DNA from: Halomonas ventosae
GTDB taxonomy: Bacteria; Pseudomonadota; Gammaproteobacteria; Pseudomonadales; Halomonadaceae
Reading direction: 5' to 3'
Assembly (NCBI RefSeq): GCF_004361885.1
Contig: NZ_SNWH01000005.1
Coordinates: 62,001-126,000 of the forward strand
DNA: 64,000 nucleotides
Below, piece after piece: positions 1 through 64,000 of this stretch. The position numbers and the translations under genes were made by a program. Below the pieces are notes generated by a model, which saw only the letters and a list, made by a program, of their open reading frames with translations, was not told the DNA's origin and ran no database searches. The first letter of the stretch is position 1, and each line of letters begins with the position of its first letter.

Positions 1-461
1 TGGATTTTCGCAACACGGTGATCGTGATGACGTCCAATATGGGCTCGGACATCATCCAGCGCATGGGCGGCGACGATTCGGACTACGACCAGATGAAGGA
101 GATGGTGATGGCGGTGGTCGGCGACCACTTCCGCCCCGAGCTGATCAATCGCATCGACGAGGTAGTGGTATTCCACGCCCTTGGCCAGGCGCAGATCCAG
201 GCCATCGCCGAGATCCAGCTCGATCGCCTGCGGGCACGACTCGCCGAGCACGATCTGCGCCTCGAGATCAGCCAGGCGGCGCTGGCCCTGCTGGCCGAGG
301 TGGGCTTCGACCCGGTATTCGGTGCTCGGCCGCTCAAGCGGGCCATCCAGAGCCGTATCGAGAACCCGCTGGCCCAGGACCTGCTGGCCGGCAAGTTCTC
401 GCCCGGAGAGGTTATTCATGTCGAAGCAGACGGTGACCAGCTGGTGTTCCAGCAGCGCTGA
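1..461 (+). CDS. clpB: ATP-dependent disaggregase ClpB, C-terminal part
   Basis: This is the 3' end of clpB; the gene enters from the left edge with the reading frame open from base 3. ClpB is a cytoplasmic Hsp100 AAA+ chaperone that, with DnaK/DnaJ/GrpE, pulls polypeptides out of aggregates. The visible part starts inside the second AAA+ module ([12 protein letters not shown], just after Walker B), includes the sensor and arginine-finger region ([15 protein letters not shown]), and runs through the C-terminal small domain with the [11 protein letters not shown] motif. It ends in VFQQR. The motifs fit ClpB better than ClpA, which lacks this C-terminus. A strong terminator follows at 577-612, so nothing downstream is cotranscribed. 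Confidence 0.95.
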
Positions 462-576
462 GCCCGCTGGCCAGCAAGCCGCATCGCATGGCGCCATCAA
501 CCAGTAGCCTGCCGCCCCGTGTCATCGGGCGGCAACGGTCTACACTGAGATTTAGGTTGCGTCCTGTAACCCCCTT

Positions 577-612
577 GCCCGTCCCTTCCCCCGAGTGGAC
601 GGGCTTTTTTTT
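577..612 (+). terminator. Rho-independent terminator of clpB
   Basis: An 8-bp perfect stem (GCCCGTCC at 577-584, GGACGGGC at 597-604) is followed at once by eight T residues (605-612). It lies about 115 bases after the clpB stop codon. Confidence 0.9.
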
Positions 613-723
613 GGGTGTTTTGCCAATCGGCGTGAAAATAGCGGGAACCATGCCCCTCTCCTGACCTCGGGGAGCGAATCGCGTACTCTTTATTGCCTCT
701 TTTGATTGCCAGGAAGCCTGCCG

Positions 724-1242
724 ATGCAGACCGGTATCGCCTTTCGTCCCTCGCTACTGCTGCTGGCATGCCTGGCATCGTTCTCTCTTGCCTTGGCCGC
801 GCCGCTTGCCGAGCCCACGGGTAAGGTGTTGCTGACCCTCAGTGGTGACATTGCCCACTCCAACAAGGGAGACGAGGCGCACTTCGATCGGGCCATGCTC
901 GACGCCTTGCCATCGCATGTCATCGAGACCCATACACCCTGGCATCGCGGTAAGGGGCGCTACGAGGGTCCATTGATCCGGGCCCTGCTCGAGAGGGTCG
1001 GTGCTGATGATGCCGAACAGGTGCGCATTCGCGCACTCAACCATTACGAAGCGCAGGTGCCGGTGGCAGATTTCCGACGCCATGACGTGATCCTGGCCAT
1101 GACCCGGGACGGTGAGCCGCTGTCCATCCGCGAGTATGGACCGCTGTTCGTGCTCTACCCCTTCGATGAGCATCCGGAACTGCTGACCGAGGCCATTCGC
1201 TTCCGTTCGGTGTGGCACGTCGAGCGGATCATCGTGCCTTGA
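724..1242 (+). CDS. Exported molybdopterin-binding-fold protein
   Basis: A 172-residue protein with a clear Sec signal peptide (SLLLLACLASFSLALA, cleavage near AAP), so probably periplasmic. The mature part (GKVLLTLSGDIAHSN..., FDRAMLDALPSHVIETHTPWH, YEGPLIRALLERVGA) resembles the oxidoreductase molybdopterin-binding fold seen in small exported proteins. I see no proof that it binds a cofactor. The ATG at 724 is preferred over 706 because an AGGAAG ribosome site lies just upstream. Its stop overlaps the start of the hybrid histidine kinase, so the two are translationally coupled. That suggests it is a periplasmic partner or ligand-binding subunit of the kinase. Confidence 0.7.
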   Translation: MQTGIAFRPSLLLLACLASFSLALAAPLAEPTGKVLLTLSGDIAHSNKGDEAHFDRAMLDALPSHVIETHTPWHRGKGRYEGPLIRALLERVGADDAEQVRIRALNHYEAQVPVADFRRHDVILAMTRDGEPLSIREYGPLFVLYPFDEHPELLTEAIRFRSVWHVERIIVP

Positions 1243-3407
1243 CTCGCTTTGGCCTGCTGCACTACCCCCTGCGACTCAAGCTAGGTGCCATCGCCGCCCT
1301 GGTGTTTTTTGCCGCCGCTCTGGTGGTGGTTGGCCTGGTGGCCTGGCGGCAGGACAGCCTGGCCGCGAGCGTGGGTGGCGATGCCACCTGGCATGCCTAC
1401 AAGCTGGACCGCGACACCGTGCAGCTGCGCAGCTTTCTCGCCCAGCCCGAAGCGGTCCTCTCCGGACTGCGGCTGCGCTTCGAGCTCTTCTACAGCCGCC
1501 TGACCCTGATGCGCCAGGGCGATGTCACCGAGCTGGTCGCCCAGATTCCCGCGGCTGTTGACCTTATCGATGAGATCGAGGCACGCATCGAGGCGCTGGA
1601 CGACGCCATCGCAGGGCTTGCCTCGCTGGAAATGGAGTCCCGGCAGGACCTGGAGCAGCGCCTGGAGGTGCTGGGCAACCGTACCGAGCGCCTGGTAATC
1701 GCCATCAATGGCTACCTGGCCGAGAGCGCGACCCACGAGCGGCGCCAGCTTCAGTGGCTCTATGGCCTGCTGCTGGTGCTTATCCTCGCCATGAGCTTCG
1801 CCGCCCTGCTGGTGGCGATGATGCTGTTCCGCGAGGCACGCGACAACGCCGCGGCCCGCCGCGACCTGGAGACACTCAGCCACGAGTTGCAGGCCACCGC
1901 GCGGCGTGCGGAGTCGGCGAGCCGGGCCAAGTCGGAGTTCCTGGCCACCGTGAGCCACGAGATACGTACCCCGCTCAATGGCGTCATCGGCATGAGTGAC
2001 CTGCTGCTTGAGGAGCCTCTCGAGGAGCATCCCCGGCAGTATGCGGCCACCATCCACGACAGCGCCAACTTGCTGCTGGGGCTGATCAACGAACTGCTGG
2101 ACTTCTCCAAGATCGAGGCCGGACGGCTCGACCTGGAATACCAGCCGCTGTCGCTTGCGGCACTGGTGGAGGGCTCGGTGTCGATCTTCGCCGCTCGCGC
2201 CGAGTCACGCGGGATCGGGCTTGAGGCGCGGGTATCCGAGGCGCTGCCCGCCTGGGTGATGGGGGATCCGGCGCGGCTGCGCCAGGTACTGCTCAACCTG
2301 GTCTCCAACGCCGTGAAGTTCACCGACCAGGGCCGGGTTGTTCTCGAGGCGTCGCTCGAGGATGACGAGACCCTGCGGCTGGAAGTGCGTGACTCCGGCT
2401 GCGGCATTCCCGCCGAACAGCGTGAGCGCATCTTCGAACCCTTCCGCCAGGGCGATGCCTCTACCGCACGGCGCTTCGGCGGTACCGGGCTGGGCCTGGC
2501 GATCTCACGCCGACTGATCGATGCCATGGGAGGCAGCATCGACATGCAGAGCGAGCCCGGTGTCGGCAGTCGCTTCTGGTGCCTGCTGCCGCTGGTGCCC
2601 GCCGCCGAGCCGGCGCAGGCTGTCGCGACGAGCCGGGCCGAGCTCGGCCAGCCACAGGGGGCGCGACTGCTGGTGGTGGAGGACAATCCTGTCAACCAGC
2701 GAGTCGCCCAGGCGATGCTCGAGCGGTTGGGGTGTCGTGTGACCCTGGCCGAGTCCGGCGAGGCGGCATTGGCCCTGACAGAGCGCCGGCACTTCGACCT
2801 GATCTTCATGGATGTTCAGATGCCCGACATGGACGGCCTGGAGGTGACCCGCCGGCTGCGCCAGCGCCACGGCTGGTCGGCCACGGTGCCCATTGTAGCC
2901 ATGACCGCTGGCGGACCAGGGAGGGAGCGGGCGCGCTGCCTGGCCGCGGGGATGAATGGCTACCTCACCAAGCCGCTGCTCCAGGAGGCCCTGCTGGAGG
3001 TGCTGCGCCGCCATCTGGGCGGCAGTGCCATGGCGCCCACCCTCGCCATGAGCCAGCAGACACTGGCCGATCCGCTGATCCTGAATTCGCTTCGCGACTC
3101 CCTGGGCGAACAGGGAATGGCGTCGATGGTGGCGCTCTACCGCGACCAGGCCGAGGCGCACCTCGCCCAGCTCACCACGGCCCTCGAGGCGGGCGATGCC
3201 GGGCGGCTGCGACATGCGGCACACCAGCTGAAGGGAGAGTCCGCGAGCCTGGGGGCGGTGAAGGTGGCGGGGCTGGCCGCGCGGCTCGAGCGGCTGGCTT
3301 TCGAGGAGCAGCTCGCGGCGGCGGGTCCCGTCCTCGAGGAGTTGCACGCCTGCCTTGCCACCACCCTGGGCTCCCTGACCCGCTGGGTACAAGGCTCCGC
3401 GGACTGA
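1239..3407 (+). CDS. Membrane hybrid histidine kinase with REC and Hpt domains
   Basis: A tripartite sensor kinase of about 722 residues. Two membrane helices (about 13-36 and 173-197) flank a mostly helical periplasmic region. Then come a HisKA domain with phospho-acceptor His240 (SHEIRTPLNG), an HATPase domain (NLVSNAVKF N-box, DSGCGIP, GGTGLGLAI), a receiver domain with Asp525 (FMDVQMPDMDG) and a C-terminal Hpt domain with His662 (HQLKGES). I chose the TTG at 1239 because it overlaps the previous stop as TTGA; a GTG at 1212 is an alternative. The Hpt domain could pass phosphate to a separate regulator such as the LuxR-type protein encoded at 5932-6603. That link is inference. The input signal is unknown, but the coupled upstream gene makes a periplasmic partner likely. 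Confidence 0.9.
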   Translation: MTRFGLLHYPLRLKLGAIAALVFFAAALVVVGLVAWRQDSLAASVGGDATWHAYKLDRDTVQLRSFLAQPEAVLSGLRLRFELFYSRLTLMRQGDVTELVAQIPAAVDLIDEIEARIEALDDAIAGLASLEMESRQDLEQRLEVLGNRTERLVIAINGYLAESATHERRQLQWLYGLLLVLILAMSFAALLVAMMLFREARDNAAARRDLETLSHELQATARRAESASRAKSEFLATVSHEIRTPLNGVIGMSDLLLEEPLEEHPRQYAATIHDSANLLLGLINELLDFSKIEAGRLDLEYQPLSLAALVEGSVSIFAARAESRGIGLEARVSEALPAWVMGDPARLRQVLLNLVSNAVKFTDQGRVVLEASLEDDETLRLEVRDSGCGIPAEQRERIFEPFRQGDASTARRFGGTGLGLAISRRLIDAMGGSIDMQSEPGVGSRFWCLLPLVPAAEPAQAVATSRAELGQPQGARLLVVEDNPVNQRVAQAMLERLGCRVTLAESGEAALALTERRHFDLIFMDVQMPDMDGLEVTRRLRQRHGWSATVPIVAMTAGGPGRERARCLAAGMNGYLTKPLLQEALLEVLRRHLGGSAMAPTLAMSQQTLADPLILNSLRDSLGEQGMASMVALYRDQAEAHLAQLTTALEAGDAGRLRHAAHQLKGESASLGAVKVAGLAARLERLAFEEQLAAAGPVLEELHACLATTLGSLTRWVQGSAD

Positions 3408-3477
3408 CTCCCCGGGCATTGTGGCCGCGCCGGGGGCCGGCCTACACTGGATTACTGCCTCGCCCCCGGAGTCGATG

Positions 3478-4641
3478 ATGCCCCCCGATCCCACCGCGTT
3501 CACTGGCGCCCCCCCATTGTGCAGCGCGGTCTCGCGACATGCCGACCCTGCGGCTGCCGTGGCCGAGCTGGGCGAGGCGCTGCGTCATCCGGCGCTGGGG
3601 TTCGTGCTGTTCTTCTGCAGCGCCGACTATCCCCTCGAGGACCTGTCCCGGGCGATCACGCACACCTTCGGGCGGCTGCCGGTGGTGGGCTGCACCACCG
3701 CCGGCGAGATCAGCCCGACCGGCTATGAGCGTGGCTGTATCGTCGCCATCGGCTTCGCGAGGGGGGCCTTCGCCGTCGCCACCGCCCTGGTGGCCGACCT
3801 CGACCGCTTCGACCTGCTCGCCGCCCAGCGGCTGGTGGACGGCCTGCTGGAACGCTGCCGTCCTGAAGCCCCGGCGGGCGCCGAGCGCTTCGCCTTGACC
3901 CTGCTCGACGGCCTCTCCAGTCGCGAAGAGCAGGTGCTGGCCACTCTGGAGGCGGCGTTGGGGCGCATCCCCGGTTTCGGCGGCTCCGCCGGTGACGACA
4001 ACCGCCTGGCGCGCACCCATGTCTATGCCGAGGGGCATTTCCACTCCCGGGCGGCGGTGGTGGTGATGGTGGCGACGCGGCTGCCCTTCGAGGTCTTCAC
4101 CACCCACCACCTGCAGCCGCTGGACCACAAGCTGGTGGTCACCCGGGCGGACAGCGAGACACGTCGAGTGCTCGAGCTCAATGCGCTGCCTGCGGCCGAG
4201 GAATATGCGCGTCTGGTAGGGGCGCCAGTGGCGGCGCTGGATGCCGAGGCCTTTGCCCTGAATCCGCTGGCGGTGCGCATCGCCGACGCCCACTACGTGC
4301 GTTCGGTACAGCGGGTCAATTCCGACGGCAGCCTGAGCTTCTACTGCGCCGTGGAGACTGGCATCGTGCTGACCGCCATGCGTCCCACGCCGATGCTCGA
4401 GCAACTCGAGGTGGTCTTCGATGGCCTGGCGCAGCGTCTCGGCGAACCAGCCCTGGTGATCGGCTGCGACTGTTTCCTGCGCCGGCTCGAGATCGAGGCG
4501 CGTGGCGAGCTGGCGGCGGCCTCGCGGCTGCTGGCCCGGGGCCGGGTGATCGGCTTCAACACCTACGGCGAGCAGCACCATGGCATGCACCTCAACCAGA
4601 CCTTCACCGGAGTGGCCATTGGATCCGCGACGTCCGCCTGA
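3478..4641 (+). CDS. nosP: FIST-domain sensory protein, NosP-like
   Basis: A cytoplasmic protein of about 387 residues with FIST_N (about 25-210; VVGCTTAGEISP and GFGGSAGDDN are typical) and FIST_C (about 220-365; YCAVETGIVLT..., ending in GEQHHGMHLNQTFTG). In Pseudomonas aeruginosa the FIST protein PA1975 (NosP) is a haem protein that senses nitric oxide and controls the adjacent kinase NahK (PA1976). The same adjacency is seen here, since the next gene overlaps by 23 bases and encodes a NahK-like kinase. GGAG at 3468-3471 favours ATG 3478 over 3475. Haem binding cannot be read directly from the sequence, so NosP function is inferred from family and synteny. Confidence 0.8.
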   Translation: MPPDPTAFTGAPPLCSAVSRHADPAAAVAELGEALRHPALGFVLFFCSADYPLEDLSRAITHTFGRLPVVGCTTAGEISPTGYERGCIVAIGFARGAFAVATALVADLDRFDLLAAQRLVDGLLERCRPEAPAGAERFALTLLDGLSSREEQVLATLEAALGRIPGFGGSAGDDNRLARTHVYAEGHFHSRAAVVVMVATRLPFEVFTTHHLQPLDHKLVVTRADSETRRVLELNALPAAEEYARLVGAPVAALDAEAFALNPLAVRIADAHYVRSVQRVNSDGSLSFYCAVETGIVLTAMRPTPMLEQLEVVFDGLAQRLGEPALVIGCDCFLRRLEIEARGELAAASRLLARGRVIGFNTYGEQHHGMHLNQTFTGVAIGSATSA

Positions 4642-5959
4642 GCCTGGTGCCTCACCCGAGGCGCTGGCCGCCGAGAACGAACGGCTGCGCCGCATCTGCG
4701 CCGCCCTGATCGAGCGTGTGGAGGCGGGCGGCGTGCCCCATGGCGGCCCCTACGGCGCCTTCGAGCACTCGGTGCTGCTCGCCGAGCAGGTGCGCGAGCG
4801 CACCGAGACCCTGCAGCGCACCCTTGCGGCCCTGGAGCGCTCCCGGGCCGATGCCGAAGCGGCCAACCTTTCCAAGACCCGATTCCTCGCTGCGGTAAGC
4901 CACGACCTGCTGCAGCCGCTCAACGCGGCCCGGCTATTCGCCAGTGCACTGGAGGGACACCGCCTCCCCGACGAGTCGCAACGCCTGGTAGGCAGCATCA
5001 ATCGCTCGCTGAAGGACGTCGAGGCGCTGATCGGCAGTCTGGTGGATATCTCGCGGCTCGATGCCGGGGTGCTCAGGCCCGATGTGACCAGCTTCCCCGC
5101 CGAGGAACTGCTCGGTGTGCTGGCCGAGGAGTATCGCCAGGTAGCCGCCAGCCGCGGCCTCGAGCTGCGCCATGTGCCAAGTGGCGCGGTGATCACCTCC
5201 GACCTGGCGCTGCTGGCGCGGGTGGTGCGCAACTTCCTGAGCAATGCCATTCGCTACACCCGCCACGGGCGTATCCTGCTTGGCTGTCGGCGGCGTGGCG
5301 AGGAACTGGAGATCATGGTCGGGGATACGGGGCCGGGTATCGCTCCGGCCCAGCAGCGAGTGATCTTCGATGAGTTCCATCGACTCGGTGCCGGCGGCGT
5401 GGAAGACGACCGCGGCCTCGGGTTGGGCCTGGCGATCGTCGAGCGCATCGCCGGCATGCTGGGCCATCCGCTGGGGCTGATCTCGCGCCCGGGGCAGGGG
5501 TCGCTGTTCTCGTTGCGGGTGCCCTACGGTACCTCACCGGCCACTCCCCACACGGCCAGGCACGAGACGCCGGGGCCTCTGGCCGGAGCGCGTGTCTGGG
5601 TAATCGACAACGATGCCGATATCCGCGACGGCATGGCCGCTCTGCTGGGTGGCTGGGGATGCCGGGTGGCAAGTGCCGCCACCCCTCAGGGGCTGGCAGG
5701 CACGCCGCCGGAAGTGCTGCTGGTGGACTATCACCTCGGCGAGGGGCAGCCGGATGGCCTGACGGTGGCCGGTCGGTTGCGGCGCCGCTACCCGGGCCTT
5801 CCGGTGGTGGTGATTACCGCCAACCATGATGCGGCCCTCAAGGCCCGTATCCGCGAGGCGGGCTACGCCTGCCTGCACAAGCCGCTCAAGCCGCTGCGGC
5901 TGAGGGTGTTGCTGGCCACGCTGCTGGAGGCTCAGCGTCCCCGCCGTGAGGCCAGGTAG
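4619..5959 (+). CDS. nahK: Cytoplasmic hybrid histidine kinase, NahK/ErcS'-like
   Basis: A 446-residue soluble kinase with no membrane segment. It has an N-terminal coiled coil (about 15-85), a HisKA domain with His95 in the NahK-type box [15 protein letters not shown], an HATPase domain (Asn209; [17 protein letters not shown]) and a receiver domain with Asp370 ([10 protein letters not shown]). It lacks the PAS domain seen in some homologues. The start is either TTG 4619 (CGGAG six bases upstream) or ATG 4580; both overlap the FIST gene, indicating tight coupling. In P. aeruginosa this pair feeds an Hpt relay controlling biofilm formation, and ErcS' also takes part in the ethanol-oxidation hierarchy. 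Here the ErbR-like regulator lies tail to tail with it, and the 3' ends overlap by 28 bases. Confidence 0.85.
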
Positions 5960-6603
5960 GCGGCCAGGTCGAGTTCCCCGGCGAGCAGCACTGCCTGGAT
6001 GCGGCTGGTGACGCCGAGGCGGCGCAGGATCGCCGAAACGTGGGTCTTCACCGTGGTCTCGGCGATACCCAGCTTGCGGGCGATGCCCTTGTTGGAGGCG
6101 CCGTGGCCGAGCGCTTCCAGCACCTCGAGTTGCTTTTTGGTAAGCCTCGTCAGGCGGTCGTCGAGGGGGGCCGGCGGCGAATCGTGCCTGGTGGGAGGCG
6201 GGCGGCGCATCACCTGGGGCGGCAGATAGAGGTGGCCCTCCAGGATGCGATCCAGCGCGGCCAGCAGATCGTCGCGGGGCGTCGACTTGGGGATGTAGCC
6301 CACCGCGCCGAGTTCGATCGCCTCGAGCACCGTGCGACGATCCTGTTCGGCGGAGAGGATCGCCACCGGCAGGTCGGGCAGGGCATCACGCAGCCGCGCC
6401 AGGCCATCGAGCCCGGCGGCATCGGGGAGTCCCAGGTCGAGCAGCAGCAGGTCGAGGCTCGCCTCGTGGCGTTGCGCCTCATGCATGGCCTGGGCCAGGC
6501 TGTCGGCCTCCAGCAGCCGGCAGCCGGGCAGGCCGGCGGCGATTACCGCGGCGATGGCCTCGCGAAACAGCGGATGGTCGTCGGCGACCATCAGGGTGGT
6601 CAT
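5932..6603 (-). CDS. erbR: LuxR-type response regulator, ErbR/AgmR-like
   Basis: A 223-residue response regulator. The receiver domain (about 1-120) has the acidic pair in [12 protein letters not shown], phospho-acceptor Asp in LLLLDLGLP and Lys in YIPKSTPR. The C-terminal LuxR HTH (about 155-215) reads [12 protein letters not shown]...[19 protein letters not shown]. The overall pattern closely matches P. aeruginosa ErbR (ExaE/AgmR), which activates PQQ-dependent ethanol oxidation genes. ATG 6603 is chosen because AGGAAAGGAGAG lies just upstream; the in-frame extension to 6648 has no ribosome site. It is divergent from the ExaC-type aldehyde dehydrogenase, a likely target. No quinoprotein alcohol dehydrogenase (exaA) is in the window. 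Confidence 0.87.
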
Positions 6604-6750
6604 GGTGCTCTCCTTTCCTCTCCTCTGCGGGCCGGGCCCTCCTACCAAGGAAGGAGGGCGCCTCCTGCCACCGGAGTATGTCGCAGATTGCGCTTACGAC
6701 CAAGACTGACAGTGCACAGCCTCTATAACGACAATTTCAGGAGCCAAGCC

Positions 6751-8271
6751 ATGATCTACGCCAATCCCGGTGAATCCGGTGCCGTCATCGCCTTCGAGAA
6801 ACGCTACGGCAACTATATCGGTGGCGAGTTCGTGCCACCGGTCAAGGGGCAGTACTTCGACAACGTCAGCCCGGTCAATGGCGAGGTGTTCTGCGAGATC
6901 CCGCGCTCGAGTGCCGAGGACATCGACAAGGCGCTGGATGCCGCCCACGCCGCTGCCCCGGCCTGGGGCAAGACCTCCGCCGCCGAGCGCTCCAATGTGC
7001 TGCTCAGGATCGCCGACCGCATGGAGCAGAACCTCGAGATGCTGGCCGTGGCCGAGACCTGGGACAACGGCAAGGCGGTGCGCGAGACCCTCAACGCCGA
7101 CCTGCCGCTGGCCGTCGATCACTTCCGCTACTTCGCCGGCTGCATCCGTGCCCAGGAGGGCAGCGCCGCGGACATCGATGCCAATACCGTGGCCTACCAC
7201 TTCCACGAGCCGCTGGGCGTGGTGGGACAGATCATCCCCTGGAACTTCCCGCTGCTGATGGCCGTATGGAAGCTGGCACCGGCGCTGGCCGCGGGCAACT
7301 GTGTGGTGCTCAAGCCCGCCGAGCAGACCCCGGCCTCGATCCTCGAACTGATGAAGCTGGTCGGCGACCTGCTGCCGCCGGGGGTGGTCAACATCGTCAA
7401 CGGCTATGGCGCCGAGGCCGGCCAGGCACTGGCCACCAGCAAGCGTATCGCCAAGATCGCCTTTACCGGCTCCACCCCGGTGGGCGCGCATATCCTCAAG
7501 TGTGCCGCCGACAACATCATACCCTCCACGGTAGAGCTGGGCGGCAAGTCGCCGAATATCTACTTTGCCGACATCATGAACGCCGAGCCGGAGTTCATCG
7601 ACAAGGCCGCCGAGGGCCTGGTACTGGCCTTCTTCAACCAGGGCGAGGTGTGTACCTGTCCATCCCGGGCGTTGATCCAGGAGTCGATGTACGACGCCTT
7701 CATGGCCAAGGTCATGGAGAAGGTGGGTCAGATCACCCGCGGTAACCCGCTGGATACCGATGTCCAGGTCGGCGCTCAGGCCTCCCAGGAGCAGTTCGAC
7801 AAGATCATGTCCTACATGGAGATCGCCCGGGAGGAGGGCGCCGAGTTCCTCACCGGTGGCAACAAGGAGAGCCTGGATCCGAGCATCGACAAGGGCTTCT
7901 ATATTCAGCCGACCCTGCTCAAGGGCCACAACAAGATGCGCGTCTTCCAGGAGGAGATCTTCGGCCCGGTTGTCGCCGTGACCACCTTCAAGGACGAGGC
8001 TGAGGCGCTGGCCATCGCCAACGACACCGAGTTCGGCCTGGGCGCCGGGGTGTGGAGCCGCGATATCAATGTCGCTTTCCGCATGGGACGTGGGATCCAG
8101 GCCGGCCGGGTGTGGACCAACTGCTATCACCAGTATCCGGCCCACGCCGCCTTCGGCGGCTACAAGAAGTCCGGTGTCGGTCGCGAGACCCACAAGGTGG
8201 CCCTCGAGCACTACCAGCAGACCAAGAACCTGCTGGTCAGCTACGACATCAATCCGATGGGCTTCTTCTGA
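6751..8271 (+). CDS. exaC: NAD-dependent aldehyde dehydrogenase, ExaC type
   Basis: A 506-residue cytosolic aldehyde dehydrogenase that should oxidise acetaldehyde or other short aldehydes to acids with NAD. Visible motifs: N-terminal [13 protein letters not shown], the Rossmann/catalytic region [22 protein letters not shown], general base Glu in VELGGKSPN, catalytic Cys in [13 protein letters not shown] and [13 protein letters not shown]. The C-terminus [14 protein letters not shown] is typical of the ExaC/AcoD group. ATG 6751 follows CAGGAG at 6738-6743; the frame stays open far upstream (from 6040) only because of high GC over the divergent regulator. The next gene is an alcohol dehydrogenase, giving a two-step alcohol-to-acid route. 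Confidence 0.95.
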
Positions 8272-8278
8272 AGCCTCT

Positions 8279-8306
8279 GGCCGCTCGGTTGTTTTTCTGA
8301 GCGGCC
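8279..8306 (+). other. Intercistronic hairpin between exaC and the alcohol dehydrogenase
   Basis: A perfect 8-bp stem (GGCCGCTC at 8279-8286, GAGCGGCC at 8299-8306) has a T-rich 12-base loop and no T tract after it. It starts eight bases after the exaC stop. It could be a leaky terminator or a processing site that sets different transcript levels for the two dehydrogenases. Confidence 0.5.
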
Positions 8307-8409
8307 CCCCAACGCCAAGAAGAGCGGTTGCATCGCTTCACTTGCTTCCCCTGGCGAGCATGAAGCAAAGGTGCAGCGTCAGGCTGCCCGCCAATCGAGG
8401 AGATATACA

Positions 8410-9438
8410 ATGGATAACACGATGAAAGCTGCCGTGGTGCGAAAGTTCGGTGAGCCGCTGGCCATCGAAGAGGTCGCGACACCCCGGCCGCAGCAGGGTG
8501 AAATCCTGGTCAAGGTGGCCGCCTCCGGCGTTTGCCACACGGACCTGCATGCCGCCCACGGTGACTGGCCGGTCAAGCCCAATCCGCCCTTTATTCCAGG
8601 ACATGAAGGGGTTGGCCATATCGTGGCAGTAGGTGAGGGTGTTACACATGTCAAGGAGGGCGACCGCGTCGGGGTGCCCTGGCTCTATTCGGCCTGTGGC
8701 TATTGTGAGCACTGTTTAGGAGGCTGGGAAACCCTGTGTGAATCTCAGCAGAATACCGGTTACTCGGTGAACGGCGGCTTCGCCGATTACACCTTGGCCG
8801 ATGCCGGCTTCGTTGGCCGCCTGCCCGACAACGTCGACTTCCTCGAGATCGCGCCCGTGCTGTGTGCCGGAGTGACGGTCTACAAGGGGCTCAAGATGAC
8901 GGATGCCCGCCCGGGGCAGTGGGTGGTGATATCAGGTATCGGCGGCCTCGGCCATATGGCGGTCCAATATGCTCATGCGATGGGCTTCAACGTAGCGGCA
9001 GTCGATATCGACGATGGCAAGTTGGCGCTGGCAGAGCGGCTGGGGGCTACAGTGACCGTCAATGCCATGAAAATCGATCCGGTTGACTATCTGAAGCGCG
9101 AGATCGGCGGCGCCCATGGCGCACTGGTCACGGCAGTATCGCCCAAGGCCTTCGATCAGGCCCAGCGCATGCTGCGCCGCGGCGGTACCCTGGTACTCAA
9201 CGGCCTGCCGCCGGGCGACTTCCCCCTGCCGATCTTCGAAACCGTCCTCAACGGCATCACCGTACGCGGCTCCATCGTTGGAACCCGCCAGGATCTGCAG
9301 GAAGCGCTGGACTTCGCCGGCGAGGGCAAGGTCAAGTCCACGATCGCAACCGACAAGCTGGAGAACATCAATGAAATCTTCCAGCGCATGATCGATGGCC
9401 AGATCGAAGGGCGCGTGGTCCTCGACATGACGGGCTGA
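8410..9438 (+). CDS. adhP: Zinc-dependent alcohol dehydrogenase, AdhP type
   Basis: A 342-residue medium-chain alcohol dehydrogenase. It shows the catalytic-zinc ligands ([17 protein letters not shown], Cys in [10 protein letters not shown]), the structural-zinc cysteine cluster ([15 protein letters not shown]) and the NAD-binding [13 protein letters not shown]. Motifs and length match bacterial AdhP, which interconverts primary alcohols such as ethanol with aldehydes. ATG 8410 follows AGGAGAT. It lies 138 bases after exaC on the same strand, so ethanol to acetaldehyde to acetate is the natural reading. A weak hairpin at 9470-9489 follows the gene. Confidence 0.93.
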
Positions 9439-9469
9439 CAGCGCAAGGGACGGACGTTCCCTGCCCCTG

Positions 9470-9489
9470 GGCGCGAGGTCAATCGCGCC
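9470..9489 (+). terminator. Possible weak terminator after adhP
   Basis: A 7-bp perfect stem (GGCGCGA / TCGCGCC) with a six-base loop, followed by only a short pyrimidine stretch (TTCTC). It lies about 30 bases beyond the adhP stop. Confidence 0.4.
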
Positions 9490-9547
9490 TTCTCGGGCCC
9501 CTGGCCCCAGGCGAGCCACACTGGGCTGCTGTCTCGCACGACAACCT

Positions 9548-9574
9548 GATGGCCGGCCGTGAGGGTCGGCCATC
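9548..9574 (-). terminator. Hairpin after the 79-residue protein gene
   Basis: An 8-bp stem (GATGGCCG at 9548-9555, CGGCCATC at 9567-9574) lies immediately beyond the stop codon at 9577 of the minus-strand gene. The T tract is poor, so it is only a candidate. Confidence 0.4.
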
Positions 9575-9576
9575 TG

Positions 9577-9816
9577 TCAGGGCCGCATTACCATCTTCGC
9601 CTCGGTGAGCCGCTTGACCACGCTCTTGAAGCTGTTCTTGAGGATCAGCATTTCGCCATTGGTCAGGATGATCACGGCCACCGGCTCGTGGCGCGGTTCA
9701 TTCTCCGCTTCGATCTCGGGGCGGATCTGCGCGATCTGATCGAGATGCACTAGCAGAACGTACTGCTCCTCGGTGGTAGGGAAGTCGGTGATGACCTCGA
9801 TGAAGCGATGACTCAT
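9577..9816 (-). CDS. Small conserved-looking protein of unknown function
   Basis: A 79-residue acidic and hydrophobic protein with no signal peptide or membrane helix. The core VAVIILTNGEMLILKNSFKSVVKRL faintly resembles the short FlbD-like fold (two strands around a Thr-Asn-Gly turn, then a helix), but there is no flagellar context, so I assign no function. ATG 9816 is preceded by AAGAAGG. It stands alone between adhP and the Hen1-type methyltransferase on the opposite strand, and a hairpin follows its stop. Composition matches the neighbours. Confidence 0.6.
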   Translation of the reverse strand: MSHRFIEVITDFPTTEEQYVLLVHLDQIAQIRPEIEAENEPRHEPVAVIILTNGEMLILKNSFKSVVKRLTEAKMVMRP

Positions 9817-9994
9817 GGCCTTCTTGCTCCGTGAGTAGGGGGATGGTCTTCAGTGTAGTCGGGGGCGCGGCGGTGATCGTTGCTGAAGCCTATCGGGGCC
9901 AGGGCGCGAGGCGACGCGCGACTTTATTTGCCTCGTCGCTACACCTCCCGGCCGCTATGCGTCATCATCTCTCGCTCGGTTCAGATGGAGAAGC

Positions 9995-10609
9995 ATGGTG
10001 ATGATCGATCTCGAGGCTCCCGACCTCCATCAGCAGCGACTGCAGCGCGTGGTATCGCGGGTCAAATCCAGCGGTGCGCGACGAGTTCTCGACCTGGGGT
10101 GCGGCTCCGGTGGCCTGCTGCAGTATCTGCTGCGTGACCCGCAGTTCGAGCGGGTGGTGGGCCTGGAGCTCTCCGGCGAGCTGCTGGCCCAGGCCAAGCT
10201 GCGCCTGGAGGAGCTGCCGGCTGTTCGCGCGGGGCGTCTCGAACTGGTTTGCGGCTCCTATGCCGATCCCCACCCGGCACTGGTCGGCTTCGAGGCGGCG
10301 GCCATGGTGGAGACCATCGAGCATGTCCCGCCTGAGTCGCTCTCCCGGGTTGAACGTGCAGTCTTTTCCGGGTTGCGACCGCACCTGCTGGTGATGACCA
10401 CCCCTAACCACGAATATAACCCGCTTTTCGACATGCCAGCGGGCGAGTTTCGCGACCCCGACCACAAGTTCGAGTGGGATCGGGCGCGTTTTCGCGCCTG
10501 GGCGCTGGGTGTCGCGCGACGTAACGGCTATCGGGTGCGCTTCTCGGGGGTCGGTGAGATGGATGATCAGCTTGGCCAGCCGACCCAGGTGGCGTGCTTC
10601 ATGCGCTGA
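9995..10609 (+). CDS. Stand-alone Hen1-type RNA 2'-O-methyltransferase domain protein
   Basis: A 204-residue class I SAM-dependent methyltransferase: motif I VLDLGCGSGGLL, then GLELSGELLAQA. It carries the signature of Hen1 rather than of generic methyltransferases: ETIEHV (two Glu and one His as metal ligands), TTPNHEYN and DHKFEWDRARF, where the His supplies the last metal ligand. Hen1 enzymes methylate the 3'-terminal ribose of RNA; in bacteria they usually pair with the Pnkp repair kinase-ligase and carry an extra N-terminal domain. Both the N-terminal domain and pnkp are absent here. GGAG at 9987-9990 supports ATG 9995 or ATG 10001. Substrate and role are unknown. Confidence 0.75.
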   Translation: MVMIDLEAPDLHQQRLQRVVSRVKSSGARRVLDLGCGSGGLLQYLLRDPQFERVVGLELSGELLAQAKLRLEELPAVRAGRLELVCGSYADPHPALVGFEAAAMVETIEHVPPESLSRVERAVFSGLRPHLLVMTTPNHEYNPLFDMPAGEFRDPDHKFEWDRARFRAWALGVARRNGYRVRFSGVGEMDDQLGQPTQVACFMR

Positions 10610-10698
10610 GTCGGTAGCGGGTGGCTGCCAAGATCCCTTGTCATTGCGGCGGGTCGCGCTAGCATGGCGGTATTGCGCGTTTACTTTCAGGAGCCGTC

Positions 10699-11118
10699 AT
10701 GTGGCAGCAGCAGGAACTGCGTCTCGCGCCGCGTTCGCACGGCTTTCACCTAATCACCGACGAGGTGGTCGACAGCCTGCCCGATTTGCAGGAGGTCTCC
10801 ATGGGTCTGCTGCACCTGCAGTTGCTGCATACGTCGGCGTCGCTGACCCTCAACGAGAACGCCGACCCGGACGTGCGCCATGACCTGGATGCCTTCCTGC
10901 GCAAGCGGATTCCCGGCGATCTGCCTTACTTTCGCCATACCCTCGAGGGGCCGGACGACATGCCGGCCCATGTCTGCGCCAGCCTGCTCGGGACCCAGCT
11001 GACCCTGGCGGTGCGCGATGGCCACCCGGTACTCGGCACCTGGCAGGGGATCTGGCTGGGGGAGCATCGCAAACACGCTGGGGCGCGGCGGTTAATGGCC
11101 ACCCTCAACGGGGCCTGA
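10699..11118 (+). CDS. YjbQ family protein (UPF0047)
   Basis: A 139-residue single-domain protein of the YjbQ family. Its hallmarks are SHGFHLITDEV, LHTSASLTLNENADPDVRHDL and the C-terminal GTWQGIWLGEHR. Members have weak thiamine-phosphate synthase activity and are annotated as secondary thiamine-phosphate synthase, but the physiological role is unsettled. ATG 10699 follows CAGGAG. It lies 89 bases after the Hen1-type gene on the same strand and may share its transcript. Nothing nearby is clearly linked to thiamine synthesis. Confidence 0.88.
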   Translation: MWQQQELRLAPRSHGFHLITDEVVDSLPDLQEVSMGLLHLQLLHTSASLTLNENADPDVRHDLDAFLRKRIPGDLPYFRHTLEGPDDMPAHVCASLLGTQLTLAVRDGHPVLGTWQGIWLGEHRKHAGARRLMATLNGA

Positions 11119-11152
11119 AGCGCGCCCTTCCGCTCATAAGCGGGGACGGGGG

Positions 11153-12202
11153 TCAGGGACAAGTATCGCCAATCATTATTTCGGTGGTCATGACCCGGGA
11201 CTGGGCGGGTTCCATCCCGAGTATCATGCGCGCGGCGATGCGGCCCTTTTCGGTGCTGTCCTGGCGGACGGTGGTCAGCCGGGGGGCACGATACTGCCCC
11301 TCGGCGATGCCATCGAAGCCGGTGATACGCAGGTCCCCGGGGATACGCAGGCCGCGCTGTTCGGCGAGCGTCACCACGGTCAGGGCGATGCGGTCGGACA
11401 TGCACAGCAACAGGTCGGGCCGCTCGTCATCCGGCAGGTCGAGGATCTCCTCGATCACCGGGGTGCAGACCTCGAAGGTGTTCTCCTCGATGTTCCACAT
11501 CGGCACCTCGGCCGGGTCGATGCCGGCCTCGGCGAAGGCTCGCTGGAAGCCGGCGAGGCGGGCCCGGGTGATGGTGCGCTCGGCCGAGAGCAGCGCCTGG
11601 TCGCCGTCGATGCGGCCATTGCAGGGCTGCTCGGTCAGCCGCAGGTTGATCACCGCAGGACGTCGCGTCGGTGTTCTCAGGGCATGGCGGGCGATGGCGT
11701 AGCACGCCGGCTCGTTGTCGACATGCACCGTGGCGTGATCCTCGATATCGAAGTCCACCGCCACCAGGGAACGCTCGGGAGGGAGGTCGGAGAACAGCTT
11801 CAGGCTCGGCATCAGGCCATAGATGATGAAGCCGTCGGCGATGCTCGAGGCGCCTGGCACGCTGGCGGCATTCTGGCGCCCCGAGAGCAGCAGCAGGGTG
11901 TGGCCGCGGGTGTCTAGCACCTCGGCGATACCCGAGAGCAGCTCGCTGGAGACCGCATCGTTGAGGCTGTAGGTCAGGCTCTCGGCGAGGATCACGGCGA
12001 TGATCCGCGAACGGCCCGTGCGCAGGCTGCGGGCCCGGGCGTCGGGGCCGCTGTAACCCATGTGTCGGGCCTCGGTAAGGATGTGCTCGCGCAGCTTCGA
12101 TGAGAGCTGGTCGGGCCGGTTGAAGGCGTTGGAGACGGTGGCGGTGGAGACGCCGAGCTCGTCGGCCAGGTCCTTGAGGGTCATGCGACGTGGCAGTACC
12201 AA
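11153..12202 (-). CDS. aglR: LacI-family regulator of the alpha-glucoside genes
   Basis: A 349-residue LacI/GalR-type repressor. The N-terminal HTH and hinge (MTLKDLADELGVSTATVSNAFNRPDQL...ARSLRTGRSRIIAVIL) binds DNA, and the periplasmic-binding-protein-like core binds the effector. TTG 12202 is the likely start because AAGGAAAG lies about six bases upstream; ATG 12184 is the alternative. It is the last gene on the minus strand after aglK (88-base gap), so it may be cotranscribed with the operon. It probably recognises the paired sites at 18285-18298 and 19378-19391 and responds to an alpha-glucoside. The effector is inferred from the neighbouring genes. Confidence 0.85.
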   Translation of the reverse strand: MVLPRRMTLKDLADELGVSTATVSNAFNRPDQLSSKLREHILTEARHMGYSGPDARARSLRTGRSRIIAVILAESLTYSLNDAVSSELLSGIAEVLDTRGHTLLLLSGRQNAASVPGASSIADGFIIYGLMPSLKLFSDLPPERSLVAVDFDIEDHATVHVDNEPACYAIARHALRTPTRRPAVINLRLTEQPCNGRIDGDQALLSAERTITRARLAGFQRAFAEAGIDPAEVPMWNIEENTFEVCTPVIEEILDLPDDERPDLLLCMSDRIALTVVTLAEQRGLRIPGDLRITGFDGIAEGQYRAPRLTTVRQDSTEKGRIAARMILGMEPAQSRVMTTEIMIGDTCP

Positions 12203-12290
12203 GATCTTTCCTTGCTAAGCAATTCGTCGATCAGGATAACCGCTCATTGACCGATGGGACAGGATCGGTTCGCGGGCCTGCGCCACCCGG

Positions 12291-13397
<1,107 letters not shown>

Positions 13398-13442
13398 CTT
13401 GCGGCTCCTGGCCGGCCTCGGAGCCGGCCTTGTTGTGTGTTG

Positions 13443-15059
13443 TCAGTGGTCGAAGGCCAGGAAGGCCGCCTGATACGGCGGCAGGGTCAGGATGTCGCCA
13501 TCGAGTGCCGAGACGAAGCCGTGCCCCTGGAGCGGGATGCCGGAGTGGGGCAGTGTCGTGCTCAGGGTTCTGCCGCCGAGGTTGAAGATGCACAGCAGGC
13601 GCTCCTGGGCGCTTTCGCGCAGGAAGCCAAGCAGCTCCTCGCCGACATCGATCAGGGTGAGGTCGCCGTCGACCAGCGCCGGATGCGCGGTGCGGAAGGC
13701 CAGCAGCGTGCGGGTGGCGGTCAGCGGCGAGCCGGGGTCGGCCTGCTGGTTCTCGACGGCCAGCGGCAGGTGGCGCTCCTCCACCGGCAGCCAGGGCTCC
13801 ACGGGCGAGAAGCCGCCCTGCGGGGCCTGGCGCCAGGGCATCGGCGTTCGGCAGCCATCGCGGCCCTTGAAATCCGGCCACAGCACCTTGCCGTAGGGGT
13901 CCTGGATGCGCTCGAAGGGCACCTCGGCCTCGGGCAGGCCGAGCTCCTCGCCCTGGTAGAGACAGACGCTGCCGCGCAGCGAGAAGAGCATGGCCAGCAT
14001 CACCTTGGGGTAGGCCACGGGATCCTCGCCTCGGCCCCAGCGGGTAGCGCTACGCTCCACGTCATGGTTGGAGGTCGCCCAGCAGGGCCAGGCGTCGCCG
14101 GCCAGACGCTGGAAGCGCTCGATCACCTCGCGGATGTAGGCCGGCGAGTGGGGCGCGTTGAGCAGGTCGAAGGTGTAGGCCATGTGCAGCTTGTCGCTGC
14201 CGGCGGTGTATTCGGCCATACGCTCGAGCGGGTTGTCGTCGCCGATCTCGCCGACCGTGGTGGTGCCGGGGAACTCGTCCATCAGGGCGCGCAGCTCGCG
14301 CAGGAAGTCCAGGTTCTCCGGACGGCTGATGTCATAAACGTGGCGCTGCCAGGTATAGGGGTTGGCATCCGGCGCGCCCAGGGTCTTGGGACTGCCCGGC
14401 GGCACCGGTGGGTTGTCGGTGAGTGCGGCGTCGTGGAAGTAGAAGTTGACGGTATCCAGGCGGAAACCGTCGACGCCAAGCTCCAGCCAGAAACGCATGT
14501 TATCGAGCTGTGCCTGTCGGACTTCCGGGTTATGGAAGTTGAGGTCTGGCTGGCTGGTCAGGAAGTTGTGCAAATAGTACTGGCGGCGGCGCGGATCGAA
14601 GGTCCAGGCCGGCCCGCCGAAGATCGACAGCCAATTGTTGGGTGGCGTGCCGTCGGGTTTGGGGTCCGCCCACACATACCAGTCGGCCTTGGCATTGGTG
14701 CGATCGGCGCGGCTCTCCTGGAACCAGGGGTGCTGGTCCGAAGAGTGGCTGATCACCTGGTCGATGATCACCTTCAGGCCCAGCGCGTGGGCCTTCGCCA
14801 GCAGGGTCCTGAAGTTCTCCAGGGTGCCGAACATCGGGTCGACGTCGCGGTAGTCGCTGACGTCGTAGCCGAAGTCGAGCATCGGCGAGGTGAAGAAGGG
14901 CGATAGCCAGATGCCGTCGACATTCAGGCTGGCGACGTAGTCCAGCTTCTCGGTGATGCCCGCCAGGTCGCCGATGCCGTCAGCGTTGCTGTCCATGAAG
15001 CTGCGCGGGTAGATCTGGTAGATGACGCCGCCGCGCCACCAGGTCAGGGTGTCTTGCAT
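13443..15059 (-). CDS. aglA: GH13 alpha-glucosidase, HaG-like
   Basis: A 538-residue cytoplasmic GH13 enzyme that hydrolyses imported alpha-glucosides such as maltose. It shows the GH13 regions: DQVISH, GFRLDTVNFYF with nucleophile Asp202, TTVGEIGDDN with acid/base Glu271, and WATSNHDVERS. With ATG 15059 the length (538) and both catalytic numbers coincide with what I recall of the Halomonas sp. H11 alpha-glucosidase, including the Thr after Asp202. An upstream ATG at 15071 has no ribosome site, whereas GGA lies about nine bases before 15059. There is no signal peptide, so substrate must be imported first. It lies between the permease aglG and the ATPase aglK. Confidence 0.95.
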   Translation of the reverse strand: MQDTLTWWRGGVIYQIYPRSFMDSNADGIGDLAGITEKLDYVASLNVDGIWLSPFFTSPMLDFGYDVSDYRDVDPMFGTLENFRTLLAKAHALGLKVIIDQVISHSSDQHPWFQESRADRTNAKADWYVWADPKPDGTPPNNWLSIFGGPAWTFDPRRRQYYLHNFLTSQPDLNFHNPEVRQAQLDNMRFWLELGVDGFRLDTVNFYFHDAALTDNPPVPPGSPKTLGAPDANPYTWQRHVYDISRPENLDFLRELRALMDEFPGTTTVGEIGDDNPLERMAEYTAGSDKLHMAYTFDLLNAPHSPAYIREVIERFQRLAGDAWPCWATSNHDVERSATRWGRGEDPVAYPKVMLAMLFSLRGSVCLYQGEELGLPEAEVPFERIQDPYGKVLWPDFKGRDGCRTPMPWRQAPQGGFSPVEPWLPVEERHLPLAVENQQADPGSPLTATRTLLAFRTAHPALVDGDLTLIDVGEELLGFLRESAQERLLCIFNLGGRTLSTTLPHSGIPLQGHGFVSALDGDILTLPPYQAAFLAFDH

Positions 15060-15079
15060 CTTGGGTTCCATTAGTTGAT

Positions 15080-15922
15080 TTAGCCCTTGACCGCACCGGC
15101 GGTCAGGCCGGAGACGATGCGCTTCTGGAAGATCATCACCAGGATCACCAGGGGCACGGTGACGGTCACCGAAGCGGCCATGATCGGCCCCCAGGGCAAC
15201 TCGTGCTGGCTGCCGCCGGAGATCAGGGCGATCGCCACCGGCACGGTGCGCTGGTCGTCGGTGAGCGTGAAGGTCAGGGCGAAGAGGAATTCATTCCAGG
15301 CGGCGATGAAGGCCAGCAGGCCGGTGGTCGCCATGGCCGGCCACATCAGCGGCAGGAACACCTTGGTGATGGTCACCCAGGGGGTGGCGCCGTCCATTAT
15401 CGCTGCTTCTTCAAGCTCCATGGGCAGCTGCTTCATGAAGGTGGTCAGCACCCAGACGGTGAAGGGCAGAGTGAAGATGGTGTAGCTCAGGATCAGGCCG
15501 GCTGGGTTGTTGTAGAGGCCGAGCCCACGGATCACCTCGAAGAGCCCCGAGAGCACTGCCACCTGGGGGAACATCGAGACCCCGAGGATTACCAGCATCA
15601 CCGTGGTCCGGCCACGGAAGCGCACCCGGCCCAGCGCATAGGAAGCGGTGATGCCGAGCAGCAGGGCGATGAAGACCACGGAGAGCGAGACGATGATCGA
15701 GTTGAAGATGGCGCGCACGAAGCTCTTCTGGGTGAAGATCTGCACGTAGTTGCCGAAGTCCACCGATGACAGCCAGAAGTCGACCCGGAACAGCTCGCTG
15801 GAGGGTTTCAGCGAGGTGATCACTGCATAGTAGAAGGGGAAGACCGCGTAGACCATCACCACGGCGATCAGGGTATAGAACCCGACCCGCTTGGCGAGCT
15901 TGGTCAGCTGATACTGGTTCAT
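15080..15922 (-). CDS. aglG: Sugar ABC transporter permease, MalG type
   Basis: A 280-residue inner-membrane permease with about six helices: N-terminal VGFYTLIAVVMVYAVFPFYYAVI, then AIFNSIIVSLSVVFIALLLG and later segments. The EAA loop motif appears as EEAAIMDGATPWVTITKVFLPLMWP and docks the ATPase. It forms the channel with aglF. Its start overlaps the aglF stop as ATGA (15919-15922). The C-terminus VSGLTAGAVKG is typical of the MalG family. Confidence 0.93.
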   Translation of the reverse strand: MNQYQLTKLAKRVGFYTLIAVVMVYAVFPFYYAVITSLKPSSELFRVDFWLSSVDFGNYVQIFTQKSFVRAIFNSIIVSLSVVFIALLLGITASYALGRVRFRGRTTVMLVILGVSMFPQVAVLSGLFEVIRGLGLYNNPAGLILSYTIFTLPFTVWVLTTFMKQLPMELEEAAIMDGATPWVTITKVFLPLMWPAMATTGLLAFIAAWNEFLFALTFTLTDDQRTVPVAIALISGGSQHELPWGPIMAASVTVTVPLVILVMIFQKRIVSGLTAGAVKG

Positions 15923-16905
15923 TGGTCCACTCCCAGTTGGCGGCGGCCCAGGTAGAGGTAGATCACCACGGCCAGGGCGATGATCAGGAACAGTATCGTC
16001 GAGGCGGCGCTGCCGTAGCCGACGTCCTGGAACTCGACCAGCTGCTGGCGGGCGTAGATCGACATGGTCATGGTGCTGGTGGAGTTGGAGGTCAGCACGT
16101 AGATCACGTCGAACACCCGCAGGGCATCGAGCAGTCGGAAGATCGCCGCCACCAGCAGGGCCGGGGTGATCAGTGGCAGGGTTACGCGGAAGAACACCTT
16201 GACCGGATGGATGCCGTCGACTTCGGCGGCTTCAAAGCAGTCCTTGGGCAGCATCTGCAGGGCGGCCAGCACCAGCAGCGCGACGAAGGGGATGGTCTTC
16301 CAGACGTCGACCATGATCACCGCCCACATGGAGTAGCTGGCGCTGGCGGTCCAGGCGATGGGCGAGTCGATGATGCCGACCGCCATCAGCAGGTGGTTGA
16401 TGATCCCGAACTGGTCGTTGAGCATCCAGGCCCACATCTTGGCCGAAACGATGGTGGGGATGGCCCAGGGAATCAGCACCGCGGCACGTACCAGCATGCG
16501 CCCCTTGAACTCGACGTTGAGCAGCAGCGCGACGATGACACCAAACACCACTTCGAGTGACACAGAAACGGCGCTGAAATAGAGCGTGTTCCATACTGAA
16601 GTCCACCACACCGGGTCAGTCAGCAGGCCGTACCAGGCGCCGTCGTCATGGACCAAATAGTTCTCGATGCCGATAAAGGTGGCGCTGGCGGTATCCGACA
16701 GCGAGGCATCGGTGAAGCTGAAGTAGAAGGTGCGCAGCAGCGGCCAACCGGCGACAAGTGCCAGGGCCACCAGCATGGGCATGAGAAACAGCCAGGCAGC
16801 GCGAACCCGCTGGCGGCGTACCTTGGTACTACGATACCCCCCCTTAGGAGGGGGGGCGGCGGAGCTCACAGCCTGTGGAGTGGGCTCGGTGACGGGTGTC
16901 GACAT
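15919..16905 (-). CDS. aglF: Sugar ABC transporter permease, MalF type
   Basis: A 328-residue inner-membrane permease with a Ser/Pro/Thr-rich cytoplasmic N-terminus followed by about six helices (AAWLFLMPMLVALALVAGWPL first). Its EAA loop is CFEAAEVDGIHPVKVFFRVTLPLI. ATG 16905 is chosen because a perfect GGAGGT lies six bases upstream; a longer frame from 16923 would overlap the solute-binding gene. Its stop is coupled to aglG by ATGA. Confidence 0.93.
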   Translation of the reverse strand: MSTPVTEPTPQAVSSAAPPPKGGYRSTKVRRQRVRAAWLFLMPMLVALALVAGWPLLRTFYFSFTDASLSDTASATFIGIENYLVHDDGAWYGLLTDPVWWTSVWNTLYFSAVSVSLEVVFGVIVALLLNVEFKGRMLVRAAVLIPWAIPTIVSAKMWAWMLNDQFGIINHLLMAVGIIDSPIAWTASASYSMWAVIMVDVWKTIPFVALLVLAALQMLPKDCFEAAEVDGIHPVKVFFRVTLPLITPALLVAAIFRLLDALRVFDVIYVLTSNSTSTMTMSIYARQQLVEFQDVGYGSAASTILFLIIALAVVIYLYLGRRQLGVDQ

Positions 16906-16919
16906 GGGTACCTCCGGGA

Positions 16920-18188
16920 TCACCAGTGGCGGCGCTTGATGCGCGAGAGCTCGTTTTTCACCTGGGCGACGGCCTCAGCACCGCTCTGCTCGCCGGAGAG
17001 CACCTGGTGCACGGCGTTGAAGAAGCTGTTGCTGACTCGCCCATATTTGTCGCCGGTGGGAGCGGAGGGGCGTGCCACGGCATTGGTGAATGTCTCGTAG
17101 AGGGTGCCGAAGAAAGGCACGGCGGCGAGTACCTCCTCGTCCTCATAGAGCGAGACCAGGGTGGGGTTGTAGGCGCCTTCAATGGCGCGACGCTTCTGCT
17201 CGGCCTTGCCGGTCAGGAAGGCCACCAGGTCGGCCGCGACCTCGGGGGACTCGGTATACTTCGAGATCGCCAGGTTCCAGCCGCCGAGGGTCGCGGCACT
17301 TTCGCCGTCGGGACCATGGGGCAGCTTGACCACGCCGACCTTGTTGCGCACGTTGCTGTCCTCGCTCTGGGCCAGCGACCAGGCATAAGGCCAGTTGCGC
17401 ATGAACACCGCGTTGCCGCTCTGGAAGATGCCGCGGGCCTCCTCCTCGGTGTAGTTGAGCACACCTTTCGGGGCGATGTTGCCGATCCAGCTGGCAGCGA
17501 GATCCAGCGCCTCGGCGGCCCGGGCGTTGTCGATGGTGATCTCGCCCTCGGCATCGACGATGGTGCCGCCGCCGTAGCTGGCTATCCATTCCAGGGCGTT
17601 GCAGGTCAGCCCCTCGTAGGCGCGGCCCTGGAAGACGTAGCCCCACATCCGGTCATTGCCGGCCGCGCGCTCGGCGTCCTGGATCTCGCTGGCGATCACG
17701 GTCAGCTGCTCCCAGGTCACGGGGGCTTCGAAGCCGTGCTCCTCGAGCAGGTCCTTGCGGTAGTAGAGCACCCCGGCGTCGGTGAACCAGGGCATCGCCA
17801 CCAGACGGCCGTCGATGGTGTTGTTGGCGACGATGGTATCGAAGTGGCCGGCGGCGGCATCCTCGCCGAGGGTCTCGCCGAGGTCGAGCAGGTGGTTGGC
17901 CAGCAGGCCCGGCCACACCACGTCGATCTGCATCACGTCGATGTCGCTGGATCGGGCGGAGAGGATCTGCTGGTAGAGCGAGAGTCGCTCGGTGGAGGAG
18001 TTGGGGGTGGAGACGATGTTGACGGTGTGGCCGGTTTTCTCCTCCCACGCCTCGACGCCCTGCTCGCACAGGGCGAGCTCGGCGCCCACTGCGCCGCAGG
18101 AGATGGTCAGTTCCACTGCCTGGGCCTGGCTGCCGCTCACGGCAGCGCCGGCCAGGGCGAAGGCTGAGATCAGGGTCTTCTTGAGCAT
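16920..18188 (-). CDS. aglE: Alpha-glucoside ABC transporter substrate-binding protein
   Basis: A 422-residue periplasmic solute-binding protein of the MalE-like family 1. It has a signal peptide (KKTLISAFALAGAAVSGSQAQA, cleavage before VELTISC). Typical segments are WEEKTGHTVNIVSTPNSS, DVMQIDVVWPGLLA, AVFMRNWPYAWSLA and TLGGWNLAIS. It is the first gene of the operon, 14 bases before aglF. Its 183-base leader (18189-18371) holds a palindromic site at 18285-18298 that recurs before the porin gene. Specificity for alpha-glucosides is inferred from the cotranscribed glucosidase. Confidence 0.93.
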   Translation of the reverse strand: MLKKTLISAFALAGAAVSGSQAQAVELTISCGAVGAELALCEQGVEAWEEKTGHTVNIVSTPNSSTERLSLYQQILSARSSDIDVMQIDVVWPGLLANHLLDLGETLGEDAAAGHFDTIVANNTIDGRLVAMPWFTDAGVLYYRKDLLEEHGFEAPVTWEQLTVIASEIQDAERAAGNDRMWGYVFQGRAYEGLTCNALEWIASYGGGTIVDAEGEITIDNARAAEALDLAASWIGNIAPKGVLNYTEEEARGIFQSGNAVFMRNWPYAWSLAQSEDSNVRNKVGVVKLPHGPDGESAATLGGWNLAISKYTESPEVAADLVAFLTGKAEQKRRAIEGAYNPTLVSLYEDEEVLAAVPFFGTLYETFTNAVARPSAPTGDKYGRVSNSFFNAVHQVLSGEQSGAEAVAQVKNELSRIKRRHW

Positions 18189-18284
18189 GCTGGCTTCCTC
18201 GTCACTTGTTGTTGTCGCTGTCAGAGTATGAGGACCGATCGCGACTTGCCACTTGCAGGTGCCTAGACGTTCGTTCCTTCACGA

Positions 18285-18298
18285 CTTAAACGATTAAG
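18285..18298. promoter_or_regulatory. Candidate LacI-family operator upstream of aglE
   Basis: CTTAAACGATTAAG: perfect 5-bp inverted arms (CTTAA/TTAAG) around ACGA, with the central CG typical of LacI-family operators. It lies about 97 bases before aglE. A near-identical site precedes the porin at 19378-19391. Confidence 0.6.
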
Positions 18299-18371
18299 AT
18301 TGTGTCTGAAACAGTTAGCCTTTGCTTATGCCGGAGTTCAACCACGACTTTGGTCGCAGCCTGCCTGGCGG

Positions 18372-19232
18372 TCAGGCCACCTCCTGGCCGCGGGCCGCCT
18401 CCAGAAGGGCGTACCACTCCAGTCGCGACAGCGAGAGCCGGGCCTCGTCGCACAGGGTTGTGATCCGCGTCGGGTCAAGGGTGCCGATCACCGGCACTGG
18501 CGAACCCGGCAGGCGGCGCAGCCAGGCCAGGGCAACGCCGGCGGGACTGACGCCATGGCGTTCGGCGAGACGTCCCAGGGCCTGGCCGGCGGCACCCTGG
18601 AACAGGCTGCCGCCATCCAGGGGCGACCAGGCCAGGGGCGAGAGGCCGTCCCGGCGCAGGGCATCGAAGTCGCCGTCGAACAGTGGCGCCGACCGGGTGA
18701 GGGAGAGCTGCAGCTGGTGGTGGGTCAGCGGATGGGACAGTGCCGCCTGCAGGCGGCGCCACTGTTCGGGAAGGAAGTTGGAGACGCCAAGAGCGGCGAC
18801 CTTGCCGGCCCGGACGGCATCGTCCAGCACCCGGGCGGTGGCCTCGGCCTTCATTAGCGGGTCGGGGCGGTGGATCAGGAAGAGGTCCAGCCGATCGACC
18901 CCGAGTCTCCCCAAGGCCCGATCGATGGCGCCGGCAAGCCATGCCGGCGAGCTATCGTAGTGCTTCGTTTCGCCGGGTGCCATCAGGATGCCGGCCTTGG
19001 TGACCACCCTCACCCGGGCAGCGAGGTTCGGTCGGCGGCGCAGGGCTTCGCCGAACAGGCGCTCGTTGTGGCCGTTGCCGCCATAGATGTCGGCATGGTC
19101 GAACCATTCGAGCCCCTGGTTGAGGCGCGCTTCTAGCCAGTCGGCCAGCCGCGCCGGCGCCTGGAGGTCGGGGCGCTCATGCAGGCGCATCATGCCGAGC
19201 ATCAAGGGGGGAGAAGGGGATGCGGGCGTCAT
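18372..19232 (-). CDS. Aldo/keto reductase
   Basis: A 286-residue NAD(P)H-dependent aldo/keto reductase with a TIM-barrel fold. The catalytic tetrad is visible: Asp and Tyr in WFDHADIYGG, Lys in VVTKAG and His in LFLIHRPD. The cofactor-binding end reads PVIGTLDPTRI. It resembles the E. coli YdhF group. It lies between aglE (same strand) and the divergent porin, so it probably belongs to the alpha-glucoside regulon and may reduce a sugar-derived carbonyl. The true substrate cannot be told. About 260 bases upstream separate it from the porin and hold the second candidate operator. Confidence 0.88.
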   Translation of the reverse strand: MTPASPSPPLMLGMMRLHERPDLQAPARLADWLEARLNQGLEWFDHADIYGGNGHNERLFGEALRRRPNLAARVRVVTKAGILMAPGETKHYDSSPAWLAGAIDRALGRLGVDRLDLFLIHRPDPLMKAEATARVLDDAVRAGKVAALGVSNFLPEQWRRLQAALSHPLTHHQLQLSLTRSAPLFDGDFDALRRDGLSPLAWSPLDGGSLFQGAAGQALGRLAERHGVSPAGVALAWLRRLPGSPVPVIGTLDPTRITTLCDEARLSLSRLEWYALLEAARGQEVA

Positions 19233-19377
19233 TGCTTGTCCTCGTCATGGTATCGATGGGGCAGCGTATGCCATAGCAAGGGTTAATTTGTAGTTTTATT
19301 ACCTTAAAGGCACCGAGTTCCTGCCCGATTCTTAGACATTGGTAGTAATTCTACAAAACCCTTTTTGTGGCCGTGGC

Positions 19378-19391
19378 CTGAATCGATTAAG
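19378..19391. promoter_or_regulatory. Candidate LacI-family operator upstream of the porin gene
   Basis: CTGAATCGATTAAG: inverted arms with a single mismatch around the self-complementary TCGA. It matches the aglE site in 9 consecutive bases or more with one substitution (AA[A/T]CGATTAAG). It sits about 103 bases before the porin start, nearly the same distance as at aglE. Confidence 0.6.
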
Positions 19392-19400
19392 TTCCGGTAG

Positions 19401-21008
<1,608 letters not shown>

Positions 21009-21013
21009 TGGCA

Positions 21014-21037
21014 AGGGCCCGGCACCGGCCGGGCCCT
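21014..21037 (+). terminator. Putative terminator after the porin gene
   Basis: A perfect 10-bp stem (AGGGCCCGGC / GCCGGGCCCT) with a 4-base loop, six bases after the porin stop. The following sequence is only mildly T-rich. Confidence 0.65.
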
Positions 21038-21173
21038 GCCTGCTGTTTCGATGCTTGCCCGCGGCGTGTTGACCACGCCGCCGAGATCCTGCAATTGAAC
21101 GCGAAGCTTTGCGGCAATTTTGGAGCCACGTAGCGGTGGAAAAACTGTCCGACAACAGCGGCCGGTTAAATTG

Positions 21174-21455
21174 CTATCGTTCACCCTCCAGCTCGTGCCA
21201 TACCCGTAGAATGATGATGGCACTCACATGTACGGAATAGCGAACAATGTACTTGCCAAAAACCATGTCGCGGATGGAATCAGGAACCGGCGCCAGTTCA
21301 AACGGTGTTCCCATTCTGGGGAAGTCTGGTAGTAATTCGATTTTGCTAACCAGTTCTGTGGCTATCCTGCCTGCCGCAGAAGGATTGTGAACCGCGATAA
21401 ACTCCCTGAGGCGTTTCAAGTCTTCAATGGCTTCGTCCGTGTAAACCAGTTTCAC
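21174..21455 (-). CDS. RelE/ParE-family toxin
   Basis: A 93-residue ParE-like toxin: KLVYTDEAIEDLKRLREFIAVHNP..., LLPDFPRMGTPFEL, and a C-terminal KYIVRYSVHVSAIIILRVWHELEG matching the family's strands. ParE toxins inhibit gyrase. The start overlaps the antitoxin stop by four bases (21452-21455), giving antitoxin-first order as usual. It sits in a stretch with gene remnants, as is common for chromosomal toxin-antitoxin pairs. Activity is unproven. Confidence 0.88.
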   Translation of the reverse strand: MKLVYTDEAIEDLKRLREFIAVHNPSAAGRIATELVSKIELLPDFPRMGTPFELAPVPDSIRDMVFGKYIVRYSVHVSAIIILRVWHELEGER

Positions 21456-21724
21456 TTACCTGACCTCGGCGCATCCTGCTCGTTTTCGGTTCCCCAACTA
21501 TTGAGCCAACCATGGACCTCGCTCGCATCAACTACCTTTCCTTGGGCGGCCGACTCCATTGCCTCTAGCGTTTGCTGCCAGCGCTCCTGCTCACGCTGTT
21601 GCTTTTCGATGTATTCCGAAAGCGCTTGGTTAATCACCCAGCCTTTGCTCCGGTGAAGCCTGCTGGCGATTGCTTCCAGGTGTTGTTCAACTTCTGCCTG
21701 AAGGCGAACTGTAGTGACACTCAT
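21452..21724 (-). CDS. Ribbon-helix-helix antitoxin of the ParE pair
   Basis: A 90-residue CopG/RHH-type antitoxin. The N-terminal TTVRLQAEVEQHLEAIASRLHRSKGWVINQALSEYIEK forms the DNA-binding ribbon-helix-helix. The charged C-terminus would wrap the toxin. It probably represses its own promoter; the nearby TACA-A-TGTA palindrome at 21749-21757 is a possible binding site. It is coupled to the toxin by a four-base overlap. Confidence 0.88.
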   Translation of the reverse strand: MSVTTVRLQAEVEQHLEAIASRLHRSKGWVINQALSEYIEKQQREQERWQQTLEAMESAAQGKVVDASEVHGWLNSWGTENEQDAPRSGK

Positions 21725-21748
21725 GGCGGTAACCTCAATATCAGTGAC

Positions 21749-21757
21749 TACAATGTA
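21749..21757. promoter_or_regulatory. Possible antitoxin operator
   Basis: A short palindrome TACA-A-TGTA lies 25 bases upstream of the antitoxin start within an AT-richer patch. Ribbon-helix-helix antitoxins usually bind such short inverted repeats. It is too short to be certain. Confidence 0.3.
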
Positions 21758-22070
21758 TTACACCATAGTCGACGAGGATGCAGCAAAAGAATTTCACAGG
21801 TGGCTCGAGCGCAAGCTCAAGGACCTCTCCGGCGGTCAGCGCCAGAGGGTGTCGATCGGCGATAACGTGCTGTTTGGCCCCAACGTACAGCTCTATACGG
21901 CCACTCACCCGTTGGACGCCGAGAGCCGTCGCAGCGGGCTGGAGGCAGGGCATCCCATCGACATTGGCGACGACTGTTGGATCGGTGGCGGCGCCATCAT
22001 CAACCCGGGTGTATCAATCGGCCCGCGCAGCGTCATCGGCCCGGCAGTGTCGTGACGCGTGACATGCCGG
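21753..22070 (+). pseudogene. Chimeric gene fossil: MalK-like fragment joined to the Maa acetyltransferase C-terminus
   Basis: The open frame reads KLKDLSGGQRQRV, an ABC-ATPase signature, at 21813-21851. It then passes without a break into SIGDNVLFGPNVQLYTATHPLD, the hexapeptide-repeat end of maltose/galactoside O-acetyltransferase (Maa/LacA), up to about 22040. The junction falls at an Arg-Val that both families share. A one-base deletion near 22040 ends the frame early; the expected GSVVTRDMPA continues in another frame at about 22041-22070. With both 5' ends missing and a frameshift, it cannot be functional. No ribosome site precedes it. Confidence 0.8.
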
Positions 22071-22086
22071 CCGAGTGGCCGGGGGC

Positions 22087-22794
22087 TCACTCCTCCGGCT
22101 GGTACTTGTAGCCCACGCCGTAGATCGAGCGGATCACCTCGCGCTCGGGCCAGGTCTCGGCGATCTTGCGGCGCAGCTTCTTGACGTGACTGTCGACGGT
22201 ACGTTCGGAGACGATGCGGTGGTCGCGGTACATGTGGTCCATCAGCTGCTCGCGGGTAAAGATCCGCCCGGGCGAGTGCATCATCACCTTGAGCAGCTGG
22301 AACTCCACCGCGGTGAGCCCTGGGTCGTGGCCATCGGCCAGGCCCCGCCAGCCCTGCTCGTCGAGGACTAAGTCGCTGCCGACGGCGGCGGGCGAGGCGC
22401 TGGCCCGGCTACGGCTCAGCACGGCCTTGATCCGGGCCACCACCTCACGCGGGCTGAAGGGCTTGCAGATATAGTCGTCGGCACCCAGCTCCAGGCCCAG
22501 CAGGCGGTCGACCTCCTCGACCCGGGCGGTGAGCATGATGATCGCCACCGACGGCCAGCGCTGGCGGATCTCGCGGCATAGCGTTAGGCCATCGGTGCCC
22601 GGCAGCATCAGGTCGAGTAGCACCAGCTCGGGGCGCGTGCTGCGGGCCTGCAGCCAGGGCAGCACGCTATCACCGTGCGCCAGGTGGTGGCTGGTGAAGC
22701 CGCTGCCCTGTAGATAGTCGGCGACCAGGCGGGCGATCTTGGGTTCGTCCTTGACGATCAGGATTGGCTGCTGGTCGCTGTCCGGGGTGCTCAT
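22087..22794 (-). CDS. baeR: OmpR-family response regulator, BaeR-like
   Basis: A 235-residue regulator. The receiver domain (about 10-125) has phospho-acceptor Asp in LVLLDLMLPG and Lys in DDYICKPFSPRE. A winged-helix DNA-binding domain (about 140-232) follows, ending in IRSIYGVGYKYQPEE. Motif order resembles BaeR of the envelope-stress system. One oddity: the acidic pocket reads VKDEPK, so the first acid of the usual Glu/Asp-Asp pair is Lys. GGAGGACG lies just before ATG 22794, which overlaps the stop of the kinase gene (ATGA). The kinase is truncated, so this regulator may be an orphan. Confidence 0.88.
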   Translation of the reverse strand: MSTPDSDQQPILIVKDEPKIARLVADYLQGSGFTSHHLAHGDSVLPWLQARSTRPELVLLDLMLPGTDGLTLCREIRQRWPSVAIIMLTARVEEVDRLLGLELGADDYICKPFSPREVVARIKAVLSRSRASASPAAVGSDLVLDEQGWRGLADGHDPGLTAVEFQLLKVMMHSPGRIFTREQLMDHMYRDHRIVSERTVDSHVKKLRRKIAETWPEREVIRSIYGVGYKYQPEE

Positions 22795-23351
22795 GCGGCG
22801 TCCTCCCTGGGCGGATGGTTCTCGATGGCGGGAAAGGTCAGGGTCCAGCATAACCCGCTGAGCGACGAGGGGGAGGCCTCCATGCGCGCGCCGTGGGCGC
22901 GGGCCAGAGCGGTGGCGATCGATAGCCCCAGGCCGCTGCCGCCACTGGCGCGGCTGCGTGAGCCCTCGACCCGGTAGAGCCGCTCGGTGAGCCGCGGCAG
23001 CTCGGCCTCGGGCACGCCGGGAGCGCTGTCCTCCCAGGTCACTCGTACCTCCCTGTCGCGGCAAGTCCGGCATACGCGCAGCCGCCCCGGGGGCGCGGTG
23101 TAGGCGCAGGTGTTGTCGATCAGGTTGTTCCACAGCTGGCGCAGCCGCCGGGCATCTCCGCGGATCCACGCCGGCCCCTGGATCACACGCTCCTGGTGGA
23201 TATCACTGTCGCCTTGATGCCAAGCCGCGAGACGGCCGGACGGGGGAGACGTGGCGAGCGCATGGGCGGGCTCCGGGAGCGAGGGGCGGCGGGGGCGTGG
23301 TGCATTCTCGCCGCTCGGCGTGCAGCCATCGGGCAGGTTGTGTGCAGGCAA
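22791..23351 (-). pseudogene. Truncated sensor histidine kinase, BaeS-like, ATPase domain only
   Basis: Only the C-terminal HATPase part is recognisable: GDARRLRQLWNNLIDNTCAYT (N-box), WEDSAPGVPEAEL (altered G1) and GSGLGLSIATALARAHG (G2). The sensor region, membrane helices, HAMP and the phospho-acceptor His domain are missing. The upstream 60 or so residues are Pro/Arg-rich and resemble out-of-frame sequence. It therefore cannot autophosphorylate. It overlaps the regulator start by four bases, the relic of a normal operon. The neighbouring lysO gene ends only 52 bases away, so the 5' half was probably deleted. Confidence 0.75.
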
Positions 23352-23403
23352 TGTGCAGCTTGGGGTCAGCCTCGCTTGCGCCGCTACTGCGGCAAGGCAG
23401 GCG

Positions 23404-24330
23404 TCACAGCGAGAGCAAGAAGAGGATCAGCGGCGGTGACAGCAGCGAGAGCAGAAAACCCGAGACCACGGCCACCGGCACGCAGGCCACCCCGCCATGC
23501 TGCTGGATCACCGGCAGGGTGAAGTCCATGGAGGTGGCGCCGCCATAGCCGATCGCTAGTGCCGCATGGCCACGGATCAGCAGCGGAATCAGCACGAAGG
23601 CCAGCAGTTCCCGGGCCAGGTCGTTAAAGAAGGCGACGCCGCCCATCAGCGGGCCCAGCTGGTCGCCGACCAGGATGCCGGAGAGCGAGTACCAGCCGAA
23701 CCCGGCGGCCAGCGCCAGCCCTTCGTTCCACGCCAGGCCCAGCAGCGGTGCTGCCAGCAGACCGCCGACCAGTGAACTGGCGGAGAGCGTCAGGGCGATG
23801 GCCAGGCCGAAGCGATTGAGCACGATCTGGTGCAGCAGCATGCCAGAATTGCGCAGCTGGCAGCCGATCAGCGCCAGCAACGCGTAGAGCACCCCTTCGG
23901 CGAGCGAGTCGGCAGCGGTGAACAGGCCGCTGCCGGTGAACCACTCCAGCAGCAGGCCAAGCAGCACGCCGGCCACGACCACCGCCACCAGCGCCAGCGA
24001 GCCGGCCATGGCGGCCCACTTGCCGGTGGGAGCCCCCGCCACCGCCGTCGAGGGATCGGCGACGAGCTCCAGACGGTGCGATAGCCACCACAGCGCCGCG
24101 AGGTTGCAGCTCGAGATCACCGCGAACAGCACCAGGGCCTGACCGCCCAGGCGCGAGAGCTGGCCGGCCAGGTCGTCCAGGCCCGCCAGGCTCATCCCCA
24201 TCAGCAGCAGGATCACATAGATCGAGGCATTCACGCCGCGGTTGATCAGCGCCATCAGCCGGGCATCCCCCACCGGCACCAGGTAGCCCAGCACCAGCGG
24301 CAATAATACGATCACCAGACCGCTCAGCAT
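23404..24330 (-). CDS. lysO: Lysine exporter LysO family protein
   Basis: A 308-residue inner-membrane protein with about eight to ten helices, matching the LysO (YbjE) family. Hallmarks are NRGVNASIYVILLLMGMSLA, GFGWYSLSGILVGDQLGP and GYGGATSMDFTLPVIQQHGG. LysO exports L-lysine and its toxic analogue thialysine. A good signature lies in each half, and the length is normal. The ATG at 24330 lies in a GC-rich leader next to the DUF3108 gene, 57 bases away. Confidence 0.9.
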   Translation of the reverse strand: MLSGLVIVLLPLVLGYLVPVGDARLMALINRGVNASIYVILLLMGMSLAGLDDLAGQLSRLGGQALVLFAVISSCNLAALWWLSHRLELVADPSTAVAGAPTGKWAAMAGSLALVAVVVAGVLLGLLLEWFTGSGLFTAADSLAEGVLYALLALIGCQLRNSGMLLHQIVLNRFGLAIALTLSASSLVGGLLAAPLLGLAWNEGLALAAGFGWYSLSGILVGDQLGPLMGGVAFFNDLARELLAFVLIPLLIRGHAALAIGYGGATSMDFTLPVIQQHGGVACVPVAVVSGFLLSLLSPPLILFLLSL

Positions 24331-24387
24331 GGCGATTCCCTTCCCGCCCAGGGGCCGCCAGGGACGGCCGAAAGCCGCCCACTCTAG

Positions 24388-25071
24388 TCATTTTCCCGTC
24401 GAGGTGGAAGCGAGCTCGGCAGCGGCGAGGGACAGCTCACTAAGCCGCAACTGGCTGAGCCGCTTGCCGTCGCGATAGTACTCCATGGCCAGCAACAGGC
24501 CCGGCACGTCGGGATGGAAGCTGAACACCAGGCGGCGTTCGGGAGAGTCCGGTTCGGTGACTTCCACTCGGATGGATTCGAAGCGCCCGGCGGGTAGCTC
24601 GAGTGTGTGCTGGCCAAGCCGCTGATAGTCGATCCGCTCCTCGCGGCCGCGATGATCGACATAGCGCAGTCGGCAGGGGGTGGTGCAGTCGTCGGCCACG
24701 GCGCGACGGGAGAGCTCGAAGAGGGCGGCCTGACGGTCGGGCAGTCGGGTCAGGCTCTCTCGGTTCAGTTCGTAGTCTTTGCCGATGCCCAGCAGGCGAT
24801 AGCCGCTGGAATAGTGCAGTGAGTGAACCGCCTCGCCGATGGTGAAGCGGCTGCTCTCGTGTCCCCTGGCGAGGGTGATGGCAGTACGCATGACGCTTTG
24901 CCACTCAGCGCCCGCATGGCTCAGGCGGTGCTCGATGGTGGCGTTCGGCCAGCCGCTGACCTCGAGGCGGTAGCGGGCATCGAAGGGACGCGGCTCGGCG
25001 GCAAAGGCGCTGCCGGCGACCAGCAGCAGAAGCAGCATGAAAACAGTACATTGACGCAGCGGTACGAGCAT
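24388..25071 (-). CDS. Exported DUF3108-like protein
   Basis: A 227-residue protein with a signal peptide (CTVFMLLLLLVAGSAFAAEP). The mature part is beta-rich (FDARYRLEVSGWPNATIEHRLSH, YELNRESLTRL, QHTLELPAGRFESIRVEV) and resembles the DUF3108 lipocalin-like periplasmic family of unknown function. ATG 25071 is chosen since GGAG lies ten bases upstream and the signal peptide begins there. It is divergent from the TetR gene at 25184, so the intervening operator might also touch its promoter. Confidence 0.75.
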   Translation of the reverse strand: MLVPLRQCTVFMLLLLLVAGSAFAAEPRPFDARYRLEVSGWPNATIEHRLSHAGAEWQSVMRTAITLARGHESSRFTIGEAVHSLHYSSGYRLLGIGKDYELNRESLTRLPDRQAALFELSRRAVADDCTTPCRLRYVDHRGREERIDYQRLGQHTLELPAGRFESIRVEVTEPDSPERRLVFSFHPDVPGLLLAMEYYRDGKRLSQLRLSELSLAAAELASTSTGK

Positions 25072-25157
25072 GCAAGGACTCCATGGCCATCGGTGGGTAG
25101 GACTGAGAGCCCCGGCGGGCCTCATGGGTTCCCTTGGACGACGGGATTTGACGCCAC

Positions 25158-25172
25158 TAGACGACTGGTCTA
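25158..25172. promoter_or_regulatory. NemR-type operator before the TetR gene
   Basis: TAGACGACTGGTCTA: inverted arms TAGAC/GTCTA around GACTG, 11 bases before the TetR start codon. It resembles the known TAGAC...GTCTA operators of NemR-type repressors, and a close copy precedes the SDR gene at 25827. Confidence 0.65.
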
Positions 25173-25183
25173 TTCTTTACGGT

Positions 25184-25780
25184 ATGAAGACGCACGCCAC
25201 CCGCGACAAGCTGATCGATATCGGTGCCGAGCTGATCGCCGAGAAAGGGTTCAACGCCACCGGTATCAATGCGGTACTCAGCCGAGCGGCGGTTCCCAAG
25301 GGATCCTTCTATCACTACTTCTCGAGCAAGCAGGATTTCGGCCTGGCGGTCATCGACGCCTTCGCCGAGCAATACGATGCCCGGCTGGCGGCGATCTTCG
25401 GGGCCAGCGACGCCTCCCCGCTGGAGCGCCTGCGCCGCTACTTCGCCGTCGGCAAGACGGACATGCTCTCCTGCGCCCATGGTTGCCTGATCGGCAACCT
25501 GGGCCAGGAACTCTCGGCGCGCAGCGAGGTCTTCCGCGCACGGCTCGATCAGGTGCTGTGCGCCTGGGAGCGTCGGCTGGCGGCCTGCCTTGAAGAGGCA
25601 CGCCGGGTCGGCGAGGTGTCGGAGGACCTCGATCCCGAGGCACTGGCGAGCTTCATCATGGCCGGCTGGGAAGGCGCCATCCTGCGGGCCAAGACGGTCA
25701 GGTCGCTGGCCCCCATGGAGTGTTTCGAGACGATCCTCTTCCGGCAGCTGCTGAGGCGCGAGCCCTCCACGACACATTGA
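25184..25780 (+). CDS. TetR-family repressor, NemR/AcuR-like
   Basis: A 198-residue repressor. The HTH (about 5-50) reads TRDKLIDIGAELIAEKGFNATGINAVLSRAAVPKGSFYHYFSSK. The core contains CAHGCLIGNLGQELSARSEVFR, the Cys-containing segment typical of NemR-like regulators that sense reactive electrophiles. ATG 25184 follows an operator that overlaps its own promoter, so it is likely autorepressed. A second operator copy before the SDR gene suggests that this is its target. The Cys pattern suggests quinone or aldehyde sensing, which is inference. Confidence 0.85.
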   Translation: MKTHATRDKLIDIGAELIAEKGFNATGINAVLSRAAVPKGSFYHYFSSKQDFGLAVIDAFAEQYDARLAAIFGASDASPLERLRRYFAVGKTDMLSCAHGCLIGNLGQELSARSEVFRARLDQVLCAWERRLAACLEEARRVGEVSEDLDPEALASFIMAGWEGAILRAKTVRSLAPMECFETILFRQLLRREPSTTH

Positions 25781-25826
25781 TGGGCGTCAGGTCGAGCGCT
25801 GCCGCTCCAGGTGTATGTCACGACGC

Positions 25827-25841
25827 TAGTCGACGGGTCTG
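25827..25841. promoter_or_regulatory. Second NemR-type operator, before the SDR gene
   Basis: TAGTCGACGGGTCTG matches the upstream operator TAGACGACTGGTCTA at 12 of 15 positions. It lies about 125 bases before the SDR start and 46 bases after the TetR stop. Confidence 0.55.
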
Positions 25842-25965
25842 GAAAGTGCGTTGCAGCGGTTAAGCGCCGGCCCATACCGGCGATCGCAACCGGCCCGACA
25901 GTTGCAAGACCCCCGGTCGAGTGGCCAGGGGGAACATATCCCGATCCACCCAAGGAGAAGAGCCT

Positions 25966-26703
25966 ATGTCCGAGATCAACGGCAAGGTTGTCATCATCAC
26001 CGGCGCCAGCAGCGGCCTCGGCGAAGCCACCGCGCATCGCCTGGCCAAGGCCGGCGCCAAGCTGGTGCTCGGCGCCCGTCGCGAAGAACGTCTGCAGGCG
26101 CTGCGTGACGCCATCGTCGAGCAGGGCGGCGAGGCCATCTACCGCGTCACGGATGTGACCGAGCGCAGTCAGGTGGAGGCCCTGGCCGATGCTGCCAAGG
26201 AGGCCTACGGGCGCATCGATGTGCTGGTCAATAATGCCGGTCTGATGCCCCTCTCGCCGCTCGACCAGCTCAAGGTCGACGAGTGGGAGCAGATGGTCGA
26301 CGTCAACATCAAGGGGGTGCTCTACGGTATCGCTGCGGTGCTGCCGACCATGCGCGAGCAGCATGCCGGCCACATCATCAACCTCTCGTCGGTGGCCGGC
26401 CATGTGGTCTTCCCCGCCTCGGCCGTCTACAGTGCCACCAAGTTCGCGGTCAAGGCGCTCTCGGAAGGCATTCGCCAGGAGGGCGGCGAGGAGATCCGCT
26501 CCACCAACATCTCCCCGGGGGCGGTGGCCACCGAGTTGACCACCACCATTAGCGACCCTGATACCGCCAAGAACGTGGATGAGCTCTATGAGGCGGCCAT
26601 CGATGCCGATGCCATCGCCCGGGCGATCGCCTACGCTATCGAGCAACCGGCGGATGTCGACGTCAACGAGTTGATCATTCGTCCGACCAAGCAGCCGCTG
26701 TAA
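25966..26703 (+). CDS. Short-chain dehydrogenase/reductase
   Basis: A 245-residue NAD(P)-dependent SDR. It shows the nucleotide-binding [11 protein letters not shown], the NNAG motif ([11 protein letters not shown]), catalytic Ser in INLSSVAGH and YSATK (Tyr and Lys). The Arg after the second strand (GARREERL) suggests NADPH preference. ATG 25966 follows AAGGAGAAG. With the TetR gene and shared operators it forms a small inducible detoxification unit, probably reducing reactive carbonyls. The substrate is unknown. A strong hairpin terminator follows at 26757. Confidence 0.92.
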
Positions 26704-26756
26704 GCGTCGCGCCCGGCGAAGGCCCTGCGCTCGTCGGGCAATCAGCGATTATTCGT

Positions 26757-26788
26757 CAGGGCACGGCGCTCGCGCCGTGCCCTGATTT
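26757..26788. terminator. Strong bidirectional terminator between the SDR and pncB
   Basis: A perfect 12-bp stem (CAGGGCACGGCG at 26757-26768, CGCCGTGCCCTG at 26773-26784) with a CTCG loop, flanked by ATTT on one side and AAT on the other. It separates the convergent SDR (+) and nicotinate phosphoribosyltransferase (-) genes. Confidence 0.85.
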
Positions 26789-26824
26789 GCTGCGTGGGTA
26801 TCCTGAGTTTATCCGGCCGACTCC

Positions 26825-28171
26825 TCAGGATCGGGATTGCAGGCGCTCGAGTCCTGGACTAAGCGTGACGGGGTAGTCGCTCTCGCCCTGGTCGAGACGC
26901 CTGACATCCTCGGGGAAGCGTGACAGGGCGTCGGCGACTCGCTCGCGGGCCCCATTGGCCTGAGCCATCTCGTCATCGTTCAGCCGACCCGCCTGGACCA
27001 GCAGGCGCAGCAGCGGTTCACCAGCATCGATCGCCTCGTCGCGCAGGGCGATGATATCGCCGACGTAGCGGCCGTGATCGTCACGGCGGCGATACAGCTG
27101 CTTGCGACACGGCAGGTTGATCTTGCCAGGCGAGTGCTTGACTCGTGGTGTTCCGGCATACTCCACCAGCTTGTAGGAGAGGTCGATCACCGGTGCATCC
27201 GCCGAAACCCCCATCTGGGTGCCGACGCCGAAGGCATCGATGGGCGCGCCGTCCTCGAGCAGCGCCGCGATCTTGTGCTCGTCGAGGCCGCTGCTGGCGA
27301 CGATGGTGATCTCCTCGAGCCCCGCCTCGTCGAGCAGCTCGCGCGCGCCCTTCGCCAGCTCGCCCAGGTCGCCGGAGTCGAGGCGGATGGCCTTGACGCC
27401 GACCTCGGGCTCCTCGCGCATGATCTCGATTACCTTGCGCACCCCGTCCAGGGTGTCATGGGTGTCCACCAGCAGGGTGGTGCCGGGATAGTGGCGGGCG
27501 AAGGCACGGAAGGCCTCCCGTTCGTCGTCGTGGGCCAGGATATAGCTGTGGGCCATGGTGCCGTTTATCGCCAGGTCGTGGCGCAGGCCGCCGAGCACGT
27601 TGCTGGTCCCGGCCAGCCCTGCGCTGCGGTAGGCCCGCACGCCGCGCACCGCGGCGTCCACGCCGTGCATGCGGCGCATCCCGAAATCCACCACCGGGCG
27701 GCCCTGGGCGGCCATCACGATGCGCACCGCCTTGGAGGCGAGCACCGTTTCCAGCTGCACCAGGTTCATCACCAGGCTCTCGAGCAGCTGCGCCTGGGCG
27801 ATGGGGGCATCCACTTCCAGCAGCGGCTCATTGGCAAATACCGGCGTGCCCTCGGGAAGGGTCCAGATGTCGCCCTCGAAGCGCCAGTCGCCCAGCCAGT
27901 CTAGGAAGCCCGGGTCGAACAGGCCGGTGCTGGCGAGACGCTCGAGGGCCGCGTCGTTGAAGCGCAGCCGGCTGAGCAGTGCCGCGGCATGCTGCTGCCC
28001 GCAGGCCAGCATGAAGCGGCGGGCCGGGGGCATCTTGCGGAAGAAGAGGCTGAAGGTGGCCCGCTCCTGCATCGATTCCTTCCAGTAGGCCTGGGTCATG
28101 GTCAGCTGGTAGAGGTCGGTGAGCAGGGCCAGCTCGCCATCCTCGACCTGCAGGGGAATCGGCTCGCTCAT
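26825..28171 (-). CDS. pncB: Nicotinate phosphoribosyltransferase
   Basis: A 448-residue enzyme that makes nicotinate mononucleotide from nicotinate and PRPP in NAD salvage. Family features include LLTDLYQLTMTQAYW, the active-site DFGMRRMHG, the loop GTMAHSYIL (the His phosphorylated in this family), IRLDSGDLGELAKGAR and the ASSGLDEHKI segment. It is of the longer PncB2-like type. Its ATG overlaps the stop of the nicotinamidase gene (28168-28171), so two successive steps of the pathway are coupled. Confidence 0.95.
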   Translation of the reverse strand: MSEPIPLQVEDGELALLTDLYQLTMTQAYWKESMQERATFSLFFRKMPPARRFMLACGQQHAAALLSRLRFNDAALERLASTGLFDPGFLDWLGDWRFEGDIWTLPEGTPVFANEPLLEVDAPIAQAQLLESLVMNLVQLETVLASKAVRIVMAAQGRPVVDFGMRRMHGVDAAVRGVRAYRSAGLAGTSNVLGGLRHDLAINGTMAHSYILAHDDEREAFRAFARHYPGTTLLVDTHDTLDGVRKVIEIMREEPEVGVKAIRLDSGDLGELAKGARELLDEAGLEEITIVASSGLDEHKIAALLEDGAPIDAFGVGTQMGVSADAPVIDLSYKLVEYAGTPRVKHSPGKINLPCRKQLYRRRDDHGRYVGDIIALRDEAIDAGEPLLRLLVQAGRLNDDEMAQANGARERVADALSRFPEDVRRLDQGESDYPVTLSPGLERLQSRS

Positions 28172-28737
28172 GGGCGTACCTCGATACCGGCTTGCTCGAA
28201 GTCACGGTGGCACGCCTCGATGGCATCGGGGTCGACCGCGGCGGATAGCGCCTCCAGCAGCAGGGTGGTAAAGCCCTCCCGACTGGCGGCCAGTACCGTG
28301 GCATGGACACAGACATCCAGCGCCAGGCCGCAGACGATCACCCGCTCGATGCCCTTCTCCTGCAGGTAGCCGCCGAGTCCGGTGCCGTCGAAGGCGGAGT
28401 AGGCATCGGCATCGAAGGCGGTGGCCTTGCTGACGCGGATGGCGTCTTCAGGCAGGGCCAGGTCGGGGTGGAAGGCGGCGCCGGGGGTGTCCTGCACGCA
28501 GTGCACCGGCCAGGGGCCGCCGCGATGCGAGAAGCTCATGTGGTCGACGGGGTGCCAGTCCCGTGAGGCGACCACCAGGGCACCTGCCGCCCGGGCCGCC
28601 TCGATCTCGGCATTGATGCCGGGCACCAGGGCTGCCCCGCCGTCGACGGCCAGCGCGCCGCCCTCGCAGAAGTCATTCTGCATGTCCACGACGAGCAGGG
28701 CATCACGGGGCCCATAATCCACATCTATCGTCATCAC
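28168..28737 (-). CDS. pncA: Nicotinamidase
   Basis: A 189-residue isochorismatase-fold amidase converting nicotinamide to nicotinate. It shows the catalytic Asp in LLVVDMQNDFC, Lys in VSKATAF and Cys in LALDVCVHAT, plus metal ligands in SRDWHPVDHMSF. Length and motifs match PncA. It is first in the pncA-pncB operon. GGAGGTGCG precedes the start at 28737; ATG 28734 is also possible. Confidence 0.95.
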   Translation of the reverse strand: MMTIDVDYGPRDALLVVDMQNDFCEGGALAVDGGAALVPGINAEIEAARAAGALVVASRDWHPVDHMSFSHRGGPWPVHCVQDTPGAAFHPDLALPEDAIRVSKATAFDADAYSAFDGTGLGGYLQEKGIERVIVCGLALDVCVHATVLAASREGFTTLLLEALSAAVDPDAIEACHRDFEQAGIEVRP

Positions 28738-28813
28738 GCACCTCCTTGGCGGTCGCTGGGTGTCTTCTCCTTCAAGCGTAAGGCTTTCCCGCTACCAGTT
28801 GTAGGGGGAGGGC

Positions 28814-29764
28814 TCAATAACCGGCCGCGGGGTCGACGGTGTCGATCGGCTCGCCGGCCTCAAGAGCGCGAATCGTTTCGACGACCTGATCCAGCGCGGC
28901 CTTGAGCGGCGTCGGGCCGGCCATATGCGGGGTGACCCAGACCCGCGGATGCGACCAGAGCGGGCTTTCGTCGGGCAGCGGTTCCGTGGGGAAGGTGTCG
29001 AGCAGCGCCCCGCGCAGCCGACCCTCCGTCTCCCCCTCGCCCTGGCTATCTGGACCAAGCGCGTCGAGCAGGGCGGCCTCGTCGATCAGGGTGCCGCGCC
29101 CGGGGTTGATCAGGCTGGCGCCCTCGGGCAGCCGGCCGAGGGCCTCGGCGTCGACGATATGCCGCGTGGCGGGGGTGTCTGGCAGCAGCAGCACCAGGGT
29201 GCGTACCCGGCTGAGCAGCGCATCGAGACCCGCCTCGCCATGGTGGCAGGTGATGCCGTCCAGGGATTTCGGCGAGCGGCTCCAGCCATGCACCGGGAAG
29301 CCGTCGGCGGCCACCATGGCGGCGACCTTCGCCCCGATGGCGCCCAGCCCCAGCACCCCCACCGACCAGTCGGCCTTGTCCACCACCGCGTGCTCGCGCC
29401 ACTCGTGGCGCGCCTGCTGGCGGCGGTAGCGGTCGAAGTCACGCTGGAAGTGCAGGATGCCGTAGCGCACATAGTCGCCGATCAGCTCGGCCATGCCGGC
29501 ATCGCGCAGCTTGACGATGGGTACGCCCTCGGGAAGCCCCGGGTTGCCCAGCAGGGCGTCGACCCCGGCGCCGAGGTTGATGATGCCCTTGAGGGAGGTG
29601 GGTTCGCGCAGTAGCTCCTCCGGCGGCTTCCATACCGCCAGGTAGTCGGCCTCGCGGCGCTTCTTGGCCGAGGCGCTGCTGGTGAACACCTCGGCATCCG
29701 GTAGCCGCTCGGCCAGGGCGTCACGCCACTGCTCGGCGTCATCGATATGGACCAGGACCTTCAT
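28814..29764 (-). CDS. ghrA: NAD(P)-dependent 2-hydroxyacid dehydrogenase, GhrA-like
   Basis: A 316-residue D-isomer-type 2-hydroxyacid dehydrogenase that should reduce glyoxylate and hydroxypyruvate. It shows the Rossmann GVLGLGAIGAKVA, the NADP-friendly HGWSRSPKS, catalytic Arg in LINPGRGTLIDE and His in VTPHMAG. Motifs fit GhrA best. ATG 29764 is preferred since GGAGGAAGC lies just upstream; the frame continues to 29860 without a ribosome site. It is divergent from doeA; the 257-base gap holds the doeA leader. Confidence 0.88.
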   Translation of the reverse strand: MKVLVHIDDAEQWRDALAERLPDAEVFTSSASAKKRREADYLAVWKPPEELLREPTSLKGIINLGAGVDALLGNPGLPEGVPIVKLRDAGMAELIGDYVRYGILHFQRDFDRYRRQQARHEWREHAVVDKADWSVGVLGLGAIGAKVAAMVAADGFPVHGWSRSPKSLDGITCHHGEAGLDALLSRVRTLVLLLPDTPATRHIVDAEALGRLPEGASLINPGRGTLIDEAALLDALGPDSQGEGETEGRLRGALLDTFPTEPLPDESPLWSHPRVWVTPHMAGPTPLKAALDQVVETIRALEAGEPIDTVDPAAGY

Positions 29765-29963
29765 GCTTCCTCCATCGGCGATCTCTCCTTCCATCATGGG
29801 AGCGTGGCGGGCCGTGAACAAGCGTGACAGAGCATCAGGAAATGCTTGACCGCCCACCATGGGTTGGCAGTAACCTTCACCCGACGCAACCGAGCGGCTG
29901 TCCGGAATGCCTGCCGCACCCCTGATGCGGCCCGGCCCCGTGTCAGTGATCCGGCCCCCGGCC

Positions 29964-29997
29964 CGGCCTTCTCGCGGCAGAGAGGGCCGATTTTCTT
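29964..29997 (+). terminator. Terminator-like hairpin in the doeA leader
   Basis: A 10-bp stem with one G-U pair (CGGCCTTCTC at 29964-29973, GAGAGGGCCG at 29980-29989) is followed by ATTTTCTT. It lies only 25 bases before the doeA start, on the coding strand, with no plus-strand gene upstream. It therefore acts on the doeA transcript itself and looks like an attenuator. Confidence 0.6.
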
Positions 29998-30021
29998 GAT
30001 GATGCGATGGCGAGTGGCTTC

Positions 30022-31221
30022 ATGATCCAGGTTTCCCTGCCCTTCACCCGCGAGGAGTATGCCAGCCGGCTATGGAAGGTGCGTGCCGAGATGGCCAGCC
30101 GTGGTATCGACGTGCTGATCGTCAGTGATCCCTCGAATATGGCCTGGTTGACCGGCTATGACGGCTGGTCCTTCTACGTGCACCAGTGCGTGCTCGTGGG
30201 CCTGGAAGGCGAACCGGTGTGGTATGGCCGCCGGATGGACGCCAATGGCGCCCTGCGGACCTGCTGGATCGCCCCGGACAACATCACCTACTACCCGGAC
30301 CACTACGTCCAGAACCCCGACATGCACCCCATGGACTACCTTGCCCAGACCATCCTGCCCGACCGCGGCTGGCACGAGGGGGTGGTGGGCATGGAGATGG
30401 ACAACTACTACTTCTCGGCCAAGGCCTACCAGTGCCTGCTGCGCGAGCTGCCCCATGCGCGCTTCATGGATGCCAACTCGCTGGTCAACTGGTGCCGTGC
30501 GGTCAAGTCGGGCCAGGAGATCGAGTACATGCGCGTGGCGGCGAAGATCGTCGAGGGCATGCACACGCGGATCCTCGAGGTGATCGAGCCCGGCCTGCCC
30601 AAGAGCAAGCTGGTCTCCGAGATCTACCGGGTGGGCATCGAGGGGTGGACAGACGACAACGGCAGGGTCTTTGGTGGCGACTATCCGGCCATCGTGCCGA
30701 TGCTGCCCACCGGCAAGGATGCCGCCGCCCCCCACCTGACCTGGGACGACACGCCGTTCCGCGAGGGCGAGGGCACCTTCTTCGAGATCGCCGGGGTCTA
30801 CAAGCGCTACCATGCGCCGTTGTCGCGGACGGTCTTCCTCGGCAAGCCGCCTCAGGAGTTCGTGCGTGCCGAATCGGCCCTGCTCGAGGGCATCGAGAAT
30901 GGCCTGGCCGTGGCCAAGCCCGGCAACCGCACCGCGGACATCGCCATGGCGCTGGGCGCGGCCATGGACAAGTACGGCTTCGACCGCGGCGGCGCGCGCT
31001 GCGGCTATCCCATCGGCATCAGCTATCCCCCGGACTGGGGCGAGCGCACCATGAGCCTGCGCCCCTCCGATGAGACCATCCTGCAGCCCGGCATGACCTT
31101 CCACTTCATGCCCGGCCTGTGGGAGGACGACTGGGGCCTGGAGATCACCGAGAGCATCCTGATCACTGAGACCGGCTGCGAGACGCTGGCCGACTTCCCG
31201 CGCCAGCTCTTCGTGCGCTGA
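30022..31221 (+). CDS. doeA: Ectoine hydrolase DoeA
   Basis: A 399-residue cytoplasmic enzyme that opens the ectoine ring to N-acetyl-L-2,4-diaminobutyrate, the first step of ectoine degradation. It has a creatinase-type N-terminal domain and a pita-bread (M24 peptidase) fold. Signatures as in Halomonas elongata DoeA include LTGYDGWSFYVHQC, YGRRMDANGALRT, PDHYVQNPDMHPMDYL, GRVFGGDYPAIVPMLPTG and RCGYPIGISYPPDWGERT. ATG 30022 gives the usual 399 residues; ATG 30007 adds five. The ribosome site is weak, and a terminator-like hairpin precedes it. Confidence 0.97.
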   Translation: MIQVSLPFTREEYASRLWKVRAEMASRGIDVLIVSDPSNMAWLTGYDGWSFYVHQCVLVGLEGEPVWYGRRMDANGALRTCWIAPDNITYYPDHYVQNPDMHPMDYLAQTILPDRGWHEGVVGMEMDNYYFSAKAYQCLLRELPHARFMDANSLVNWCRAVKSGQEIEYMRVAAKIVEGMHTRILEVIEPGLPKSKLVSEIYRVGIEGWTDDNGRVFGGDYPAIVPMLPTGKDAAAPHLTWDDTPFREGEGTFFEIAGVYKRYHAPLSRTVFLGKPPQEFVRAESALLEGIENGLAVAKPGNRTADIAMALGAAMDKYGFDRGGARCGYPIGISYPPDWGERTMSLRPSDETILQPGMTFHFMPGLWEDDWGLEITESILITETGCETLADFPRQLFVR

Positions 31222-31423
31222 GTGAGCAGAAGCCGAGCATTTTTCAACGATTAATCGGGGGCGCCGGGGACAGGCCGAAGAGAAGGTTCTACGCCATGGA
31301 TGGCGTCGGTAGCGTACAGGGAAGTATTCACAGCGCCTCCTCGCAGGCCTGTCGCCGGGTCAGCCCCGAGCGACGCTGCGGCAGTGGTGTCGTCTGCCGA
31401 ATGAGAATAAGGAGTCCTAGACA

Positions 31424-32437
31424 ATGACCAAGCGTCCCAGCCCCATCTCCTCCACCGTCGACTTCGATGCTGACGGCGTCCAGCACGGCTTTCTCAAGCT
31501 GCCGATCTCGGTTGACGACTCCGCCTGGGGGGCGGTGATGATACCGGTCACCGTGGTCAAGAACGGCCAGGGCCCCACGGCGCTACTCACCGGTGGCAAT
31601 CACGGCGACGAATACGAGGGCATCACCTCGCTGCTCAAGCTGTCGAGCCAGCTCAAGCCCGAGGAGGTCAGTGGCCGGGTGATTATCGTGCCGTGTATGA
31701 ACCAGCCGGCGGTGATGGCCGGCAAGCGTACCTCGGGCCTTGACGGCGGCAACCTCAATCGCAGCTTTCCCGGTGATCCGGACGGCAGCGTGACCGAGAA
31801 GATCGCCGACTACTTCACCCGGGTGATGGTGCCGATGTGCGACGTGGTGCTCGACCTGCACTCCGGCGGGCGCACCCTGGACATCATCCCCTTCGGCGCC
31901 TCCCACGTGCTGGAGGATGCCGAACAGCAGCGTCAGGCGCTGGCCGGCGCCAAGGCTTTCGGGGCGCCCTATGCGATGATGATGTTCGAGCTCGACGCTG
32001 CGGCACTGTTCGATACCGCGGTGGAGAGCCAGGGCAAGGTCTTCGTCGCCACCGAGCTCGGCGGCGGCGGCACCTCCACCCCCGAGAGCATGGCGATTAC
32101 CGAGCGCGGCGTGCGCAACTTCCTGATCCACTATGGTCTGCTCGAGGGCGAGGTGGAAATGCCAGCCGCGCCCCAGGTCTACCTCGACATGCCCGATGCC
32201 AGCTGCTACGTGCAGAGCGAGCATTCCGGCGTTCTGGAACTCTGCGTCGCGTTGGGCGAGACGGTCGAGGAGAACCAAGTGGTGGCCCGGGTCTATGACA
32301 TGACCCGCAGCGGTACCGCCCCGGTCGCGTACCACGCCCGTCGCAGCGGCGTGTTGGCCGCCCGTCGCCATCCGGCGCTGGTGAGCATGGGCGACACCAT
32401 CGCGGTGATCGCCGATGTCGTCGACTCGCTGGGATGA
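31424..32437 (+). CDS. doeB: N-alpha-acetyl-L-2,4-diaminobutyrate deacetylase DoeB
   Basis: A 337-residue zinc-dependent deacetylase of the AstE/aspartoacylase family. It removes acetyl from the DoeA product to give diaminobutyrate. Metal ligands lie in GGNHGDEYEG (His-x2-Glu) and DLHSGG; catalytic Glu is in TELGGGG. A C-terminal beta domain (VLELCVALGETVEENQVV) is typical. ATG 31424 follows AAGGAGTCC. The 202-base gap after doeA is unusually long for an operon and may hold a second promoter or regulator site. Confidence 0.96.
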   Translation: MTKRPSPISSTVDFDADGVQHGFLKLPISVDDSAWGAVMIPVTVVKNGQGPTALLTGGNHGDEYEGITSLLKLSSQLKPEEVSGRVIIVPCMNQPAVMAGKRTSGLDGGNLNRSFPGDPDGSVTEKIADYFTRVMVPMCDVVLDLHSGGRTLDIIPFGASHVLEDAEQQRQALAGAKAFGAPYAMMMFELDAAALFDTAVESQGKVFVATELGGGGTSTPESMAITERGVRNFLIHYGLLEGEVEMPAAPQVYLDMPDASCYVQSEHSGVLELCVALGETVEENQVVARVYDMTRSGTAPVAYHARRSGVLAARRHPALVSMGDTIAVIADVVDSLG

Positions 32438-32453
32438 GGCGGTCGGCAGCACG

Positions 32454-32930
32454 ATGAAACTCGACCGCTATGATGTGAAGATCCTCGAGATTCTCTCCCG
32501 AGATGGACGCATCACCAAGTCTAAGCTGGCCGAGGCGATCAACCTCTCGGTCAGCCCCTGCTGGGAGCGGGTTCGCCGGCTGGAGAAGGCTGGCATCATC
32601 GAGGGCTATAGCGCTCGCATCAATGCCGCTGCACTGATCAAGCGCACACCGGTCTGGGTGCAGGTCGAGCTCAAGGCCCACAACGCCGAGAGCTTCGCCC
32701 GCTTCGAGGCCTTGGTTCACGCCACCTCCGAGGTCACCGAGTGCGTGGCGGTGGGCGGTGGCGTCGACTATCTGATCAAGTTCGAGACCGACTCCATTGA
32801 TGCCTACCAGCGGCGGATGGACGCCTGGCTGACCGGCGAGGCCGGCATCGAACGCTACTTCACCTACATCGTCACCAAGACCGTGAAACGTCCCGCCCCG
32901 GGCGTCTCGCTCCTCGATGACCTGGCTTGA
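32454..32930 (+). CDS. doeX: AsnC/Lrp-family regulator DoeX
   Basis: A 158-residue Lrp/AsnC-type regulator. The N-terminal winged HTH reads LDRYDVKILEILSRDGRITKSKLAEAINLSVSPCWERVRRLEKAGII, and the C-terminal RAM domain (TPVWVQVELKAHNAESFARFEALV) binds small molecules. Homologues control ectoine catabolism and respond to the pathway intermediates. It lies 16 bases after doeB, so it is cotranscribed. ATG 32454 is chosen because the Lrp fold begins there. It should bind within the doe region, but no clear site was found. Confidence 0.93.
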   Translation: MKLDRYDVKILEILSRDGRITKSKLAEAINLSVSPCWERVRRLEKAGIIEGYSARINAAALIKRTPVWVQVELKAHNAESFARFEALVHATSEVTECVAVGGGVDYLIKFETDSIDAYQRRMDAWLTGEAGIERYFTYIVTKTVKRPAPGVSLLDDLA

Positions 32931-33126
32931 TCCCCCTCGGTTGAGCGAAATTTCAGCGTTGATGTCACCACGCCCCTTGTGGCATAAGCTGGTAATAGAG
33001 GGGTGGGCCAAGGTTCACGCGGCCGGGCGATCCCGCCGGCATGCTCCCACTGGTGCCGGTCATGTGTGTTTGATAGTTGACAGCGCCCTGGAAGTTTCCG
33101 AGATCGCCTGACGAAGAGAGACCAAG

Positions 33127-33996
33127 ATGTCCTATTTCACGATTGCCGGCGTGCAGATGCATGCCCTGCACCATGGTGACAATACCGAGGCCATGCGCCA
33201 TCGGATAGATGTGCTGATGAGCCGTTTCCCCCAGGTGCAGATGGTTCTGTTCAGCGAGCTGATGCCCATGGGGGCATCGCCGCTCCTCGCCCAGCCGATG
33301 CCCAGCAGCGCCGAGGCGCTGTTCTGCCAGATCGCCGAGCAGCATCGCATCTGGCTGATTCCCGGCTCGATGTTCGAGCAGACCGATGCCGGTGTCTTCA
33401 ATACCTTGTCGGTGATCAATCCCCACGGCCAGGTGGTGGCCCGCTACCGCAAGATGTTCCCCTTTCGGCCCTACGAGGCAGGCGTGGAAAGCGGCAGCGA
33501 GTTCGTCACCTTCGACGTGCCCAACGTGGCCCGCTTCGGTGTGTCGATCTGCTACGACATGTGGTTCCCCGAGACCACCCGCACCCTGGCGGCTATGGGT
33601 GCCGAGGTGATCCTGCACCCGACCATGACCGATACCATCGACCGCGACATCGAGTTGTCCATTGCCCGCACCAATGCTGCGGTCAACCAGTGCTACTTCT
33701 TCGACATCAATGGCGCCGGTGCCCTCGGCAATGGCCGCTCCATCGTGGTTGGCCCCTCCGGTGACGTCATCCACCAGGCCGGTACCGGCGAGGAGATCAT
33801 GCCCATTGAGGTGGACATGAGCCGCGTGCGTCGCGAGCGCGAGACCGGACTGAGGGGGCTCGGCCAGCCGCTCAAGAGCTTTCGCGACCGCACCGTCGAC
33901 TTCTCGCTGTACCGCAGCGAGGATCATTCGAGCCCCTTCCTCGATACGCTGGGCCCGCTGGCCAAGCCGGTCCGCGCCGATATCGAGGAATACTGA
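33127..33996 (+). CDS. Nitrilase-superfamily carbon-nitrogen hydrolase
   Basis: A 289-residue amidase-like enzyme with the catalytic triad visible: Glu in VLFSELMP, Lys in RYRKMFPFRP and Cys in VSICYDMWFPE. This superfamily hydrolyses or condenses non-peptide amides, including N-carbamoyl amines and omega-amides. The exact branch cannot be fixed by eye. ATG 33127 follows GAAGAGAGACCAAG. It is the first of four genes inserted between doeX and the doeC-like gene. A perfect 17-base tandem repeat and 56 bases separate it from the ATP-grasp gene. Confidence 0.85.
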   Translation: MSYFTIAGVQMHALHHGDNTEAMRHRIDVLMSRFPQVQMVLFSELMPMGASPLLAQPMPSSAEALFCQIAEQHRIWLIPGSMFEQTDAGVFNTLSVINPHGQVVARYRKMFPFRPYEAGVESGSEFVTFDVPNVARFGVSICYDMWFPETTRTLAAMGAEVILHPTMTDTIDRDIELSIARTNAAVNQCYFFDINGAGALGNGRSIVVGPSGDVIHQAGTGEEIMPIEVDMSRVRRERETGLRGLGQPLKSFRDRTVDFSLYRSEDHSSPFLDTLGPLAKPVRADIEEY

Positions 33997-34007
33997 CGCC
34001 TCGCCTG

Positions 34008-34041
34008 CGGGCGCTGCAGGCAAGCGGGCGCTGCAGGCAAG
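34008..34041 (+). repeat. Perfect 17-bp tandem duplication
   Basis: The unit CGGGCGCTGCAGGCAAG occurs at 34008-34024 and again at 34025-34041 without a gap. It directly precedes the ribosome site of the ATP-grasp gene. GCTGCAGGC is self-complementary in part, so each copy could fold. Confidence 0.9.
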
Positions 34042-34052
34042 AAGGGACCCCC

Positions 34053-35633
34053 ATGCTGGAACCACTGATTCGACTGCTGCGCCGCCTGTTCCGTACCACG
34101 CCGTCAGCCGCGCTAGAGCCGGCGACCGGCACCTCCCCCGTCACCGATGGAGCGACCACGATGAGCAAAATAACAACCATTGCCGATGTCCGCCGCCACT
34201 TCCTCAACAACAAGGAGCCGATCTACTTCATCTCGGCCACCAACTTCAACCTGCTGGGGATCGGCGACTGGGTGGGTAACTTCCGCCATATCAACTACAT
34301 CGACTGCTTCGAGGGCCAGCAGCGCAACGTCTTCGTGCCCAAGGAGAAATTCCCTCGCGACTTCGAGAGCATCGAGGACATCAACAACTACCTCCTCGAG
34401 CACAAGGAAGTGATCGACTTCATCCAGTCGCGTGCCAAGGATGGGAATGCCGGCGTGGCGGCTTTTTTGATGTTCGATGAGCATACCGAGGAGATCTGCA
34501 AGCAACTCGGCCTGCGGGTGGCGTTCCCCCCGGCGGAGCTAAGAAGTCGCATGGACAACAAGATCGCCACCGTGCGCATCGGCAACAAGGCTGGTGTGCC
34601 CAGCGTGCCCAACGTGCTGGCCAGGGTCGGCAGCTATCAGGAACTCTGCGAGGTGAGCAAGGAGCTGGGCAACGACCTGGTGGTGCAGACCGCCTTCGGC
34701 GACTCCGGGCATACCACCTTCTTCATCGCCAGCGAGGACGACTACTACAAGCATGCCGAAGAGATCGAAGCCGAGGCCGAGGTCAAGATCATGAAGCGCA
34801 TTAACTGCCGGGGCTCGGCCATCGAGGCCTGTGCCACCCGTTGTGGCACCGTGGTCGGGCCCCTGATGACCGAGCTCGTCGGCTTCAAGTCGCTGACGCC
34901 TTACAAGGGGGGCTGGTGCGGCAACGAGATGTTCGCCGGAGCCTTCACGCAGGAGATCCGCGACAAGGCGCGCGAATACACCTTCAAGTTCGGCGAGGCG
35001 CTGCGCGAGGAGGGCTATCGCGGCTACTTCGAGCTCGATTTTCTGATCGATATGGACAACGGCGAAGTCTATCTCGGCGAGCTCAACCCGCGTGTCACCG
35101 GCGCCAGTTCGCTGACTAACGTGGCGGCCTTCGCCCACTCCGACATCCCGCTATTCCTCTTCCATCTGCTGGAGTTCTCTGACATCGATTTCGACCTCGA
35201 CATCAACGAGATCAACGAGCGCTGGTCGCACCCCGACAGCGTCGACAGCTGGAGCCAGCTGGTTATCAAGCATACCGACGAAAGCATCGACCTGCTGACC
35301 CGGGCGCCCCGCACCGGTGTCTGGCAGATGGCCGATGATGGCAGCGTCAGCTACGACCACTACAGCTATCATCCGCATGCCGCCGAAAGCGAAAACGAGG
35401 GTTTCTTCCTGCGCATCAGCGGGGCAGGCGACTTTCGCTACGAGGGCGCCGACTTGGGTATCCTGATCACGCGTGGACGGCTGATGGATGATGACTTCCA
35501 GCTCACCGAACGCGCCAAATCCTGGATCGAGGGCATCCGCGGCCAGTACGCTGGCCAGTCCTTGCAAGACCCGGTGGTGGAAGAAGTGGCTGTCAGCCAT
35601 GCCGTCGGCGGCGGTAACTTCAAGATCCTGTGA
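34053..35633 (+). CDS. ATP-grasp ligase of unknown substrate
   Basis: A 526-residue ATP-grasp protein, annotated in relatives as biotin-carboxylase-like. Visible parts are a preATP-grasp domain (EPIYFISATNFNLLGIGDWVGN), the ATP-binding region (RMDNKIATVRIGNKAGVPSVPNV, LVVQTAFGDSGHTTFFI) and the metal/ATP site ELDFLIDMDNGEVYLGELNPRVTG. It has no biotin or carboxyltransferase domain, so amide bond formation through an acyl phosphate is more likely. The N-terminal 36 residues are basic and Pro/Thr-rich. GAAGGG supports ATG 34053, and ATG 34161 is an alternative. The stop overlaps the next gene. Confidence 0.8.
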   Translation: MLEPLIRLLRRLFRTTPSAALEPATGTSPVTDGATTMSKITTIADVRRHFLNNKEPIYFISATNFNLLGIGDWVGNFRHINYIDCFEGQQRNVFVPKEKFPRDFESIEDINNYLLEHKEVIDFIQSRAKDGNAGVAAFLMFDEHTEEICKQLGLRVAFPPAELRSRMDNKIATVRIGNKAGVPSVPNVLARVGSYQELCEVSKELGNDLVVQTAFGDSGHTTFFIASEDDYYKHAEEIEAEAEVKIMKRINCRGSAIEACATRCGTVVGPLMTELVGFKSLTPYKGGWCGNEMFAGAFTQEIRDKAREYTFKFGEALREEGYRGYFELDFLIDMDNGEVYLGELNPRVTGASSLTNVAAFAHSDIPLFLFHLLEFSDIDFDLDINEINERWSHPDSVDSWSQLVIKHTDESIDLLTRAPRTGVWQMADDGSVSYDHYSYHPHAAESENEGFFLRISGAGDFRYEGADLGILITRGRLMDDDFQLTERAKSWIEGIRGQYAGQSLQDPVVEEVAVSHAVGGGNFKIL

Positions 35634-36679
35634 ATACCGGGACCGTTTTACCTTCGGCCCGGGAGGTACCTGTACCCGACATGGACAAGATGCTCGATTT
35701 TCGCACCGTGCGCGAAGCTACGGCCGGCGCCAAATGGCAGGGGCTGTTCGAGTACCACTGGCCGGCCTACGTGCAGTGGTATCTCAGCGAGGGTGAACGC
35801 GAGCGACCCGGGTACCTGGCCTGCTACAACGCCGTGCGTCAGTACATGCCGGAGCTGCTCGATACGTATCGAACCCTCTGTGATCTGGCCGGCGGCGGTG
35901 ACCTGTCAGCCCGGTTTCTGAGCCTCTACCAGCCACCACCCTACATCACGGGCTGTTCCCAGGCGGTGCTTGCCCGCCCCACTTCCACGCTACTGGTGCG
36001 CAACTACGATTATCCACCGGAGCTTTGCGAAGGGACGATCCTCTACACGCACTGGAATGAGCGTCGGGTGATCGCCATGTCCGACTGCCTGTGGGGGGTG
36101 CTCGACGGAATGAACGACCGCGGGCTCGCCGTGTCGCTGGCCTTCGGTGGCCGCAAGGCGGTGGGAGTGGGCTTTGGCGCTCCGATCATCCTGCGCTACC
36201 TACTGGAGTTCTGCGATAGCGTGCCCGAGGCGGCAGACGTTCTGTCTCGTGTGCCCACCCACATGGCCTACAACATCACCGTGGCCGATGCCGCCGGTCG
36301 CTACGTGACGGCGATGATCGGCCCGGATCACCGTGCCATCATCCGCCGGGTGCCGGTGGCCACCAACCACCAGAAACGCATCGAATGGTATGCCCACGCC
36401 CTGGCCTCGGAGACTCTGATCCGCGAGCGTCAGCTGTCGATTCTGGTGGATGACGAGGCTACCACCGAGCAGCGGCTGATCGCCGCCTTCGCCTCGCCGC
36501 CGCTGTTTCGCCACGACTATCGGCGGGGCCTGGGAACGGTCTATACCGCGGTCTACCGTCCCCGGTCGGGGGGCGCCCAGTACCACTGGCCGGGCATGAA
36601 CTTGAATGTGAGCTTTGACGACTTCCTCGAGGAGCGCATCACCGTACGCTACGGCACCGGCGTGCTGCACAGCGGCTAA
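35630..36679 (+). CDS. C45-family Ntn-hydrolase / acyltransferase-like protein
   Basis: A 349-residue protein of the acyl-CoA:6-aminopenicillanate acyltransferase (peptidase C45) family. Its probable autoproteolytic nucleophile is Cys in YITGCSQAVLA, followed by the family's LLVRNYDYP. Further typical segments are MSDCLWGVLDGMNDRGLAVSLAFGG and PTHMAYNITVADAAGRYVT. Such enzymes cleave themselves before the Cys and then hydrolyse or transfer amides. GTG 35630 overlaps the ATP-grasp stop (GTGA), so synthesis is coupled. It could make or break the amide formed by the ligase. Confidence 0.8.
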   Translation: MNTGTVLPSAREVPVPDMDKMLDFRTVREATAGAKWQGLFEYHWPAYVQWYLSEGERERPGYLACYNAVRQYMPELLDTYRTLCDLAGGGDLSARFLSLYQPPPYITGCSQAVLARPTSTLLVRNYDYPPELCEGTILYTHWNERRVIAMSDCLWGVLDGMNDRGLAVSLAFGGRKAVGVGFGAPIILRYLLEFCDSVPEAADVLSRVPTHMAYNITVADAAGRYVTAMIGPDHRAIIRRVPVATNHQKRIEWYAHALASETLIRERQLSILVDDEATTEQRLIAAFASPPLFRHDYRRGLGTVYTAVYRPRSGGAQYHWPGMNLNVSFDDFLEERITVRYGTGVLHSG

Positions 36680-36731
36680 GGCGGTTTACCGAGTGATCGC
36701 CTCGATAACAAAAGCAAGGATGGGTGTTGCC

Positions 36732-39515
36732 ATGCAAGAGACGAGCCATACCGAAACGCCCTATACGGCCTTGGGGTTCTACCACAAGATCACCCAGCTG
36801 CGTGCCGACACCTGGAATGCCCTAAAGCATGACCTTGGACAACTGACGCGCCAGCGCGAAGACGCTCGGGTCAAGAACCTGATCAAGGCGATCGACATCA
36901 AGCTGACGCGGCTGGAGATCATCGAGGACTACCACGCCTTCCCTTCCAAGGAGGACTTCCGCCACCTCTGGTCACTGTTCAACCGGGCGGAGTACAGCCT
37001 GCTGGATAAGGTGGTCAAGCGCCTGGTGCGGGCGCTGATCAGTGAATCCTATCGCCGTCGCCATGTGGATCTCAGCGAAACCGACGCCGACGCCGAGGAC
37101 CTCGAAACCCTCGACGCCCTGGCACAGCTGCGCCGTGGGCACCCGGCATCGAACAGCTCGGCCCAGCCCTACTTCGAGCTGCTGATCGTCGACAACCTCT
37201 CGACCCCGGAGGAGGAGGTGGTCCGCGAGGCTTTCTACAACATGCGTCGCCCCGAGGACCGCTTCGTCTACGACGTGGTCACGGTGCGCAGCTTCGAGGA
37301 TGCGCTGATCGCGGTGCTGGTCAATCCCAACATCCAGGCCTGCCTGATCCGCTACGAGTTCCCCTACAAGTCGAAGTACAATCTCAGCGCCCTGCGCAGC
37401 TACCTCGAGGGGATCTCCGAGCAGTCCCTGGAGCACCAATCCGAGGCCGAGCGCAGCATCCTGCTGAGCACTATGATTCACGAGCTGCGTCCCGAGATCG
37501 ACCAGTTCCTGGTCACCAGCGGCGAAGTGGAGGCCACGGCGAGTCGTGATATCCGTCACTTCAAGCGTATCTTCTATCGCGAGACGGACTACATCGAGCA
37601 GCACCACACCATCCTGCGTGCCATCGACAACCGCTATCGCACGCCCTTCTTCGATGCGCTGCGCGAGTACAGCAAGAAGCCCACCGGCGTCTTCCATGCC
37701 ATGCCCATCTCGCGGGGCAAGTCGATCACCCGTTCTCACTGGGCCGGGCAGATGATCGACTTCTACGGCATCAACATCTTCCTCGCCGAAACCTCGGCCA
37801 CCTCCGGCGGCCTCGACTCGCTGCTGCAGCCCTACGGCCCGATCAAGAAGGCCCAGGAGTATGCCGCCCGCGCCTTCGGTGCACGGCAGAGCTTCTTCGT
37901 CACCAACGGCACCTCCACCGCCAACAAGATCGTGGTGCAGGCCTTGATCAAGCCGCGCGACATCGTGCTGATCGACCGCGACTGCCACAAGTCGCACCAC
38001 TATGGCATGGTGCTGGCCGGGGCCCATGTCAGCTACCTCGATTCCTACCCGCTCGACGACTACTCGATGTACGGCGCGGTGCCGCTCAAGGAGATCAAGA
38101 AGACGCTGCTCGGCTACAAGCGTACGGGTCAGCTGCACAAGGTCAAGATGCTGCTGCTGACCAACTGTACCTTCGACGGAGTGGTCTACAACGTGCGCCG
38201 GGTGATGGAAGAGTGCCTGGCGATCAAGCCCGACCTGGTGTTCCTGTGGGACGAGGCGTGGTTCGCCTTCGCCGGTTTCAACCCTACCTACCGCCCGCGT
38301 ACCGCCATGCATGCCGCACGCACCCTGCGTGACCGCTATCGCAGCGAGGCCTACCGCGAGGAATACGCGGCCTGGAAGGCGGCGTTCGACGCCCTCGACC
38401 CCGATGATGATGCGACCTGGCTCGACCGGCCCCTGCTGCCCGACCCCGAGGCGGTGCGCATCCGCGCCTATGCCACCCACTCCACCCACAAGACCCTGAC
38501 CTCGCTGCGTCAGGGCTCGATGATCCACGTTTGGGACCAGGACTATCGCCAGAAGGTCGAGGCGCCGTTCCACGAGGCCTATATGACGCATACTTCGACC
38601 TCGCCCAATTACCAGATCATCGCCTCGCTGGACGTGGGTCGCATGCAGGCGGAGATGGAAGGGTTCGAGCTAGTGCATGCCCAGGTTGAGGCCGCCATGT
38701 CGCTGCGCGAGCAGCTCTACAGCCATCCGCTGCTGCAGAAGTATTTCCGGGTGCTGGTCAACCAGGACATGGTGCCGCTGGAGTATCGGCAGTCGGGGGT
38801 CGATACCTTCTATGATCCGGTCACGGGCTGGAACAAGATGGAGGAGGCCTGGGCCAACGACGAGTTCGTCGTCGACCCCAGCCGCATCACCATCGCCATC
38901 GGCGCCACGGGCATCGACGGTGATACCTTCAAGAACGAATACCTGATGAACAAGTACGGCATCCAGATCAACAAGACCTCACGCAACACCGTGCTGTTCA
39001 TGACCAACATCGGCACCACCCGGGGGTCCATCGCCTACCTGCTCGACGTGTTGATCAAGCTGGCCAAGGAGTTCGAGGATCGCTGGGAGGAGAGCAGCCG
39101 GCCGGAGCGCAAGATCATCGAGAACCGGGTCCACTCGCTGACCAAGGAGCTGCCGCCGCTGCCGGACTTCAGTCGCTTCCACGACGCCTTCAGGCCCGAC
39201 GCCGGCGGTAACACCCCCGAGGGGGATATCCGCCAGGCCTATTTCCTCAGCTACGACGACGAGAACACCGAGTACCTGCGTTTCGACAACGGCGAACTCC
39301 AGGCCCAGATGCGCAGCGGCCGCGACGTGGTCTCGGCGAGCTTCGTGATTCCCTACCCGCCGGGCTTCCCGGTGCTGGTCCCGGGGCAGGTGGTCAGCGA
39401 AGAGATCCTCTACTTCCTGCAGGCCCTGGACGTCACCGAGATTCATGGCTATCGACCGGAACTCGGCCTGCTGGTGTTCACCGAGGAGGCGCTGCGCAAC
39501 CCCCCGGCGGGCTGA
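36732..39515 (+). CDS. Long Orn/Lys/Arg-decarboxylase-like PLP enzyme
   Basis: A 927-residue fold-type I PLP enzyme. The N-terminal part (about 1-290) is helical and receiver-like. The catalytic core (about 300-720) has FFVTNGTSTANKI, RDCHKSHHYGMVL, VFLWDEAWFAFAGFNP (Asp to the PLP ring) and ATHSTHKTLTSLRQGS, with the Schiff-base Lys. A C-terminal domain ends in YPPGFPVLVPGQVVS. It is longer than E. coli inducible decarboxylases (about 715-755). Candidate substrates are basic amino acids or diaminobutyrate from ectoine. ATG 36732 is chosen since AAGGA lies upstream at workable distance; ATG 36720 has none. It lies 52 bases after the C45 gene. Confidence 0.85.
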   Translation: MQETSHTETPYTALGFYHKITQLRADTWNALKHDLGQLTRQREDARVKNLIKAIDIKLTRLEIIEDYHAFPSKEDFRHLWSLFNRAEYSLLDKVVKRLVRALISESYRRRHVDLSETDADAEDLETLDALAQLRRGHPASNSSAQPYFELLIVDNLSTPEEEVVREAFYNMRRPEDRFVYDVVTVRSFEDALIAVLVNPNIQACLIRYEFPYKSKYNLSALRSYLEGISEQSLEHQSEAERSILLSTMIHELRPEIDQFLVTSGEVEATASRDIRHFKRIFYRETDYIEQHHTILRAIDNRYRTPFFDALREYSKKPTGVFHAMPISRGKSITRSHWAGQMIDFYGINIFLAETSATSGGLDSLLQPYGPIKKAQEYAARAFGARQSFFVTNGTSTANKIVVQALIKPRDIVLIDRDCHKSHHYGMVLAGAHVSYLDSYPLDDYSMYGAVPLKEIKKTLLGYKRTGQLHKVKMLLLTNCTFDGVVYNVRRVMEECLAIKPDLVFLWDEAWFAFAGFNPTYRPRTAMHAARTLRDRYRSEAYREEYAAWKAAFDALDPDDDATWLDRPLLPDPEAVRIRAYATHSTHKTLTSLRQGSMIHVWDQDYRQKVEAPFHEAYMTHTSTSPNYQIIASLDVGRMQAEMEGFELVHAQVEAAMSLREQLYSHPLLQKYFRVLVNQDMVPLEYRQSGVDTFYDPVTGWNKMEEAWANDEFVVDPSRITIAIGATGIDGDTFKNEYLMNKYGIQINKTSRNTVLFMTNIGTTRGSIAYLLDVLIKLAKEFEDRWEESSRPERKIIENRVHSLTKELPPLPDFSRFHDAFRPDAGGNTPEGDIRQAYFLSYDDENTEYLRFDNGELQAQMRSGRDVVSASFVIPYPPGFPVLVPGQVVSEEILYFLQALDVTEIHGYRPELGLLVFTEEALRNPPAG

Positions 39516-39529
39516 ACGTCGCTCGACAA

Positions 39530-39558
39530 CCGCGTGTCCCTTCGTCAGGGACACGCGG
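39530..39558 (+). terminator. Hairpin after the decarboxylase gene
   Basis: A perfect 12-bp stem (39530-39541 with 39547-39558, CCGCGTGTCCCT / AGGGACACGCGG) with a five-base loop lies 15 bases after the stop codon. No T tract follows, so termination may be partial. A second small hairpin (CAGGA/TCCTG with a C-plus-A6 loop) lies at 39635-39651. Confidence 0.55.
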
Positions 39559-39784
39559 CGTTGCACAACCGGACGGGAGGGTGTCCCTCGCTGTTCCTGC
39601 GCCGGCCCACAGAAAAAACCGCACCTTTACGGCTCAGGACAAAAAATCCTGGGCCTTCTGCTGCGGGTAAACAAAAAGTCCCGTCCTGCCAGATCCCTTA
39701 TCCTTGATACCAAGCAGCCGCCTGGAAGATCACCCCCCGGTGGCTCGACTGTTTTTCTTTTTTCTCGGTGCAGGGAGGTATCAC

Positions 39785-41266
39785 ATGACACTGTCCAGCA
39801 AGCTCAGCGATCCACTTCTGTTGCGTCAATATGCCTACGTCGACGGCAAGTGGACCCATGGCGAGGGCGGGCGCGAGGAGGCCGTGCTCAATCCGGCCAC
39901 CGGCGAGACGCTGGGGCATATTCCCTGGCTGGAGCCGCACCAGATCACCGCTGCGGTAGATGCCGCCGAGGTCGCCTTCAGGCGCTGGCGCGCCCTGCGC
40001 GCCGACGAGCGTTGCGAGCGGCTGCTGGCCTGGTACGACCTGCTGCAGGCTCATCGCGAGGATCTTGCCATCCTGATGACCCTCGAGCAGGGCAAGCCGC
40101 TGCCCGACGCCCGCGGCGAGGTGGAGTATGGCGCGAGCTTCGTGCGCTGGTTCGCCGAGGAGGGCAAGCGCACCTTCGGCGAGACCATCCCCAGCCACAT
40201 CCCCAACGCGGCGCTGGGCACCATCAAGGAGCCGGTGGGCATCGCCGCGCTGATCACCCCATGGAATTTCCCGCTGGCGATGATCACCCGCAAGGCCGCC
40301 GCCGCCATGGCCGCCGGCTGCCCGGTGATCGTCAAGCCGGCCGGCGAGACACCGTTCTCAGCGCTGGCGCTGGCGGAGCTCGCCGAGCGCGCCGGCATCC
40401 CGGCCGGGGTGTTCAACGTAGTGCTGGGCGAGCCTGCCGAGGTGTCGAAGATCCTGTGCGCCGAGGATCGGGTCAAGGCACTCTCCTTCACCGGCTCGAC
40501 TCGGGTTGGCCGACTATTGCTGGAGCAGTGTGCCAATACCGTCAAGCGCGTTTCGCTGGAGCTGGGCGGCAACGCGCCTTTTATCGTCGGCCCAGACATG
40601 AACCCCAAGGAGGCGGCCTTCGCCGCGGTGGCGGCCAAGTTCCAGACCGCCGGTCAGGACTGCCTCGCCGCGGACCGTATCCTGGTCCACGAGTCGATCC
40701 ATGACGCCTTCGTCGAGCACTTCGCCGAGCGCATGGCCGCGCTGACCGTGGGCAACGGCCTGGAGGGCGAGATCGACCTGGGTCCGCTGATCCATCGCCA
40801 GGCGGTGGAGAAGGCCGCGGCCATCGTCGACGACGCCATCTCCAAGGGGGCTACCCTGGTGGCCGGCGATCAGAGCCAGGCGCCGGGCGAGAACTTCTTC
40901 ATGCCGGTACTGCTGACGGGCGTGACCCACGACATGAAGATCTGGCACGAGGAGAGCTTTGCCCCGGTGGCCGGCATCACCGCCTACGCCGACGATGACC
41001 AGGTCATCGAGATGGCCAACGACACCGAGTACGGCCTGGCGGCTTATCTCTATACCCATGACATTCGCCGCATCTGGAAGGTTCTGCGTGCGCTGGAGTT
41101 CGGCATGGTCGCGGTGAACTCGGTGAAGATGACCGGGCCGCCCGTGCCCTTTGGTGGTGTCAAGCACTCCGGCCTCGGCCGCGAGGGTGGGGTGACCGGC
41201 ATCGACGAGTACCTGGAGACCAAGTACTACTGCCTGGGCGCCCTCGGCTCGGTCTCCGGCAGCTGA
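39785..41266 (+). CDS. doeC: NAD(P)-dependent aldehyde dehydrogenase, DoeC-like
   Basis: A 493-residue aldehyde dehydrogenase resembling succinate-semialdehyde dehydrogenase. It shows ITPWNFPLAMITRKAAAAMAAGC, FTGSTRVG, Glu in SLELGGNAPF, catalytic Cys in TAGQDCLAADR, and HEESFAPVAGI. In ectoine degradation DoeC oxidises aspartate semialdehyde to aspartate, and this position supports that. ATG 39785 follows CAGGGAGGTATC. A 269-base gene-free leader with hairpins separates it from the decarboxylase, so it probably has its own promoter. It is followed by eutB and eutC. The partner transaminase DoeD is not in the window. Confidence 0.85.
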   Translation: MTLSSKLSDPLLLRQYAYVDGKWTHGEGGREEAVLNPATGETLGHIPWLEPHQITAAVDAAEVAFRRWRALRADERCERLLAWYDLLQAHREDLAILMTLEQGKPLPDARGEVEYGASFVRWFAEEGKRTFGETIPSHIPNAALGTIKEPVGIAALITPWNFPLAMITRKAAAAMAAGCPVIVKPAGETPFSALALAELAERAGIPAGVFNVVLGEPAEVSKILCAEDRVKALSFTGSTRVGRLLLEQCANTVKRVSLELGGNAPFIVGPDMNPKEAAFAAVAAKFQTAGQDCLAADRILVHESIHDAFVEHFAERMAALTVGNGLEGEIDLGPLIHRQAVEKAAAIVDDAISKGATLVAGDQSQAPGENFFMPVLLTGVTHDMKIWHEESFAPVAGITAYADDDQVIEMANDTEYGLAAYLYTHDIRRIWKVLRALEFGMVAVNSVKMTGPPVPFGGVKHSGLGREGGVTGIDEYLETKYYCLGALGSVSGS

Positions 41267-41317
41267 ACGATAGCCTGGGCCTTGTGGGAGCGACCTTCAG
41301 ATGGCATGGAGGAGAGA

Positions 41318-42310
41318 ATGCACGAGCACGATGTCTCTCTGGAGGCGATCTACCAGGCGCGCCGGCGCATCGCCGGCAAAGTGGTGCGCACGCCGCTGGT
41401 GTGCTCGGCGGCGCTCTCGGCTCGCTTCGATGCCGATATCCGGCTCAAGGTGGAGACCTGCCAGCCCACCGGCGCCTTCAAGCTGCGCGGCGCCACCAAC
41501 ATGCTCGCCGCGCTGATCGATCAGCGCGGCCGCAAGGCATTGGCAGCCGGGGTGGTGACGGCCTCCACTGGCAATCACGGCCGCGCGGTGGCGCATGCCG
41601 CCGCGCGTCTGGACGTGCCGGCGGTGATCTGCGTATCGCGGCTGGTACCGGCTAATAAGGTCGCCGCCATCGAGGCGCTAGGCGCCGAGGTCAGGCGTGT
41701 CGGCGCCAGCCAGGACGAGGCCTTCACCGAAGTCGAACGACTGGTGAACCAGCATGGCATGACACTGATCCCGCCTTTCGACGAGCCGTGGATCGTGGCT
41801 GGGCAGGGGACCATCGGCCTCGAGCTCATGGAGGACTGCCCGGACCTGGACCAGGTCATCATCGGCCTCTCCGGAGGCGGCCTGCTGGGCGGTATCGGGG
41901 CGGCCACGAAGGCGATTCGCCCCAGCTGCCGGATCACCGGGGTGAGCCTGTCGCGTGGTGCGGCCATGTGGGAGAGCCTCAAGGCCGGTCATCCCGTGAC
42001 AGTCGAGGAGGTCGAGAGCCTGGCAGACTCGCTGGGCGGTGGCATCGGCCGTAACAACCGTTGTACCTTTTCTCTAGTACGCAAGGTGATGGATGACCAT
42101 TTCCAAGTATCCGAGCGTGCCATCGCCGCGGCCATGGTCGATATCCTTGCGGAGGAGAAGCGCCTGGTGGAGGGCGCCGCCGCCGTGGGCCTGGCGGCCA
42201 TCGAGGAGCATGGTCTGGACGTGCGTGGTCAGCGGGTGGCGCTGATCCTCTCCGGCAACGCGGTCTCGCTTTCGACGCTTGATCGGGCTCGCGCCCTGGC
42301 GGGACGATAG
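41318..42310 (+). CDS. eutB: Threonine-dehydratase-like PLP enzyme EutB
   Basis: A 330-residue fold-type II PLP enzyme resembling threonine/serine dehydratase. PLP Lys lies in PTGAFKLRGATNM, the substrate loop is TASTGNHGRAVA, and the glycine loop is GLSGGGLLGGIG. In other ectoine users EutB, with EutC, converts the hydroxyectoine-derived hydroxy-diaminobutyrate derivative towards the ectoine branch. ATG 41318 follows GGAGGAGAG. It lies 51 bases after doeC. The name rests on position and pairing with the cyclodeaminase-like gene. Confidence 0.88.
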   Translation: MHEHDVSLEAIYQARRRIAGKVVRTPLVCSAALSARFDADIRLKVETCQPTGAFKLRGATNMLAALIDQRGRKALAAGVVTASTGNHGRAVAHAAARLDVPAVICVSRLVPANKVAAIEALGAEVRRVGASQDEAFTEVERLVNQHGMTLIPPFDEPWIVAGQGTIGLELMEDCPDLDQVIIGLSGGGLLGGIGAATKAIRPSCRITGVSLSRGAAMWESLKAGHPVTVEEVESLADSLGGGIGRNNRCTFSLVRKVMDDHFQVSERAIAAAMVDILAEEKRLVEGAAAVGLAAIEEHGLDVRGQRVALILSGNAVSLSTLDRARALAGR

Positions 42311-42422
42311 AGGGCAAAGATGTAGAGAGCAAATCGAAAGTCCCAAAGCACCAATAAAAAGTAGAAAGGGGCGGAATGCTCTGTGTCACTTGCTCCTTGC
42401 CACTTGCCTTTGGAGGTTCCCC

Positions 42423-43370
42423 ATGCAGGTTTACCATCGCGATGCCATCGAACGGACTGTCGGTATCGACCAGGCGGCACTCCGCGCAGTGGAGGCGGGC
42501 TTCGCCGCCCTGGGACGCGGCGAGGTGGTGCAGCCGCCGATCCTGTCCATGGCCATTGAGGAGGCCAACGGCGAGGTGGACGTCAAGACCGCCCATATCC
42601 GGGGGGCCGAGCGCTTCGCCATCAAGGTCAGCTCAGGCTTCTTCGATAATCCGCAGCTTGGCCTGCCGAGTCTCAACGGTCTGATGCTGGCTTTCTCCGC
42701 CAGGACAGGCCTGGTCGAGGCGGTACTCTTCGATGAGGGGTATCTGACCATGGTGCGCACGGCGCTGGCCGGCGCTATCGCCGCCAAGCACCTGTCCCGG
42801 GAGACCAGTCATCGGGTCACGGTACTGGGCGCCGGTGAGCAGGCCGAACGTCAGGTACAGGCGCTGCGCCTGGTCCGCGATCTCGATACCCTGGATGTCT
42901 GGGCACGACGTCGCGAGGCCGCCCAGGCCTACGCCGAACGGATGCGTGCCACGGGGCTGGCGGTGAACGTCCATGACGACATGGCCGAGGCTTGTGCCTC
43001 CGCGGATATCATCATTACCGCTACTCCGTCGCGCACGCCGCTGCTGGAGGCCCGAGACCTGCCCGTTGGCGTGCATGTCACCGCCATGGGCTCGGACAGT
43101 CCGGAGAAGCGCGAACTGGATGCCTCGGTGCTGACCCGCGCCGATGCCTTCGTCTGTGATAGCCGGAGCCAGAGCGAGAACAACGGTGAGCTCAAGGCCT
43201 TCGCGGGCGGGGAAGTGCCCTTCAAGGTCCACGAGCTGGGCCGTGTGATCGCCGAGGGGCAGCGCCTGCGCCTGACGGACGATACCCTGACGGTGTGCGA
43301 TCTCACCGGCCTCGGCGTTCAGGATACCGCCATCGCCAGCTTTGCCTTGTCGCGGCTGCTGTCCGGCTGA
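42423..43370 (+). CDS. eutC: Ornithine-cyclodeaminase-like reductase EutC
   Basis: A 315-residue protein of the ornithine cyclodeaminase/mu-crystallin family. It has the N-terminal substrate domain (IKVSSGFFDNPQLGLPS) and Rossmann motif VTVLGAGEQAERQV, with VTAMGSDSPEKREL. In the eut/doe pathway EutC acts after EutB, probably reducing the keto/imine intermediate. ATG 42423 follows GGAGGTTCCCC. The 112-base gap after eutB is AT-richer than the surroundings. True ornithine cyclisation is a less likely alternative. Confidence 0.88.
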   Translation: MQVYHRDAIERTVGIDQAALRAVEAGFAALGRGEVVQPPILSMAIEEANGEVDVKTAHIRGAERFAIKVSSGFFDNPQLGLPSLNGLMLAFSARTGLVEAVLFDEGYLTMVRTALAGAIAAKHLSRETSHRVTVLGAGEQAERQVQALRLVRDLDTLDVWARRREAAQAYAERMRATGLAVNVHDDMAEACASADIIITATPSRTPLLEARDLPVGVHVTAMGSDSPEKRELDASVLTRADAFVCDSRSQSENNGELKAFAGGEVPFKVHELGRVIAEGQRLRLTDDTLTVCDLTGLGVQDTAIASFALSRLLSG

Positions 43371-43451
43371 GCCTTTCTACTGCCGCTCGACTTGTCGCGG
43401 CGCGGCGGCTGGCGCAGGCTAGGAACTTTCACCAATAAGAGGAACAAGGGA

Positions 43452-44135
43452 ATGACAAAGGTACTGGCCTTCGATGTCTACGGAACCCTGATCGACACTC
43501 ATGGCGTGGTCGCCGAGCTCGAGCTGCGCCTCGCCGGGCAGGACCGTTCGGACCTGGCCCCGGCGTTCTCGCGGCGCTGGCGGGACAAGCAGCTGGAGTA
43601 CAGCTTCCGCCGCGGCCTGATGGGGGCCTACGTGGATTTTTCCCACTGCACGCGCGAGGCGCTGGAGTTCACCGACCGTGCCCTGCACACACGCTTCTCG
43701 GAGACCGACAAGGAACACCTGATGGGTGTCTACACCCGGCTGCCGGCCTTTGGCGATGTATCGACCGCCCTGGATCGCCTCGCCGAGGCAGGGATCCGCT
43801 GCGTGGCCTTCTCCAACGGCAGCCGGGAGGCGGTTGAGGGGCTGTTGAAGCAGGCCGGGATCCTCGAGCGCTTCGAGACGGTGGTCAGCGTTGACGAGAT
43901 CAAGCGCTTCAAGCCCGACCCCGCGGTCTATGCCCATCTTCGCTATCGGCTGGAAAGCGAGCCCGGCGATACCTGGCTGATCTCCAGCAATCCTTTCGAC
44001 GTTATCGGCGCCCGCCATGCCGGCCTGCATGCCGCCTGGGTGCGTCGTACCCCGGATACCCCCTTCGACCCCTGGGGAGTCGAGCCGGACATCACGGTTC
44101 CCGACCTCGATACCCTCGCCGAACGGCTGAGCTAG
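43452..44135 (+). CDS. HAD-superfamily hydrolase, haloacid dehalogenase type II
   Basis: A 227-residue L-2-haloacid-dehalogenase-like HAD enzyme. It shows motif I AFDVYGTLIDT (nucleophile first Asp), motif II FSNGSREAV (Ser), motif III Lys in FKPDPAVY and motif IV SSNPFDVIGA. The fold is the two-domain C1 cap type. True dehalogenases have this layout, but many members act on phosphates or unknown substrates. It follows eutC by 81 bases on the same strand and may be at the end of the ectoine transcript, closed by a strong hairpin at 44146. Confidence 0.85.
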   Translation: MTKVLAFDVYGTLIDTHGVVAELELRLAGQDRSDLAPAFSRRWRDKQLEYSFRRGLMGAYVDFSHCTREALEFTDRALHTRFSETDKEHLMGVYTRLPAFGDVSTALDRLAEAGIRCVAFSNGSREAVEGLLKQAGILERFETVVSVDEIKRFKPDPAVYAHLRYRLESEPGDTWLISSNPFDVIGARHAGLHAAWVRRTPDTPFDPWGVEPDITVPDLDTLAERLS

Positions 44136-44145
44136 CAACGACAAG

Positions 44146-44175
44146 CGACGCCCCGCGGTTGACCGCGGGGCGTCG
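44146..44175. terminator. Strong hairpin between convergent HAD and rhodanese genes
   Basis: A perfect 13-bp stem (44146-44158 with 44163-44175; CGACGCCCCGCGG / CCGCGGGGCGTCG) and a TTGA loop. No T tract follows on either strand, but its position between convergent genes makes it a likely bidirectional terminator. Confidence 0.65.
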
Positions 44176-44199
44176 TGGTAAGGGCTTTAGGCCGCAAGA

Positions 44200-45156
44200 C
44201 TACTCGGCTAGCTTGCCGACGCTGACGATGCCTCGCTCGGCCAGCTGCACCAGGTGATCGTCATCACGGGTCCAGGCGGCCATGGAGCCGTCGTACATGG
44301 TAGCGTTCTTCAGTCCGCCGATCTCGCTGAGCTGGAACCAACCGCTGGCGGCCCAGTGGCCAGTATTGCAGAAGACCACGGCGGGTGCCTCGCGGTCGAG
44401 ATCGAGTTCGTCGATGCGGGCCATCAGCGAGTCTGGCTGCAGGTAGTAGGCCCCGTCGCGCTCCGCGAAGCTGCCATCATGGGGCAGGTTCACCGAGCCG
44501 GGAATGGTGCCGGGCACGCGGGCGGCAGGTGATTTTATCTCGCCTCTGTAGAAGGCCGGCGGGCGGGCATCCACCAGCGGTTCGCCGGCGTCGAGGGCCG
44601 CTTCGACCTCCGCGGTGGTCGCCAGCAGCTGCTCCTGCAGGGAGCCTGAGAAGTCCGTGGCCTCGGGCGCGTCGGGGGTGCCGGAGGCGACCTCGAAGCC
44701 CTGCTGCTCCCAGCCGGCGAAACCGCCGTTGAGAATGGTGACCTCGTCATGGCCCAGGGCCTTGAAGGTCCAGTAAACCCGGGTGGCGCTGCCGAAGTCG
44801 GTGGGGCCCGTGCCGGCCGGAACCACCACCACGGTGTCGTCATTGTCGATGCCCAGGCCGCCGATCAGGGCTTCGAGGTCGTCGACGCCGGGCATCAGGC
44901 CGGCCACTCCGTGGCGAGCCTCGCGCCAGCCGGCATCGGTGTAGTTGCTGTAGCGGCTGCCGGGGATATGAGCCGCCTCGAAGCTCGCTCGGTCGCCGCC
45001 GTCATCGATGGCGGAGCGTACGTCAAGTATGACCAGGTTGTCGCTGTCCAACTGCTGGTCGAGCCACGCAGCCTCGACCAGCGGAGCGGGATGCTGGGCA
45101 TGGACCGGGCCGGCCAGGGCCAGGGTGCCAGCGGCGAGTAACAGACTACGTTTCAT
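44200..45156 (-). CDS. Exported two-domain rhodanese (sulfurtransferase)
   Basis: A 318-residue protein with a signal peptide (KRSLLLAAGTLALAGPVHAQ), then two rhodanese domains. The N-terminal domain (about 25-150) lacks the catalytic Cys. The C-terminal domain (about 165-300) carries Cys in VVFCNTGHWAASGWF. It should move sulfane sulfur from thiosulfate or a similar donor in the periplasm. The linker VDARPPAFYRGE is typical. It is monocistronic and convergent with the HAD gene. Confidence 0.92.
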   Translation of the reverse strand: MKRSLLLAAGTLALAGPVHAQHPAPLVEAAWLDQQLDSDNLVILDVRSAIDDGGDRASFEAAHIPGSRYSNYTDAGWREARHGVAGLMPGVDDLEALIGGLGIDNDDTVVVVPAGTGPTDFGSATRVYWTFKALGHDEVTILNGGFAGWEQQGFEVASGTPDAPEATDFSGSLQEQLLATTAEVEAALDAGEPLVDARPPAFYRGEIKSPAARVPGTIPGSVNLPHDGSFAERDGAYYLQPDSLMARIDELDLDREAPAVVFCNTGHWAASGWFQLSEIGGLKNATMYDGSMAAWTRDDDHLVQLAERGIVSVGKLAE

Positions 45157-45307
45157 GGGGTGTCCTCCATCATCAGGGATGACACGATGCTAGGCGTGCC
45201 CTCCCCACAGGGCAATCTGACGACAAGAACCCTTTTTGACCCAATTATTCCCTTGCCGCATAAAAACGGCGCCGTTATATCCGGTGCCGCTATGAGAGGG
45301 AGTACGC

Positions 45308-45877
45308 TCAGCCTTTCCAGGCATAGTCGGCGAAGGCCTCGTCGAGTTCCGGGTGGTTGACGTGGTTGGAGTAGTTGGAGAGCGTCTTGACCGCCAGGGC
45401 CAGCACGATCTGCAGCACCTGCTGCTCCTCGAAGCCGGCATCCAGGAACGCCTTGACGTCCGCCTTGCTGGGCATGCCCCGGGTCTCGAACATCACCTTG
45501 GTAAACTCGGCGAGGGCCGCGAGGCGTTCGTCGGGAATCGGCTGGCCGTTGCGAATTGCTTCCAGCACGTCGGCAGGAACCTGGGACATCTTGTCGGCCA
45601 GCATGCTGTGAGCAGACATGCAGTAGCCGCAGCCGTTGAGTCGGCTGATGGTCAGGAAGACCACCTCCTGCTCGGGCGGCGCGAAGCCTGAATCGTTGCG
45701 GAACAGTTCATAGCCGTGCAGGTAGGTGCTCAGCACGCCCGGTGCCTTGGCCATGCTCTCATACATGTTGGGCACGAAACCCAGTGCCTGGTTGGCCTGC
45801 TCGAGCAGCGGCTTCGCCTTGGCATCGGCGTTGTCGAGGGTCTGGGGGGGAAGTTGCATCTGATAATCGGCGGACAT
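45308..45877 (-). CDS. AhpD-like carboxymuconolactone decarboxylase family protein
   Basis: A 189-residue AhpD-fold protein with the redox pair CGYC in SRLNGCGYCMSAHSML. Such proteins act as alkyl-hydroperoxide-related disulfide reductases. ATG 45877 is chosen because AAGGAGG lies eight bases upstream. The frame is open to 45940 but that end is repetitive (two copies of a Met-Lys-Asp-Pro-Thr-like unit). Upstream is a nearly perfect palindrome (45941-45962) that also precedes the TetR gene, so the TetR protein should repress it in response to an oxidant or toxic compound. Confidence 0.88.
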   Translation of the reverse strand: MSADYQMQLPPQTLDNADAKAKPLLEQANQALGFVPNMYESMAKAPGVLSTYLHGYELFRNDSGFAPPEQEVVFLTISRLNGCGYCMSAHSMLADKMSQVPADVLEAIRNGQPIPDERLAALAEFTKVMFETRGMPSKADVKAFLDAGFEEQQVLQIVLALAVKTLSNYSNHVNHPELDEAFADYAWKG

Positions 45878-45940
45878 GGTGTGTGCCTCCTTCATGGTCG
45901 TGGGGTCTTTCATGGTCGTGGGGGTCTGCTGTTGTGCCAT

Positions 45941-45962
45941 TTATGGAACGATCATTCCATAA
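45941..45962. promoter_or_regulatory. TetR operator before the AhpD-like gene
   Basis: TTATGGAA-CGATCA-TTCCATAA: 8-bp perfect inverted arms and only one mismatched central pair. It lies 64 bases before the chosen start of the AhpD-like gene and 21 bases after the TetR stop. Confidence 0.75.
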
Positions 45963-45982
45963 ATGGCAAGAAAAACAATTCA

Positions 45983-46573
45983 TCAGCGTCGCAGGCCGTC
46001 CAGGAGCAGTTCTACCGCCTGACTGGCCTGGTCGGTAGTCGCCCCGCTCTTCAACAGGGTTCTGAGCCCGGCCATGCCCATCGTCAGGTAGCTGGCCAGG
46101 GCCGCTGCATTCCGTTTCGGGGCGATGTCACCCTCCGCCTGGCCCCGCATGACCGCCTGCTGGAACAGTGCCGTGATGGCGACGATGCTCTGGCGGGCAT
46201 GCTGCGAGGGCAGGCCATCCTGCTGGCCGAGCTCGCTGGCGGAGTTGAAGATCAGACAGCCCAGCGCCGCGCGCTCGCTGCCGGCTTCCTGGGCTGTCTC
46301 GCAAAACAGCATCTCGAGGAAACCCATGGCCGAGGGGGCGGCCTCCAGTCGACGCTCCAGACGTGCCAACAAGGACTCGCGATAGCGCCTCAGGGCCTCG
46401 AGGAACAGTTGCTCCTTGTTGCCGAAGGCCTGATAGAGGCTGCTGCGCGAGAGGCGCATGGCCTCGAGCAGGTCGCGAGTCGAGGCGCTCTCGTAGCCTC
46501 GTGCCCAGAAGACCTGCATGGCGGCGTTGGCCGCCTCGTCCGGGCTGAATGCGATGGGGCGTCCGCGTGTCAT
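45983..46573 (-). CDS. TetR-family repressor
   Basis: A 196-residue repressor. Its HTH reads TRGRPIAFSPDEAANAAMQVFWARGYESASTRDLLEAMRLSRSSLYQAFGNKEQLF, the YxxFGNKE variety often seen beside AhpD-like or oxidoreductase genes. ATG 46573 is chosen because the TRGRP HTH start is typical. The half-perfect operator at 46583-46604 lies just upstream, so it should repress itself and the downstream AhpD-like gene. Confidence 0.88.
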   Translation of the reverse strand: MTRGRPIAFSPDEAANAAMQVFWARGYESASTRDLLEAMRLSRSSLYQAFGNKEQLFLEALRRYRESLLARLERRLEAAPSAMGFLEMLFCETAQEAGSERAALGCLIFNSASELGQQDGLPSQHARQSIVAITALFQQAVMRGQAEGDIAPKRNAAALASYLTMGMAGLRTLLKSGATTDQASQAVELLLDGLRR

Positions 46574-46582
46574 GTAGGCCAA

Positions 46583-46604
46583 TTTAGTACCGATCGTTCC
46601 ATAA
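46583..46604. promoter_or_regulatory. TetR operator before its own gene
   Basis: The right half CGATCGTTCCATAA is identical to the consensus of the AhpD site, while the left half (TTTAGTAC) diverges. It lies ten bases before the TetR start codon. Confidence 0.6.
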
Positions 46605-46730
46605 TGCAAGGGACGACAGATCGCGCTTTACTTGCTATCGCTGTAAGGAGCGAGTCGCAGCGTCGACAGAGCAACCCGATACCATGACCATCGGCACCAC
46701 GATCACCATGGCCGACAGGAGATCCCGAGC

Positions 46731-49124
46731 ATGACGGAGCAGCATTCGCCGACAAGGCGCTTCTGGCTCGGCGGCAAGCGCGCCGCCGAGCAGGACCGGT
46801 TCTTCCGTGAGGCCCTGGAACCCCTGGGCTGGCAGCTCGGCGACGAGCACGATTGGGACGCCGGCTGGATCACCGGCATGCCGGATGCCGCGCAGTTCCG
46901 GCGTGTCTCGCCGACGCGCAAGATGAACCACTTCCCGGGCAATGCGGCGCTCACCGTCAAGAGCCGGCTCCATGACAGCCTCGCCACCCTTCGCGAGCGC
47001 ATTCGGGAGAGCCATGGGGCCGACCATGACCTTGTCCGGCGGCTGGCGTTCTTTCCCCGAGCCTACGTGATGCCCGGTGACTACCATGCGCTGCAGGAGG
47101 CCGCCCAGGCCGACCCCGGGCAGCGCTGGATCCTCAAGCCCACCAATGCCTCCAAGGGCAAGGGTGTGCAGGTGCTGCAGGATGTCGCCGAGGCGCCTCT
47201 CGCGCGGGACTGGCTGGTACAGGAGTATCTGGCCAATCCCCATACCATTCGCGGCCACAAGTATGTCCTGCGCCTCTATGTGCTGATCACCTCGCTTGCG
47301 CCGCTGCGCGTCTATCTCTATCGCCAGGGCTTCGCCAAGCTGGCCTCGGAGCCCTGGGATCCCGAGGATGCCGACAACCCCTACAGCCAACTCACCAACC
47401 CGGACATCAATGCCCTGAATAGCCACGCCGAGGCGCCGGTGGAGTTCATCGACCTGGAGCGATACCGGGCCTGGTTGAGAGATCAGGGGCACGACGACGA
47501 GGCTCTCTTTGCGCGCATCGAGGACCTGGTGGCCCTGACTACGATCTCCGCCGTGGACGCCATGCGCGCTCGCACCGCCGAGGCCGGCGCCGACCCCCGC
47601 GGCTGCTACGAGCTGCTGGGACTCGACTGCCTGGTGGACGACACCCTCAAGCCGTGGATTCTGGAGTGCAACCTTAGCCCCTCGCTGGGCATCTGTGCCG
47701 CTCCGGAGACGGGGGGGCGCGTCGAGGAGGCCGTCAAGGGCGGGCTGGTGCATGACATGGTGGCGCTGGTCGATCTCCCCGGACGGGCCCTGTCCGAGGC
47801 TGGCACTGCCGCCAAGGAGCCGGACGTCACGGCGCAACTGGCCGCCGAAGCAGCGGCCGAGCAGGCACGTGCCGGCGGCTTCCAGCGGCTGCTGCCGGCC
47901 GTCGAGCCCGAACGCTACCTGCCCTACTTCGCCTTGCCCACTCCGGCCGACCTGCAGCTGGCCGAGACCCTGGCAGGGCGACCCCTGCCGCCCCTGCGGT
48001 TGCAGCGGCGCCACGTGGCGGAATTGGTCGACGAGGAGCGTCTTGCCCTCTATGACACGCGCGGCGGTCGCTACTACCGGCCCAACGACACGGCGGCGCT
48101 GATCTGGTTGCTGGCGACCGAGGGAGTGGACCCCGATGCCATCGCCGATGAGCTGGCGTTTGCCAGCGCCGAGGCGGGAGTGCCGGCACAGCTCTCGGCG
48201 CTGCGTAGTGATGTGTGGAACACCCTGCACGACTGGTGCTGTGCCGGCCTGCTCTGCCAGCAAGGCGCTGCACCGGCAGCGTCGTCGGAAGAGGGTGAGA
48301 TCCATGACGAGGCAACGTCAGTGTCGTCGTCGAGGTGGGCCATGAGGCTCCAACTGGACGGCCGTGACTGGGCCCTGGACGTGGCCAGCAGCCCTGCCAT
48401 GGCGCGCTTGGCGACATGGTTCGGCGAGTGGCTCTCGCCGCTTGACGCCGAGGCGGCGCGCCGGCTGCCGCGGCTGGCGGTACTGCAGGAGTCCGGCGGC
48501 TATGCCCTGGCCACCGATAACCGGCTGCTGGCGTCGCGGCTGACGCTGGCGCAGCTGGGTCCGGTATTGACATCGCACCTGATTCGCCAGGCCGCGATGC
48601 CCGGCCGCCCGGTCGTCGACGCTGGCCTGCTGATCACGCCGCAGGGCAGCGGAGTGCTCTGTCTGCTCCCCGATGGGGAGGAGAGCCGCGCCCTGCTGCA
48701 GCGGCTGCGGGAGGCCACGGGAGGCGTGCTGACCCGCGGCGTACGGCTGAACCTCTCGGATCCGAGCATCGCCGAGCCCCTGGACTTTCCCCTGCCGGGC
48801 GTCGCCGGAGCCTCGAGCGGGTTGCCCGCTGCCGTGGCTCTCCGCGGTATGCTGCTGCCGGCCAAGACGTCTGCTGACCAGGCTCTTGTCCCGGTTGCCA
48901 TGCTGGAGGCGCTTGGCGACCTGCTGCCGAATTGCCTGACCGTTGATGGCCAGGCGCTGGATGCCCAGAGCGTGATGGTTCTCGGCGACTGGCTCTCCAC
49001 CCTGGCCTTGAGTGCGGTGAAGGTGGGCCCGGGGGCGCCGGATGCCGCGTCACTGACCGATTGGCTGGTCACCCGGGTAGACTCCGCCCCCTCGGTCACT
49101 CGTCCCACCATGGCGAGAGGATGA
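46731..49124 (+). CDS. TTL-like ATP-grasp ligase fused to PqqD-like and HprK-like domains
   Basis: A 797-residue three-part protein. Residues about 60-350 form a tubulin-tyrosine-ligase-like (TTL/TTLL) ATP-grasp domain: WILKPTNASKGKGVQVLQD (133-151), VQEYLANPHTIRGHKYVLRLYVLITS (163-188), and ELLGLDCLVDDTLKPWILECNLSPS (294-318) with metal residues Glu312 and Asn314. Residues about 425-510 resemble a PqqD-like peptide-binding domain (LYDTRGGRYYRPNDTAALIWLL). Residues about 537-797 resemble an HprK-related kinase whose P-loop is degenerate (PDGEESR). TTL enzymes add amino acids to protein tails. The next gene encodes a Glu/Gly-tailed peptide, the obvious substrate. ATG 46731 follows AGGAGATCC. 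Confidence 0.82.
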   Translation: MTEQHSPTRRFWLGGKRAAEQDRFFREALEPLGWQLGDEHDWDAGWITGMPDAAQFRRVSPTRKMNHFPGNAALTVKSRLHDSLATLRERIRESHGADHDLVRRLAFFPRAYVMPGDYHALQEAAQADPGQRWILKPTNASKGKGVQVLQDVAEAPLARDWLVQEYLANPHTIRGHKYVLRLYVLITSLAPLRVYLYRQGFAKLASEPWDPEDADNPYSQLTNPDINALNSHAEAPVEFIDLERYRAWLRDQGHDDEALFARIEDLVALTTISAVDAMRARTAEAGADPRGCYELLGLDCLVDDTLKPWILECNLSPSLGICAAPETGGRVEEAVKGGLVHDMVALVDLPGRALSEAGTAAKEPDVTAQLAAEAAAEQARAGGFQRLLPAVEPERYLPYFALPTPADLQLAETLAGRPLPPLRLQRRHVAELVDEERLALYDTRGGRYYRPNDTAALIWLLATEGVDPDAIADELAFASAEAGVPAQLSALRSDVWNTLHDWCCAGLLCQQGAAPAASSEEGEIHDEATSVSSSRWAMRLQLDGRDWALDVASSPAMARLATWFGEWLSPLDAEAARRLPRLAVLQESGGYALATDNRLLASRLTLAQLGPVLTSHLIRQAAMPGRPVVDAGLLITPQGSGVLCLLPDGEESRALLQRLREATGGVLTRGVRLNLSDPSIAEPLDFPLPGVAGASSGLPAAVALRGMLLPAKTSADQALVPVAMLEALGDLLPNCLTVDGQALDAQSVMVLGDWLSTLALSAVKVGPGAPDAASLTDWLVTRVDSAPSVTRPTMARG

Positions 49125-49141
49125 CAGGAGCACGAGCATAT

Positions 49142-49221
49142 GGTGATGCCTTCCGGCATCACCGATGAAGATGTCGGCCACCTTGCCGGCGTCACGGCAA
49201 CACGACATGTTCGGCATGTCG
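49142..49221 (+). other. Two intercistronic hairpins between the TTL-like ligase and the peptide gene
   Basis: Hairpin one: 9-bp stem GGTGATGCC (49142-49150) and GGCATCACC (49155-49163) with a TTCC loop. Hairpin two: 7-bp stem CGACATG (49203-49209) and CATGTCG (49215-49221) with a TTCGG loop. Neither has a T tract. They could stabilise the 3' peptide message after processing, giving more peptide than enzyme. Confidence 0.55.
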
Positions 49222-49249
49222 CTCAATCTGTATCAAGGAGATCATGATC

Positions 49250-49519
49250 ATGACACTGCAAGACGAGAAGCGCCGTAGCCTGATGAGTCGCCTCAGCCGT
49301 CAGCTGGGCTATGCGGCACCAGTCCTCGCCCTGGTCGCCAGCGGAGCGGCCTTCCAGGCCGTGGCCGGCGAGACGTCCCCCGAACTTGGCTATACCAATG
49401 GCCAGGAGGCTCCCCTGATGCTTGCCGAGGCCCACGCCGAGGGTGGCGCCGAGGCCGAAGGGGAATCGGAAGCCGAAGGCGAGGGTGAAGCAGAAGGCGA
49501 GGGCGAAGGCGAAGGATGA
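49250..49519 (+). CDS. Exported small peptide with Glu/Gly repeat tail, probable ligase substrate
   Basis: An 89-residue protein. The N-terminus has a twin Arg (EKRRSLMSRL), then a hydrophobic segment (YAAPVLALVASG) and a likely signal cleavage after AVA (39), so it is exported by Sec or Tat. The mature part ends in an acidic tail (about 60-89) with repeated Glu-Ala-Glu-Gly and Glu-Gly units, very like the C-terminal tails of tubulins. It aligns without gaps to residues 1-89 of the cytochrome encoded at 58884 (47 identities by hand count). AAGGAG at 49235-49240 favours ATG 49250 over 49244. A strong terminator follows, so it ends the ligase operon. Confidence 0.8.
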   Translation: MTLQDEKRRSLMSRLSRQLGYAAPVLALVASGAAFQAVAGETSPELGYTNGQEAPLMLAEAHAEGGAEAEGESEAEGEGEAEGEGEGEG

Positions 49520-49538
49520 GCCCTCCCCCTGAGGGAGA

Positions 49539-49571
49539 CCAGGCCGCCACCACGGTGGCGGCCTGGCTTTT
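49539..49571 (+). terminator. Rho-independent terminator after the peptide gene
   Basis: A perfect 12-bp stem (49539-49550 with 49555-49566; CCAGGCCGCCAC / GTGGCGGCCTGG) with a CACG loop, then CTTTT. It marks the end of the ligase-peptide transcript. Confidence 0.88.
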
Positions 49572-49635
49572 CCCTTCTGCTGCCTCACGGCGATCCCCTA
49601 ACGTAACCCGAAGCGGAACTCACAGGATATCCGTC

Positions 49636-50211
49636 ATGACATCACCTCACCCCCGGCCGTCTCCCGACACCGCGCGTCTCGTCGAGGAAAACCTGATGAC
49701 CCTTTCCCAGCTGAAGGACATGGTCGCCTCCCTTTCACCCGACATCTATCAGCAGGCATTCGGCGAATACGGGCGCCACACCCTGGGCAAGCATGTGCGT
49801 CACATCATCGATCATTACGATGCCCTCCTCGTGGGGCTCGAGCGAGGAGGGGAGGTCATCGACTACGAACAGCGCCGACGCGACGAGGCCCTCGAGCAAT
49901 GGCCGCAGCAAGCCGCAAGCCATCTGGCCGGCATCGAGTCAAGGCTGTCGGTGCTGGGCGGTGAGCCGTCTTCGGCCGCGCTGACCCTGGCCTATCCCCT
50001 GGATGAGGAGGGGCTCTCCCTGGCGTCAAGCCTGGACCGTGAGCTTGCCTTCCTGACCAGTCACAGCATTCATCACATGGCTATCATTGCCCTGCTGGCC
50101 GAACAGTCGGGTATCCATCTGCCCGAGACATTCGGGGTGCATCCCTCCACGCTTCGCCACTGGCAGCGGGCGCCAGAGGAGCAGGCGTCATTCTCGCGGA
50201 GGAGTGCCTGA
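49636..50211 (+). CDS. DinB-family protein
   Basis: A 191-residue four-helix DinB-like protein. The metal-type His residues appear in KHVRHIIDHYDALLVG and SHSIHHMAIIALLAEQSG, and the end GVHPSTLR is common in this group. DinB-like proteins include thiol-dependent transferases and many unknowns. ATG 49636 follows AGGAT. Its stop overlaps the start of the first DUF302 gene (TGATG at 50209-50213), so the two are coupled. The chemistry is unknown. Confidence 0.8.
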   Translation: MTSPHPRPSPDTARLVEENLMTLSQLKDMVASLSPDIYQQAFGEYGRHTLGKHVRHIIDHYDALLVGLERGGEVIDYEQRRRDEALEQWPQQAASHLAGIESRLSVLGGEPSSAALTLAYPLDEEGLSLASSLDRELAFLTSHSIHHMAIIALLAEQSGIHLPETFGVHPSTLRHWQRAPEEQASFSRRSA

Positions 50212-50696
50212 TGACGCGCATGATACTGGCGACCTGGCTGCTGGTGCTGATGGTGGCGGCCCCCGTGAGCGCGGAACCCCATTGGCCTGACCAGGGCTGG
50301 CAGGTCACGCCCACCTCGCTTGCCTACGACGACCTGCTGGAGGCCTTGAGGGAAGCGGTCGAGGCCGAGGGCATGTTCGTGGTCACCGAGGCAGGGCCCA
50401 CCGAGGCCGCCGCGAATCGGGGGATCACCCTCCCCGGCAACCGGGTCGTCGGCGTGTTTCGCAATGACTATGCGGTACGGATCCTGCGGCTGAGCGTCCC
50501 GGCGATGATCGAGGCCCCCATGCGCTTCTATGTCACCGAAAATGACGACGGCAGTGCCACGCTCTCCTGGAAGACGCCGACTCATCTGCTCGAGCCCTAT
50601 GTGGACGCGGCCGGCAAGGAACTGGAAACGGTGGGCCGCGAACTCGATGCCCTGTTCGCCGCCATTGCACAGCGTGCCACCGAGGAATCGAAGTAG
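50211..50696 (+). CDS. Exported DUF302-type protein
   Basis: A 161-residue protein with a signal peptide (MILATWLLVLMVAAPVSA) and a single DUF302-like domain: YDDLLEALREAVEAEGMFVVTEAGP, LPGNRVVGVFRNDYAVRIL and MRFYVTENDDGSATLSWKTP. DUF302 proteins are small periplasmic or cytoplasmic proteins of unknown function, often beside redox or sulfur genes. It is coupled to DinB and followed 61 bases later by a second DUF302 gene. Confidence 0.82.
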   Translation: MTRMILATWLLVLMVAAPVSAEPHWPDQGWQVTPTSLAYDDLLEALREAVEAEGMFVVTEAGPTEAAANRGITLPGNRVVGVFRNDYAVRILRLSVPAMIEAPMRFYVTENDDGSATLSWKTPTHLLEPYVDAAGKELETVGRELDALFAAIAQRATEESK

Positions 50697-50757
50697 TGTT
50701 GATGGAGGCGTCTCGCCAAGGTCGATCTGGCGTTCCGTGTATGAGGAGGGAGATACC

Positions 50758-51216
50758 ATGCGCAAGACACTGACCGGGATGGCCATGGCCCTGTTCGTGG
50801 CCATGCCGCTGACGGTTCTGGCGGAAACGCACGGCATCCGGCATCTCGCATCGAGCGATGATATCGGTCGCGTCGAGCAGCGGCTGCGGGCGGCGATAGA
50901 GGGCAGGGGACTGACCCTGATGACCGTTGTCGATCACACCGCCAATGCGCAGAGCGTGGGGCTTTCGTTACCGGCGACCCGTACCTTCATCTTCGGCAAT
51001 CCGCAGGTGGGCACGCCGATGATGCAGTGCCAGGGAAGCGTGGCGCTGGACCTGCCCCAGAAGATGGTGGTGCGAGAGACCGACGAGGCGGTCCTCCTGG
51101 AGTGGAACGACCCTCGCTACCTGGCCGAGCGTCACGGTCTCGAGGGCTGTGAGCTGCCCCTGGAGAAGGTCGCCGGTGTTCTGGAGGGCGTGGCGAGTGC
51201 TGCCGCAGGCCAGTGA
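50758..51216 (+). CDS. Second exported DUF302-type protein
   Basis: A 152-residue protein with a signal peptide (RKTLTGMAMALFVAMPLTVLAE). The DUF302 core reads GRVEQRLRAAIEGRGLTLMTVVDHTANAQ and TRTFIFGNPQVGTPMMQCQGSVALDLP; the FGNPQVGTPMM motif is diagnostic. It has two cysteines (CQG and GCEL) that could pair in the periplasm. ATG 50758 follows GAGGGAGA. It diverges from the previous protein, so the pair is not a recent duplication. Convergent with the anti-sigma gene 29 bases away. Confidence 0.85.
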   Translation: MRKTLTGMAMALFVAMPLTVLAETHGIRHLASSDDIGRVEQRLRAAIEGRGLTLMTVVDHTANAQSVGLSLPATRTFIFGNPQVGTPMMQCQGSVALDLPQKMVVRETDEAVLLEWNDPRYLAERHGLEGCELPLEKVAGVLEGVASAAAGQ

Positions 51217-51245
51217 GAGCGCTTCTGTGGGGGATTGACGGGCCT

Positions 51246-51452
51246 TCAGTGCCCGTCATCGCCTTGCTCGGCGTCATCATGTTCGGGGTGGTATCGCCGG
51301 CCGGCTTCATGAAGCAGCGTGAACTGTCTGTCGCACTCTCGGCAGGCGCTGCACATGGAAAGGTGTAACCTCAGGGAGAGACGTTCCTGGAAGGTGAGAG
51401 GGCGGTCCTGCCTGAGGGACATCAGGCGGGTCGCCTCCTTGCACATCATCAT
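51246..51452 (-). CDS. Small zinc-finger anti-sigma factor
   Basis: A 68-residue protein with the zf-HC2-type zinc site: Cys in MCKEATRL, then His-x3-Cys-x2-Cys in LHLSMCSAC. Such short ZAS proteins bind and hold ECF sigma factors until a redox change releases zinc. Its ATG overlaps the sigma stop (ATGA at 51449-51452). The C-terminal tail is His/Asp-rich. It has no membrane helix, so the signal is likely cytoplasmic. Confidence 0.82.
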   Translation of the reverse strand: MMMCKEATRLMSLRQDRPLTFQERLSLRLHLSMCSACRECDRQFTLLHEAGRRYHPEHDDAEQGDDGH

Positions 51453-52027
51453 GCCGTGTCCTCCTTAAGCCAGCCCTTCTCGATGCAGGCCCTGAGTCGC
51501 AGCCGAGCGCGATGCAGTATCACCCAGCAGTTGTTCTCCTTGATGTCCAGCTCGTGGCAGATATCGGCGGTGGAGAGCCCCATCAGCTCGCGCAAGGAAA
51601 ATACCCGGGCGGCATTTTCCGGCAGGGCGATCATGCAGGCATCGAAGACCTTCCAGAAGTGTTCGTTCTCGAAGGTCGCCTCGGGCTCCCCCCAGCGAGA
51701 TGGGCGTGCGTCCTCCTGCCAGCGGCCATCGCGCTGGAACTGTCGGTCGATGGCGTCGTCATCGCCTTCATCCTCGAGAGGCTGCCATCGTCCATGGCGT
51801 TTCTGGACGCGCATGGCGTCGAGGATCTTGTACTTGAGGATGCCAAAGACCCAGGTCTCGTAACCGGATCGCCCGGCGAAGTTTTCGCTCTTTTCGATGG
51901 CGGACATCATGGCCTCCTGTACGGCATCCTCGGCCTGGCTTCGATCACGCAAGTGCATGAGGGCGAAGGAGACCAGGCGTGGCCTGACAGCCGTAAGTCG
52001 TTGTAGTCTATCTTCTTTTTCGTTCAT
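51449..52027 (-). CDS. ECF sigma factor
   Basis: A 192-residue sigma-70 of the extracytoplasmic-function group. Region 2 reads LMHLRDRSQAEDAVQEAMMSAIEKSENFAGRSGYETWVFGILKYKILDAMR. Region 4 (ALPENAARVFSLRELMGLSTADICHELDIKENNCWVILHRARLRLRACI) recognises the -35 element. It is first in a two-gene operon with its anti-sigma. It may control the neighbouring DUF302, DinB and peptide genes, but I could not find a convincing shared -35/-10 motif. Confidence 0.92.
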   Translation of the reverse strand: MNEKEDRLQRLTAVRPRLVSFALMHLRDRSQAEDAVQEAMMSAIEKSENFAGRSGYETWVFGILKYKILDAMRVQKRHGRWQPLEDEGDDDAIDRQFQRDGRWQEDARPSRWGEPEATFENEHFWKVFDACMIALPENAARVFSLRELMGLSTADICHELDIKENNCWVILHRARLRLRACIEKGWLKEDTA

Positions 52028-52416
52028 TTAGGAGAGCCTCGTTCCCTGTGCTGATGCTTGGACCCGATTCAGGCAAAGTCTAGCAGTTGGCATCAGCCAG
52101 GATATAGGGTCTCTCGAGTGAGTCGTTCATGCCAAAATTTCCTTACGGGGTTCGCAAGGTTTTCGGCAGGAATTATGGTATCGATGACATCAGAATCTCT
52201 CCTGATTTGCCTGGGGCCTTGTGCGTTACTCGATGCAGGAAGGAGGGTGTTTTGGAAAGGAAATGCCCATGGATTCCCTGATTGCTTGGTGAGCTTTAGC
52301 CGATATTGACAGGAGACTTATCGCAACCTGCATGAAAGAGTAGGGGCGATATCCAGACGCACTGCCACCTCGAAAGATGGGTCGGGCGGGCCATGTCATC
52401 GATACCAGCCTTCCGG
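52028..52416. other. Gene-free, AT-richer interval
   Basis: The 389 bases between the ECF sigma gene and the glycosyltransferase hold no convincing gene. An 83-codon open frame at 52058-52309 lacks a ribosome site and family resemblance. The stretch is noticeably richer in A and T than its flanks and must hold the sigma promoter. I saw no inverted repeat or RNA structure of note. Confidence 0.6.
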
Positions 52417-53043
52417 CTAGCTGAGCAGGTCGGAATGATTCGCCAGTCGGTCAAGATCCTCGGGGCGGTCCACATCCCACAGACGAGCGGGGCAGGCCAG
52501 CTGCCAGCCCAGCTCATCGGCGCGCTCGCGCGTCTGTGCCATGACGCGGTTCGTGCCCCAGTCGATGGCAGTGAAGAGACGGCGGTCGGCTCGCCGGACC
52601 CCGACCAGTGCATAGCCGCCATCCTCCGCTGGCAGGAAGACGGCATCGGCGTCCGTCAGGGCAGCCTGGCAACGCCGGAGCAGGGGCGGGGTAAGCGCGG
52701 GGCAGTCGCTGCCAATCAGCACTCCCGGTGCGTCCATGGCCTGCAGGGCTTGGAACATGCGCTCTCCCAGGTCGCCTTCTGACTGGGCGTGAAGCCTGAT
52801 GTCATGCCGGTTGGCCAGTTCCCGGAACAGTGAGTGGGAATGATCCAGTGCCGTCCACAGGGTGAGGCACTGTGGCGAGGTCGCCGCAAGGGCGGTAGCC
52901 ACCGCATGGCGCAGCAGTCGCTCGTGCAGCCGGCAGGCGCCCTCGGCGCCCAGCGCCGGTATCAGGCGCGTCTTCACCCGCCCGGCAATCGGTGCCTTGG
53001 CCAGTATCGCCAGGGGAAAGCGGTGGTGAGCATCAGCGGACAT
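52417..53043 (-). CDS. TIGR04282-family glycosyltransferase (DUF2064)
   Basis: A 208-residue nucleotide-transferase-like protein: LAILAKAPIAGRVKTRLIPALGA, LIGSDCPALTPPLLRRC and FLPAEDGGYALVGVRR. Members are annotated as arsenosugar biosynthesis glycosyltransferases and occur next to TIGR04283 enzymes, as here. ATG 53043 gives an 11-base overlap with the upstream gene and begins the fold properly; ATG 53067 is an alternative. No radical-SAM arsenosugar gene (arsS) lies in the window. Confidence 0.88.
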   Translation of the reverse strand: MSADAHHRFPLAILAKAPIAGRVKTRLIPALGAEGACRLHERLLRHAVATALAATSPQCLTLWTALDHSHSLFRELANRHDIRLHAQSEGDLGERMFQALQAMDAPGVLIGSDCPALTPPLLRRCQAALTDADAVFLPAEDGGYALVGVRRADRRLFTAIDWGTNRVMAQTRERADELGWQLACPARLWDVDRPEDLDRLANHSDLLS

Positions 53044-53725
53044 GGCGATACACTCGGGCCAGCTCATCGGCCGACGCGCCTCGCCAGTAGCGCCAGCGCA
53101 GCCGCCACATCAGCAGCAGGGTCCGCCAGGCACCCTCTCGCTCCCAGCGCCGCCCCGAGGTCGTCACCCTCTCTCTCAGGCAGGCCGGTGGCGAGAGTCG
53201 CTTGAGGCGTCGGGACATCTCGATGTCCTCCATCAGTGGCTGGTCGGGAAAGCCGCCCGCGGCGTCGAAGGCCTCCCGGGTCATGAACAGCCCCTGGTCG
53301 CCGGTGGCGATGCCCGTCAGGCGTGAGCGCAGATTCATGGCAGTGGCGATCACCGGCAGCAGTGGATGCCTCCCTTCCAGTCGCACATCGAAGCGCCCCC
53401 AGCATTGTTTGCTCGAAAGGGCCGAAGCAATCAATCGATCGGCGCCGCGCGGGAGGCGCGTATCGGCATGCAGGAACAGCAGGTGATGTCCGCGGGCCTC
53501 GCGAGCCCCGGCATTCATCTGTCGGGCTCGGCTGGGCGCGCTGACGATCAGCGTTGATGCCAGGGGGCGTGCCCGGGCCAGCGTATCGTCATGGCTACCG
53601 CCGTCCACGACTACGGTCTCCACCGCGTTGAGTCGCCACTGGCGAAGGGGGATCAGCAGCTTCTCGATGGTGGCCGCTTCATTCAGGGTCGGGATGACGA
53701 TGCTGAGTCTCGCTGTGTCCGGCAT
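53033..53725 (-). CDS. TIGR04283-family glycosyltransferase
   Basis: A 230-residue GT2-fold glycosyltransferase: LSIVIPTLNEAATIEKLL, VVDGGSHDDTLARA, the metal motif LFLHADTRLP and DQGLFMTREAFDAAGGFP. It belongs to the group named for arsenosugar biosynthesis. It is first of a two-gene unit with the TIGR04282 gene, which it overlaps. The actual glycosyl donor and acceptor are unproven; these pairs occur widely without arsenic genes. Confidence 0.9.
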   Translation of the reverse strand: MPDTARLSIVIPTLNEAATIEKLLIPLRQWRLNAVETVVVDGGSHDDTLARARPLASTLIVSAPSRARQMNAGAREARGHHLLFLHADTRLPRGADRLIASALSSKQCWGRFDVRLEGRHPLLPVIATAMNLRSRLTGIATGDQGLFMTREAFDAAGGFPDQPLMEDIEMSRRLKRLSPPACLRERVTTSGRRWEREGAWRTLLLMWRLRWRYWRGASADELARVYRHVR

Positions 53726-53870
53726 GCCGGCGCTTCTCCTGATATCCTGATGTCCTGATGCGCGTCTCGCCGTTGAGATCTTCTGGGTCCGATATGACGC
53801 CTGATCCTTGCTATGCGGCGGCGACCTTGCCGGCCTGGGAGCGTGTCTGGAAGAGACGTGGCCCAGCGGC

Positions 53871-54506
53871 TCAGTGGGACAGTTCGATCACTCGCCCACC
53901 GGCATCCTCGGCATCTTCAGCGTCGTGGGTGACCAGCAGGCTGGGCAGGCCGGCCTCGCGCAGGCGATCGAACACCCGCCGGCGCATCTCGTGACGCAGA
54001 TGGGTGTCGAGCTTCGAGAAGGGCTCGTCGAGCAGGACTGCACAAGGGGCCGACAGCAGCAGGCGCATCAGCGCCACTCGGGCCTTCTGGCCGCCGGAGA
54101 GGGTGGCCGGGTCCCGATCGCCGAAGCCGGCAAGGCCGATGTTTGCCAAGGCCTGCTCGACCCGCGCGGTCTTGTCGGCGCTGCCCCCGGGCATGCCGAA
54201 GCGTAGGTTGCCGCCCACCGACAGGTGGGGAAAGAGCAGCGGGTCCTGGAACAGTAGGCCGATGCCGCGCTGCTCGGCCGGCAGGCCGCTGATGTCGCGG
54301 CCGTCGAGCAGCACCTGGCCGCGGGCCTGGAACGCGGGGGCCAGGAAGCCGGCGAGGTAGGCGAGCAGGGTCGACTTTCCCGAGCCGGATGGCCCCATGA
54401 CAGTGAGGACCTCGCCGGGAGCGATCTCGGCATCGAGCTTTACCAGTATCTGGTCGCCCAGCTGGAGGCAGATGTCACGAAGTTCGAGGCGATGGGTGGC
54501 GTTCAT
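53871..54506 (-). CDS. ynjD: ABC transporter ATPase, YnjD-like
   Basis: A 211-residue ATPase: Walker A GPSGSGKST, Q-loop LLFQDPLLFPHLSV, signature TLSGGQKARVAL, Walker B CAVLLDEPFSKLD and switch LLVTHDAEDA. Its ATG at 54506 overlaps the permease stop (ATGA). With YnjC and YnjB it forms an uncharacterised importer. In E. coli the cargo of YnjBCD is also unknown; thiamine-related and sulfur compounds have been suggested. Confidence 0.92.
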   Translation of the reverse strand: MNATHRLELRDICLQLGDQILVKLDAEIAPGEVLTVMGPSGSGKSTLLAYLAGFLAPAFQARGQVLLDGRDISGLPAEQRGIGLLFQDPLLFPHLSVGGNLRFGMPGGSADKTARVEQALANIGLAGFGDRDPATLSGGQKARVALMRLLLSAPCAVLLDEPFSKLDTHLRHEMRRRVFDRLREAGLPSLLVTHDAEDAEDAGGRVIELSH

Positions 54507-56185
54507 GGGGCTCCCTGCATGGCGCGGCGATTCGACCATAGCAATCTAGGCAGGCCGATGGCGATGATGAAACCCGCCAGCGGCAGGCTGGCCTGGATCA
54601 GTGCCCAGACGCCGATCACCCGGCGGTTGCCACCGGCAGCCAGCGAGACCGCCTCGGTGGTGACGGTGGTGATGCGTCCTGCCCCCAGCAGCTGGGTGGG
54701 CAGGTACTGGCCGATACTCACCGCCAGCCCCACGGCCAGGGCGGTGAGGATCGGCGCCAGCAGCATCGGCAGGCGTATCCGCCAGAAGGCCCCGTTGCGC
54801 GAGGCCCCGAGCGTCAGGGCCAGCCGCGTCCAGCGTGGATCGAAGCGCCGGTAGGCCTCGGAGAGTGAAAGGAACACGTAGGGCAGCACGAACAGCAGGT
54901 GGCCGAAGGCGACCAGTGCATGGGTCGGTCGCATGCCGAGCTGCTCCATCATTACCACCAGGCCGAACAGGAAGGCGACCTGCGGCACGATCAGCGGCAG
55001 GTAGAGCAGCCACAGAGCCCGCGAGGGGTGTCGGCTGCTGCGCTGCTCGTGTTCGAGTGCCGCCAGGGCCAGCGTCACGGCGAGCAGTGTCGAAGCCAGG
55101 GCGATCAGCGCCGTCGAGGCGAGTGGCCCGGCAAGCGAGGGCAGGGCCCGGGCCCAGTGGGTGGCGGTGAAGCTCTGCGGCAGGGCGTTGGGAAAGCGCC
55201 AGAAGCCGGCCACCGAGTGGATCGCCAGGCCGGCGATGCCGACGAAGGCGACCACCGTGGCCAGCAGGATCCACAGCTTGCCGGCGAGATGCAGGCCCGT
55301 CTCGCCTCGACGCCGTCCGCCGTGGGCGATCCAGAGACCCATCAGCCGCCTGGCGGCCTGCTCCAGCCCCCACCAGATCGCCAGCGCCATGGCGGTGACA
55401 CCGAGCTGCAGGATCGCGCCGGCCGAGGCCAGGAAGCGCTTGTCGAGATCCGGATCGCTGAACCAGGTGAGTATCGACACGGCAAGCGTTGGCGGCAGGG
55501 TGGGGCCGAGGATCATCGCTACATCCACCACCGACGAGGCGAAGGCGATCACCGCGTAGACCGGCAGCCGGATCAGCGGATAGAGCGATGGCGCGACCAC
55601 TTTCCACCAGGCCAGGGTCGGGCGGTAGCCCAGTGAGCGGGCCATGGCGATTCGCCGTTCGGGATCGAGCTGGGGCAGGGCCGCCAGGCTCATCAGCAGC
55701 AGGAAGGGAATCTCCTTGATCACCAGCCCCGCGATGAGCGACAGCCCCCAGGGATCGTGGACGATCAGCAGGTCCGGCGGGCGCTGCCAGCCGGTCAGCC
55801 CCGGCGAGGCGAGACGTGCGATCAGCCCTGAAGGGGCGATCAAAAAGGCCAGGCCGAAGGCCGCGGCGGCATGGGGAAGAGAGAGTAGTGGCGAGATCAG
55901 TCGGCGAATCCATCGGTCGAGCCGGCTGCCGGTCGCGGCGGCCAGATAGAGCAAGACCACTGCCAGCGAGATGGCGGTGGCGAGCAGTCCGCTGGCGAGG
56001 CTGATGGTGACCGAGCGCCATATGCCGGGCTCGGCAAACAGGGCCCGCCAGGGGGCGAGCGTCAGGCTCTCCCCGCCCAGCGCCGGCAGGTAGCCGAAGG
56101 CCGGCAGCAGCACCATGGCTAGGCCGGCCAGGATCGGCGCGACCAGCAGCAGCACGATCAATATCGGCGCCAGGCGCAGCATCAT
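54503..56185 (-). CDS. ynjC: Fused ABC transporter permease, YnjC-like
   Basis: A 560-residue membrane protein made of two permease halves (about 1-280 and 300-560), each with about six helices and its own EAA-like loop. The first contains LISPLLSLPHAAAAFGLAFLI; the second contains PLIVPQVAFLFGLVVM and GASRNGAFWRIRLPML. This matches YnjC and similar fused permeases. It is coupled to ynjD by four bases. ATG 56185 or 56182 is the start. It is 46 bases after ynjB. Confidence 0.92.
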   Translation of the reverse strand: MMLRLAPILIVLLLVAPILAGLAMVLLPAFGYLPALGGESLTLAPWRALFAEPGIWRSVTISLASGLLATAISLAVVLLYLAAATGSRLDRWIRRLISPLLSLPHAAAAFGLAFLIAPSGLIARLASPGLTGWQRPPDLLIVHDPWGLSLIAGLVIKEIPFLLLMSLAALPQLDPERRIAMARSLGYRPTLAWWKVVAPSLYPLIRLPVYAVIAFASSVVDVAMILGPTLPPTLAVSILTWFSDPDLDKRFLASAGAILQLGVTAMALAIWWGLEQAARRLMGLWIAHGGRRRGETGLHLAGKLWILLATVVAFVGIAGLAIHSVAGFWRFPNALPQSFTATHWARALPSLAGPLASTALIALASTLLAVTLALAALEHEQRSSRHPSRALWLLYLPLIVPQVAFLFGLVVMMEQLGMRPTHALVAFGHLLFVLPYVFLSLSEAYRRFDPRWTRLALTLGASRNGAFWRIRLPMLLAPILTALAVGLAVSIGQYLPTQLLGAGRITTVTTEAVSLAAGGNRRVIGVWALIQASLPLAGFIIAIGLPRLLWSNRRAMQGAP

Positions 56186-56231
56186 CGCGCGCGCCTTGTC
56201 GCGGCAGAAATCACGGCGTGGGGTCTCGCTA

Positions 56232-57485
56232 TTAGTTGCCGATGTAGCGGGCCTGCCAGGCGTCCTGCAGGGCTGTCATCCAGCTGGGATGCGGCTCGGG
56301 CAGCGTGCGCTGCAAGGCGCCGGGCGGCAGCATCGCCGGGTTGTGCTCATCCAGGGAGAACAGGGCCCGGCTGTCGTCATCGAGACGCGCCACGTCGAGC
56401 ACGGTGCGATCCCCCCAGACGTCGAGATCCTGCTTGTGGGCCTGAGCCTTGGGCGAGAGCAGGAAGTCGGCGACCACCAGAGCGCCGGCCTGGTGGGGCG
56501 AGTTGAAGGGAATGGCCACGAAGTGCACGTTGCCCAGGGTGCCGCCCTGGGGCACATAGCTGCGAGTGCTTTTCGGCAGTTCGAAGTCGGCGACCGCCGC
56601 CGCCGGCTCGGAGGGGGTGAAGGTGAAGGCCAGCGACAATTCACCGTCCCCCATCAGGCGGCGCATCTCGGGGCCGGTAGCAGGAAACTGCCGCCCGCTG
56701 CGCCATAGGTGAGGGTGGAGCGCATCCAGGTAGTCCCACAGCGGCGCGGTGACGGCCGCGAAGTCGCTCTCCTCGACCGGCGCATAGAGGGCCTCGTCCT
56801 GTTCGCTCAGCTCGATCAGAACCTGCTTGAGGAAGGTGCTGCCGGTGAAATCGGGGATTCGTGGATAGGTGAAGCGTCCGGGGTTGGCCGCGGCCCATTC
56901 CAGCAGGGCAGGCATGTCCTGCGGGGGCGCTGCCACCGGCTGGTTATCTCCGCGGAGCTCGTCGCTATCTCCGCGAAATTCGTCACTATCATAGTAGAAG
57001 GTGATCTGCGCCCGTCCCCAGGGGGATTCGTAGCCCTCGGTGGGCAGGGTGAAGTCGGTGACGACCTCGGGGTTGTGCTCGGGGTGGGTGAGCGCGAAGT
57101 TCGGCAGCGACTCGGCGAAGGGGCCGAACAGCAGGTCGTTGGCCTTCATGGTGGCGAAGTTCTCGCCGTTGATCCAGATCAGGTCGACGCTTCCCTGGTC
57201 ATGGTTGCCGGCCTGTTTTTCGGCCAGAACCCGGGAGACCGCCTCGGCGGTGTCGCCGATCTTGACATGGGTGAGGTCGATAGCGAACTGCTCCTCGACT
57301 CGTCCGGCCACCCAATCGATATAGTCGTTGGTGCGCTGCTCACCCGCCCAGGCATACCAGTAGACCGTCTGGCCTCGGGCCTCGTCGAGCACCGCCTCCC
57401 AGTCGGTTGGATCGGGGGCCGCGGCGGCAGGGCCGCCGAGCAGGAGGGCGATGGGCGTGGCGGCAGCCAACAGACGAATCGGCAT
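56232..57485 (-). CDS. ynjB: ABC transporter substrate-binding protein, YnjB-like
   Basis: A 417-residue periplasmic binding protein with a signal peptide (PIRLLAAATPIALLLGGPAAAAP). Typical segments include VYWYAWAGEQRTNDYIDWVA, VDLIWINGENFATMKAN and FTFTPSEPAAAVADFELP. It contains an internal 7-residue duplication (DSDEFRG, DSDELRG) from a 21-base tandem repeat at 56946-56987. It is first of ynjB-C-D. Its leader has two 14-base direct repeats at 57501-57531. Cargo unknown. Confidence 0.92.
   Translation of the reverse strand: MPIRLLAAATPIALLLGGPAAAAPDPTDWEAVLDEARGQTVYWYAWAGEQRTNDYIDWVAGRVEEQFAIDLTHVKIGDTAEAVSRVLAEKQAGNHDQGSVDLIWINGENFATMKANDLLFGPFAESLPNFALTHPEHNPEVVTDFTLPTEGYESPWGRAQITFYYDSDEFRGDSDELRGDNQPVAAPPQDMPALLEWAAANPGRFTYPRIPDFTGSTFLKQVLIELSEQDEALYAPVEESDFAAVTAPLWDYLDALHPHLWRSGRQFPATGPEMRRLMGDGELSLAFTFTPSEPAAAVADFELPKSTRSYVPQGGTLGNVHFVAIPFNSPHQAGALVVADFLLSPKAQAHKQDLDVWGDRTVLDVARLDDDSRALFSLDEHNPAMLPPGALQRTLPEPHPSWMTALQDAWQARYIGN
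56946..56987 (-). repeat. In-frame 21-bp tandem duplication in ynjB
   Basis: Two 21-base copies (56946-56966 and 56967-56987), differing at a few positions, encode DSDELRG and DSDEFRG. The insertion is in frame within the binding protein. Confidence 0.8.
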
Positions 57486-57500
57486 CTAGGGTTCCTCTCT

Positions 57501-57531
57501 GATGATGGGCAATGTTGGATGATGGGCAATG
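57501..57531. repeat. 14-bp direct repeat in the ynjB leader
   Basis: GATGATGGGCAATG occurs at 57501-57514 and 57518-57531, three bases apart, in the 5' leader of ynjB. It might be a chance duplication or a regulator half-site pair. Confidence 0.7.
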
Positions 57532-57573
57532 GGGGGTGGAATACGCGCGATGATGCGTTATCGGCGTTTGCCA

Positions 57574-58671
57574 TCAGCCGTCGAGTAACTGCTCGAGGGT
57601 GCGAAATTCTCGCTGTACATGCTCGATCACGTCCACCGAAAGATAGTGGTCGACTCGGTCGCGAACGTGGGCGATCAGCGCATCGTCGCTCAGCTCGGCG
57701 GACCAGTCCTCGCCACGGGCCTGGGCGTCCCGGGAGCGAAGGTGACTGGCTCGCCACTTGGCGCACCAGGTCAGCGACCAGAGCCACATGGCCCGCCGGC
57801 AAGCCAGCAGCGTATCGGTGTCGCCAGTGAAGCCCATGGCGGCCATCCAGTGACGGTAGAAGGCAGCCACCTGGCCGGGCAGCAGTTCGGTGCGGCTCTG
57901 CAGGTCCCAGGTGGTGGAGGTGTAGAGGCTGGCGTGGGCAAGGTCAAAGCCCGCCAGGCCATAGCGGCACTTCTCCAGGTCCACCAGCACCGCGCGTCCG
58001 GACTCGGTGACCAGGAAGTTGCCGGGGTGGGCATCGAAGCTGATCAGTCGCGGCTCGGCGCCAGGCCCGGCAGGCAGCCGTTCCGGCAGGGCGGACAGCT
58101 CGGCGTCGATCAGCGCTCGGGCGTCTGCCGCCAGCCCGGCCCGGTCGAGGAAGCACGCCTGCTCCCTGACCTCCTCGAGCATCGCCGCCCAGGGGTCAGC
58201 GGGGGACAGCAATGGCGGGCGGGCCTCGGCATCGGGCACCTCTAGCACATGGAAGCTGGCCAGCGCCTCGGCGATGCCCGGAAGGTCATCCGGGAGTCGC
58301 GCCGGGCGACCACGGATGGCACTGACCAGCAGCCCGCCGCGCGGCAGCGCCTGGCTGGGCGGGAGGATGCCATGCAGGGCGGGGGCATGGCCGCCTTGGC
58401 TGGCGCGCTCGAAGCAGGCCGTCTGGTAGTCGAGGTTGGCGGCGGGGTCGAGTCGCATCTGGCTCTGTTTGGGCAAGCGTGCCACCCAGTCGATCTGTTG
58501 TCGCTTGAGCCACACATGGTGATGGGCCAGGCCGGTATCGGCCATCGCATACATGGCCTGGATGACCGCGTCATGACCGGCGTGGGCGAGCGCCATGGCC
58601 AGCGGATGGCCGAGATCCGGGTGGGCCTCTTGCGGTTCCGGCGAAGCGGGGCGAACGGCGATATCCGACAT
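57574..58671 (-). CDS. APH-family small-molecule kinase
   Basis: A 365-residue protein with the aminoglycoside/choline-kinase fold. Catalytic loop: ISFDAHPGNFLV; metal-binding segment: LVDLEKCRYGLAGFDLAHAS, where the usual Asp-x-Asp/Glu pattern is LVDLEK. The N-lobe includes HHHVWLKRQQIDWVARLPKQ. Relatives phosphorylate choline, thiamine, amino sugars or drugs. It lies just upstream of ynjBCD on the same strand (88 bases), so it may phosphorylate the imported compound. ATG 58671 begins after GAACGAC; ATG 58698 is an alternative. Confidence 0.82.
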   Translation of the reverse strand: MSDIAVRPASPEPQEAHPDLGHPLAMALAHAGHDAVIQAMYAMADTGLAHHHVWLKRQQIDWVARLPKQSQMRLDPAANLDYQTACFERASQGGHAPALHGILPPSQALPRGGLLVSAIRGRPARLPDDLPGIAEALASFHVLEVPDAEARPPLLSPADPWAAMLEEVREQACFLDRAGLAADARALIDAELSALPERLPAGPGAEPRLISFDAHPGNFLVTESGRAVLVDLEKCRYGLAGFDLAHASLYTSTTWDLQSRTELLPGQVAAFYRHWMAAMGFTGDTDTLLACRRAMWLWSLTWCAKWRASHLRSRDAQARGEDWSAELSDDALIAHVRDRVDHYLSVDVIEHVQREFRTLEQLLDG

Positions 58672-58883
58672 GTCGTTCCTCGCGAGATGGTATTGCAATC
58701 GTTAACGTAGGGTCGTGCGGTGCAAGGCATTCCTTACATATCGGCGCCTGCCCGATGACCTGCTGCATGGCGGGCGACTGTAAGCCTGGAACAACATCAT
58801 CGACAAAAGGGAGCCGTTGGTGCGACACGCTGGAGCGAGGGCTCCAGATATCTCCTGGATGGACACAAGCGAAGGTGAACAAT

Positions 58884-59537
58884 ATGTCACAGCATGACGA
58901 ACAACGCCGCAAGCTCCTGGGCCGCCTGAATCGGCGACTGGCCTACACGGCCCCGCTGCTTGCCCTGGTGGCGGGGGGCGGTGTCCTTCAGGCCTCGGCA
59001 GGCGATGATGCGGCCATGGCCGACGTTACCTCGCCCTCCGATGCGTCCTTGATGCTGGCCAGCAACCACACAGAAGGGGCCGCCGAGGCCCAGGGCGAGG
59101 CAGAGGGAGAAGCCCAGGGTGAAGCGGAAGGCGAGGCCGAAGGAGGTGATAGCGCTGCGGTGGCAAGGCCCGAGGGGTATTCACCGGCCTACAGCGAGAC
59201 CGGCGACAACCCTCAGCAGATGCTGGCGCGAGGCGAGGCGCTCTATTACGACACATCCTTGAGCAGCAACGGCCTGGCCTGCGCGAATTGCCATGGCAGT
59301 AACGGTCAGGACATGGGATACAACTCGACATTCGAACAGCCCTTCCCCCATCGGGTAGCGATGGGCGCCCACCAGTTCGGCATGTCGGCAGTGCATGCCG
59401 ACGAGATGGTGCAGATCTGCATGGTAGTGCCGATGGCGGCCGAGCCGCTCGAGTGGGGCGGCGAGGCGCTGACGTCTCTGGCGGCCTACGTGGTGGAGGT
59501 TCAGAAGCGTGTCGCCGGAGAGCCGCATGATCTCTGA
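58884..59537 (+). CDS. c-type cytochrome with the Glu/Gly-tail leader
   Basis: A 217-residue exported protein. Residues 1-89 align gaplessly with the 89-residue peptide encoded at 49250: twin Arg, hydrophobic YTAPLLALVAGG, cleavage near ASA, then the acidic Glu-Ala-Gln-Gly/Glu-Gly repeat (about 66-88). Residues about 108-210 form a small monohaem cytochrome c: CANCH (133-137), with a Met such as Met180 as possible axial ligand. ATG 58884 follows AAGGTGA. It would carry electrons in the periplasm and be a second substrate of the TTL-like ligase. It is divergent from the APH-type kinase. Confidence 0.85.
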   Translation: MSQHDEQRRKLLGRLNRRLAYTAPLLALVAGGGVLQASAGDDAAMADVTSPSDASLMLASNHTEGAAEAQGEAEGEAQGEAEGEAEGGDSAAVARPEGYSPAYSETGDNPQQMLARGEALYYDTSLSSNGLACANCHGSNGQDMGYNSTFEQPFPHRVAMGAHQFGMSAVHADEMVQICMVVPMAAEPLEWGGEALTSLAAYVVEVQKRVAGEPHDL

Positions 59538-59594
59538 GCCCGGCCGGCGACGCTGAACGCGCTCATCGCTTCGCGCTGCTTTCGGTGATCATCT

Positions 59595-59620
59595 CCGGGC
59601 CCGCCAGCTGGCGGGCCCGG
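59595..59620 (+). terminator. Hairpin after the cytochrome gene
   Basis: A perfect 12-bp stem (CCGGGCCCGCCA at 59595-59606, TGGCGGGCCCGG at 59609-59620) with a two-base loop, 57 bases after the stop. No long T tract, but clearly terminator-like. Confidence 0.65.
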
Positions 59621-59768
59621 CTGTCTGCAACGATGGCATCTGCTTGCCTTCGACCCGAGGCAGGGCATTGCCGCCCTTGGGTCCACTGCCTACGCTGATA
59701 TCGGTGACGCCTGAACCACTGTTTTTCGATGAGGTTGTCACGAACAGGCACTGCAGGGCGGGCATGCG

Positions 59769-61247
59769 ATGACGAATCCAGAGGGCAGGGGCAGGGGCAG
59801 GGCCGGGCGTATCCTGATGCTGGCAAGCCTGCTGTGCCTGGCGCTGGGAGCCCTGCTGGCCTGGCAGGCTCAGGCACAGCAGAACGAGCGCAATGCGCTG
59901 TTAATGACCATCGACGGTGCCATCGGCCCGGCCATCAACGACTACTTTCAGCGTGGCCTGGAACATGCCCAGACGCGCGAAGCCGAGCTGGTCGTGGTGA
60001 AGATGGACACGCCCGGCGGACTCGATGCCTCCATGCGGGCCATGATCAGTACCATGCTCGGCTCCCGCGTGCCGGTGGCCATCTACGTCTCGCCGGCGGG
60101 CGCCCGGGCGGCCAGCGCCGGCACCTACCTGCTCTACGCCAGCCATGTGGCGGCCATGGCGCCGGCCACCCACCTGGGCTCGGCCACACCGGTCCAGCTC
60201 GGTGGTGGGGGAGGGCTTCCGGGCCTGGGAGAGCCCGAGCCCCCCGCGAATGATGGCGCGCCGGCGGGAGATGACACCCAGGGTGACGGCGAAGGCGCCT
60301 CACCGCCGGATGGCGAGAACGCCGCCGCTGGCGCCGATGAGTCGACGAAGCGCCGCGGCAACACGGCCATGGAGCGCAAGGTGCTGGAGGATGCTGTCGC
60401 CTATATCCGCTCGCTGGCCAAGCGCCACGGCCGCAACGCCGACTGGGCCGAACAGGCCGTGCGCGAGGCGGTCAATCTTACCGCCCGGGAGGCCCTGGAG
60501 CGCAATGTCGTCGATGTGGTGGCCCGTGACCTGGACGACCTGCTGACCCAGATCGACGGTCGCCAGGTGGTGATGGAGGACGGCGAGCGCACCCTGGCCA
60601 CCGCCGGCCTCACCATCGAGCGCTTCGATCCGGGCTGGCGCACCAAGCTGCTGGCGGTGATCACCGATCCCAACGTCGCCTATTTCCTGATGATCATCGG
60701 CTTCTACGGGCTGATCTTCGAGCTGGCCAACCCGGGCAGCCTGGTGCCGGGGACCATCGGCATCATCTCGCTGCTGCTGGCACTGTTCGCCTTCCAGGTG
60801 CTGCCGGTCAACTACGCCGGCCTGGCGCTGATCCTGGTGGGGCTGGGGCTGATCGTGGGCGAAGCGTTGGTGCCCAGTTTCGGTATTCTCGGGATAGGCG
60901 GCATCGTCGCCTTCGTGATCGGTTCGGTGATGCTGATGGACGCGGACACCCTGAACATCTCGCTGCCGATGATCGGTGGCATCGCCCTGGTGGCCGCAGG
61001 CCTGATGCTGTGGGTGGTGACCCGCTTCATCGGACTTCGCCGTCGTACCCCTCGCACCGGCCAGGAGGAACTCGTCGGCAGCCAGGCCCGAGCCCTCGAG
61101 GATTTCTCGGGGTACGGTCATGTGCGGCTGAGGGGCGAGCGCTGGAATGCCCGCAGCAGCCAGCCGCTGACGCGCGGGCAGGCAGTGCGCGTGACGGCGG
61201 TCGACGGCCTGACCCTGGAGGTGGAGCCGCTCGACACCGCGTCCTGA
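59769..61247 (+). CDS. nfeD: NfeD-family membrane protease-like protein, long form
   Basis: A 492-residue protein. After a signal/anchor (ILMLASLLCLALGALLAWQ) comes a ClpP-class serine protease domain (about 40-285): KMDTPGGLDASMRAMI, with the likely catalytic Ser in AGARAASAGTYLLYAS. A disordered acidic Gly/Asp-rich insert lies at about 140-200. Then four or five helices (about 300-430) and a C-terminal NfeD OB-fold (about 435-492). NfeD1b-like proteases cleave the C-terminus of slipins, and a slipin is encoded next, 65 bases downstream. Confidence 0.92.
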   Translation: MTNPEGRGRGRAGRILMLASLLCLALGALLAWQAQAQQNERNALLMTIDGAIGPAINDYFQRGLEHAQTREAELVVVKMDTPGGLDASMRAMISTMLGSRVPVAIYVSPAGARAASAGTYLLYASHVAAMAPATHLGSATPVQLGGGGGLPGLGEPEPPANDGAPAGDDTQGDGEGASPPDGENAAAGADESTKRRGNTAMERKVLEDAVAYIRSLAKRHGRNADWAEQAVREAVNLTAREALERNVVDVVARDLDDLLTQIDGRQVVMEDGERTLATAGLTIERFDPGWRTKLLAVITDPNVAYFLMIIGFYGLIFELANPGSLVPGTIGIISLLLALFAFQVLPVNYAGLALILVGLGLIVGEALVPSFGILGIGGIVAFVIGSVMLMDADTLNISLPMIGGIALVAAGLMLWVVTRFIGLRRRTPRTGQEELVGSQARALEDFSGYGHVRLRGERWNARSSQPLTRGQAVRVTAVDGLTLEVEPLDTAS

Positions 61248-61312
61248 GCTGATATCTGCACCCTCGGCGCCGGCCCCCTGCCGTCGTCGGCCACATCGAA
61301 GGAGAGCACGCC

Positions 61313-62080
61313 ATGTTGATGTCCTATCTCGTTCCGGTCGTCCTGCTGGTCTTGCTGCTGGCGGCGTCGATCCGCATCCTGCCCGAGTACAAGCGCGGGG
61401 TGGTGTTCTTCCTCGGGCGCTTCCAGTCGGTGAAGGGCCCCGGCCTGTTGATCATCATTCCCGGCATTCAGAAGATGCAGGTGGTCGACCTGAGGGTGAT
61501 CACCATGGATGTGCCGGAACAGGACGTCATCTCCCAGGATAACGTCACCGTCAAGGTCAATGCGGTGCTCTACTTCCGGGTCGTGGACCCGGAGAAGGCG
61601 ATCATCCAGGTCGAGCACTTCGTCAATGCCACCAGTCAGCTGGCCCAGACCACGCTGCGCTCGGTGCTCGGCAAGCACGACCTCGACGAGATGCTTTCCG
61701 AGCGTGACAAGCTCAACGACGACATCCAGGAGATCATCGACAGCTCCGCCGAGGGCTGGGGCATCAAGGTGGCCAACGTGGAGATCAAGCACGTCGACCT
61801 CGACGAGAGCATGATCCGCGCCATTGCCCGCCAGGCCGAGGCCGAGCGCGAGCGGCGCGCCAAGGTGATCCATGCCGAGGGGGAGTTGCAAGCCTCCAAG
61901 AAACTGGTTGAAGCAGCCCACGTCCTGTCGGCCAACCCGGCGGCGCTTCAGCTGCGTTACCTGCAGACCATGGCCGATATGGGCAGCAAGAGTTCCACCG
62001 TGGTCTTCCCGATGCCGATGGACCTTCTCAAGGCCTTTCAGGCCATGGGTGAGTCGGCAACGCATAGCGACGATCGCTGA
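61313..62080 (+). CDS. Slipin (SPFH/band-7 protein)
   Basis: A 255-residue membrane-attached SPFH protein. It has an N-terminal helix ([15 protein letters not shown]), then a band-7 domain ([31 protein letters not shown]) and a coiled coil ([27 protein letters not shown]). It is shaped like stomatin/YbbK-type slipins, which form rings in membrane microdomains. The NfeD protease next to it is its usual partner. ATG 61313 follows AAGGAGAG. Confidence 0.93.
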
Positions 62081-62234
62081 GTTCCCGCCGGCGACACGAC
62101 ATGCGGGTCGCCGGTGTTCCTGTTAGAATCCCGCGCCTTTGTCCCCGGCGACTCGGGCGCGCCGTCATCGATCGGCATCATCCTGGTGTCCTGGCGCCTT
62201 GCGGCATCACAAACCCTTTCGACAGGACCGCAGC

Positions 62235-63725
62235 ATGTACGAAAAAATGAAACTGAGCTGGTTCTCCAATCTCAAGGGCGACACCCTGGCTGGCCTCGTC
62301 GTCGCCCTGGCGCTGATTCCCGAGGCCATCGCCTTCTCCATCATCGCCGGGGTCGACCCCAAGGTCGGCCTCTACGCCTCCTTCGCCATCTGCGTGATCA
62401 TCGCCTTCGCCGGCGGGCGCTCGGGGATGATCTCGGCGGCCACCGGCGCCATGGCGCTGCTGATGGTCACCCTGGTCAAAGAGCACGGCCTGGAGTACCT
62501 GCTGGCTGCCACCCTGCTCACCGGGGTCCTGCAACTCATCGCCGGCTATCTCAGGCTCGCCGAGCTGATGCGCTTCGTGTCGCGTTCGGTGGTCACCGGC
62601 TTCGTCAATGCCCTGGCGATCCTGATCTTCATGGCCCAGCTGCCCGAGCTCACCGACGTGAGCTGGCACGTCTACGTCATGACGCTGGCCGGCCTGGCGA
62701 TCATCTACGGCTTCCCCTACCTGCCGGTAGTGGGCAAGCTGCTGCCCTCGCCGCTGGTCTGCATCCTGGTGCTCACGGCGGTCTACATGCTCACCGGCAT
62801 GGAGATCAGAAGCGTCGGCGACATGGGCGAGCTGCCCGATAGCTTGCCGGTCTTGCTGTGGCCCGAGGTGCCGCTCAACCTCGAGACCCTGAGGATCATC
62901 TTCCCCACCGCACTGATGCTGACCGTGGTGGGCCTGCTGGAGTCGATGATGACCGCGACCATCCTCGACGACCTGACCGATACCAAGAGCGACAAGAACC
63001 GCGAGTGCAAGGGGCAGGGCATTGCCAACATCGGCGCCGGCCTGCTCGGCGGCATGGCGGGTTGCGCGATGATTGGCCAGTCGGTGATCAACATCAAGTC
63101 CGGCGGTCGTCGTCGCATGTCGACCTTGATCGCCGGCGTGGCGCTGCTGATGATGGTGGTGTTCCTCGCCGACTGGGTCTCCCAGATTCCCATGGCCGCA
63201 TTGGTGGCGGTGATGATCATGGTCGCCATCGGGACCTTTAGCTGGTCGTCGATCCGTGACCTGAAGAAACATCCGGTGAGCACCAACATGGTGATGGTGG
63301 CTACCGTAGTGGTCACCGTGGGCACTCACAACCTGGCCATCGGTGTCTTCGTCGGCGTGCTGCTGGCCGCCATGAACTTCGCCAACAAGGTGGGCAACAT
63401 CCTATATATCGGCAGCGAGGAGACCGAGCAGGGCAGCCATCGCATCTACCAGGTGGTGGGTCAGGTGTTCTTCGCTTCCTCCGAGCGCTTCGGCGACGCC
63501 TTCGACTTCAAGGAGACGGTGGAGAAGGTGACCATCGATCTTTCGCGTGCCCACTTCTGGGATATCACCGCCGTCCAGGCGCTGGACCGGGTGGTGATCA
63601 AGTTTCGCCGGGAGGGGACCGAGGTGGAGATGATCGGCCTCAACGAGGCCAGCGCCACCATCGTCGACCGCTACGCGGTACATGACGACCCCGAGGCCGT
63701 CGAGAAGCTGATGGGCGGGCATTGA
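62235..63725 (+). CDS. SulP-family anion transporter with STAS domain
   Basis: A 496-residue SLC26/SulP transporter. The membrane part (about 1-400) has [32 protein letters not shown], the SulP signature, and [23 protein letters not shown]. The C-terminal STAS domain (about 415-495) reads [24 protein letters not shown]. Substrates in the family include sulfate, bicarbonate and organic anions; the sequence alone does not tell which. ATG 62235 follows ACAGGA. The universal-stress gene follows 64 bases later, a common pairing. Confidence 0.93.
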
Positions 63726-63789
63726 CCCGCGCAACGGACCATGTAGCACATGAAGCAATGACCCTTAACGCCAGCGTCAGGACACGATA

Positions 63790-64000
63790 ATGACAGAACA
63801 GGTGATGGCCGCCATCGACGGCTCGACGTTTTCGGAAGGCGTGTGCGACTATGCCGCCTGGGCCAGTCTGGCGCTTCAGGCGCCGCTGACCTTCCTGCAT
63901 GTGAACGACAACCACCCCCAGACAGCCGAGGCGGACCTCTCCGGCAATATCGGGCTCGGCGCTCGGGAGCATCTGCTCGAGGAGCTTTCTCATCTCGACG
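63790..64000 (+). CDS. Universal stress protein, truncated by the window edge
   Basis: The first 70 residues of a UspA-family protein run off the right edge: VMAAIDGSTFSEGVCDYAAWASLALQAPLTFLHVNDNHPQ has the Usp beta-alpha-beta start with Asp in the first strand (AAIDGS). AGGA lies upstream of ATG 63790. It follows the SulP gene on the same strand, 64 bases away, and probably shares its transcript. The ATP-binding GxxGxxG end lies outside the window. Confidence 0.88.
   Translation, partial: MTEQVMAAIDGSTFSEGVCDYAAWASLALQAPLTFLHVNDNHPQTAEADLSGNIGLGAREHLLEELSHLD

Follow-up and report, generated by a model that had tools for sequence, protein, structure and literature searches.

A tubulin-ligase-like enzyme of salt-loving bacteria that probably decorates a neighbouring Glu/Gly-tailed protein

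We analyzed a stretch of 64,000 nucleotides of Halomonas ventosae DNA (hereafter the window) and found an enzyme that resembles the animal enzymes decorating tubulin tails and that, in these salt-loving bacteria, probably decorates a neighbouring protein with a Glu/Gly tail. Our main reading, to which we give a probability of roughly 0.6, is that a bacterial TTLL-type ligase owes its substrate specificity to a RiPP recognition element (RRE) and adds amino acids to leader-bearing tract proteins. This supported the earlier note on this DNA, which had read the locus as a leader-guided tubulin-type ligase with a predicted tail modification. Whether the enzyme also represents the first bacterial TTLL glutamylase family and its substrates a new class of leader-guided exported proteins, with glutamyl branches put via the RRE on regularly spaced Glu of Glu/Gly repeats in free peptides and c-type cytochromes, is in our judgment an evenly balanced question. 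No description of the enzyme-peptide system was found in the open-licence full-text literature among the matches listed.

Results

Domain architecture of the enzyme

The enzyme is a fusion protein of 797 aa encoded at 46731-49124 (+), exactly the ORF previously reported, and its AlphaFold2 model (pLDDT 85.4) together with Pfam matches revealed a TTLL-type ligase, an RRE and a PEPCK/HprK-like fold. Three such domains had been claimed from the letters of the DNA; Pfam confirmed TTL (PF03133) and PqqD (PF05402), and for the HprK-like part the fold matched PEPCKs and, weakly, HprK, with no P-loop.

First, the ATP-grasp ligase domain (aa 6-400; 46746-47930, +) is nearer to the polyglutamylase TTLL6 than to TTL. 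Profile E-values were 6.5e-54 for TTLL6, 1.1e-45 for TTLL7 and 2.4e-14 for TTL, and fold comparison of the catalytic region matched TTLL6 with a VIA Z of 43.6 (373 residues aligned, 2.9 A) and TTL with a VIA Z of up to 32.1. The Pfam TTL match itself covered aa 62-322 (E 9.6e-52; 176.4 bits vs a curated cut-off of 20.1). Residue 141 is S or A, residue 142 K or R, and residue 315 L; this trio is closer to that of engineered TTLL6 (A, R, I) than to the wild type (C, Q, H), and the engineered TTLL6 of Mahalingan 2020 is reportedly branch-initiating. PF03133 matched in 15 of 349 Pseudomonadota genomes, where only two matches spanned most of the model, a third spanned 61-282 and the other 12 covered 32-95 of 292 model positions, so that the idea of bacterial TTL being common was rejected. 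The A3 profile matched 3 of 398.

Where the KFDLR motif of eukaryotes has an Asp that touches ATP in TTL, all 38 relatives have Val179, and ligase activity should therefore not be taken for granted. The Arg of the GLAR motif is likewise replaced by Lys203 in 38/38. These two changes, and a C-terminal domain already without a P-loop, would fit an enzyme that binds the leader without modifying the tract, either as an inactive escort ligase or as an enzyme with some other target. However, K136, Q164, R181, D299, E312 and N314, which we take to be the ATP-grasp catalytic set, were invariant in all 38 relatives by residue counts, and a Glu-rich tract has been kept at nearly every locus; we consider such a role unlikely and favor an active ligase.

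Second, the RRE (PqqD-like, aa ~421-510; 47991-48260, +) was recognized by a PqqD match at aa 439-507 (E 6.8e-6), present in 38/38 relatives, and by its fold. The best fold matches were leader-bound lasso RREs (6jx3, Z 13.8; 5v1u, 13.3; 5v1v, 13.0), all crystallised with their leaders.

Finally, the C-terminal part (aa ~523-790; 48297-49100, +) was assigned by a fold search with our own model. PEPCK folds matched with a VIA Z of up to 10.8 and HprK matches were weak (Foldseek E 0.014-0.025); Pfam gave no match in this part of the window protein and none common to the 38 C-terminal halves. For the P-loop pattern GxxxxGK[S/T], GK[ST] was present in none of the 38 relatives, two regex matches being GR[S]. 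Thus, any likeness of this part to HprK is in fold only, and kinase activity was rejected. It is probably a remnant that serves structure or leader positioning.

The adjacent peptide, its leader and its tract

Downstream lies a peptide ORF (49244-49519) of 91 aa from the first ATG; a start at the second ATG (49250) gives the 89 aa annotated here (49250-49519, +), with the ORF, an alignment and the leader profile as evidence. With a 119-bp gap and the same strand, it is plausible that enzyme and peptide share an operon. A consensus scan of the enzyme-peptide locus found no promoter, and the one terminator-like site after the peptide (49539-49566) does not exceed what shuffled sequences yield (mean 0.9). 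The peptide looks exported in that, judged by eye, a hydrophobic stretch precedes an AxA-like site.

By alignment, the leader carries the very motif of the RRE class that the PqqD-like part of the enzyme matched, namely YxxPxL (YAAPVL; 49310-49327, +), with which, according to excerpts of PMC13381572, lasso and PQQ leaders bind to RREs. YxxP was found in 80 of 107 leaders and the motif Pro in all 107, but, counting against our reading, Tyr was changed to His in 5, while another 22 had V, I or some different residue there; leaders without the Tyr were mostly Marinobacter cytochromes. Among 27 diverse leaders, the only invariant columns of the alignment were two Leu and the motif Pro.

The last 31 residues of the peptide are Glu, Gly or Ala apart from one His and one Ser, which bears out the tail described in the earlier note, and this tract (49424-49516, +) is the proposed modification site. 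Tract analysis revealed a tendency to alternate Glu with Gly or Ala: 1392 of 1732 Glu had another Glu at i+2, and EE occurred 32 times. Since Glu, Gly and Ala codons are each mixed in the window copy, the tract is not a recent pure repeat, which makes slippage an unlikely source.

The acidic core of a leader-guided precursor, served by an ATP-grasp ligase, also recalls graspetides, in which case the enzyme would form intramolecular amide or ester cross-links. Although K, S or T occurred in 53 of 76 standalone tracts, none was present in the remaining 23, and cross-links therefore cannot be obligatory. Moreover, the ligase is of TTL type and not of the type (PF02222) that PMC12710340 names among RiPP identifiers. 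We regard cross-linking as very unlikely, and addition of amino acids to the tract as the better reading.

A leader-bearing cytochrome

The window contains a second candidate substrate (58884-59537, +), which has the same leader as the peptide, then an internal E/G tract and a c-type cytochrome domain (CANCH). The leader profile matched at 58884-59087 (contig positions 120884-121087), within an ORF at 58755-59537, and relatives of this protein match SoxA/TsdA cytochrome c.

This protein bears on the position of the added residues. The tract ran exactly to the C-terminal residue of 71 of the 76 standalone proteins, which would suit a ligase that extends the C-terminus, in the manner of TTL with alpha-tubulin or of RimK with ribosomal protein S6 (RpsF), rather than branching internally; RimK, according to passages of PMC12239564, is a bacterial ATP-grasp ligase acting in this way. 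However, 27 of 103 tract proteins were cytochromes with an internal tract, mostly 114-131 residues before the end, which favors addition to side chains over addition to the C-terminus. The end residue of the 76 standalone proteins also varied (G 48, N 6, S 6, Y 5, A 5, T 3, E 2 and Q 1), and the enzyme is closer to TTLL than to TTL. C-terminal extension thus appears improbable, and we prefer side-chain branching.

Co-occurrence and conservation of the locus

Among 151 family genomes, 25 had both enzyme and leader, one the enzyme only, one the leader only and 124 neither (Fisher p 2.9e-26, a value that ignores kinship). The leader profile matched just twice in the 3.24-Mb genome, both times inside the window, and this, along with the co-occurrence, indicates that the pairing is not due to chance. 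One observation that speaks against the pairing is genome G119, which lacks the enzyme but kept a cytochrome with the leader.

Halophiles commonly have acidic proteins, and the tract might be an ordinary acidic repeat whose linkage to the enzyme has an unrelated reason. We find this the most improbable of the alternatives. Presence and absence matched inside mixed genera (in genus g1, with 24 genomes, 10 had the enzyme, 11 the leader and 10 both); the enzyme-only genome carried a truncated remnant that had lost most of the enzyme, and had no leader match; and the leader motif was kept in otherwise diverged leaders. These observations are more readily reconciled with a tract that the enzyme modifies.

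The earlier note had named ligases lacking Glu/Gly-tailed neighbours as the observation that would count against it. In our survey, 75 of 80 named loci contained a tract protein; four of the other five ended at the enzyme or within 0.8 kb after it, and only in locus L107 was the tract protein truly absent, in 16 kb, which counts against our reading. Overall, the note's interpretation withstood this check. A standalone precursor was present in 72 of the 80 loci (71 by profile, one by composition). A DinB-family protein (49636-50211, +; Pfam DinB, 4.5e-6) was a conserved neighbour, found in 60 of the 62 loci that span 18 kb or more. Mobile or viral carriage was rejected as far as IMG/VR and plasmid records go: none of 20 IMG/VR stretches matching a pattern was confirmed, and 72,556 plasmid records gave no match.

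Discussion

We propose that, in the cytosol, the RRE binds YxxPxL of the 89-aa peptide leader and of the cytochrome c leader, which would place the alternating E-G/E-A tract into the ATP-grasp active site. The TTLL part would then phosphorylate side-chain carboxylates of tract Glu and join a free amino acid to them through its alpha-amine, with glutamate the likeliest donor and glycine possible, to give short branches. Subsequently, the modified protein may be exported and its leader removed, the predicted product being a highly anionic periplasmic or extracellular peptide, or an anionic spacer on the cytochrome. Its final role might be cation binding or electrostatic docking, which is a guess.

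Studies of TTLL glutamylation treat it as eukaryotic and deal for the most part with tubulin and RPGR. The closest parallel to our system is TTLL5 and RPGR, along with TTLL6 (PDB 6vzq-6vzw), with which it shares the TTLL fold (aa 6-400) and a long Glu-Gly repeat as presumed acceptor. As far as the excerpts of PMC13052805 describe it, the Glu-Gly repeats of RPGR are glutamylated by TTLL5, which is considered to add chiefly monoglutamates and which recruits its substrate through a region other than the catalytic domain, as we predict here. In contrast to eukaryotic TTLLs, our enzyme is bacterial, with predicted recruitment by the RRE and an N-terminal leader; its tract alternates E with G or A, and the KFDLR Asp is Val.

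The recruitment module resembles that of lasso, PQQ and LPP systems, which likewise have an RRE domain and a YxxP leader (motif [Y/W]xxPx[L/V/I/A/F/Y]) and in whose clusters HprK-like proteins occur, at least in the sections of PMC13381572 consulted. On the other hand, the modifying enzyme here is a TTLL ligase, the HprK-like part lacks a P-loop, the leader doubles as a signal-like sequence and the core is a Glu repeat. As in graspetides (PMC8939145, in part), acidic residues of a leader-bearing peptide are the predicted target of an ATP-grasp ligase; in graspetides these are cross-linked, whereas additions, by a TTL-type ligase and partly on tracts without a partner residue, are predicted here.

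Bacterial protein polyglutamylation as such is already known, from RimK. The polyglutamylated bacterial proteins named in the excerpts of PMC12239564 are only RpsF and the Legionella ligase SdeA. In the RimK-RpsF system, too, a bacterial ATP-grasp ligase attaches Glu to a protein, as predicted for our enzyme, but in those excerpts it differs in its RimK family, C-terminal chain, ribosomal target and lack of a leader.

If our reading is true, TTLL glutamylation of Glu-Gly repeats is not confined to eukaryotes, whether through ancient origin or through gene transfer, and the RRE stands in for the docking domains that eukaryotic TTLLs use. Such a bacterial TTLL, together with its linked, leader-tagged substrate, would offer a two-gene system for the study of TTLL site choice. 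It would also tie the tubulin code to RiPP biosynthesis and bear on the origins of TTLLs. For halophiles themselves, it leads one to expect, outside the cytosol, an anionic peptide and a cytochrome that both carry the modification.

Domain composition of the enzyme

Both reading frames claimed in the earlier note were confirmed, an enzyme of 797 aa at 46731-49124 (+) and, at 49244-49519 (+), a peptide of 91 aa, or 89 aa if read from the ATG at 49250. The TTL-type and PqqD-like domains that it had described in the enzyme were also both found by Pfam (TTL, aa 62-322, E 9.6e-52; PqqD, aa 439-507, E 6.8e-6), and the peptide had no Pfam match at E up to 1. The only NCBIfam match of the enzyme was to a lasso PqqD family, below cut-off (22.8 bits against 70); the same family matched 20 of the 38 homologues behind our enzyme profile, and an HPr-rel-A PqqD family matched three of them.

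Among PDB entries, the best match of this profile was the polyglutamylase TTLL6 (E 6.5e-54), followed by TTLL7 (1.1e-45) and TTLL11 (2.8e-26), with TTL among the others (2.4e-14); two lasso RREs, TbiB1 (1.7e-4) and TfuB1 (5.4e-4), were matched as well. Structure comparison (Foldseek was also run) of an AlphaFold2 model of the enzyme (pLDDT 85.4, pTM 0.81) gave Z 43.6 for TTLL6 over 373 residues at 2.9 A (model residues 6-400), Z 33.6 for TTLL7 and Z up to 32.1 for TTL. K136, Q164, R181, D299, E312 and N314 were invariant in all 38 relatives. Position 141 was S (29) or A (9), position 142 was K (27) or R (11) and position 315 was always L; in PDB profile alignments, the TTLL6 counterparts of these three positions were C, Q and H in the wild type and A, R and I in engineered chains. 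This engineering reportedly made TTLL6 branch-initiating. In all 38 relatives, the Asp of the eukaryotic KFDLR motif corresponds to Val179 and the Arg of GLAR to Lys203, substitutions that speak against a simple transfer of function.

When aa 418-797 were modelled separately (pLDDT 87.9), the best structural matches were leader-bound lasso RREs (6jx3, Z 13.8; 5v1u, 13.3; 5v1v, 13.0), and PqqD was detected in all 38 relatives. In PMC13381572, a conserved RRE Asn holds the leader kink and an RRE Asp binds the leader Tyr. The alignment with TfuB1 suggests that Asn452, invariant among the 38 relatives, may be the counterpart of this Asn; the Asp may correspond to position 494, which was D in 20 and E in seven of the 38 and is thus not strictly kept. 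Finally, the HprK-like domain proposed earlier was recovered as a possible fold resemblance, with PEPCKs matching model residues ~106-365 (enzyme ~523-790; 245 aligned, 4.2 A) at Z up to 10.8, where 7-8 is typical of models without a clear match, and HprK at Foldseek E 0.014-0.025, but GK[ST] was absent from this part in all 38 relatives, the two regex matches being GR[S] and located elsewhere.

Leader motif and tract

Alignment of 27 diverse leaders revealed two Leu and one Pro as the sole invariant columns. The pattern L..L.[RK]...X..P.Z fitted 95 of 107 leaders, with X being Tyr in 74; six of the 12 leaders outside the pattern were added by eye, bringing YxxP to 80. In five leaders His took the place of Tyr, in 22 others it was V, I or some different residue, and the motif Pro was kept in all 107. 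Most discrete lasso RREs go with the motif [Y/W]xxPx[L/V/I/A/F/Y], which is seen in PQQ leaders too, according to PMC13381572.

The tract proteins, excluding four leader matches of unplaced type, numbered 103, of which 76 were standalone and 27 were leader-bearing c-type cytochromes. Alternation was pronounced: 1392 of 1732 tract Glu had another Glu at i+2, and EE occurred 32 times. The tract ended at the C-terminus in 71 of the 76 standalone proteins. In all 27 cytochromes it was internal, which makes C-terminal addition less likely. Similarly, obligatory cross-linking of the tract is unlikely, because tracts without K, S and T exist (23/76 standalone, 3/27 cytochromes).

Co-occurrence of enzyme and leader

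The enzyme was found in 26 of 151 family genomes (8 of 24 genera), and the leader profile was also positive in 26 (12/76 + 14/75). Both were present in 25 genomes, the enzyme only in one (G021), the leader only in one (G119) and neither in 124 (Fisher p 2.9e-26, relatedness ignored). The match held inside mixed genera: in genus g1, 10 of 24 genomes had the enzyme, and the leader occurred in the same 10 plus G119. The enzyme of G021 is a remnant cut to aa 1 to ~204 (locus L108, 4907-5725) in the usual gene neighbourhood, and the leader profile had no match in this genome; G119 retained one cytochrome-type leader copy, with no enzyme match in the 17-kb region around it.

A wider scan of 84,980 species (one genome each) yielded 92 relatives, 80 of which were fetched. 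They were mainly from Halomonadaceae and Marinobacter, plus single MAGs or genomes labelled Oleiphilaceae, Ectothiorhodospiraceae, Competibacteraceae, Alphaproteobacteria, Rhodobacteraceae and Pararhodobacter. The ligase beside a Glu/Gly-tailed gene, as first described in the window, recurred in most loci: 71 of the 80 had a standalone peptide by profile and one (L103) by composition, three had the cytochrome type only (L055, L090, L104), four (L063, L078, L089, L099) were cut off inside the enzyme or at most 0.8 kb after it, and L107, without a tract protein within 16 kb, was the one real absence. Two loci were assigned by hand: L038, which an over-long ORF had placed with the cytochromes, and L035, where an internal stop kept the enzyme from being parsed. 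In 69 cases both a standalone peptide and the end of the enzyme were parsed, and in 68 of these the peptide lay downstream on the same strand (median gap 106 bp, 66 measured). L035 and L004 carry an in-frame TAG at enzyme codon 133 beside an intact peptide gene, reflecting either recent inactivation or a sequencing error.

Neighbouring genes

A DinB-family gene follows the peptide (49636-50211). Counting all 80 loci, 71 had such a gene; among the 62 that span 18 kb or more, the number was 60. Both exceptions among these long loci (L055, L104) also lacked a standalone peptide, and L106 had a peptide and no DinB in 12.7 kb. Since six His were common to 15/15 DinB homologues, their protein is possibly a metal-dependent partner enzyme.

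Other genes recurring in the 62 long loci, with families assigned from scanned representatives, were a sigma factor (56), a rhodanese (34) and a C92-type amidase (31). The amidase could process or remove the proposed modification; C92 (YaeF/YiiX) genes lie at 13461-14270 in L066 and 16867-17622 in L068. The frequency of the sigma factor makes stress control of the system possible, and what looks like a sigma factor paired with a zinc-finger anti-sigma protein is located at 51246-52027, since these genes resemble copies that were scanned in L066. Genes of the rhodanese and carboxymuconolactone-decarboxylase families and an apparent ABC transporter (44200-45156, 45308-45940, 53871-57485) flank the system, presumably resembling the E. 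coli ynj cluster.

A cytochrome at 58884-59537 is a second candidate substrate, and two cytochromes of the leader/tract type elsewhere matched SoxA/TsdA cytochrome c. Tandem leader peptides, one with a SPEA-type and one with an EGEG-type tract, were observed in L067 (11395-12491), L073, L075 and L086, with a DoxX-type gene between enzyme and peptides in L067. Next to the Rhodobacteraceae system in L106 is an ORF containing CxxCH (12038-12526), which may encode a cytochrome P460-type protein.

Proposed function

According to PMC12239564, RpsF and the Legionella ligase SdeA are the sole polyglutamylated bacterial proteins known. Searches of open-licence literature found no papers pairing tubulin-tyrosine ligase with PqqD, RiPP or Halomonas, and in broader searches no bacterial TTLL-RRE fusion was apparent from the titles and opening lines of abstracts among the matches listed; as this coverage is open-licence, the system may have been described in older or subscription papers.

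We think that the enzyme would attach amino acids, with glutamate the likeliest, to side chains in the tract ahead of export. First, the type of RRE and the motif in the leader fit each other. Second, in the classes of ligase and of Glu/Gly repeat, the system parallels the eukaryotic TTLL5-RPGR pair (PMC13052805). Finally, the enzyme and leader genes have been gained and lost together.
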